Below are positions 1 through 33,470 of a DNA stretch of 33,470 bases, in pieces. How positions within the stretch are numbered: the stretch's first letter is position 1; every line of letters starts with the position of its first letter. Below the pieces are notes generated by a model. That model was not told the origin of the DNA and did not search any database. It saw only the letters and a list, made by a program, of their open reading frames with translations. The position numbers and the translations under genes were made by a program. Source of the stretch: Longimicrobiales bacterium (GTDB taxonomy: Bacteria > Gemmatimonadota > Gemmatimonadetes > Longimicrobiales > RSA9). The stretch lies in the NCBI GenBank assembly GCA_035764935.1, contig DASTYK010000147.1:1-33470 (forward strand). The letters run 5' to 3'.

Positions 1-348
1 GAGATCGACGTCCAGCAGCCCCGGCAGCAGCGTCTTGGTGTTCTGCACGCGCGTGTCTGCAGTGACGATCAGCTCGCCGGTGACGAGGAATGCGGCGGAG
101 ATCTCCTGCTGCAGCGTCGTGTGCGCCAGGTCGACCATGTCCACCTCGCTGACCGTGACCTCCGGCACGCGAAAGATCAGGATGATCGCGATTATCGCGG
201 CGAGCAGCATGCCGAGCGCGAGGAGCGCCGCGCAGCCTCCGCGGCTGCGGGACTCCGCGGCGGAATCCGTCGCGGCGTGCGGCACATCGCCGGGCTGCGT
301 GCCGGCTTCGTCGCCCGGCGGCTGACGGCCCTCTGGCGTGTCGCTCAT
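1..348 (-). CDS. Hypothetical single-span membrane protein (partial, N-terminal 116 residues)
   Basis: An ATG at 348-346 opens a frame that runs off the left edge of the window. The first ~35 residues are hydrophilic and rich in Pro, Gly, Asp and Glu; residues about 36-57 form one strong transmembrane segment (AALLALGMLLAAIIAIILIF); the rest (VPEVTVSEVDMVDL onward) looks extracytoplasmic, with alternating beta-type residues. I do not recognise the family. The start overlaps the stop of sdaAB as ATGA, so it is probably translated together with the serine dehydratase genes. What it adds to serine breakdown, if anything, cannot be said from the visible part. Confidence 0.7.
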   Translation of the reverse strand, partial: MSDTPEGRQPPGDEAGTQPGDVPHAATDSAAESRSRGGCAALLALGMLLAAIIAIILIFRVPEVTVSEVDMVDLAHTTLQQEISAAFLVTGELIVTADTRVQNTKTLLPGLLDVDL

Positions 349-1022
349 CCGCCTGCGACCTGCTCGACCCGGCGCGCCCAGCGGAGCCAGGAAAACTCGC
401 GCAGGTCTTCCAGCAGCGTGTCCGGAATGGGTGCGTCCGCCTCGATCGTCATGAGCGCGTCCTTGTGGCGGCCGGTCCGGTCCACACGCATCGTGGCGAG
501 GTTGATGTTCTCGGCGGCAAAGCGGCTGGTGATCGTCATGATCGTGCCGGGCTCGTCGCGCGCGAGCACGACGAGCGTGTGGTAGTCGCCGCCCAGCGAT
601 ACCGGAAAGCCGTTCAGCTCGGTGACCTCGATGCGTCCACCGCCGATCGACGCGCCCGTGATGTGCACGGTTTCGCCCTCCCGCGTCAGCTCGAATACCA
701 CGCTGTTCGGATGCGCGTCGTCGCCGAGGTCCACGTTCTCGAAGGACCACTCCATGCCGGCGTCCTCGGCCTCGTGGAACGCCTCGCGCAATCGCAGGTC
801 GTCGGGCGGCAGGCCGATCAGTCCCCCCACGATGGCGCGCTTGGTCCCGTGACCGTCACCGGTTGCAGCGAACGAGCCGTGCAGCCGGATCAGCGCACGC
901 TCCGGCATCCCGCCCAGGATCGCGCGTGCGACCAGGCCGAGCCGGCAGGCACCCGCGGTATGCGAGGAGGACGGCCCCACCATCACGGGACCGAGGATGT
1001 CGAACAGGGATACGAGGATCAT
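345..1022 (-). CDS. sdaAB: L-serine dehydratase, iron-sulfur-dependent, beta subunit
   Basis: Small subunit of the oxygen-sensitive [4Fe-4S] L-serine ammonia-lyase, which converts L-serine to pyruvate and ammonia in the cytoplasm. The 225-residue product begins with the family signature VGPSSSHTAGACRLG (residues 16-30), covers the SDH beta domain, and ends with an ACT-type regulatory domain (about 145-215, containing DEPGTIMTITSRFAAENIN), which in relatives binds serine. Length is normal for the separate beta subunit. It starts 9 bp after the alpha-subunit stop and its own stop overlaps the next gene as ATGA, so it is the middle gene of an operon. Family recognition is by motif; enzymatic activity is inferred from the intact pair. 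Confidence 0.95.
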   Translation of the reverse strand: MILVSLFDILGPVMVGPSSSHTAGACRLGLVARAILGGMPERALIRLHGSFAATGDGHGTKRAIVGGLIGLPPDDLRLREAFHEAEDAGMEWSFENVDLGDDAHPNSVVFELTREGETVHITGASIGGGRIEVTELNGFPVSLGGDYHTLVVLARDEPGTIMTITSRFAAENINLATMRVDRTGRHKDALMTIEADAPIPDTLLEDLREFSWLRWARRVEQVAGG

Positions 1023-1031
1023 CGTCTACGC

Positions 1032-1916
1032 TCAGCGGCTGGCACCCGTCGGCTGACGCGACGGCTGGATCTGCACGAGTTTGCGTGCGGACGGCGTCGC
1101 CGCCAGCCCGCCCATGGCCGTCTCACGGTACGCGACAGGCATCCTGCGCCCGACCTCGCCCATCACGTCGATCACCTCGTCGGCACTCACCGGGAAGTCG
1201 CACCCGGCGAGTGCCATCTCCGCCGCGGCGATCGCCTGCATTGCCGCCGACGCATTGCGGTAGATGCACGGCACCTCGACCAGCCCGCCAATGGGATCGC
1301 AGATGAGGCCGAGCATGCCCTGCAGCGAGAGCGCAATCGAGGTCGCGACCTGCTCGTTCGTGCCGCCGTTGATCCACGTCACTGCCGCTGCGCCCATGGC
1401 CGCGGCAGTGCCGGTCTCCGCCTGGCAGCCGCCTTCGGCCCCCGAGATCGACGCCCGCTGTGCGATCACGGCACCGACGCCGCCCGCGACGAGCATGGCG
1501 TCGATGATGGTGTCCTCGTCGAGATCCAGGAACTCGCCCGTGCTGATCAGGATCGCGGGCAGCACGCCCGCGGCCCCGGCGGTCGGCGCTGCGACGATCA
1601 GGCCCATTGCGGCGTTGACCTCCAGCGTGGAGATCGCGCGCGCGAGTGTGATGGTCACGCGCTCGCCGAGCAGCCGCGGCCCGTTGTCGATGAGCCGCTT
1701 CGCACGGCCGCCCGTCAGGCCCGAGGCGGAGTGGACCTCGCCCTTGAGCCCCTCGGTGATCGCTGCCCGCATCACCCTGAGGTTGCGCTGGATCCTCGCG
1801 CGGATGTCGGCCGGGTCACGCCCGGTTTCCGACGCTTCCTTCGCGAGCACGACCTCCGGCAGGGAGCACCCTGACTCCGCCGCGGCGGCCAGGAGTTCTT
1901 CGATGGATCGATGCAA
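1032..1916 (-). CDS. sdaAA: L-serine dehydratase, iron-sulfur-dependent, alpha subunit
   Basis: Catalytic subunit of the [4Fe-4S] L-serine dehydratase. The open frame extends upstream to 2108, but that part is Arg-rich and unlike the family; homology begins at LHRSIEELL. I therefore place the start at a TTG (1916-1914), seven bases after a GGGAG Shine-Dalgarno, giving 294 residues, the usual length. Cys164 (GAEGGCQAETG), Cys206 (GLICDPIGG) and Cys217 (EVPCIYRNA) are spaced 42 and 11 residues apart, as expected for the three conserved cluster ligands; Cys239 is a further cysteine. The alpha gene precedes the beta gene, separated by 9 bp. A TTG start may keep expression modest, which is inference. 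Confidence 0.93.
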   Translation of the reverse strand: MHRSIEELLAAAAESGCSLPEVVLAKEASETGRDPADIRARIQRNLRVMRAAITEGLKGEVHSASGLTGGRAKRLIDNGPRLLGERVTITLARAISTLEVNAAMGLIVAAPTAGAAGVLPAILISTGEFLDLDEDTIIDAMLVAGGVGAVIAQRASISGAEGGCQAETGTAAAMGAAAVTWINGGTNEQVATSIALSLQGMLGLICDPIGGLVEVPCIYRNASAAMQAIAAAEMALAGCDFPVSADEVIDVMGEVGRRMPVAYRETAMGGLAATPSARKLVQIQPSRQPTGASR

Positions 1917-2178
1917 ACGGCAGCTCCCGCGTGACTTCGCCCGGGACAGACGTCGGTGCGACGGCCCGGATCGTGGCTGCTGGTGCGCTCGGCCGGCCCG
2001 CGGCCACACCAGAACCAAGCTACCGCCTCCCGGCCCTTCATTCAAAGTGGGGCAGCACGGGTATGTTCGTCGGAACGGCCTGCGGCGGCGCCGATTTCGC
2101 GTGTGCACGTCACGAACGCTGCGACGTCCTCGTTACAGGAGTAGCGAACTGCACCGGTACACCATCCACGGAGGAGCC
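1917..2178. promoter_or_regulatory. Divergent intergenic region between sdaAA and the serpin gene
   Basis: These 262 bp separate two divergent transcription units and must hold both promoters. A strong Shine-Dalgarno GGAGGAG lies at 2170-2176, three bases before the serpin ATG, and GGGAG precedes the sdaAA TTG. I could not pick convincing -35/-10 pairs on either strand. The open frame that crosses this region on the plus strand has no homology and is treated as non-coding. Confidence 0.5.
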
Positions 2179-3456
2179 ATGCGACGTCGCACCACACCCC
2201 TCCTGTCCCCGGGAGGCTTCACGGCAGCCGCCCTCCTGGCGGTGCTCGCACTGGGCTGCGCCTCGGACCCGTCCGGGCCGGGTGCTCCGAAGCTGATCGA
2301 GCTGCCGCGCGACCTGGCCGAGACCGAGCAGGGAGTGATCCGCGCTTCCAACCGCTTCGCGTTCGACCTGCTGCGTGAAGCGCACGCGCGGGAGCAGGAC
2401 CACCCCAACGTGGTCCTCTCGCCGTTCAGCGCCTCCATGGCGCTCGGCATGACGATGAATGGCGCCGCCGGCGCCACGTACGATCAGATGCACGCGATGC
2501 TGGACTTCGCGGACCTGGCGCCGGAGGAGGTCAACGCATCCTACCGCAGCCTGGTGGACATGCTGCTCGAGCTGGACCCGCAGGTCGAGCTCGCCATCGC
2601 GAACTCCGTATGGGCCCGGCAGGGGATGCCCTTCCTGCAGTCGTTCTACGACGTGGTCGCACAGTACTTCGATGCCGAGGCGCGCACGCTCGACTTCGAT
2701 GCGCCCGATGCTCCCGATGTGATCAACGCGTGGGTCGCCGAGAACACCGGCAACCGGATCCAGAGTATCGTCGAGAGCATCCGACCGACCGACGTGATGT
2801 TCCTGATCAATGCCATCTACTTCAAGGGCGACTGGCGCGAGCAGTTCGAGCGCTCCAGCACGCGACCGGGCGAGTTCCGCCGCGAGGATGGCACCACGGT
2901 GCAGGTGCCGATGATGAACGCGAGTGACATGCCCGTCCGGCTCGGTCACGGCGATGGCGTCGCGATCGGCGAGCTGCCGTACGGCGGCGACGCGTTCACC
3001 ATGGTCATCGTCGTTCCGACGGCGGATACGCCGGTGTCGGAGGTCGTTGCTTCGCTGGACGCCGAGACCTGGAACCGCTGGATGCAGTCGCTCGGAGATC
3101 TGCGCGGGGCGCCCGTGTCGATGCCGCGCTACGAGGTCGAGTGGATGGGTGTGCTGAACGAGACGCTGAAGGCGCTCGGGATGCAGGATGCCTTTACCGG
3201 CAGCGCCGATTTCTCGCGGATGGCGGAGCAGCCATTCGCCGACGACCTGTTCGTGGAGGACGTCGTACAGAAGACCTGGCTGCGCGTGGACGAGGAGGGT
3301 ACCGAAGCGGCAGCGGCAACCTCGGTGGGAATCGGCGTGGTTTCGATGCCGGCCGGCCTGCGGGTCGACCGCTCCTTCCTGATGGCGATCCGCGAGCGGC
3401 ACTCCGGCACGATCCTGTTCCTGGGAGTGATCGACGACCCTAGCGACGTTTCATGA
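2179..3456 (+). CDS. Serpin (serine protease inhibitor), predicted lipoprotein
   Basis: A 425-residue serpin, a suicide inhibitor that traps proteases through cleavage of its reactive-centre loop. The N-terminus has RRR, a hydrophobic stretch and a relaxed lipobox ending at Cys27 (LALGC), so it is probably an exported lipoprotein. Family motifs include NVVLSPFSASMALGM, FLINAIYFKGDW and the C-terminal GTILFLGVIDDP. The hinge EEGTEAAAAT (residues 372-381) is the small-residue pattern of inhibitory serpins. Counting P17 from Glu372 puts P1 at Val388 and P1' at Ser389, suggesting an elastase- or subtilisin-like target. The ATG is fixed by GGAGGAG at 2170-2176. Its stop overlaps the next gene as ATGA. 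The target protease is unknown. Confidence 0.95.
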   Translation: MRRRTTPLLSPGGFTAAALLAVLALGCASDPSGPGAPKLIELPRDLAETEQGVIRASNRFAFDLLREAHAREQDHPNVVLSPFSASMALGMTMNGAAGATYDQMHAMLDFADLAPEEVNASYRSLVDMLLELDPQVELAIANSVWARQGMPFLQSFYDVVAQYFDAEARTLDFDAPDAPDVINAWVAENTGNRIQSIVESIRPTDVMFLINAIYFKGDWREQFERSSTRPGEFRREDGTTVQVPMMNASDMPVRLGHGDGVAIGELPYGGDAFTMVIVVPTADTPVSEVVASLDAETWNRWMQSLGDLRGAPVSMPRYEVEWMGVLNETLKALGMQDAFTGSADFSRMAEQPFADDLFVEDVVQKTWLRVDEEGTEAAAATSVGIGVVSMPAGLRVDRSFLMAIRERHSGTILFLGVIDDPSDVS

Positions 3457-3980
3457 GCACACGCATCGGCGGTTCGGCGCGCGGCGGTGAGGCCGATGCG
3501 CAGGATTCGAGTGCGGAGCTGAAGCAGGCCTTCCGCGCCGCGCTCGCACACTGGGCGAGCGGCGTCACCGTGGTCTCGGTGCGGGACGAACCGAACGTCT
3601 TCGGCACCACCGTGACCGCCTTCACGTCCGTGTCGCTGGAGCCGCCGCTGGTGCTCGTCGGTCTCGGCCCGAATGCCGTCGTCCGCCCGCTGCTCGAGAC
3701 CGGCTCTCAGCTGGTCGTCAACATCCTGTCGACGGAGCAGCAGCGTACCGCGACGATCTTCACGGACACCGGCCCGCTCGGCCGTGAGCTGTTCCCGCCC
3801 GATGGACCGCCGGTGCTCCAGGGCTCGCTGGCCAGCCTGGTCTGCACTGTCGATGCGCTGCATCCGGCTGGCGATCACCTGGTCGTGATCGCGCGCGTGC
3901 ACGACGTGCGCATGGGCAGTGGGGGCGCCCCGCTGATCCGGTACGACCGGACATGGCGAGCGCTGGAGCAGGGAGGCTGA
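3453..3980 (+). CDS. Flavin reductase-like FMN-binding domain protein
   Basis: A 175-residue protein of the flavin reductase-like (HpaC/FMN-binding split-barrel) family. After a ~22-residue hydrophilic leader, the sequence shows FRAALAHWASGVTVVSV, FGTTVTAFTSVSLEPPLVLVGL and LVVNILSTEQQ, the usual order of FMN-contact segments, with the length typical of the single-domain enzyme. Members reduce FMN or FAD with NAD(P)H for partner monooxygenases, or bind FMN for other roles. No monooxygenase is visible nearby. It overlaps the serpin stop by four bases (ATGA), so the two are co-translated; no functional link between a periplasmic serpin and a cytoplasmic flavin reductase is obvious. The convergent cytochrome gene ends 28 bp downstream. 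Confidence 0.87.
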   Translation: MSTRIGGSARGGEADAQDSSAELKQAFRAALAHWASGVTVVSVRDEPNVFGTTVTAFTSVSLEPPLVLVGLGPNAVVRPLLETGSQLVVNILSTEQQRTATIFTDTGPLGRELFPPDGPPVLQGSLASLVCTVDALHPAGDHLVVIARVHDVRMGSGGAPLIRYDRTWRALEQGG

Positions 3981-4008
3981 AGCGTCCGGCGAACAACCGG
4001 GCGCCGTC

Positions 4009-4506
4009 TCAGAGCGCGTCGAGCCAGGACCGCGGCAGCAGCGCGGGCGGGCCCCTGCGCGTCGTACCCAGACTGAAGAGGTAGGCCGCGACATCACGCG
4101 CCTCTGCCCGGTCGAGCCCGACCGCCGGCATCGCCGTGAGTGAGTCGATCGACTGCGGGTCCATCAGCCAGCTCACCAGTGCGTCCGGCTCGTTCGGCAC
4201 ACGACCCGCGATGTAGGCGCGTGCGCCGAAGCTCGTGAGCGGCGGGCCGACCAGCCCGCGCGCACCCCGAACACCCGGTACGACGTGACACGCGCCGCAC
4301 CCCGCGGTCGCGATGATCGCGCGCCCGCGCTCCACATCCGCGCCAGGGATGCGAGCGAAGGCGGCTTCCTGCTCCCGGCACCCTGAAGCGGCAAGCGTCG
4401 CGAGCAGCGCAAGGTGCGCGATCCAGCGCGACCGGCCATGCAGTGTCGCGGCCGCATGCTTACGCAGAACAGTGCGCCACCATACGGGGCGCCATGCAGT
4501 TCTCAT
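4009..4506 (-). CDS. Lipoprotein cytochrome c, last gene of the oxidase operon
   Basis: A 165-residue monoheme cytochrome c. The start (4506-4504) overlaps the previous stop as ATGA, which excludes the longer upstream frame. The N-terminus is Arg/Trp/His-rich, followed by a hydrophobic segment and the lipobox AASGC, so the protein should be membrane-anchored on the periplasmic side. The heme site is CGACH within TAGCGACHVVPG, followed by GPPLTSFGARAYIAG and a likely axial Met in AMPAVGL; the closing ARDVAAYLFSL is a typical last helix of class I cytochromes. It probably shuttles electrons to or within the oxidase encoded just upstream. Its electron partner is inferred from position alone. Confidence 0.88.
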   Translation of the reverse strand: MRTAWRPVWWRTVLRKHAAATLHGRSRWIAHLALLATLAASGCREQEAAFARIPGADVERGRAIIATAGCGACHVVPGVRGARGLVGPPLTSFGARAYIAGRVPNEPDALVSWLMDPQSIDSLTAMPAVGLDRAEARDVAAYLFSLGTTRRGPPALLPRSWLDAL

Positions 4507-4886
4507 GGTGAGCACACCGGCACGAGGAACGGCGACATGCCATTCAACACGATCAGCGCGACGAACAGCGCCGCCAGCATCACGCCGATCATGTAGATCA
4601 GTCCTTCGTGGCCGCCGGACTCGTTCAGTGCGTGCGTCCATGATGGCGCGTGCTGCACGCGTCGCCACTCGCGCAGTGCCAGTGCGCCCGCGGCGATTCC
4701 CAGCGCACCGAAGATCACGGTCAGCACGGCCACCGTCACCTTCGCGCCGCCCCACCCGGTGGTGCAGGCGAGCGCCACGACGACGTAACAGGTGGCCAGG
4801 TGCAGCGTCCACGCGAGCGCACCACCGAGAAACGCGATCACCTTGAGGTGGTTCGGCGTGCGTGACTGCAGCTCCTCGTCCGCCAT
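4503..4886 (-). CDS. Small multi-span membrane protein of the oxidase operon
   Basis: A 127-residue protein with about three to four hydrophobic segments (roughly residues 15-40, 46-72 and 96-124) and charged loops. I do not recognise the family. The start ATG shares a base with the stop of the fused oxidase subunit (TGATG) and its stop overlaps the following cytochrome gene (ATGA), so it is locked into the operon. Position and topology suggest an accessory or assembly subunit of the heme-copper oxidase, similar in placement to subunit IV or other small subunits, but there is no sequence signature to prove it. A longer upstream frame exists but would overlap the oxidase gene heavily and is rejected. 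Confidence 0.8.
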   Translation of the reverse strand: MADEELQSRTPNHLKVIAFLGGALAWTLHLATCYVVVALACTTGWGGAKVTVAVLTVIFGALGIAAGALALREWRRVQHAPSWTHALNESGGHEGLIYMIGVMLAALFVALIVLNGMSPFLVPVCSP

Positions 4887-7426
4887 CACCAAAGCTCCGG
4901 GGACAGGTAGATCGTGAACGCGGAGATCAGCCAGGCCGGGGCCACGAACCACGCGACCAGCGCAGCATTCCATGCGACACCGCGACCACGTCGGTCCCCG
5001 GCCGCGAACAGCGCCCAGGCGAGCCCGGCACCGAGCATCGCGGCCAGCACCAGGTGCAGCAGGATCTGGAAGCAGATCAGGAACAGTACTGCTGACGCAT
5101 GCGCATCGGTCGCCGCCGCCAGGCCGCTGCCCGACCAGGCCCGCCACAGCAGCGGGACCGTTGCTACCGTCGCGGCAAAGGCCACTGCGAGCGGAGCGCC
5201 GAGTGCCGGCGTTGCATCACGCTGGATGCGCCGGACACCCATGAACATCGCGCCGGCGGCCAGCACGGCCAGCAACAGCACGGCTGCAGCGGTCCAGGCA
5301 TTGTCCGGCGTGAACGCGGGCCACCAGGGCGAGGGCCCCTCGCCGACGTAGTAGTAGCTCGCGACGAGGGTCAGCAGCGCGGTCGCCATGATCGTCAGGA
5401 ACACGAGCGTGCCCCAGAACCCGCTGGAGATCGGTCCTGCCACCGCGAGCGGCAGGCGGTCGGGGTCCTCGTCGTGCTCGGGAAAATCGGCCAGCGCCTG
5501 GCGCCCGGCATCGTCAGGCCAGAACCAGCCGAACAGTGCGATCAGCGTGGCAACGCCGCCGATCCCGGCGAGGGCGGCACTGTCGAGCAGTGCGCCCGCG
5601 AAGAGGAACACGAATGCGATCGACATGATGAACGGCCAGATCGACGGCCCGGGGATCTGTGCGATCGCGAGCGGCCGCGCGTCCTGCACGGTGACGATGA
5701 GAGTGCCGCGCCAGCCGATCGGCTTCCAGTCGAAGTCGTCGAGCTGGCGCTTCAGCTTCGGGTCCTCCGGCTCGAGCGAATCCTGCTCCCACAGTGGGTG
5801 GCGGCTGCGCACGACCGGCAGTGCAGGGAACTGTGCCTGCGGCGGCGGCGAGCTCTGCGACCACTCCAGCGTGTCGGCCTGCCACGGGTCGTCACCGGCC
5901 TCCTCGCCATTCTTCAGGCTCCACAGCACGTTGACGACGAACAGCAGCACACCCAGCGCGAAGCCGACGGCGCCGATCGTCGAGATCATGTTCAGCGTGT
6001 CCAGCGGCGTACCACCCGCATACGTGTACACGCGTCGCGGCATGCCCAGGATGCCCGAGACGTGCATCGGGAAGAACGCTACGTTGAAGAAGACGAACAT
6101 CATCCAGAAGTTCCACCGGCCGAGCCGCTCACTCGTCATCCGTCCGGTGATCTTCGGCAGCCAGTAGTAGAGCCCGCCCACCAGCGGGAACACCACGCCG
6201 CCGATCAGCACGTAGTGGAAGTGCGCAACGATGAAGTAGCTGTCGTGCGCCTGCAGGTCGAAGGGAACCGACCCCACCATCACGCCCGTCACCCCGCCGA
6301 GGGTGAAGATCACCAGGAACCCGATCACGAAGAGGAGTGGCGTGCGCCACACCGGCCGGCCGGTCCAGAGGGTGCCGATCCAGGAGAACATCTGGATGCC
6401 GGTCGGAATCGCGATGATCGTGCTGGCCGCGGCGAAGAATCCCATCGCCGTCGGCGACAGCCCGGTCGTGAACATGTGGTGCACCCAGAGACCGAAGCTG
6501 ATGAAGCCGGTCGCGAGCAGCGCGAGGATGACGAGTGGGTAGGCGACCAGCGGACGTCGTGCGAACACCTGCACGAGGTGCGAGACGATCCCGACCGCGG
6601 GGATGAACATGATGTAGACTTCCGGGTGCCCGAACACCCAGAACAGGTGCTGCCAGAGCAGCGGCTCGCCACCCGCCTCCGGGACGAACCAGGAGGTCAG
6701 CCCCTTCCGGTCCAGCTCCAGCATGGCCGTGCCGACGATCAGCGGCGTGAACGCGAAGATGATCATGAACGCCGTGATCAGCATCGCCCACACGAATACG
6801 GGCATGCGGTTCAGCGACATGCCGGGAGCGCGTGTGCGCAGGATCGCCACGATCAGCTCCGCCGCAGCGCCCATGGCAGCCACCTCGGCCACGCTCAGGC
6901 CGATGTCCCACCAGTCCATGTTGATCGCGGGCGAGTATTCGCGGTTGGTGAGCGGCACATATGCGAACCAGCCGCCGTCCGGCGCCGCACCGAACAGGAA
7001 ACTCGAGTACAGGAAGATGCCGCCGAGCACGTACGTCCAGTACGACAGCGCGGTGAGTCGCGGAAAGGGCAGATCGCGCGTGCCGAGCAGCAGCGGCATC
7101 ACGTAATTGGCGATCGCCTCGATGAACGGGATGACGAACAGGAACATCATCGTCGTGCCGTGCATCGTGAAGAGCTGGTTGTACGTCTCCGCGTCCAGGA
7201 ACGTGTTCTCCGGCGTGCCGAGCTGGATCCGCATCAGCAGACCCATCACGCCGCCGAACAGGAAGAACATGAACGCGGTGATCATGTAGCGCTGCGCGAT
7301 CGGGATGTTGTTGATCGTGCGCAGCTTGCCGATCAGTCCCTTCGGTGCCGACCACGTCTGCTCGAACCGCTCCTGCTCGGCGCGGCTCATGCCGGGCGGT
7401 GGATCGAAGACAGCGAAACGGCCCAT
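4886..7426 (-). CDS. ctaD: Cytochrome c oxidase subunit I with fused subunit III-like region (caa3 type)
   Basis: The 846-residue protein joins a complete heme-copper oxidase subunit I (about 1-540) to a hydrophilic linker and a C-terminal region with about seven membrane segments resembling a diverged subunit III. Ligands are visible: His89 and His404 for heme a, His402 for heme a3, His267, His316 and His317 for CuB, and Tyr271 for the His-Tyr cross-link. GHPEV (266-270) places it in the A1 class with the D-channel Glu269, and Asp118 of GTRDLPFPR matches the D-channel entrance. At the K-channel position, PTGIQMFSW has Gln345 where Lys is usual. The start codon lies 3 bp after the subunit II stop. 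It should reduce O2 to water with proton translocation. Confidence 0.96.
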   Translation of the reverse strand: MGRFAVFDPPPGMSRAEQERFEQTWSAPKGLIGKLRTINNIPIAQRYMITAFMFFLFGGVMGLLMRIQLGTPENTFLDAETYNQLFTMHGTTMMFLFVIPFIEAIANYVMPLLLGTRDLPFPRLTALSYWTYVLGGIFLYSSFLFGAAPDGGWFAYVPLTNREYSPAINMDWWDIGLSVAEVAAMGAAAELIVAILRTRAPGMSLNRMPVFVWAMLITAFMIIFAFTPLIVGTAMLELDRKGLTSWFVPEAGGEPLLWQHLFWVFGHPEVYIMFIPAVGIVSHLVQVFARRPLVAYPLVILALLATGFISFGLWVHHMFTTGLSPTAMGFFAAASTIIAIPTGIQMFSWIGTLWTGRPVWRTPLLFVIGFLVIFTLGGVTGVMVGSVPFDLQAHDSYFIVAHFHYVLIGGVVFPLVGGLYYWLPKITGRMTSERLGRWNFWMMFVFFNVAFFPMHVSGILGMPRRVYTYAGGTPLDTLNMISTIGAVGFALGVLLFVVNVLWSLKNGEEAGDDPWQADTLEWSQSSPPPQAQFPALPVVRSRHPLWEQDSLEPEDPKLKRQLDDFDWKPIGWRGTLIVTVQDARPLAIAQIPGPSIWPFIMSIAFVFLFAGALLDSAALAGIGGVATLIALFGWFWPDDAGRQALADFPEHDEDPDRLPLAVAGPISSGFWGTLVFLTIMATALLTLVASYYYVGEGPSPWWPAFTPDNAWTAAAVLLLAVLAAGAMFMGVRRIQRDATPALGAPLAVAFAATVATVPLLWRAWSGSGLAAATDAHASAVLFLICFQILLHLVLAAMLGAGLAWALFAAGDRRGRGVAWNAALVAWFVAPAWLISAFTIYLSPELW

Positions 7427-7429
7427 GCG

Positions 7430-8446
7430 CTACTCCAGGCGCTGGAGGTAGTCGACCAGCACGTGCAGCTCCTCGGGCGTGAGCCGCATCCGCGGCATTC
7501 GTGCGCCCCGCTTGAGCGCCTGCGGGTTGGCAATCCACCCCGCCATGTGGCCGCGCGTGTTCGGCACGGTACCCGCCGCCAGCTCGAGCCGGGCGCCCAC
7601 GTGCGTCAGGTCGGGGGCAATGCCGGCGCGTGCCGGTGTGCCGCGGATCGAGTGGCACAGGCCGCAGCCCGCGTCCAGGAACACGCGCAGCCCCGGCTCG
7701 CCAGCCGACGTCGCCACCGCCGGTCCGGACGCATGGGCGAGCCACGCTTCGAACTCGTCCGGCGCGTGCGCGATCACGAGCAGCTCCATGCGCGTATGCT
7801 GCAGTCCGCAGTACTCCGCGCACTTCGCCTGGTAGACGCCCGGCCGTTCGGCGTGCAGCCAGGTGTGCGTGGTGCGCCCCGGGATCAGATCGATCTTTCC
7901 CTGCAGCTCCGGCACCCAGAAGCTGTGGATCACGTCGACCGACGTGAGCCGCACCGGCACGCGCACGCCGATCGGGATATGGATCTCGTTCGCGGATTCG
8001 AAGCGGAGCTGCGGCAGAGAGTCGTTCACGTATCGCACCTGCCACCACCACTGCCGACCTGTCAGCTCGATGGCGAGCGGGCCGCTCGCGCGCATCGGGG
8101 CGAGCCCGGCAAGCGTCAGCATGGTCGCGACGAACAGCACGAGCAGCAGCACGCCGGGCACGACCGCCCCGCCGATCACGATCCAGCGGATCACCGGACG
8201 GTCCTTCTCCTCCGTCCAGTCGCGCACGTCTTCCTTGCGGTGCAGGACCGCATACGCCGTGAGAACGATGACCACGATGCTGACCACAGCCGACAGCACG
8301 ATCGTCGCCCACGTCAGCATGGCGATCAGCTCCGCACCCTCACCCGAAGGCCGGAGGAAGTTGCCCTGCCGCGCACATCCGCTGCATGCCAGTGCCATCG
8401 CGGCCGGCCAGCAACCGTGCAGGCGCGCAGGGGCGTGTTCGGTCAT
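7430..8446 (-). CDS. ctaC: Cytochrome c oxidase subunit II with fused cytochrome c domain (caa3 type)
   Basis: Electron-entry subunit of the terminal oxidase, 338 residues. The chosen start (8446-8444) overlaps the preceding stop as ATGA; the frame continues upstream but without homology. It has a lipobox-like ACSGC (Cys24), two membrane hairpin helices (about 41-68 and 86-114), then a periplasmic cupredoxin domain with all CuA ligands: His174 (VIHSFWVPEL), Cys209, Glu211, Cys213, His217 and Met220 (CAEYCGLQHTRM). The aromatic patch GRQWWWQVRY is the usual electron-entry region. A C-terminal class I cytochrome domain follows with CGLCH (261-265) and axial Met317 or Met320, which defines the caa3 type. 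It lies between the operon's first cytochrome and the fused subunit I/III. Confidence 0.96.
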   Translation of the reverse strand: MTEHAPARLHGCWPAAMALACSGCARQGNFLRPSGEGAELIAMLTWATIVLSAVVSIVVIVLTAYAVLHRKEDVRDWTEEKDRPVIRWIVIGGAVVPGVLLLVLFVATMLTLAGLAPMRASGPLAIELTGRQWWWQVRYVNDSLPQLRFESANEIHIPIGVRVPVRLTSVDVIHSFWVPELQGKIDLIPGRTTHTWLHAERPGVYQAKCAEYCGLQHTRMELLVIAHAPDEFEAWLAHASGPAVATSAGEPGLRVFLDAGCGLCHSIRGTPARAGIAPDLTHVGARLELAAGTVPNTRGHMAGWIANPQALKRGARMPRMRLTPEELHVLVDYLQRLE

Positions 8447-9012
8447 GGTCGGCGTGGTGCGCTGCTGATCCGGCTCGCGCGCTCGGGTAGTGTGTGGATG
8501 TACGCAACGATCTTCCACACGACCTCATCCGGCAGCTCGTGCCACGCAGGCATCCCGTTGGGTCGGCCCTGCACGATGGAGAGGTATACGTTCGCGGGCG
8601 CACCCCCGTAGATCCACAGTGTGTCACTCAGTGGCGGGCCCATACCGCCACCGCCGAGCGGTGCGTGACAGCCCGAGCAGTTGAAGTGGTTGAAGAAGAT
8701 CTCGCCTTCCGCGATCGCGTTCTCGTCGTTCACGAACGGGTTCGTGATCGCACTGTCACCGCCGGGGCCGACGGGCGTGAGCGTCGTCACGGCAACATCG
8801 AGCAGCGATGCGCCCGCCGGCGGACCCTGCTGCGCTGATTCCGTGTCGGTCGGCCGACTGCTGGCGCCGCCCGCACCACCGCCGCCGGTGCTGCCCCCCT
8901 GGCCGGCACTGCTGCCGCGCTGCCCACTCGCTGTTGCGTCCGGTTCCGCGCCGCCGTCACATGCGGGAGCGAACAGGAAGACGATGCCGGCGAGCAGTGC
9001 GGCGATCCTCAT
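8443..9012 (-). CDS. Lipoprotein cytochrome c, probable electron acceptor of the XoxF-like dehydrogenase
   Basis: A 189-residue monoheme cytochrome c. The start at 9012 overlaps the XoxJ-like stop as ATGA. It opens with MRIAALLAGIVFLFAPAC, a lipoprotein signal ending at Cys18, then a ~30-residue Gly/Ser/Gln-rich flexible tether containing a GGSTGGGGAGG stretch. The heme site is CSGCH, followed by GGGGMGPPLSD and an axial Met in GRPNGMPAWHEL; VVWKIVAYIHTL is the final helix. In xox clusters the gene beside xoxF and xoxJ usually encodes XoxG, the cytochrome cL that takes electrons from the dehydrogenase. This protein occupies that place and probably has that job, but it is shorter than many XoxG proteins, so I leave the symbol open. 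Confidence 0.88.
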   Translation of the reverse strand: MRIAALLAGIVFLFAPACDGGAEPDATASGQRGSSAGQGGSTGGGGAGGASSRPTDTESAQQGPPAGASLLDVAVTTLTPVGPGGDSAITNPFVNDENAIAEGEIFFNHFNCSGCHAPLGGGGMGPPLSDTLWIYGGAPANVYLSIVQGRPNGMPAWHELPDEVVWKIVAYIHTLPERASRISSAPRRP

Positions 9013-9842
9013 TCGGTCGCTCCGGCGTGCGCGTCCACGCGCGGGACGCCGTACTCCGTGAGCAGCGCATCCACGTCCGCCTGCCTCCGGACGAGCACCT
9101 GCTCCAGCTCGTCGCGCAGCGCGGTGTCCTCGCGCCGGACGCCCAGCGAGATGTCGAAGACGAACGGCAGGAAGGGCAGGTCGACCTGCGGCGAGACGGG
9201 AACGATCTCCAGTGGAATCGGCTGCTGCTGCGCCGCCCAGCCCGCCAGCGGTCCCCACGCAACCGCGACGTCGATCTCGCCGCTCGCAACCGCCTCGATC
9301 AGCCGGGTCGGCGGGTTGGGCTGCCGGTAATCGCCGTATACGAGGTAGCCCGCAACGTTGCCGACGATGCCGCGGCTCCCGAGCGCGTGTGCCGGGGGCG
9401 GGTTGTAGCCGTCGTCGCCGATGATCGGCACGCCGATGCGCACGTCGCGCAGGATGCTGTCGTCGAAGCTGCGGACCTCGAAGGGAGCGTCGGAGCGGTA
9501 CACGAACACGTACGTCGAGCGGTAGTAGGGGCGCGTCGCGAGCGCCAGCTCGAAGCTGCTCGGGATGCCCATGACCACGTCGCACGTGCCCGCACGCAGC
9601 GTGTTGCGGATGAAGCCGCGGCGTTGCGCCCACCAGGTGTACTCGACACGTGCGTCCAGCTCGTCCGCAACCAGCTCCGCCAGCCGGTTCTCGAACCCTT
9701 CACCGGCCTCGTTGGAGAACGGCAGGTTGTTCGGATCGGCGCACACCCGCAGAACGCGCTGCGGCTGCGCCTCGCGGGCCGCGACGAGCACACCGGCCCC
9801 GACGAGCGCAAGCAGCGCGACGCCGAGCAGTGCCGCTTTCAC
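9009..9842 (-). CDS. xoxJ: Quinoprotein dehydrogenase-associated periplasmic solute-binding-like protein (XoxJ/MoxJ family)
   Basis: A 277-residue periplasmic-binding-protein fold of the kind that accompanies PQQ alcohol dehydrogenases. The GTG start (9842-9840) overlaps the xoxF stop as GTGA; residues 1-22 are a signal or anchor (KAALLGVALLALVGAGVLVAA). Diagnostic stretches are RVCADPNNLPFSNEAGEGFE, YTWWAQRRGFIRNTLRAGTC, DVVMGIPSS, PYYRSTYVFVYRSD and the Pro-rich loop GYNPPPAHALG. XoxJ proteins are thought to help load or activate the dehydrogenase rather than import a solute. The immediate overlap with the dehydrogenase supports a stoichiometric partnership. The family assignment is firm; its molecular role is not settled. 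Confidence 0.92.
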   Translation of the reverse strand: MKAALLGVALLALVGAGVLVAAREAQPQRVLRVCADPNNLPFSNEAGEGFENRLAELVADELDARVEYTWWAQRRGFIRNTLRAGTCDVVMGIPSSFELALATRPYYRSTYVFVYRSDAPFEVRSFDDSILRDVRIGVPIIGDDGYNPPPAHALGSRGIVGNVAGYLVYGDYRQPNPPTRLIEAVASGEIDVAVAWGPLAGWAAQQQPIPLEIVPVSPQVDLPFLPFVFDISLGVRREDTALRDELEQVLVRRQADVDALLTEYGVPRVDAHAGATE

Positions 9843-11689
9843 CTGCGTGGAAGCGCGAACACGTACAGCATTCCGCCCTCCGTCGTGTGATCCGGCAGGT
9901 CCGTCATCGCGCCCACGAAACCGAGCGCGCCGTAGGGCACGCTGGTGTCCAGCTGCCCGGAGACCACGGCGCCCGACCAGCCACCCACACCGGACAGGAT
10001 CGCCACGTACTGCCGGCCATCCGGGCCGCGATACGTGACCGGCTGGCCGATGATGCCGGAGCCCGTCCTGTGCTGCCACAGCAGCTCACCGGTGCGCGCG
10101 TCGAGTGCCTTGAACCAGCCCTCCATGGTGCCGTAGAACACCACGTCGCCCGCGGTCACGAGCGCGCCGCTCCACGCGGGAAACCATTCGTCGACCGACC
10201 ACGCCTTGCGGCGGTTCACGATGTCCCAGGCCATGAAGGCGCCGCGGTGGCCGTCGCCCGGTGCGGCATACATCTGCACCTCCGCACCGACGAACGGTGT
10301 GCCAGCGATGTAGTTCGCTTCCAGCCCCTGCATCGACATGCACAGGTGGTTGTGCGGCACGTACAGCAGTCCCGTTCGTGGCGAGTACGCCGAGGGTTGC
10401 CAGTCCTTGCCGCCCGGCGCGGCCGGGCAGATGTCGTGCACCGTGTAGCCGGTGCCCGGCTGCTTCGCGGCGACGTGAACCGGCCTGCCGCTCTCGAGAT
10501 CGACTCGCTCCGTCGTGGTCACGTACGTGTACGGGTCCGCTGACAGCACTTCGCCCGTTTCGCGGTCGAGCACGTACATGAAGCCCGTGCGCTCCGGACG
10601 CACGAGCACTTTGCGGAGCCGACCGTCGATCTCGAGGTCGAGCAGGATGTTCTCGTTGATGCCGTCGTAGTCGTACAGGTCGTGCGGCGCCCACTGGTAG
10701 AACCAGCGCGCAGCACCCGTATCCGGGTCACGCGCGAAGATGCCGGCCGTCCACAGGTTGTCGCCCGGCCGCTGATCGGGATTCCACGGACCCGGATTCG
10801 CCGTGCCGTGATAGATCAGGTCGAGCTCGGGGTCGTAGGAGATCCAGCCCCACATCGTGCCGCCGCCGATCTGCCAGTGGTCCGGCGGCCACGTGCTCAC
10901 GCCGAGATCCTCGCCCACGTACTGCGGGTAGTGCGGGCGGAAGTCGTCGCCGATCAGCACGTCCTCGTCGGGTCCCGTGCTGTACGCGGTCCAGACCACT
11001 TCGCCGCTGTTCGCATCCAGCGCCTTGACCCAGCCACGCACGCCCATCTCGCCGCCGCTGTTGCCGACCAGCACTTTCCCCTTCACGACCAGCGGCGCCA
11101 TGGTCACGGTTTCGCCGATGTTGATGTCGCCGACCCGCGTCTTCCACACCTCCTCACCCGACTCCGCGTCCACCGCCACGGTGTGTGCATCCAGCGTGTT
11201 GTAGATGATCTTGCCTTCCCAGTACGCCGCGCCGCGGTTCACCACGTCGCAGCAGGCGACGCCCTGCGCCGCGCGTGCCGGCCCGGGATCGTAGCGCCAT
11301 CGCAGCGCGCCGTCGCGCGTCAGGTCGAGTGCGAAGAGCGTGTTCGGATACGGCGTCACGACGTACATCGTGTTGTTCACGATAAGTGGCGCCGCCTCGT
11401 GGCCGTTCAGCACCCCCGTCGAAAACGTCCACTCGAGCTGGAGGTCCGACACGGTCTGCGTGTCGATGTCGTCCAGCGTGCTGTAGCGGGTGCTCGCGTA
11501 GTTCTTCGCGGGCATCACCCACTGGCCGTCGTCAGCCTCGCTCGCGCTGGCGATCGTCACGTTATCGCCGAGCGCGGCAGGCGTGCTCCGCGCAATGCCC
11601 GTCTCGCTCTGCTCCGGGTCGCCGGCGCAGCTCAGGAGGAGAGCAGCAGGAACAGCCATGATTGCGGCGTTGAGCGCAGGCCGACCCAT
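9839..11689 (-). CDS. xoxF: PQQ-dependent, lanthanide-type alcohol (methanol) dehydrogenase
   Basis: A 616-residue eight-bladed quinoprotein of the methanol/ethanol dehydrogenase family. Visible are the vicinal disulfide pair Cys146-Cys147 (GVACCDVV) over the PQQ site, the metal ligands Glu214 (GGEMGVRG) and Asn298 (ANPGPWN), and the catalytic Asp340. Asp342 lies two residues after it (YDYDG), the extra carboxylate that marks lanthanide-dependent XoxF enzymes; calcium-type MxaF has Ala there. The N-terminus ends in LLLSC (Cys21), so the enzyme may be lipid-anchored rather than soluble. GGAG lies six bases before the ATG. It heads a seven-gene overlapping operon ending in a caa3 oxidase. The substrate (methanol or another alcohol) is not decidable from sequence, and no PQQ-synthesis genes are in the window. 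Confidence 0.94.
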   Translation of the reverse strand: MGRPALNAAIMAVPAALLLSCAGDPEQSETGIARSTPAALGDNVTIASASEADDGQWVMPAKNYASTRYSTLDDIDTQTVSDLQLEWTFSTGVLNGHEAAPLIVNNTMYVVTPYPNTLFALDLTRDGALRWRYDPGPARAAQGVACCDVVNRGAAYWEGKIIYNTLDAHTVAVDAESGEEVWKTRVGDINIGETVTMAPLVVKGKVLVGNSGGEMGVRGWVKALDANSGEVVWTAYSTGPDEDVLIGDDFRPHYPQYVGEDLGVSTWPPDHWQIGGGTMWGWISYDPELDLIYHGTANPGPWNPDQRPGDNLWTAGIFARDPDTGAARWFYQWAPHDLYDYDGINENILLDLEIDGRLRKVLVRPERTGFMYVLDRETGEVLSADPYTYVTTTERVDLESGRPVHVAAKQPGTGYTVHDICPAAPGGKDWQPSAYSPRTGLLYVPHNHLCMSMQGLEANYIAGTPFVGAEVQMYAAPGDGHRGAFMAWDIVNRRKAWSVDEWFPAWSGALVTAGDVVFYGTMEGWFKALDARTGELLWQHRTGSGIIGQPVTYRGPDGRQYVAILSGVGGWSGAVVSGQLDTSVPYGALGFVGAMTDLPDHTTEGGMLYVFALPRR

Positions 11690-11709
11690 CTGGGCTCCGG
11701 TGGAGGGAC

Positions 11710-11724
11710 GCGATCACTGATCGC
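11710..11724. promoter_or_regulatory. 15-bp perfect palindrome in the xoxF leader, possible operator
   Basis: GCGATCACTGATCGC has perfect 7-bp arms around one central base and sits about 20 bp upstream of the xoxF start codon. Such a spacing suits a repressor or activator site overlapping the leader of the operon. No regulator gene is adjacent to suggest which protein would bind. Confidence 0.35.
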
Positions 11725-11861
11725 TGGAATGCTGCCTGACGCGGATCACGCAGTCGTGGCGTGCGCACCGCGTCGCAAGCGATGTACCACATACAATTGC
11801 CCTGCTCCCGTGTGGCAGCAGGCTTCAGTGGAGAGACAGGAGGGGGACCAGCCGGCGGCGA

Positions 11862-11882
11862 GCTGCGGGTTTGGACCGCAGC
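11862..11882 (-). terminator. Hairpin after the DUF5916 gene, candidate terminator
   Basis: On the minus strand a 7-bp perfect stem (GCTGCGG/CCGCAGC) with a 7-base loop begins 4 bp after the DUF5916 stop. There is no T-tract. A second 6-bp stem (CCTGCT/AGCAGG) lies at 11801-11822. The hairpin separates the DUF5916 gene from the downstream xoxF operon, which argues that xoxF has its own promoter in the 197-bp gap. Confidence 0.45.
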
Positions 11883-11886
11883 AGGA

Positions 11887-14451
11887 TCAGGGCGTGAACC
11901 AGTAGCTCGCCTTGAGCACGAAGATGTTGTCCGGCTGCGCATCGAAGAGCGCGCGACGGTCACGACCGAACTCGAAATCGCCGACGCCCGGTGCATAGTC
12001 GGCCCGACTCTGCTGCCATGCCGCGTACAGCGTCGAGCCGGGGCGCCACTCCCAGCGGAGCACCGCGGTGCCGCGCAGGCTGCGCAGGTTGAAGTCGAGA
12101 TCGGGAACCGCTCCCGCGTATGGCTCGAACGTGTACGTCCTGGGTGCGGCGAGGTAGCGTGCGTCGCCGTACTCGCCGCTGGAGATGAACGGCTGTGCGT
12201 AGACCTCGAGCGACAGGCGCGGATTGAACGTGTAGTTCAGGCGTGTCTCCATTGCGAGCGTCGTCTGGTCGAGCGGCGCGAACACGTACTGGCTGCCGAA
12301 CGTGGGCTCGTAGCCGGCGTCCGGGATGGTGCCGACGTACTGTGCCGGCACGTACGCGCGCGAGAGCTGGGGCGTGAGCGTGAGGTTCCACCGTGGCGAG
12401 ACCTTGAACACGACTTCCGGCCCGATCCCCCAGTACCAGCCGTCGAACTCGGTGCGCTCCCCCTCGAGCCGCATGCCCCAGGAGATGTTCTGGCGCGGGT
12501 CACCGGACAGGTAGATGTAGCCGTTGGTGTTGGCCGGACGAACGGCGATCGGCCCGCCGCGCGTGAGGCGGTCGTCGTTTGCGCGCAGCGAGTGGGTGAT
12601 GCCCGTCTGGATGAGCCAGTAGCTCAGGTGGCGCCAGGAGGTCGAGAGTGTCAACCAGTTCGCGATCATCTCGTTCGCGTAGTTGCCCTCGACGCGGGCG
12701 CGGCCACTGATCGTGTAGTTGCGCCAGAAGCTGCCCGGCCGCTGCTGCAGGTAGTGCAGGGTGAGCTGTGCGTCACGGCGATCGGTGCGGTAGTTGAAGC
12801 CGAGGTCGTTGATCTCGTACGATGGTGTCGTCGTCGCGACCTGTACCTCGCCGCGCCAGTGCTCGCCGGCCTGTCGCCCGAGCGCGAGCAGCGCGGACGC
12901 TCCCGTCATCGACGTCGTGCCCGCGTCGACGGCGAGGTGATCGGCATCGGGGCGCTGGAAGAAATGGTTCGATGCCGTTTGCACGGCGACCATCGCTTCG
13001 GGAGTGCCCCGGATGTGGCTGAGCGCGAGGTTGCCGTACACGACCCAGCTCCGGTTTGCCCACTCGTGGCGGCCGTCGAACCCGATTGCGTAGGCGGATG
13101 AGCGGAGTGCCGCCTCGAGCGCGGGCTCCCCGAGATCGCGGTGCGTCATGGTGACCATCGAGCCGATCGAGCTCTGCCCGCTGCGCATGTCGCGGCGCGC
13201 GCGCGCCACGAAGTAGTTCGTCAGTGGCTCGACGGCCATCGTCGCGTCGCCTTCGTCCGTCCGGAAGGTCGCTTCCTCGCGAGCCGTGACCGCCTCCATC
13301 ATCCCGAGCGACCACCCGCCGGCGGTGCGGCCTGACAGCTTTGCCGCCCCCAGGATCGTCGTGGCAGCAGGCACGTCTGCGCGGTTGGACGGGGGTGTCA
13401 GCTGCGGCTGACGACCGACGCGCCGCGTGTAGAACAGCGTACCCGTGTTGCCGCCGCCGAAGCCGAAGATGTCACTGCCCTCGATGAAGAACGGACGCTT
13501 CTCCTCGAAGAACGTCTCGTACACGCCGAGGTTGATGACGGCGGGATCCACCTCGACCTGGCCAAAGTCCGGGTTGATCGAGGCGTTCAGCGTCATGTCG
13601 CTGGTCACGCGGTAGCGCGCGTCGAGCCCGCCGGAAACCGCGTGCTCGGAGTCGCTGCGGAAAGGATTGGTGCCCGGATCGACGTACTCGCCGCGCGCGA
13701 CGACGTAGGGCAGCAGCTCGAGCCGCTCACCGGCGGACACGTCCTGCACGCCGAGCAGGTGACCGTAGGCAGGAATTCCGCCGCGCTGCGATTTGGGCGT
13801 GTAGGTCGTGACGGCATACTCGCGTCGGCGGCCGATCAGGCGCTCGAGCTGGATCCCCCACACCTGCTGCTGCGCCTGGTTGAAGCGGAGCTGGCTGAAC
13901 GGGATCCGGTACTCCGCGGTCCAGCCCTCTTCGTCGATACTCGTCGCGACGTCCCACACCGCGTCCCACGAGTTGTCGTCCTCCTCGCCGCTCGGCGTCA
14001 TCGACTTCACTGCGTCGCGCTGTACGCCGCTCGGGTTCACGTCGAAGACGAAACCGGTCTGGTGCCCGTGATAGCTGTCGATCACGACGCCGAACCAGTC
14101 CGCGTCCAGCAGCGGCATGTCGCGCCGTCCGAGTCGCGTCGTCACCGGGCCGTCGTCGAAGAGACGGGCGCCGATGTAGAGCGCATCGTCGTCGAACAGG
14201 ATGCGCACTTCCGTGCGCTGGCTCACGGGCATGCCCTCGTCCGGGTCCATCTGCGTGAAGCCCGCGATCACCGGCGCAGCGGCCCATGCCGGCTCGTCCA
14301 GTCGGCCGTCGATGTGGAGCGCGCCCTGCGCACGCACCGCCTCTGCCACCGGGCGGTCCATGTGTCCATTGCCGTCCATGAGCTGGGCGGCCGCCGGAGA
14401 GGGAAGGATCATGGGAGCGACGAGTGCCGCGACTCGGATGAAGCGCATCAT
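11887..14451 (-). CDS. DUF5916 outer-membrane protein with N-terminal carbohydrate-binding family 9-like domain
   Basis: An 854-residue exported protein. MMRFIRVAALVAPMILPSPAAA|Q is a clear signal peptide. Residues about 35-230 form a CBM9-like sandwich (ALHIDGRLDEPAWAAAPVI, VRILFDDDALYIGARLFD, GEEDDNSWDAVWDVAT), and the remainder is DUF5916, with NPDFGQVEVDPAVINL and FFEEKRPFFIEGSDIF as its hallmark segments and a barrel-like C-terminus closing with SYWFTP. The family is widespread in environmental diderms and of unknown function; ligand binding at the surface is a guess from the CBM9 domain. The start is one of two consecutive ATGs (14451 or 14448) preceded by GAGAG. It lies upstream of xoxF on the same strand, but a hairpin and 197 bp separate them. 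Confidence 0.9.
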   Translation of the reverse strand: MMRFIRVAALVAPMILPSPAAAQLMDGNGHMDRPVAEAVRAQGALHIDGRLDEPAWAAAPVIAGFTQMDPDEGMPVSQRTEVRILFDDDALYIGARLFDDGPVTTRLGRRDMPLLDADWFGVVIDSYHGHQTGFVFDVNPSGVQRDAVKSMTPSGEEDDNSWDAVWDVATSIDEEGWTAEYRIPFSQLRFNQAQQQVWGIQLERLIGRRREYAVTTYTPKSQRGGIPAYGHLLGVQDVSAGERLELLPYVVARGEYVDPGTNPFRSDSEHAVSGGLDARYRVTSDMTLNASINPDFGQVEVDPAVINLGVYETFFEEKRPFFIEGSDIFGFGGGNTGTLFYTRRVGRQPQLTPPSNRADVPAATTILGAAKLSGRTAGGWSLGMMEAVTAREEATFRTDEGDATMAVEPLTNYFVARARRDMRSGQSSIGSMVTMTHRDLGEPALEAALRSSAYAIGFDGRHEWANRSWVVYGNLALSHIRGTPEAMVAVQTASNHFFQRPDADHLAVDAGTTSMTGASALLALGRQAGEHWRGEVQVATTTPSYEINDLGFNYRTDRRDAQLTLHYLQQRPGSFWRNYTISGRARVEGNYANEMIANWLTLSTSWRHLSYWLIQTGITHSLRANDDRLTRGGPIAVRPANTNGYIYLSGDPRQNISWGMRLEGERTEFDGWYWGIGPEVVFKVSPRWNLTLTPQLSRAYVPAQYVGTIPDAGYEPTFGSQYVFAPLDQTTLAMETRLNYTFNPRLSLEVYAQPFISSGEYGDARYLAAPRTYTFEPYAGAVPDLDFNLRSLRGTAVLRWEWRPGSTLYAAWQQSRADYAPGVGDFEFGRDRRALFDAQPDNIFVLKASYWFTP

Positions 14452-14624
14452 GACGTCTCTCGAGGACGGGATTCGCCGCCCGGCGCCGCGGTGACAGGGA
14501 TCCGCGCCAGCAGCGGCACCGTTGATGAAGGAAAGCACCGGAATTGTATGGCCGATGCACCTGTCCGCGGAAGAGAGTCCGGGCGAGCCGGGCGGCCGCC
14601 GTGACCGATGCCGTCCCGCGCGCC

Positions 14625-14656
14625 GTGGATTGCGCGCACCGTGCGGTGGATTGCGC
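14625..14656. repeat. Short direct repeat upstream of the small charged-protein genes
   Basis: GTGGATTGCGC occurs at 14625-14635 and again at 14646-14656, exactly 21 bp apart (about two helical turns), 75-106 bp before the first small gene. The pair could be a regulator-binding site on one DNA face. The rest of 14452-14730 shows no gene and no convincing promoter pair; GGAGGAG at 14721-14727 is the ribosome-binding site of the next gene. Confidence 0.3.
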
Positions 14657-14730
14657 CGGTCGTCCCGCCGCGTGCTCCGGGGGCATACGCCTTGCCCCTC
14701 AGGCCTGTACACCCTGACCCGGAGGAGCAC

Positions 14731-14970
14731 ATGCCGGAAGAACACGGCAGTCGCGGCATCAGCGAGCACGAGCATGCGGACCGGCGCCACAACGCCGAAT
14801 CGACGCGACCCGTTCCCGCGATCACCGGCGACGAGGCAACACCGCGCGACAACGAGAGCGACCGGGACAGGATCGCACGCGCGGCCGGGGCGATCGGTCC
14901 CGACACGGTGACCGATCCGCTCGAGCTGATGCGGCTCGACGACAGGCCGGGCCAGCGAAAGGAGCGTTGA
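14731..14970 (+). CDS. Small highly charged, disordered protein
   Basis: A 79-residue protein starting at an ATG three bases after GGAGGAG. It is almost devoid of hydrophobic residues: His, Glu, Asp and Arg dominate (for example SEHEHADRRHNAESTRP), with a C-terminus ending GQRKER. No cysteine, no aromatic residue and no transmembrane segment is present, so it should be an intrinsically disordered cytoplasmic protein. Its strong ribosome-binding site and the tightly following second gene support that it is real. I do not recognise the family; a stress-protective hydrophilin-like role is only a guess from composition. Confidence 0.65.
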   Translation: MPEEHGSRGISEHEHADRRHNAESTRPVPAITGDEATPRDNESDRDRIARAAGAIGPDTVTDPLELMRLDDRPGQRKER

Positions 14971-14971
14971 C

Positions 14972-15199
14972 ATGCCGGACGAACGCCAGGATTCGATCCG
15001 CCAGGGCATCGGTGCCCCGGACGAAAGCGAGATCGGACAGGCTGCGCGTGAGAAGCGGCGCCTGCGCGACCGCGAGACACCGCCGATGGACAGCGCCATG
15101 GGCGGCACGTCGGACGTCGATTCGCCCGCAGACGAGGCGCAGGAGCGCGCCGCGCGGCGGGAGTCGGAGCGGGACGGCGCGAGCCGGAAATCGAAGTAG
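14972..15199 (+). CDS. Second small highly charged, disordered protein
   Basis: A 75-residue hydrophilic protein whose ATG lies one base after the stop of the preceding gene, with AAAGGAG at 14958-14964 as ribosome-binding site inside that gene's end. Composition is rich in Arg, Glu, Asp, Ala and Ser (GQAAREKRRLRDRETPP, DEAQERAARRESERD), with no Cys, Trp, Tyr or Phe. It resembles its neighbour in style (both begin MP followed by acidic residues) without clear sequence identity. The pair forms a two-gene transcript that converges on the metallophosphoesterase gene 25 bp away. Function unknown. Confidence 0.65.
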   Translation: MPDERQDSIRQGIGAPDESEIGQAAREKRRLRDRETPPMDSAMGGTSDVDSPADEAQERAARRESERDGASRKSK

Positions 15200-15224
15200 C
15201 GCCGGCTCGAGCCTCCACCGCAGC

Positions 15225-16235
15225 TCACCGCAGCAGGACTCGGCGGACGCGGCCGTTCACCCCTTCGATCTCCGCGGGCAGCGACTCCGCGTCGACGGTC
15301 CACACCGAGTCTCCCACGATGCCGACCGTCTGCTCGCGGATCTGCGGCCCGATCGTCAGGAGCGTCAGTGCCTTGAACGGCTCGGCGTCGCTGCCGACCA
15401 GCGGTCGCGGTCCCTGTCCGAGCGCTCCCGCCGAGAACAGGAGCAGCTCTCCTCTGCGCCCCGGGTAGTACGCGTGATGATGGCCGGCGATGTACATGCC
15501 GACATTGCCGCGCTCCAGTATGCGACGCAGCGAGTCCGGCTCCGCCTGTACCTCGCCCGGCCGGTTGCGGCCGACGGCGACGGCGTACAGCGGGACGTGT
15601 CCCAGCGCGATGCGTGCTCCGGCGGTGCGTGCGGCGTCGCTCTCCAGCATGCGCCGGATCCAGTCGAGCTGCGCGCTGTCCGCGGCCATCGCGCCGGTGG
15701 ACGCGTCGAACACCAGGAAGAAGACGTCGTCCAGCACGAACGCGTACTGGAACGGGAATGCCGTTGCGTCGACGAATGCCAGCTCCGGCATCCGCTCCGG
15801 CGCCGTCCAGTGCTCACGCGCCAGGCGCCGGTCCCGCTCGTGGCCCGGGTGGCCGGACCCGTCATGGTTGCCGATCGTGAAGGCGAACGGGATGCCTGCG
15901 CGCCTGAGCGGCGCAGCGACAGTGGAATCGAACGCCGCCCACATCGCGCGCACGTTTTCGTCGGTGAGTGACGGTCGCTGCCCTGCGATCATGTCGCCCG
16001 GGATCAGCACCAGGTCCGGCTTCCACTCGTCAGTGACGAGGGCGATCGCCGCGCCCACCTCCGGCTCGTACGACGTCGAGCCGTACGCGGAGTTGAAGTC
16101 GCTGAGCACCGCGACCCGGAGCGGCCCGGGCTCCGCTACCCGGGGCGTGCTGCACGCACCCGCTGCCAGGAGCAGCGCTGCAGCGCCGAAGCGTTTGAGA
16201 ATGAACTGCGCTGTTCGACACGGACTGACTGCCAT
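15225..16235 (-). CDS. Calcineurin-like metallophosphoesterase, predicted lipoprotein
   Basis: A 336-residue exported phosphoesterase. GGGAG precedes the ATG at 16235. A hydrophobic stretch ending LLLAAGAC gives a lipobox at Cys28. The metal-binding motifs appear in order: SDFN (Asp46, with Asn48 in place of the usual His), PGDM (Asp81), GNHD (123-125), GHVPLY and GHHHAYY. Such enzymes hydrolyse phosphomono- or diesters with a two-metal centre; the substrate is unknown. It is divergent from the sulfatase gene, with only 65 bp between the two starts, so the pair may share control and act on the same exported substrates, which is inference. Confidence 0.9.
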   Translation of the reverse strand: MAVSPCRTAQFILKRFGAAALLLAAGACSTPRVAEPGPLRVAVLSDFNSAYGSTSYEPEVGAAIALVTDEWKPDLVLIPGDMIAGQRPSLTDENVRAMWAAFDSTVAAPLRRAGIPFAFTIGNHDGSGHPGHERDRRLAREHWTAPERMPELAFVDATAFPFQYAFVLDDVFFLVFDASTGAMAADSAQLDWIRRMLESDAARTAGARIALGHVPLYAVAVGRNRPGEVQAEPDSLRRILERGNVGMYIAGHHHAYYPGRRGELLLFSAGALGQGPRPLVGSDAEPFKALTLLTIGPQIREQTVGIVGDSVWTVDAESLPAEIEGVNGRVRRVLLR

Positions 16236-16300
16236 GCGACTCCCTCGTATTGGTGCGGAATGCCCGATCATCATAGAATCGACGCACGGACGACGCGACC

Positions 16301-17956
16301 ATGAACTCCCGCAGCCGGCAGCCGATGAACCGCATTCTCCTGGCGACGAGCCTTTTTGCGACCGCCCTCGCGGGCACGCCCGCGTACGCGCAGGAGGTTG
16401 CGCATGCGCGCGCGGTTGCCGGAGCGCACGCGACAGCGCTGCATGAACCGCCCGCGAACTCCCACCACGCCGCGCAGCCGAACATCGTGTTCCTCTTCGC
16501 GGACGACCACGCCGCGCACGCGCTTTCGGCGTACCGCGAGCACCTGTCATACGGCGCACCGCTGCCGGCGACACCGAACCTGGACCGGCTGGCAGCGTCC
16601 GGCATGCTGTTCGTGAATGCGTTCGTCACGAATTCGATCTGCGGCCCGAGCCGGGCCACCGTGCTCACCGGGCAGTACGGTCATCTGAACGGGGTGATGA
16701 CCAATGCGGAGCCGCTGCACCCCGCGCACGTGACGTTTCCGAAGCTGCTGCGGAGTGCCGGCTACCGGACCGCCATGTTCGGCAAGTGGCACCTGCGTAC
16801 CGCGCCCGAAGGCTTCGACCATTACGAGGTGCTGACCGGCCAGGGGCCGCACTACAACCCCACGCTGCATTCGCCGGGCGACAGCACACACTACACGGGC
16901 GCGACGCAGGAGGTCATCACCGAGCGCGCACTCGCATGGCTGCAGCAGCGGCGGGATAACGATGCACCCTTCCTGCTCACCGTCAACTTCAACGCCTCGC
17001 ACCGCTTCTGGGATCCCGGGCCGGAGGAGCTGCCGCTCTACCGGGACACGCTGCTTGCGGAGCCCGCCACGCTCTGGGACGATGGGACCGGTCGCGCGTC
17101 ACCGTTCCGTCTGCAGGAGATGGAGATCGCGCGTGACCTGTTCGCCCGCGACCTGAAGCTCGAAGCGCCGGTCAACCTCACGCCCGGGCAGCGCGCCGCG
17201 TGGGACGCATACTACGGCCCCGAGAACGCCGGGCTCGAGGCTGCGGGCCTCGAGGGCGAAGAGCTGGTGCGATGGAAGTACCAGCGCTTCATCCAAGACT
17301 ACATGCGTGCGGTCGCGGCAATCGATCGGAGTGTCGGCAGCATCCTCGACGCGATCGACCGCTCGCCCCTGCGCGACAACACCGTCGTCGTGTACTCGTC
17401 CGACCAGGGCTTCTTCCTGGGGGACCACGGCTTCTTCGACAAGCGCTGGATGTACGAGGAGTCGCTGCGCACTCCGCTGCTCGTGCGCTGGCCGGGTGTG
17501 GTCGAGGCTGGCGCGGTGAACACCGACCTCGTCATGAACCTGGACTTCGCGCAGACGTTTCTCGACGTCGGTGGCGCGGGCGCAGACGCAGCAATGCAGG
17601 GCAGGAGCCTGGTGCCGCTGCTCCGCGGCGACGACGTCGCCTGGCGTGATGCGATCTACTACCAGTATTTCGCCTACCCGGACTGGCACATGGTGCATCG
17701 CCAGTACGGCGTGCGCACGCACCGCTACAAGCTGATCCACTACTACGAGATCGGCGAGTGGGAACTGTTCGACCTCGCGCGCGACCCGCAGGAGCTGCGC
17801 AGCGTGTACGACCATCCGGAGTACCAGGCCGTTGTGCGGGAGCTGAAGCAGCGGCTCACGGAGCTGCGTGCCGAGTACGACGTCCCCACTGTCGACCCCG
17901 TGCCACATACGCCGTTCGTGGCGCCCGAAGGGCTGCGGCGCCCCGAAAACCGTTGA
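16301..17956 (+). CDS. Secreted sulfatase (formylglycine-dependent)
   Basis: A 551-residue type I sulfatase that should hydrolyse sulfate esters in the periplasm or outside. A signal peptide ends near AGTPAYAQ (residues 24-31). NIVFLFADDH (61-70) supplies the two Asp metal ligands, and CGPSRATVLTG (Cys114) is the CxPSR motif whose Cys is oxidised to formylglycine by a separate enzyme not encoded here. GKWHL and SSDQGFFLGDHG (Asp368) complete the metal and sulfate site. DPQELRSVYDHPEY near the end is typical of the family C-terminus. The start could also be the ATG at 16325, as neither has a clear ribosome-binding site. Substrate is unknown. It is divergent from the metallophosphoesterase. Confidence 0.93.
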   Translation: MNSRSRQPMNRILLATSLFATALAGTPAYAQEVAHARAVAGAHATALHEPPANSHHAAQPNIVFLFADDHAAHALSAYREHLSYGAPLPATPNLDRLAASGMLFVNAFVTNSICGPSRATVLTGQYGHLNGVMTNAEPLHPAHVTFPKLLRSAGYRTAMFGKWHLRTAPEGFDHYEVLTGQGPHYNPTLHSPGDSTHYTGATQEVITERALAWLQQRRDNDAPFLLTVNFNASHRFWDPGPEELPLYRDTLLAEPATLWDDGTGRASPFRLQEMEIARDLFARDLKLEAPVNLTPGQRAAWDAYYGPENAGLEAAGLEGEELVRWKYQRFIQDYMRAVAAIDRSVGSILDAIDRSPLRDNTVVVYSSDQGFFLGDHGFFDKRWMYEESLRTPLLVRWPGVVEAGAVNTDLVMNLDFAQTFLDVGGAGADAAMQGRSLVPLLRGDDVAWRDAIYYQYFAYPDWHMVHRQYGVRTHRYKLIHYYEIGEWELFDLARDPQELRSVYDHPEYQAVVRELKQRLTELRAEYDVPTVDPVPHTPFVAPEGLRRPENR

Positions 17957-18022
17957 TCTTTCCCGCCCCCATCCGCAACTTGTCTGGTCTCCCCGCACGA
18001 TGTCTCTGACAAGGATGCCGCC

Positions 18023-18562
18023 ATGTGGCCCCTGCTGATCCTGATTGCGGTGGTGCTCGCCGTTTTCGTGATCTACAACTCGCTCGTCAAGCTGCGTGTG
18101 CAGGCGGACGCCGCCTGGTCGGACATCGATGTGCAGCTCAAGCGGCGCTACGACCTCGTGCCCAACCTGGTCGACACCGTGAAGGGGTATGCGGCGCACG
18201 AGCGCGGCACACTGGACGCCGTCGTCGAAGCACGCAGCCGCGCAATGATGGCGCAGGGTCCCGCGGAGAAGGCGCAGGCGGAAGGGGCGCTGACCGGTAC
18301 GCTCAAGTCGCTGTTCGCGCTCGCTGAGAATTACCCCCAGCTGCGAGCCGTCGAGAGCTTCACGCAGCTGCAGGGCAGCCTCGGCCAGATCGAGGAGGCG
18401 ATCCAGAACGCCCGCCGCTACTACAACGCCGTCGTGCGCGACCTGAACACGAAGATCCACCAGTTCCCGAGCAATCTGATTGCGCGCACGTTCGCGTTCC
18501 GCGAGCGCGAGTTCTTCGAGATGCCCGAGGCCGAGCGCAGCGTCCCGCGCGTCAGCTTCTGA
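18023..18562 (+). CDS. lemA: LemA family protein
   Basis: A 179-residue LemA protein: one N-terminal membrane helix (WPLLILIAVVLAVFVIYNSL) followed by a helical-bundle domain with the signatures VQADAAWSDIDVQLKRRYDL, VPNLVDTVKGYAAHE, YPQLRA and IQNARRYYNAVVRDLN. LemA proteins are membrane proteins of unclear function, often next to TPM- or DUF2207-type membrane proteins. Here the DUF2207 gene follows after 8 bp, which is the common pairing. The gene begins 66 bp after the sulfatase stop; a promoter could lie in that gap, but I see no clear one. Confidence 0.95.
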   Translation: MWPLLILIAVVLAVFVIYNSLVKLRVQADAAWSDIDVQLKRRYDLVPNLVDTVKGYAAHERGTLDAVVEARSRAMMAQGPAEKAQAEGALTGTLKSLFALAENYPQLRAVESFTQLQGSLGQIEEAIQNARRYYNAVVRDLNTKIHQFPSNLIARTFAFREREFFEMPEAERSVPRVSF

Positions 18563-18570
18563 GCACTGCA

Positions 18571-20304
18571 GTGATCCGCCTCTCCACGCGCCTGTTGCGC
18601 CACGCCATCGCGCTCGTCGCGCTGCTGGCGCTCGCGCCGGCCACCGCCCATGCGCGCACCCTCTCGATCCAGGGCTTCGACGTCGAAGTCGTCGTGCGAC
18701 GCGACGGCAGCCTGCTCGTCACCGAGCACATCACTGCGCATTTCGAGGGGAGTTGGAACGGGCTGTACCGCACGATCCCGGTGATCTACCCGTGGAACGG
18801 GTTCAACTACCGGTTGCGCGTCGACCTGCAGAGTGCGACCGACCAGCGCGGCAACGAGCTGCGCGTCGAGACGGATCGCAGTGGTGACATGCTGCGCTGG
18901 CAGGTGTGGGTGCCCGGCGCGAGCGACGCGACGCACACGATCACCCTGCAGTACATCGTCGAGAACGGGCTCCGCTTCTTCGAGGAGCACGACGAGCTGT
19001 ACTGGAACGTGACCGGCAACGAATGGGACATCCCGGTCGGCCATGCGACGGCGCAGGTCGTGCTGCCCACCGCCGCGGCCAACATCCGGGCGGCGAGCTA
19101 CACCGGCCCCGCGGGCGCGACCAACGAAGGAGCGCGCACGGAGATCGTCGCCAACAGCGTGCAGGTGCGCACGACGTCGCCGCTCGCGTTCCGCGAGGGA
19201 CTGACGCTCGTCGTCGGCTGGGACCCCGGCGTCGTGGAGCGACCGACGACCTTCGAGCGGGCGACCGGCCTCCTGGCCGCCAACGGCATCCTGATCGCGC
19301 CGCTGCTCGCGCTCGTTTTCATGCACGGCTGGTGGCGCCGGCATGGCAGGGACCCGGAACAGCTCAGCATCGTCCCGCAGTACGAGCCGCCGAAGGACCT
19401 GACGCCGGGCGAGGTGGGGATCCTGGTGGACAACACGGCGGACATGCGCGATGTCACGGCGACCATCGTGGACCTGGCGGTGCGCGGCTACCTCGTCATC
19501 GAGGACGAGCAGGACGAGCACCTGTTCGGCCTGGTGAAGACGCGTGACTACGCGTTCGTCCTCACGCGTCCGCATGGGGAGTGGGGCGAGCTGCGGCCGC
19601 ACGAGCGTGCGATGCTCAATGCGCTGTTCACGGGTGAGTCGCGGACGCGCGTGACGATGGACGAGCTGGAGAACACGTTCTACAAGGACCTCGCGGACAT
19701 CAGGAAGCGGCTGATGGAATCGCTGGTCGAGCACGGCTTCTGCACGCGCCGGCCGGACCGCGTCATCGGGATGTACGTCGCACTCGCGATCGTGAGCGGT
19801 GTCGTGATCGGCCTGGGCGGCTCGGCCCTGCTGAGTGCACGCGGCGAGTCGCCGCTGCCCGCGATCATCGCCGGTGTGCTCACCGGGATCGTGATGCTCG
19901 CGTACGGTACGCTCATGCCGGCGCGCACCGTGCGCGGGGCGCGCACACGGGAACATGCACTCGGCTTCTCCGAGTTCCTGCGGCGCGTCGAGAAGGACCG
20001 CTTCGAGCGCGTCATCCGGACGCCGGAGATGTTCGAGAAGTTCCTGCCGTTTGCGATGGCCTTCGGCATCGAGAAGAACTGGGCGCGCGCGTTCGACGAC
20101 ATCTATCGCGAGCCGCCCGACTGGTACCGCGGCGCGCGGCATGATACGTTCGTCGCGCATATGTTCGTCTCCGACCTCTCGCGCATGTCGCAGCGCGCCG
20201 GCTCCGCCATGTCCTCCTCTCCGCGTGGCAGCGCGGGTGGCTCGGGCTTCAGTGGCGGCTCCAGCGGCGGCGGCTTCGGCGGCGGTGGTGGCGGCGGCTT
20301 CTAG
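18571..20304 (+). CDS. DUF2207 membrane protein with Gly-rich tail
   Basis: A 577-residue membrane protein starting at GTG, 8 bp after the lemA stop. Residues 1-29 are a signal peptide (ALLALAPATAHA|R). The extracytoplasmic DUF2207 domain covers about 30-220 (FDVEVVVRRDGSLLVTEHI, GSWNGLYRTIPVIYPWNGFN). Membrane segments follow near 237-252 (LLAANGILIAPLLALVF) and as a pair near 400-450, with a cytoplasmic part (EQLSIVPQYEPPKDLTPGEV) between them. The C-terminus is a low-complexity Gly/Ser tail ending in a run of glycines and Phe. Function is unknown; it probably forms a membrane complex with LemA. Confidence 0.92.
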   Translation: MIRLSTRLLRHAIALVALLALAPATAHARTLSIQGFDVEVVVRRDGSLLVTEHITAHFEGSWNGLYRTIPVIYPWNGFNYRLRVDLQSATDQRGNELRVETDRSGDMLRWQVWVPGASDATHTITLQYIVENGLRFFEEHDELYWNVTGNEWDIPVGHATAQVVLPTAAANIRAASYTGPAGATNEGARTEIVANSVQVRTTSPLAFREGLTLVVGWDPGVVERPTTFERATGLLAANGILIAPLLALVFMHGWWRRHGRDPEQLSIVPQYEPPKDLTPGEVGILVDNTADMRDVTATIVDLAVRGYLVIEDEQDEHLFGLVKTRDYAFVLTRPHGEWGELRPHERAMLNALFTGESRTRVTMDELENTFYKDLADIRKRLMESLVEHGFCTRRPDRVIGMYVALAIVSGVVIGLGGSALLSARGESPLPAIIAGVLTGIVMLAYGTLMPARTVRGARTREHALGFSEFLRRVEKDRFERVIRTPEMFEKFLPFAMAFGIEKNWARAFDDIYREPPDWYRGARHDTFVAHMFVSDLSRMSQRAGSAMSSSPRGSAGGSGFSGGSSGGGFGGGGGGGF

Positions 20305-20323
20305 AATCCTGGATCGCATTCGC

Positions 20324-21940
20324 GTGACGTCGCGCGTCCTTCCCATCGCGGTGCTTGCCGCGTGCACTGCTCCGGGCAGCCAGCCGGACCAGCCGCTGGC
20401 CCGTGCGCTCGCGCGCGTGCGGCTCGACCTCTACGAGCCGGCGCGCGAGCTGGGGGCCCTCTTCCACGAGGTGCAGCTCGCCCGGCTCTTCGGCGACTCC
20501 AAGACGTTTGTCGATGCGAGGCCGCTGGCGGATAGCGACAGCATCCTGGCGCTCTACCAGGCAACGCGGGCACACCCGGAGTTCCGGCTCGATCGCTTCG
20601 TGCAGCGGTGGTTCATGCCGCCCGTCGACACGCACACGCTGGTGCTGGCGGACAGCGCCTGGTCGATGGAGCAGCAGATCCGCGCGCTCTGGCCGATGCT
20701 GACACGCGATGCGGACACGGCAACCGCGGGCACGCTGATCCCGCTGCCGCACGAGTACGTGGTGCCGGGTGGCCGCTTCCGCGAGGTCTATTACTGGGAC
20801 TCGTACTTCACGATGCTCGGGCTGCTGGCGGACGGTCGCACGGACCTGGTGCGCAGCATGCTCGACAACTTTGCGTATCTCGTCCGCACGCTCGGACACG
20901 TTCCGAACGGGAACCGCACGTATTACGCGAGCCGCAGCCAGCCGCCCTTCTTCGCGGCAATGGTCGGCCGCTACGCCCAGGCGACGGACAGCAGCGAAGC
21001 GCTCCGCTGGCTCGATGCACTGGTCGCGGAGCACGCATTCTGGATGGACGGGGCGGAGCGGCTGCCGCGCGGCAGCGCGTACCGCCGCGTGGTGCGGCTG
21101 CCCGGCGGCGGGCTGCTGAACCGGTACTGGGATGATGACCCCACGCCACGTCCCGAATCCTACCGTGAGGACTGGACACTGGCGCAGACGCTGCCCGCGG
21201 AGCAGCGCGAACGCTTCTACCGCAACGTGCGCGCGAGTGCGGAGAGCGGCTGGGATTTCTCGAGCCGCTGGATGCGCGATCCTGCAGACCTGCGCACCCT
21301 GGAAACGGTCGAGCTCGCACCGATCGACCTGAACAGCCTGCTCTATCATGCCGAGCACACGATCGCCGCACTGTTGAGCATGCGCGGCGAAAGGGACGAC
21401 GTCGAGCGTGCGCGGCACTACACGGCACTCGCGGAGGCGCGCCGGCGGACGCTGCTGTCCGCGGCATGGGATGCCGACAGCGCGTTCTTCTACGACGTGC
21501 GCTGGCGCACGGGTGAGCGCTTGACCGACCGTCCGACACTCGCCGCGGCGTCGCCGCTGTACTTCGGTCTCGCGACACCGCAGCAGGGAAGCGACGTCGC
21601 TCGCCGGCTCGAGCGCGACTTCCTCGCGCCCGGCGGCTTCGTCACGACACGGATCGAGTCGGGCCAGCAGTGGGATGCGCCGAACGGGTGGCCACCATTG
21701 CAGTGGCTCGCAATCGAGGGGCTGCGCCGCTATGGTGCGGGCGCTGTTGCAGCGGACGCGCGCGAGCGCTGGCTCGATCTCAATCGCCGGACGTTCCGCG
21801 GAACGCGTCGCATGATGGAGAAGTACGACGTTGTCGACCTCGACCGCGTGGCCGGCGGCGGCGAGTATCCGACGCAGGACGGCTTCGGCTGGACCAACGG
21901 CGTGGCACTCCGTCTCCTGGCAGAGCGCGCACAGAACTGA
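20324..21940 (+). CDS. treA: Trehalase (GH37), predicted lipoprotein
   Basis: A 538-residue glycoside hydrolase family 37 enzyme that splits trehalose into two glucose molecules. Family signatures are PGGRFREVYYWDSYF, QWDAPNGWPP and GGGEYPTQDGFGWTNGV; WDFSSRW and APIDLNSLLY mark the active-site region. I place the start at GTG 20324, giving VTSRVLPIAVLAAC, a short lipoprotein signal with lipobox LAAC, so the enzyme should sit in the periplasm or on a membrane surface. The ribosome-binding site is weak. It begins 19 bp after the DUF2207 stop and the serine hydrolase gene follows 19 bp later, consistent with one transcript. Confidence 0.94.
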   Translation: MTSRVLPIAVLAACTAPGSQPDQPLARALARVRLDLYEPARELGALFHEVQLARLFGDSKTFVDARPLADSDSILALYQATRAHPEFRLDRFVQRWFMPPVDTHTLVLADSAWSMEQQIRALWPMLTRDADTATAGTLIPLPHEYVVPGGRFREVYYWDSYFTMLGLLADGRTDLVRSMLDNFAYLVRTLGHVPNGNRTYYASRSQPPFFAAMVGRYAQATDSSEALRWLDALVAEHAFWMDGAERLPRGSAYRRVVRLPGGGLLNRYWDDDPTPRPESYREDWTLAQTLPAEQRERFYRNVRASAESGWDFSSRWMRDPADLRTLETVELAPIDLNSLLYHAEHTIAALLSMRGERDDVERARHYTALAEARRRTLLSAAWDADSAFFYDVRWRTGERLTDRPTLAAASPLYFGLATPQQGSDVARRLERDFLAPGGFVTTRIESGQQWDAPNGWPPLQWLAIEGLRRYGAGAVAADARERWLDLNRRTFRGTRRMMEKYDVVDLDRVAGGGEYPTQDGFGWTNGVALRLLAERAQN

Positions 21941-21959
21941 ACGCAGAAGAGGAAGCATC

Positions 21960-23279
21960 GTGCATCATCGGCTGAGTCCTTTCCTCGTACTTCTCGTGGT
22001 CGGCTGTGCAGCCGCGCCGCGACCCGCTCCGGCCCAGCCCGGCCAACCCCTCGGTACTCCTGTCGTCGCGTCGTCCGAACCGGAGCGGCTCGAGGCGACG
22101 TCGGTGCTGCTGGGCGCGCGCCCCGCAGAAGTCGGCATGGATCCGCGGCTCAACGCGACGCTGGACTCCATCATGGAGGCCGCGATTGCCGCCGGTGCAG
22201 CGCCGGGTGCGTCGCTCGCAGTCGGTCGCTGGGGCCGGCTCGTTCACCTGCGCGGCTACGGCCACACCGATCAGCCGGCGTACTCACCCAACGTGAGCGA
22301 CTCGACGATCTTCGATCTCGCGTCACTCACCAAGGTCGTCGGCACTACGACCGCCGCGATGATCCTGGAGCAGGACGGCTGGCTGGATCTCGACCGGCCG
22401 GTGCGCGAGTATCTGCCCGAGTTCAATGCGCCGGACAAGGCAGGCATCACGGTGCGCCACCTGCTCACGCACAGCGCGGGCTTCATCGCGGGCGCGCCGC
22501 TCTGGCGCGAGCGTCGCGGGGCGTACCAGTTCATCGAGCGGATGAACGCGCAGCCGCTCGTCTACGCCCCGGGCGACAGCTCCATCTACAGTGACTGGGG
22601 CTTCATTCTCACCGGCTTCATCATCGAGCGGATCACGGGCCAGCGGCTCGACACGTTCCTGGAGCGCCGCATCTGGCAGCCGCTCGGCATGCGCGACACC
22701 GGCTACAACCCGCTGCTGCTCGTGGGCCTGCCGGACGAGATCACGTGCACATCGGCGTACCGCGCAGGTCATTCGCTGCTGCCGCGCATCGCCGTCACGG
22801 AAGTCGACACGGTCTTCCGGAACCGGCAGGTGCACGGGATCGTGCACGACGAGAACGCCTGCGCGCTTGGTGGCATCGCAGGGCATGCCGGTCTCTTCTC
22901 CTCCGCACGCGACCTGAGCGTCTTCGCGCACATGATGCTGAACGGCGGATCCTACCACGGCGTGCAGATCCTGGAACCGGAAACGATCGCGCGCTGGACC
23001 GCGCCGCAGAACGGGCACTCGTCGCGTGCGCTGGGATGGGACACCCCGTCGGAACGCAGCAGTGCAGGCAGCTACTTCTCGCCCCGGTCGTTCGGGCACA
23101 CCGGCTTCACCGGGACCAGCATCTGGATGGATCCGACGCGCGGCCTGTTCGTGATCCTGCTCACGAACCGCGTCAACCCGACGCGCAACAATTCGCTGCA
23201 CGTTCCCCTCCGGCGGGCGGTCGCCGATGCGGCCCAGGCGGCCGTGCTGGACGCGCCGCTGCACGAGTGGCGGCAGTGA
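21960..23279 (+). CDS. Serine hydrolase of the beta-lactamase/esterase family, predicted lipoprotein
   Basis: A 439-residue class C beta-lactamase-fold protein. GTG at 21960 follows an AGAGGAA ribosome-binding site; residues 1-16 form a lipoprotein signal (LLVVGC, Cys16). The catalytic SxxK is Ser122-Leu-Thr-Lys125 (FDLASLTKV), the Tyr motif is YSD in SSIYSDWGF, and the third motif is HTG in FGHTGFTG. VRHLLTHSAGF and RRIWQPLGMRDTGYNP are typical of the broad esterase/DD-peptidase group rather than true resistance enzymes. Likely roles are ester hydrolysis or cell-wall peptide trimming; substrate unknown. It lies directly after the trehalase gene on the same strand. Confidence 0.92.
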   Translation: MHHRLSPFLVLLVVGCAAAPRPAPAQPGQPLGTPVVASSEPERLEATSVLLGARPAEVGMDPRLNATLDSIMEAAIAAGAAPGASLAVGRWGRLVHLRGYGHTDQPAYSPNVSDSTIFDLASLTKVVGTTTAAMILEQDGWLDLDRPVREYLPEFNAPDKAGITVRHLLTHSAGFIAGAPLWRERRGAYQFIERMNAQPLVYAPGDSSIYSDWGFILTGFIIERITGQRLDTFLERRIWQPLGMRDTGYNPLLLVGLPDEITCTSAYRAGHSLLPRIAVTEVDTVFRNRQVHGIVHDENACALGGIAGHAGLFSSARDLSVFAHMMLNGGSYHGVQILEPETIARWTAPQNGHSSRALGWDTPSERSSAGSYFSPRSFGHTGFTGTSIWMDPTRGLFVILLTNRVNPTRNNSLHVPLRRAVADAAQAAVLDAPLHEWRQ

Positions 23280-23324
23280 CGAGGCCGGCTGCGATGTGGC
23301 TCAGTTCATGCCTCGACCGGCGGC

Positions 23325-24194
23325 ATGGACGCGCAGGACCGCCGCGAGGCCCGCGGCCACATCGCGCCTGAGGACGAGCAGCACCGCCTCATGCAGCGGG
23401 ACCACCCGCTGGAGGAGGCGCACAAGAACCCACACACCATCCTGGAGCAGCAGCTCGCGCAGGCGGAGGAGGACATCGAGCGCCCCGCCCGCGCACTGCT
23501 GCTCTCGAGCTTCTCCGCGGGACTCGACGTCGGCTTCGGTCCGTTCGCCATGGCCGTGGTGCTCACGCTCGCGGCCGGAGACCTGTCGCCGGCCGTGACC
23601 GACCTGCTCGTCGCGAACGCGTACACCGCGGGCTTCATCTTCGTGGTGATGGGCCGCTCCGTCCTGTTCACCGAACAGACGACGTCCGCCGTGCTGCCCG
23701 TCTTCGCGCGGCGCGTCACCATCGCCCAGCTCTTCCGGATCTGGGGGCTGGTGCTCGCCGGGAACCTGGCGGGTGCGGCACTGTTCGCCGCCATCGTCGC
23801 CGTGCTCGGCCCCGCCCTCGGTGCAGCGCAGCCCGCGGCGCTGGACGAGATCGCACGCGGCCTGGTGGAGCACCCGGCGTGGGTCATCCTGGTCAGTGCG
23901 GTCGTTGCGGGGTGGCTGATGGGGTTGCTCGTCTGGCTCGTCACGGCCGCACGCGACACGGTCGGTCAGATCCTGATCGTGTGGATCACCACGTTCGTCA
24001 TCGGCATTGCAGGGCTGCACCACAGCATTGCCGGCAGTGTCGAGGTGCTCATGGCCGTGTTCGCCGGCACCGGCGTGACCATGGCTGATTTCGGGGTGTT
24101 CCTGGGTTGGTCCGTACTCGGCAACGCGATCGGCGGCGCCGGCGTCGTGGCCGCGCTCAAGTACGGCCACGTCAAGCGGGATACGAGCGGATGA
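23325..24194 (+). CDS. Formate/nitrite transporter (FNT) family channel, YfdC-like
   Basis: A 289-residue integral membrane protein. A ~55-residue charged N-terminal extension precedes six hydrophobic segments. SFSAGLDVGFGPF near the first helix, the mid-protein FTEQTTSAVLPVFARR, GNLAGAALFA and the pore-region GLHHSIAGSVE (His232, His233) match the FNT fold; the second His corresponds to the central pore His of FocA-type channels. The long hydrophilic N-terminus recalls the YfdC branch. Transported anion is unknown (formate, nitrite or another small weak acid). It ends just before a strong hairpin at 24201-24228. Confidence 0.9.
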   Translation: MDAQDRREARGHIAPEDEQHRLMQRDHPLEEAHKNPHTILEQQLAQAEEDIERPARALLLSSFSAGLDVGFGPFAMAVVLTLAAGDLSPAVTDLLVANAYTAGFIFVVMGRSVLFTEQTTSAVLPVFARRVTIAQLFRIWGLVLAGNLAGAALFAAIVAVLGPALGAAQPAALDEIARGLVEHPAWVILVSAVVAGWLMGLLVWLVTAARDTVGQILIVWITTFVIGIAGLHHSIAGSVEVLMAVFAGTGVTMADFGVFLGWSVLGNAIGGAGVVAALKYGHVKRDTSG

Positions 24195-24200
24195 GGAACA

Positions 24201-24228
24201 GTGCCCGGCCAGCGCACCGGCCGGGCAC
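24201..24228. terminator. Strong hairpin between convergent genes, probable bidirectional terminator
   Basis: A perfect 10-bp GC-rich stem (GTGCCCGGCC/GGCCGGGCAC) with an 8-base loop lies 6 bp after the FNT stop and 14 bp from the stop of the convergent lipoprotein gene. There is no T-run, but position and symmetry fit a terminator serving both strands. Confidence 0.7.
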
Positions 24229-24242
24229 CTGCAACAGCCTGG

Positions 24243-24719
24243 TCAGTCCTCCTCGACCAACTCCGCGCACGCCACGACGACGTCCTCCTCCGCGACCTCC
24301 GTGGTGAGCTGGGCTACGTAGTCGTCGCCCGAAATCATGCCACCGGTACCTTCCGCGTCCTCGGCGCCTGCGCCATTGGCGTCCACCTCGAAGTCCGCGT
24401 AGAGTGAGGCCGCGCCGACACGGTTGCCCAGGTCGTCGCAAGCGCCCGCGAAGACGCCCCACGAGAAGACCGTCTCGGCCGCCGCACCGGCGATCTCGAT
24501 GTCCGCGCTGAACGCGACGGAGTTCGCCGTCACCAGGACCTCTCCCGTCACGCCGTCGTACTCTCCCGAGCCTGCCAGGTCCGCGGCCCAGCTGTGCGAC
24601 GGGCCCGGATCGATCGGGTCGTCGTCGTCGCAGGCAGTTGCCAGCAGTGCGGCAGTCGCAACCATCACGGCCCGGACGGCCATGCTCCCGCCGAAGAAAC
24701 TGCGAATGGAACGGATCAT
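24243..24719 (-). CDS. Small acidic lipoprotein
   Basis: A 158-residue predicted lipoprotein. The start is set by GGAGG eight bases upstream of ATG 24719, although the frame runs to 24860. The signal AVRAVMVATAALLATAC ends at a lipobox Cys followed by DDDDPIDPG, an acidic linker. The rest is a small beta-rich domain (SWAADLAGSGEYDGVTGEV, FSWGVFAGACDDLGNRVGAA) with two further cysteines, one in GACDD and one in VVACAEL, that could form a disulfide. The repeat of short strands and the xxGxC loop loosely recall CHRD or Cu/Zn-SOD-like domains, but I would not name it. Strongly acidic C-terminus. Function unknown. Confidence 0.78.
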   Translation of the reverse strand: MIRSIRSFFGGSMAVRAVMVATAALLATACDDDDPIDPGPSHSWAADLAGSGEYDGVTGEVLVTANSVAFSADIEIAGAAAETVFSWGVFAGACDDLGNRVGAASLYADFEVDANGAGAEDAEGTGGMISGDDYVAQLTTEVAEEDVVVACAELVEED

Positions 24720-25168
24720 CTCTTCTACCTCCGGTTCAGATTGGCGCGGCGCAGAAATCATGCTGCGCCGTCCCGTTTCGCTGGAACGACGACATCCGCG
24801 GCTGTCATCCTCGTTCCGGTTCATGCGACGTATGCGAATCGCAAATGCCAACAACGACAACCATTTGCATGTGCGTACGACGCTTCCTCATGGGTAACGT
24901 GCGCGCCGCAGCGCGCCACGGCCACGTGCGCGGCGGCCGCCGCGCATGCGGAGGCCCGTTGCCGGTGCGCCGCTGCCTCCCGGTCCGGGGCCAGCCACGC
25001 GACGCGGACCCTGCCGCGTTGCCGGCGCGCTGCAGCCTCCTGCACCCCCGTCTCCCGGCGGCGGACTCCTGCCGGCTGCGCCAGGATGTTGGCTTCGCTG
25101 CGATTGTAACGTCCTAGGAGTGCGGACACAGCATGTCAGTCCGTACGGCAACACGGGAGCAGGCAGGG
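24720..25168. repeat. 449-bp divergent intergenic region with a degenerate ~62-bp duplication
   Basis: No convincing gene lies here; frames through it are Arg/Ala/Pro-rich and unlike proteins. Two related blocks begin near 24955 (CGTTGCCGGTGCGCCGCTGC) and near 25017 (CGTTGCCGGCGCGCTGCAGC), followed in each by a related GCGGAC..CTGCCG segment, so a ~62-bp unit seems to be duplicated and diverged. The region must also hold the promoters of the small lipoprotein (minus) and of the sigma-factor operon (plus). Confidence 0.45.
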
Positions 25169-25687
25169 ATGCGAGCAGCACGGAACACGATACTGGGAGC
25201 GGTACTGCTGACGTCGGTGGGCTGCAGCGAGCCGACCGGTCCGGTGCCCGGACTCGAGGAGCTCGGCGTGCTCCAGGTCATCGAGTACGGGGGGCCTCTC
25301 CTGGTGGGCGTCGACGAGTCGGTGTACTGGAGCGTTCCGCCGGACACCGGGGTACTGGTGCCTCCGCGCGTGCTCGTGGCGCCGGACTCGGTCACTGCAG
25401 GCGTGCCGTTCGAGGTGCAGGTCACGACGATCGGCATGAGCGGCTGCTGGAGCGCCGCCGGCCTGTGGCCGCGCCCCGTACCGGGCGGGCTCGACCTCAT
25501 CCCGACGGATGTCCACTCCGGTGCGAACTTCTGCACCGAGATGGCCCTCTACCTCGAGCATGACGCGCGCATCACGATCGCGACGCCGGGTGAATACACC
25601 CTGCGCGTGAAGGGACGTCGCCTGCGGCAGGGGGATGCAGCATGGGAGGAGCCGGTGAGCGCGGAACGCACCATCGTAGTGCGGTGA
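25169..25687 (+). CDS. Putative lipoprotein, first gene of an ECF sigma operon
   Basis: A 172-residue product if the ATG at 25169 is used, which has GGGAGCAGGCAGGG in front; an alternative ATG at 25133 adds 12 residues. The signal AARNTILGAVLLTSVGC ends at a lipobox-like Cys. The mature part is Pro/Val-rich and probably beta-structured, with two cysteines (SGCWSAAG and NFCTEMAL) that could pair. RITIATPGEYTLRVKGRRL near the end resembles an Ig-like strand pattern. I do not recognise the family. Its stop overlaps the sigma-factor GTG (GTGA), so it belongs to the sigma/anti-sigma operon and may be a surface or periplasmic sensor component. Confidence 0.72.
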   Translation: MRAARNTILGAVLLTSVGCSEPTGPVPGLEELGVLQVIEYGGPLLVGVDESVYWSVPPDTGVLVPPRVLVAPDSVTAGVPFEVQVTTIGMSGCWSAAGLWPRPVPGGLDLIPTDVHSGANFCTEMALYLEHDARITIATPGEYTLRVKGRRLRQGDAAWEEPVSAERTIVVR

Positions 25688-26190
25688 AGGCAGCCGCCGC
25701 CGTCGTCGAGCACAGCGCCGCCGACCTGACCCGGTGGCATCGTGAGCTGCTGCGCTACGTGCACCGGCTGACGGGCGATCCGGACCTGTCCGAAGACCTC
25801 GCCCAGGAGGCGCTCATGCGCCTGCTGCGCGCGGATCCCGACAGGCCGATGCAGAACGCGCGCGCATGGCTGTACCGGGTCGCGACCAACCTCGTGCGCG
25901 ACCACGCGCGACGCGCAGAAATGATGCGACGTCGCCAGATCCCGATCGATACCGACGCACCACAGACGCCGGAGCAGGCACTCGAACGCAACGAGTCGGT
26001 CGCGCAGGTGCGCGCCGCACTGGAGCGCCTTTCGCCACGGGACCGTGAAGTGCTCGTACTGCGTGAATCGGGCTTCAAGCACCGCGAGATCGCGGACATC
26101 GTGCATGTGAAGGCGGAGTCGGTCTCCGTCGTGATCGGCAGAGCGCTGCAGCGCTTCCGCGCAGCGTATCTCGAGGAGGTTACGGAATGA
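25684..26190 (+). CDS. ECF-type RNA polymerase sigma factor
   Basis: A 168-residue sigma-70 family factor with only regions 2 and 4. Region 2 covers LLRYVHRLTGDPDLSEDLAQ and AWLYRVATNLVRDHARR; region 4 covers LERLSPRDREVLVLRESGF and KHREIADIVHVKAESVSVVI, a helix-turn-helix. The GTG at 25684 gives a start coupled to the previous stop (GTGA); an ATG at 25642 is possible but would overlap more. The anti-sigma gene follows with a 4-bp overlap (ATGA). It should direct transcription of a small regulon that may include its own operon. Confidence 0.93.
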   Translation: MKAAAAVVEHSAADLTRWHRELLRYVHRLTGDPDLSEDLAQEALMRLLRADPDRPMQNARAWLYRVATNLVRDHARRAEMMRRRQIPIDTDAPQTPEQALERNESVAQVRAALERLSPRDREVLVLRESGFKHREIADIVHVKAESVSVVIGRALQRFRAAYLEEVTE

Positions 26191-26996
26191 CACACGCGTC
26201 GCAGGAGACGCTGGTTGCGTACGCGGACGGCGAGCTGGCCGAGGGCGAGGAGCGACAGGCCTCGCGCCACCTGGAGTCGTGCGCGCAGTGCGCCGCCGAG
26301 CTCGCGGCCATTGTCGAGAGCCGGGCGCAGTTCGCCTGGACGCTTGCCCGGACTGATGAGGCGGAGCCCGCCGCGTGGGACTCACCCGCATTCGCGGCGC
26401 GCGCACTGGATGCCCTGAGCGTCAGTCCGGCGCTCGAATCCGAACGGACGATCGATCTCGACGCACACAGGGAGGCGCGTGCGCAGCCGCAGCCGCTCAC
26501 GGCGCCCGTCCGGCGGACAGCGTGGCGCTGGGCGGCCGGACTGGTCCTCGTTGCGGGTGCCGCTGCGGCCGCGATTGTGACACCTGTTGTAATCGAGCGT
26601 GTATTCACGGAACCCGCACCGACGCCCGGGAGTATCCCGGAGCTGGCGGGTACGTCGACGGGCGCAGTCGCAGTACAGCCGGTTGACGGGTCCGTCTCGA
26701 TCGCTCTCACGGGGGCTGTCGAAGGAACACGCATCCGTATCGCATTCGAGCAGAGGCAGGACGTCATCGTCGAGTACAGTGCAGCCGCGGCACCGGGCTT
26801 CACTGCACGGGACGGCGTGATCGAAGTGGCTGTGGTGGGGACTGGTACGACACTGTCCGTGATCGTGCCGGTGGACGTGCGGGAGGCGCGCGTCCTGGTG
26901 GACGGGGTGGAGGCCGCACTGCTGGCGCGCGGGGAGATCGTCCGCACGCGACCCGACCTCAACGTGATCATCGAGGTAGCGAACACGGGACCCTGA
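26187..26996 (+). CDS. Membrane anti-sigma factor with zinc-finger (HxxxCxxC) domain
   Basis: A 269-residue single-span anti-sigma factor. The N-terminal cytoplasmic ZAS domain contains His28, Cys32 and Cys35 (RHLESCAQC) after LVAYADGELAEGE, the usual start of this fold, which clamps the sigma factor. One transmembrane helix spans about 113-135. The periplasmic part (136-269) is beta-rich (VSIALTGAVEGTRIRIAF, TTLSVIVPVDVREARVLVDG). It overlaps the sigma gene by 4 bp. By analogy to similar pairs, a signal from the downstream barrel protein or from proteolysis would release the sigma factor; that is inference. Confidence 0.92.
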   Translation: MTHASQETLVAYADGELAEGEERQASRHLESCAQCAAELAAIVESRAQFAWTLARTDEAEPAAWDSPAFAARALDALSVSPALESERTIDLDAHREARAQPQPLTAPVRRTAWRWAAGLVLVAGAAAAAIVTPVVIERVFTEPAPTPGSIPELAGTSTGAVAVQPVDGSVSIALTGAVEGTRIRIAFEQRQDVIVEYSAAAAPGFTARDGVIEVAVVGTGTTLSVIVPVDVREARVLVDGVEAALLARGEIVRTRPDLNVIIEVANTGP

Positions 26997-27000
26997 TTCC

Positions 27001-29160
27001 TTGCGTGTTGTCGCTCTTTCCATCCTGTTTCTGCTGACGAGCGCCGCTGCAGCGGGCGCGCAGCTCCGTGGACGCGTTCTCGACATCGGGTCGGGTGAAG
27101 GCGTTTCCAGTGCGAGCGTGCGCCTGTTCGCGGATGGTCGCGAGCACGAGGTCTTCACCGATGGCAGCGGTGCCTACACCTTCCGCGCACTGCCACCCGC
27201 CGAGTACTGGCTGATCGTCCGACATCCCGGCTACGAGGGCGTTGAGCTGCGCGTCGTGCTGGGCTCCGGCAGCGACGTCGTTGTCGACGTCCCGCTCGAG
27301 GTGAGACCGATCCCTGTCACGCGCGTGTACGTTCCGGCCAGTCGCGCCAGGCAGTCGGCGGACGCACCGGGCACGGCGGATTCGTTGTTGACGGAGATGG
27401 AGCAGCGGCACAACAGCGCGCTGCGGACGGCGGTGCCGGCAGCACTGCGGGATCTTGTGCAGGCCGAGTCGCGCGAGCCCACGTCCGACCCGGGCGGTGC
27501 GCCCGGCCGCTCGCTCAACGTGTGGGGCTCCGCGGCAGAGCGTGGGCGCGTTCTCATCGATGGCGCGGCGATCAACGCGCCGCTCCACCTTGGCGCGATC
27601 CTGCCCCCGATCGAGTCGGAGCTGCTTGCCCGTGCGGACCTGCGCACCGCAGGCGCGCCCGCCCGCTACGACGGCGGGACCAGCTACATCGTCGAGTACA
27701 TGACGCGGGCGCCCGCCGAGAAGCTGCGTGCGTGGGGGGAGATTGGCCTGCTGACGGGACGGCTCGGTGTGGAAGTGCCCGTCGGCAGCGGCTCGGTCGC
27801 GGCGGCGGCGCGGCGGGTCAACGACGAGGCGGTCAGCGCCGTGACCGAGGACCCGTTCGAGTATGCGTACAGCGATGCCCTCGTGCGCACCGCCTGGCGG
27901 ACTGGGCAGGGCACGTCGTTCCGCGCACTGGCGATCGGCACGCGCGAGACGGTCCGCATCCCGCGTGACCTGAGCGACGACGAGGCGGCATGGGACAACC
28001 TGGCGACGGCGTTCTCGTGGGGTGTCGATCGGCCGGGTACCGGACCGCTGCTGTCGATCGCGTACAGCCGCGGCGTGGTGGAACTGCCGCTGCTGTCAGC
28101 GCCGGACGGCCAGATGCAGGCGACGGTCGATCGCGCAGCCTTCTCGGCGTCCAACGGCTGGCGCGTGGGCAGCGCGCGCTTCAGCGCAGGGATCGACCTG
28201 GAGCGACTCTGGCTCGACCGCCGCAGCAGTGCCAGCTTCGACCCGCTCCAGCCCGACCGACCCGGGCCGGCCTACTGCACGGAGCTGCTGCCGTGCGCGT
28301 CCGCGGATGCATCCACCGCAGCCGCGTTCGGCGACGTCGTATTGCAGCCGTCCCGGCGGATCTCACTGCGCGCCGGGCTGCGTGCAACCGTGGAGTCGAA
28401 GGACAGGCCTCACCTGCTGCCGCGTTTCGCGCTCACCTGGCTCGGCAACGGCAGCACTACGGCGACGCTGTCCGCCGGACGCTACTCGCAGGTCGGCGTG
28501 CTCGAATCGAACCCCGGCGTCGCAGCCACGGCGATCAGCGAGCTGCTGACGCCGACCCGTCTCGCGACACAGTACGAGCTGCGCCTTTCGCACCGGGGCG
28601 GGGCATTCGCCCTCGAGGCGAGCGGCTTCCTGCGCAGGCAGCACATGCCCGCAAGCGTCGATGAGGGGGAGTTCGTGCCCGGCGTGGAAGTCTCATGGGC
28701 AGTCGTGAGGGACCGCTCCAGCATCACAGGCGGGTATTCCATGCTCGTGCGCCCTGCCGTCTTCGACTCGGCCGGGGAAACGCAACATCTCGCGTTCCTG
28801 GGCGCAGGAACGGGACGCGGACCGCTCCAGCTCGACATCGCCGGTGTCTACGGTGCAGGCGTGCCACTCACGTCGATCGTGCTGGATCGCCCATCTCTCT
28901 TCGTCGGGGAGGAGCCGCCACCCGAGACGCTGGCGTCCATCGAGGAAGGCCCGTACATGCGGGTCGACGCGGTACTGAGCGGTGACTTCGCATTCCGCTT
29001 CAACGGCCGCAGCGTCCGGATCACTCCATACGCAAAGCTGATCAACGCCTTTGCGCGCCGTGGCGCACTGTTCTACTACCGCGAGGATCCGCTCAGTGAG
29101 CTGCAGCCACTGTCGCCGCTCCCGACGATGCCGGTCGTCGGCGTCCGCTGGGTGTTCTGA
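27001..29160 (+). CDS. TonB-receptor-like outer-membrane barrel with carboxypeptidase-regulatory-like domain
   Basis: A 719-residue exported protein starting at TTG, 4 bp after the anti-sigma stop. The signal peptide is followed at residue 21 by a carboxypeptidase-regulatory-like beta domain (QLRGRVLDIGSGEGVSSASV, YTFRALPPAEYWLIVRHPGY), then a plug-like region (about 120-230, with RSLNVWGSAAERGRVLIDGA) and a barrel ending in VVGVRWVF, a C-terminal Phe insertion signal. No STN domain is present, unlike classical FecA-type transducers. It lies in one operon with a lipoprotein, ECF sigma and anti-sigma factor. The 3' end of the gene is the first unit of a tandem array. Ligand is unknown. Confidence 0.88.
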   Translation: MRVVALSILFLLTSAAAAGAQLRGRVLDIGSGEGVSSASVRLFADGREHEVFTDGSGAYTFRALPPAEYWLIVRHPGYEGVELRVVLGSGSDVVVDVPLEVRPIPVTRVYVPASRARQSADAPGTADSLLTEMEQRHNSALRTAVPAALRDLVQAESREPTSDPGGAPGRSLNVWGSAAERGRVLIDGAAINAPLHLGAILPPIESELLARADLRTAGAPARYDGGTSYIVEYMTRAPAEKLRAWGEIGLLTGRLGVEVPVGSGSVAAAARRVNDEAVSAVTEDPFEYAYSDALVRTAWRTGQGTSFRALAIGTRETVRIPRDLSDDEAAWDNLATAFSWGVDRPGTGPLLSIAYSRGVVELPLLSAPDGQMQATVDRAAFSASNGWRVGSARFSAGIDLERLWLDRRSSASFDPLQPDRPGPAYCTELLPCASADASTAAAFGDVVLQPSRRISLRAGLRATVESKDRPHLLPRFALTWLGNGSTTATLSAGRYSQVGVLESNPGVAATAISELLTPTRLATQYELRLSHRGGAFALEASGFLRRQHMPASVDEGEFVPGVEVSWAVVRDRSSITGGYSMLVRPAVFDSAGETQHLAFLGAGTGRGPLQLDIAGVYGAGVPLTSIVLDRPSLFVGEEPPPETLASIEEGPYMRVDAVLSGDFAFRFNGRSVRITPYAKLINAFARRGALFYYREDPLSELQPLSPLPTMPVVGVRWVF

Positions 29161-29312
29161 CGCGGCCGGTCGTCGGTGTGCGCGCCGGGTGTTCTGACGC
29201 AGTCGCTCGTCGGTGTGCGCTGGGTGTTCTGACGCGGACGCTCGTCGGTGTCCGCGCCGGGTGTTCTGACGCGGCCGCTCGTCGGTGTGCGCCGGGTGTT
29301 CTGACGCGGCCG
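29134..29312 (+). repeat. Tandem array A: five units of 35 and 37 bp seeded by the 3' end of the barrel gene
   Basis: Units start at 29134, 29169, 29206, 29241 and 29278, with lengths 35, 37, 35, 37 and 35 bp, so a 72-bp higher-order period (37+35) is present twice after the founder. The first unit is coding: it holds the last eight codons (VVGVRWVF) and stop of the barrel gene plus CGCGGCCG. Unit 3 matches it at 31 of 35 positions and would still read LVGVRWVF-stop; unit 5 reads LVGVRRVF-stop. The 37-bp units carry a 2-bp insertion that breaks this frame. The array ends at the arsR stop codon. Confidence 0.92.
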
Positions 29313-29313
29313 C

Positions 29314-29640
29314 TCAGCTGAAGAAGCGGCTGCGATCCTCGGCCTCGCGCTCGATCCTGCCACACATCAGGTCGCACAGCCGGAAGATGTCATCGTCTGC
29401 CAGGCGGTAGTATACGTACAGGCCGTCCCGCCGCCGCTCCACGAAGCCGAGACCGTGCAGCATCTGCAGGTGCTTGGAGACGTTCGCCTGGCCGAGACCG
29501 GTCTCGTCCATGATCTCCGACACGCTCAGCTCCCCTGCGCGCAATGCGTTCAGGATGCTGAGCCGCGCCGGCTCCCCGAGCGCCTTGAATCGTTCCGCCA
29601 CCAGCTGGAGCAGCTCCGCCCCCAGCTCGTACTCAGCCAT
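29314..29640 (-). CDS. ArsR-family transcriptional regulator beside a persulfide dioxygenase gene
   Basis: A 108-residue winged-helix repressor. LLQLVAERFKALGEPARLSI, LSVSEIMDETGLGQANVSKH (the recognition helix-turn-helix) and LGFVERRRDGLYVYYRL (wing) are typical of the ArsR family. The only cysteines are Cys89 and Cys93 in FRLCDLMCG near the C-terminus; the N-terminal cysteine used by BigR- and SqrR-type persulfide sensors is absent. Because it lies just downstream of the persulfide dioxygenase-rhodanese gene on the same strand, a role as a sulfane-sulfur or metal-responsive repressor of that locus is likely but unproven. GGGAG lies seven bases before the ATG. Both ends of the gene abut tandem arrays. 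Confidence 0.9.
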   Translation of the reverse strand: MAEYELGAELLQLVAERFKALGEPARLSILNALRAGELSVSEIMDETGLGQANVSKHLQMLHGLGFVERRRDGLYVYYRLADDDIFRLCDLMCGRIEREAEDRSRFFS

Positions 29641-29812
29641 TGCGTGCTCCCGTTGCGTGTCGCGACTGCGTGTGCGTGTCGTGTCTCATGCCGTTGCCGT
29701 GAGCGGTGCGTGTCGCGGTCGCGCCTGTGGGTCGTGTCTCATCCCGTTGCCGTGAGCGGTGCGTGTTGCGATCGGGCCTGTGCGTCGCGTCTCACGCCGT
29801 TGCCGTGACCGC
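29641..29812 (-). repeat. Tandem array B: 53-bp units seeded by the 3' end of the dioxygenase-rhodanese gene
   Basis: Two full 53-bp units lie at 29681-29733 and 29734-29786 and match at 48 of 53 positions. A third begins at 29787 and contains the stop codon and last codons of the upstream gene (VTATA-stop on the minus strand), with 22 of 26 positions matching; homology then fades into the coding sequence. A fourth, shortened copy (about 29648-29680) reaches the arsR ribosome-binding site. In both full units the minus-strand reading keeps LTAT(A/G)-stop. This array fills the whole 151-bp gap between the two genes. Confidence 0.88.
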
Positions 29813-31243
29813 ATCATCTTCGCGTTCGACCGGCTGACCCGCCGACTGCCACTCACTGAAGCCGCCGACATAGTTCAGCACGTCGTCGACGCCATTCGCC
29901 TCGAGCACGCTCGCGGCGATCGCCGAGCGTCCGCCCGTCTGGCAGTGCACGACCACCGGCCGGTCGCGGGGTATCTCATCGAGCCGGTCGACCAGGTGAC
30001 CCACCGGGATGTTCGGAACACCCGGCAGGTGGCCGGCTTCCCACTCGGCGCCGTCGCGCACATCGATCACGTACGCACTGCGTTCACGCAGCAGCGTCTG
30101 CACCTGCTGCAGATCGACGTGATCGATCGAAGCCGTTGCGTGCCGCTGCGTACGCCACGTCTCCACGACGCCGGCGTCGAACCAGCCCGCAACCCGGTCC
30201 AGGCCGATCATCGTGAGATCGCGAACTGCCGTTTCCACGTTCGCGCAGGACCCGTCGACGATCAGGTAGAAGTCGCGGTCGTACGGCACGAGCCACCCCG
30301 CCCACGTGGTGAAGCTCCGGTTCTCCGGGATGTTGATCGTGCCGGGAATGTGCTCCGCCGCATACTCGACCGCGGGGCGCGTGTCGATCACGACGGCACC
30401 ATCGGCCAGCACCGACTCGAGCGACTGCTCCGATTGACGCGGCGGTGAGCGAAACCCGCCGAGCACCCGCGGACCATCGCGATTGATCCGCTTCATTTCG
30501 GCGAAGTACTTCGGCGGCTCCGGCTGACCGGCGAGGATCGTGCGTACGAATGCACTCTCGTCCTGCTCCGCAAGACCGATGTTGAACAGCTTCTCGTAGC
30601 CGAGTGTGCTCTGCGGAACGGCGCCCAGCGCCTTGCCGCACGCGCTTCCCGCACCGTGCCCCGGCCAGAGCTGCACGAAATCCGGCAGCTCGCTCCGAAA
30701 TCGCTGCAATGACCTGAACAGGTCGCGCGCACCCGCTTCCATCGTCCCGACAAGCCCCGCGGCGCGCTCTAGCAGGTCCGGCCGGCCTACGTCGCCGACG
30801 AACACGAAGTCGCCGGTGAACACCCCCATGGGCTGATCCGCCGACGCACCATCCGTCACGATGAACACGACGTGCTCCGGTGTGTGGCCGGGTGTGTGCA
30901 TCGTCCGGACTCGGACATTGCCGACACGGAACTCGTCGCCGTCACGCAGCAGCACGGCTTCCGCTTCCCGCGCATACCGGTAGCTCCACTCCGGTCCGCC
31001 CTCCGCCGACAGGTACAGCTGCGCGTCCGTGCGCTGCGCGAGCTCACGCGAACCCGACACGAAATCCGCATGGATGTGCGTTTCCGTGACATGCGTGATC
31101 CGTACGCCTTCCTGCTCCGCCACGCGGATGTACTGCTCGACGTCCCGGTTGGCGTCCACCACGAGCGCCTCACCACTCGCGCCACAGCCGACCAGCCAGC
31201 TCGCCTGCGCCAGCTTCTCGTCGTAGAACCGTCGTACGATCAT
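29792..31243 (-). CDS. Persulfide dioxygenase-rhodanese fusion (MBL-fold plus two rhodanese domains)
   Basis: A 483-residue fusion that should oxidise or transfer sulfane sulfur in the cytoplasm. Residues 1-250 are an ETHE1-like metallo-beta-lactamase domain: QASWLVGC, THIHADF (His56, His58, Asp60), HTPGHTPEH (His120), FTGDFVF (Asp145), WPGHGAGS (His196). A first rhodanese domain (about 275-365) lacks a cysteine at the active-site position and is probably structural; the second (380-475) has Cys434 in HCQTGGRS. GGAGG six bases before the ATG at 31243 sets the start, although the frame runs on to 31531 through tandem copies of this gene's own 5' end. It is followed by an ArsR-type regulator. 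Family is clear; preferred substrate (glutathione persulfide or other) is inferred. Confidence 0.94.
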   Translation of the reverse strand: MIVRRFYDEKLAQASWLVGCGASGEALVVDANRDVEQYIRVAEQEGVRITHVTETHIHADFVSGSRELAQRTDAQLYLSAEGGPEWSYRYAREAEAVLLRDGDEFRVGNVRVRTMHTPGHTPEHVVFIVTDGASADQPMGVFTGDFVFVGDVGRPDLLERAAGLVGTMEAGARDLFRSLQRFRSELPDFVQLWPGHGAGSACGKALGAVPQSTLGYEKLFNIGLAEQDESAFVRTILAGQPEPPKYFAEMKRINRDGPRVLGGFRSPPRQSEQSLESVLADGAVVIDTRPAVEYAAEHIPGTINIPENRSFTTWAGWLVPYDRDFYLIVDGSCANVETAVRDLTMIGLDRVAGWFDAGVVETWRTQRHATASIDHVDLQQVQTLLRERSAYVIDVRDGAEWEAGHLPGVPNIPVGHLVDRLDEIPRDRPVVVHCQTGGRSAIAASVLEANGVDDVLNYVGGFSEWQSAGQPVEREDDAVTATA

Positions 31244-31533
31244 CTTCTGCCTCCGCTCGCCTGTGCCGACGTCTTCCTGTGGTGAAGCCGTCGCACGACG
31301 GTGATCTGCCCTCGCTCGCCCGCGCCGATCTCCATGTGGAGAAGCGTCGCACGACGAATACCTGCCTCCGCTCGCCTGCGCCGACGTCTTCCTCTCGTGG
31401 AGCCGTCGCACGGCGGTGATCTCCCCTCGCTCGCCTGCGCCGACGTCTTCCTGTGGTGGAGCCGTCGCACGACGCTCCTCGGCACGCGCTCGCCTGCGCC
31501 GACGTCCTGTCGTCGCAGAGTCCCCGCACAAGC
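31199..31533 (-). repeat. Tandem array C: 56/59-bp units derived from the 5' end of the dioxygenase-rhodanese gene
   Basis: Units begin at 31199, 31255, 31314, 31370, 31429 and 31488 with periods 56, 59, 56, 59 and 59 bp; the last is partial. The first lies inside the gene and spans its ribosome-binding site, ATG and first ~15 codons (MIVRRFYDEKLAQAS). Copies read on the minus strand give VVRRLHHRKTSAQAS-like peptides, but the ATG is changed in every copy. The copies resemble each other more than the gene (about two-thirds identity to the gene by hand alignment). The promoter of the gene must lie inside or beyond this ~290-bp array. Confidence 0.9.
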
Positions 31534-31553
31534 GTCATCCGCTGCGCCGGATG

Positions 31554-31585
31554 TATTACCTTGCGGTAATATGACCCTGGGGTCA
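31554..31585. promoter_or_regulatory. Two abutting perfect palindromes, candidate operators between divergent genes
   Basis: TATTACCTTGCGGTAATA (31554-31571) has perfect 7-bp arms around TTGC, and TGACCCTGGGGTCA (31572-31585) has perfect 6-bp arms around TG. They touch each other, the first is strikingly AT-rich for this genome, and they sit between the array upstream of the dioxygenase-rhodanese gene and the porin start at 31711. The first is of the size and symmetry of ArsR-family operators and TAATAT/TATTAC could serve as a -10 element; TTGACC on the minus strand at 31586-31581 resembles a -35. Confidence 0.55.
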
Positions 31586-31710
31586 AGAACACGCGCCCCC
31601 CGATCCGCGCCCCGGCACGCGCACGCAGGTCCGCGCCGGCTGTACTTGACGATGGCGCCATTTCTGCAGCGCGCCGCCGCATCCTGCCCCACGGTATTCA
31701 GGAGGCGCAA

Positions 31711-32922
31711 ATGAGACGGCCGCTCATGCTGCTCCCGATCCTTGCCGTTGCTGTGATTCCTGTCGAGCTGCAGGCGCAGGAGGTGAAGCCCGGTGGTCGT
31801 GAAACAATCACGATCCGCGGCATCGTCGGTGCGAGCATGTTCATGCAGGATGCGAACTTCGGGCTGGGTAACGGCCAGAAGGCGCAGTTCGTGACGGAAG
31901 ACATCGAAAACGATGCGTGGTGGCACGGCGGCGATGCGCGCAACGTGCGTCTGACGCTCGGCTTCAACGGGCCCGAGGTCGTCGGCGACTGGCGCGCCAA
32001 CGCACTGGTCGAGCTCGACTTCTTCGGTCCGTTCGGCTCGGGTGGCGCCTTCGGGGACGAGCAGCCGCTGCCGCGCCTGCGCCATGCGTGGGCGGAGCTG
32101 AGCAACGGTCGCAGCACGTTCCGCTTCGGCCAGGATTTCTCTCTGACGTGGGGGTACCTGCCAGCTTCGACGTCCCGCATCGGCTTTCCGCTGGGCTGGG
32201 GCGCTGGCGGCCATATCGGCTGGCGATTCCTGGGTGCGCAGTTCCACCAGTACCTGACGGACCCGGAGGCCGAAACGACGGCGCAGCTCAAGTTCGCCGT
32301 CTTCAAGAACTCGTGGGTGGACGAGCCGAACCCGCCGCCGCCCGGCGCTGTTCCATCGGCAGACGACGGTGCGAGCGCCGGCGAGGCCGGTCTGCCACAG
32401 CTGGAAGCGCGGATCGACCTCGCGGGACGCACCGGTCGCAGCGCCTCCTGGGGCGCATACCTCGCCGGCCATTACGATCGCAAGGACCTCGACGGCGTGG
32501 GCGTCGAGGACGTCGCCGACGACCTCGACAGCTGGGCCGGGGTGTTCGGCGCCCGCTTCGCGTCCGGGCCGGTCACGCTGCACGGCAACGCCTGGCTCGG
32601 CCAGGCGATGGGGCACCACTTCGCGCACATCGTCCAGTTCCGCGACGTGCGCGGCTGGGGCGCCTGGGCGCAGGCGGGCCTCAACATCACCGACACCTGG
32701 AGTGTCTGGGCTTTCGCAGGCGCCGATGATCCCGACGACGAGGACGAGGACGGCGTCCCGCTCGAGCGCCAGCGCAGCATCCAGCTCATGCCGATGATCC
32801 GCTGGCAGGCAAACCAGCTCGCGTTCGGCCTCGAATGGCTGCACAGCCGCACCGACTGGCTAGCGGAGCCGGAGGAACGCAAGGGCAACCAGCTCATTTT
32901 CAGCGGAGTTTACAACTTCTGA
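31711..32922 (+). CDS. Porin-like outer-membrane beta-barrel protein
   Basis: A 403-residue exported protein. CAGGAGG lies a few bases before the ATG. Residues 1-22 are a signal peptide (LLPILAVAVIPVELQA|Q). The rest alternates polar and hydrophobic residues in ~10-residue strands with Gly/Asp/Trp-rich turns (GDWRANALVELDFFG, STFRFGQDFSLTWGYL, AQLKFAVFKNSW, LQANQ-type periplasmic strands) and ends in FSGVYNF with a terminal Phe, the outer-membrane insertion signal. An acidic loop (DDPDDEDEDG) lies near residue 340. It resembles phosphate-selective or DcaP-like porins in style, but I cannot assign a substrate. Divergent from the persulfide dioxygenase gene with two palindromes between them, so co-regulation is possible. 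Confidence 0.85.
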   Translation: MRRPLMLLPILAVAVIPVELQAQEVKPGGRETITIRGIVGASMFMQDANFGLGNGQKAQFVTEDIENDAWWHGGDARNVRLTLGFNGPEVVGDWRANALVELDFFGPFGSGGAFGDEQPLPRLRHAWAELSNGRSTFRFGQDFSLTWGYLPASTSRIGFPLGWGAGGHIGWRFLGAQFHQYLTDPEAETTAQLKFAVFKNSWVDEPNPPPPGAVPSADDGASAGEAGLPQLEARIDLAGRTGRSASWGAYLAGHYDRKDLDGVGVEDVADDLDSWAGVFGARFASGPVTLHGNAWLGQAMGHHFAHIVQFRDVRGWGAWAQAGLNITDTWSVWAFAGADDPDDEDEDGVPLERQRSIQLMPMIRWQANQLAFGLEWLHSRTDWLAEPEERKGNQLIFSGVYNF

Positions 32923-32958
32923 AGAGCGGAAGGCGGGGCGGGAGCTGACCGGGAGGGC

Positions 32959-32982
32959 GCGGTGCGGGTCGGCCGCCACCGC
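32959..32982 (+). terminator. Hairpin after the porin gene, candidate terminator
   Basis: GCGGTGCGG pairs with CCGCCACCGC through one bulged base around a 5-base loop, 37 bp after the porin stop. No T-run follows. It is the best terminator candidate for the porin transcript. Confidence 0.4.
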
Positions 32983-33054
32983 AGCGCCTGGGCACAGCGC
33001 GCCACGGGCGGAGTGAGTGAGCCGCCTGCTGCCCGAGCGCCCGGGTCGAGCCTG

Positions 33055-33266
33055 ATCAAAGGCAACGTTGCTTGCGTTCGGCCCGCAGGCGAAGAGTGCA
33101 ACGTTGCCTGCCATTATCAAAGCCAACGTTGCACGCGTTCGGCCCGGAGGCGAAGAGTGCAACGTTGCCTGCCATTATCAAAGCCAACGTTGCTCGCGTT
33201 CTGCACGCAAGCGACGAGTGCAACGTTGCCTGCGATCCGATCATCAACGCCTACGCTGCCCGCGCC
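33055..33266. repeat. Tandem array D: 61-bp units carrying GCAACGTTGC palindromes
   Basis: Units begin with ATCAAAG at 33055, 33116 and 33177 (period 61 bp), and a degenerate fourth at 33243. Each full unit holds two copies of a 10-bp perfect palindrome or its one-base variant: GCAACGTTGC at 33062, 33098, 33159 and 33220, and CCAACGTTGC at 33123 and 33184. The two copies in a unit can pair into a hairpin of about 9-11 bp across a 25- to 26-base loop. No gene is recognisable; all frames through the array merely repeat the unit. It lies 132 bp after the porin stop. Confidence 0.92.
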
Positions 33267-33277
33267 ACGGCCGGGCC

Positions 33278-33426
33278 GCGTTGACCTGTCGGGAACGCGG
33301 CGCAGTGAGCGCTGTCCCAACCCCGGCTCCGGGCCTGGGCCCCGGCCCGCGTCGACGCGTCGGGAACGCAGCGCAGTGAGGGGCAGACCCACCCCGGCCC
33401 CGGCCCCGGGCCCCAGGCCCCGGCCC
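33278..33426. repeat. Array E: two ~71-78-bp units ending in C-block runs with G-quadruplex potential
   Basis: Two related units begin GCGTTGACCTGTCGGGAACG (33278) and GCGTCGACGCGTCGGGAACG (33349), continue with GGCGCAGTGA or AGCGCAGTGA, and end in dense C-runs. In the second unit (about 33391-33426) the minus strand carries at least six G-runs of three or four separated by one to three bases, enough for a G-quadruplex. The remaining bases to 33470 show no gene. Confidence 0.75.
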
Positions 33427-33470
33427 GCCGTCCCAAACCAAGGGTCCATTCCTTGCGGCCCCGCGCATCC

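Follow-up and report, generated by a model that had tools for sequence, protein, structure and literature searches.

Genes and Tandem Repeats at the Locus

We analyzed a 33,470-nucleotide stretch of DNA from a Longimicrobiales bacterium (GCA_035764935.1, contig DASTYK010000147.1), hereafter the window. It contains a gene for an outer-membrane-type protein (barrel gene, 27001–29160, plus strand) with an N-terminal CarboxypepD_reg domain (Pfam PF13620, E = 7e-17), which terminates with the residues MPVVGVRWVF and a TGA stop codon at 29158–29160. The start codon is uncertain and might be the TTG at 27001 or an internal codon, e.g., at 27118. A scan of genome contigs with the barrel protein found no relative. 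The convergent gene on the minus strand (29314–29640) encodes an ArsR/SmtB-family repressor (Pfam HTH_5, E = 8e-15; NCBIfam HTH_metalloreg, 86.7 bits at a cut-off of 55). Its stop codon, TCA at 29314–29316, adjoins a tandem repeat, array A, which occupies the entire space between the two convergent stop codons.

Array A consists of five copies of 35, 37, 35, 37, and 35 bp at 29124–29302, followed by a 13-bp partial copy extending to 29315. TRF reported it at 29130–29315 with a score of 309 and a period of 35 bp (5.2 copies) or 72 bp (2.6 copies), as compared with a highest score of 76 in the shuffled window (30 first-order shuffles, 1 Mb). A repeat search found the copies at spacings of 35, 37, 35, and 37 bp and, with the units placed in register, reproduces the copy lengths given by an earlier sequence-only reading. 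That reading had set the limits of the array at 29134–29312; the array itself is real, but this start lies about 10 bases inside the first unit, and this end falls inside the terminal partial copy. With units of some tens of base pairs joined head to tail, array A has the form of a minisatellite or VNTR.

The founder copy U1 (35 bp, 29124–29158) lies within the barrel gene and ends at the T of the stop codon, while U2–U5 follow downstream on the same plus strand. The repeat unit thus includes the barrel gene stop, and the copies derive from the terminal codons of this gene together with its stop, as the sequence-only reading had proposed. In U2 (37 bp, 29159–29195), GC is inserted and a T is changed to C, and U4 (37 bp, 29231–29267) is three substitutions away from U2. 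U3 (35 bp, 29196–29230) lies 72 bp on from U1 and encodes SLVGVRWVF followed by a stop, and U5 (35 bp, 29268–29302) encodes PLVGVRRVF, again followed by a stop. As the 72-bp spacing is divisible by three, U1, U3, and U5 are mutually in frame, and all three encode (V/L)VGVR(W/R)VF and a stop, in agreement with the VGVR(W/R)VF ending previously ascribed to the 35-bp copies. The terminal U6 (29303–29315, GACGCGGCCGCTC) is either a partial copy or the original right flank.

The pairs U1/U2 and U3/U4 are identical at 63 of 72 positions, and the 2-bp insertion and the T to C change are common to U2 and U4. U5 retains the T to C change without the insertion and differs by one substitution from U2, two from U4, and three from U3; among all copies of the array, the mutual differences range from 1 to 6 substitutions. 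Since U5 is nearest to the 37-bp copies, its length of 35 bp may continue the alternation without being part of a third 72-bp dimer. The alternating lengths speak for one presumable 72-bp duplication. The earlier suggestion of a 72-bp dimer is supported for U1–U4, where both the alternation and the shared changes favor it.

Distribution of the Repeat Unit and of the Putative Insertion

The sequence-only reading had reasoned that the same unit at unrelated loci would reveal a dispersed element instead of a local duplication. We searched the entire genome (195 contigs, 3.83 Mb) and found the unit at a single locus, the next-best match being 25 bp long with E = 0.06. Across 11 genomes of the family, the only match was a weak one of 29 bp (G005, E = 6e-4), probably due to chance. 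A dispersed element, either MIRU-like or REP-like, was rejected on these grounds.

We compared the barrel gene with 29 homologues from the family and the order, the end positions and frames of which were set by tblastn. The homologues end at the same position with the pattern LPxxPVxGVxWxF, nearly all finishing in F. None of the 29 has a copy of its own end (an "echo") within 250 nt downstream, with scores of 10–19 as opposed to 43 for the gene studied here. Because the homologues share the end position without an echo, array A is, as judged from this comparison, a local and apparently derived insertion.

When 29159–29302 is taken out, the TGA, nine bases, and the ArsR-family stop remain. We sampled the genome with 40 stretches in addition to the window (833 kb in total), in which genes were called by a codon-usage scorer. 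The median gap between convergent genes in this sample is 57 bp, with 10% of the gaps no longer than 3 bp, so the putative ancestral gap of 9 bp would have been an ordinary one.

Proposed Origin of Array A

Array A is very probably a local minisatellite that arose at the 3′ end of the barrel gene when short direct repeats seeded slippage during replication or unequal exchange, an ordinary event that the intact first stop makes tolerable. Of the earlier sequence-only reading, both the local duplication of the stop region from the gene itself and the suggestion of slippage debris are supported. In the ancestor, the convergent stop codons would have been about 9 bp apart, and the expected empty site would have the barrel and ArsR stops separated by about 10 bp, with GACGCGGCCGC lying in between. 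Two sequences 35 bp apart, GACGATGCCGGTC inside the barrel gene (29124–29136) and GACGCGGCCGCTC after the stop, form an imperfect direct repeat and agree at 10 of 13 positions; an equally good match at this distance is seen for 0.7% of random positions. This pair is the probable seed of the first slip. Misalignment at the seed would have duplicated the 35 bp holding the last codons and the stop, after which one copy may have gained 2 bp in a GC run to become 37 bp long. The alternation and the shared changes suggest that the 35 + 37 dimer was duplicated next. Judged from the unit boundaries, the net insertion would amount to 144 bp (2 × 72, 29159–29302).

Each of these duplications would be silent at the protein level, as the first stop is kept and the insert is flanked by two stop codons. 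Being silent, array A presumably drifts without selection. Neither a product nor a regulatory role of the array was detected.

Gene-End Copies Elsewhere and Neighboring Arrays

To count echoes, the final 33 nt of every gene were compared with the following 250 nt, using re-paired ends as controls. Own-stop echoes were found at 6 of 682 gene ends in the genome sample as compared with 3 of 3404 controls (Fisher p = 0.001), i.e., at about 0.9% of the sampled 3′ ends against 0.09%, with the proviso that some echoing 3′ ends come from a simple home-made gene caller and that two calls are doubtful (L048 12817–13716 and L074 10771–12030). When two related genomes, including a complete one, were added, the pooled count was 11 of 1349 against 5 of 6732 (p = 5e-6), to which the single-contig genome of the order contributed 1 of 292 and another family genome 4 of 375. 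The complete genome of the order has a gene-end array similar to array A (G012, L192). The echoing ends also include those of the neighboring MBL-rhodanese gene and of L074 12162–14405, and their sequences are unrelated between loci. Array A is thus not unique in kind, as other gene ends in this genome carry echoes of their own stops.

Echoes of start regions, counted across the three genomes, are close to the background level (3 of 1294; 3′ versus 5′, p = 0.06), as would follow if a duplication spanning a stop were tolerated better than one spanning a start. When the query was lengthened, two gene starts did stand out, one of which belongs to the MBL-rhodanese gene.

The MBL-rhodanese gene, the closest relatives of which place the lineage in the Gemmatimonadota, has arrays at both ends. 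A 53-bp array of three copies (29654–29808) lies between this gene and the ArsR-family gene, and its units carry the last codons and stop of the MBL-rhodanese gene. The MBL-ArsR junction is a 4-bp overlap in two of four relatives and measures 18 and 43 bp in the others, as opposed to 151 bp here. The 53-bp array fills this gap and, as the junction lengths indicate, is apparently a second case of a short junction expanded by an array. At the other end, the divergent promoter region ahead of the MBL-rhodanese gene holds a 59-bp array of 4.5 copies (31200–31506). The units of this array match the first ~15 codons of this gene with a score of 38, reached by 0 of 3411 controls, and the array is, by this match, evidently a copy of the start region placed upstream.

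The remaining repeats lie toward the contig end. One is a CCCCGG-rich 71-bp array of 2.1 copies (33271–33420) at the contig end itself. Another, at 33055–33260 on the minus strand, belongs to a dispersed family of 61-bp tandem units, usually with 3–4 copies per site, which also occurs at L062 14708–14888, L073 6852–7094, and L074 14627–14816. The unit is an inverted repeat, ATCAAAGGCAACGTTGC ... GCAACGTTGGCTTTGAT, around ~25 variable GC-rich bases and can be drawn as a hairpin. We located about 20 sites of this REP-like family in the genome studied here, and a search of 40 related genomes at E = 1e-6 gave none. The family is unrelated to array A.

Altogether, five long-unit intergenic arrays lie within the 4.4 kb at 29100–33470, where about 0.1 would be expected from the sampled density, in a comparison made post hoc. 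Similar clusters were observed at L058 317–5306 and L048 11986–12696. The dense cluster at the contig end is beyond what plain random slippage explains.

Alternative Explanations

The exact location of array A between two convergent stops would suit a bidirectional barrier to transcription, in which RNA folded from the GC-rich repeats would keep the two genes apart. The two strands fold slightly better than shuffled sequences (z = −1.37 and −1.41), but 16 and 17 of 200 shuffles, respectively, fold equally well, and Rfam has no family matching array A; we consequently dismissed a structured RNA. Neither strand contains an intrinsic terminator, i.e., a GC-rich hairpin with a U tract, at 28900–29900, so this sequence scan lends no support to the proposal that the copies act as transcription terminators. 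A promoter scan of the locus returned nothing either. Moreover, the short convergent gaps found in this genome imply that a long barrier is not generally needed, and we consider a barrier function improbable. An artefact of assembly might come to mind for a metagenome-assembled genome in 195 contigs, given that the window is a whole contig and that the arrays sit near its end. Such a misassembly deserves next to no credence because the copies differ by 1 to 6 substitutions, unlike the false expansion of one sequence, and the similar gene-end array mentioned above resides in a genome consisting of a single contig.

An appealing alternative assigns a role to the reading frame of the copies, which would protect the C-terminal outer-membrane signal when the first stop is read through or lost. 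The 72-bp spacing corresponds to 24 codons, and the frame kept every 72 bp is a point against an account by slippage only. Read-through of the first stop appends RGRSSVCAPGVLTQSLVGVRWVF to the terminal WVF before the next stop, and read-through of the second appends RGRSSVSAPGVLTRPLVGVRRVF, ending in LVGVRRVF. The first of these extensions ends in LVGVRWVF, which agrees with the earlier statement that loss of the first stop would tend to restore the C-terminal signal, and the barrel C-terminus is conserved in the family. However, the extension of 23 residues, although shorter than the genome median of 43, is matched by about 30% of the sampled genes. The frame is kept in two of the six echo distances in this genome, which is the chance level, and the echo carriers are mostly not barrel genes. 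Among 15 sampled genes with products of at least 300 aa ending in F or W, the barrel gene with array A was the only one with an echo, whereas a spare signal would predict arrays on other barrel genes as well. All 29 homologues do without an array. In addition, a bacterial survey did not find selection for fail-safe stops downstream of the first (PMC6764699). With the echo frame at chance, the homologues lacking the array, and the carriers being mostly of other kinds, the notion of a buffer for the barrel C-terminus is not supported, and we regard a backup C-terminus as highly improbable. The stronger version, in which the frame-keeping copies were selected as a spare targeting signal so that ribosomes passing a leaky TGA finish an assembly-competent protein, appears exceedingly improbable. 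Our preferred reading remains that short direct repeats gave rise to the array through slippage or unequal exchange.

Significance and Comparison with Known Systems

Array A clearly illustrates, backed by a count of gene ends, one way in which the DNA between bacterial genes can grow. A duplication straddling a stop codon does not show in the protein and therefore persists. The case also demonstrates how comparison with homologues and with other gene ends helps to judge an attractive reading in terms of a spare stop and signal. In practical terms, the array offers little beyond a possible typing marker for the species.

The MIRU elements of mycobacteria are a dispersed family of intergenic tandem units of tens of base pairs, which can contain stop and start codons of the flanking genes. 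Array A resembles them in its intergenic tandem units of tens of base pairs with a flanking stop codon but, unlike that dispersed family, its unit is confined to one locus. The fixed-size tandem repeats of Bacillus have units of 52 or 20–21 nt (PMC8161180). They share with the arrays described here the tandem organization in a bacterial genome and sequences that differ between loci, whereas the window alone contains units of 35/37, 53, 59, 61, and 71 bp without a constant size. The unit lengths of the stronger arrays across the genome sample range from 8 to 217 bp, and we rejected an assignment to repeats of the Bacillus type.

Among the 88 VNTRs of Yersinia pestis, 10 overlap stop codons and 6 overlap start codons, and the open reading frames of those overlapping stops are unaltered by copy number (PMC3689786). 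As in these VNTRs, the unit of array A holds the stop and the last codons of a gene, the copies lie downstream, and coding is unaffected by copy number. The differences are that the copies of array A have diverged, that the unit is 35/37 bp with a 72-bp higher order, and that the host is a high-GC Gemmatimonadota genome. Array A is accordingly a further instance of a stop-codon-overlapping minisatellite.
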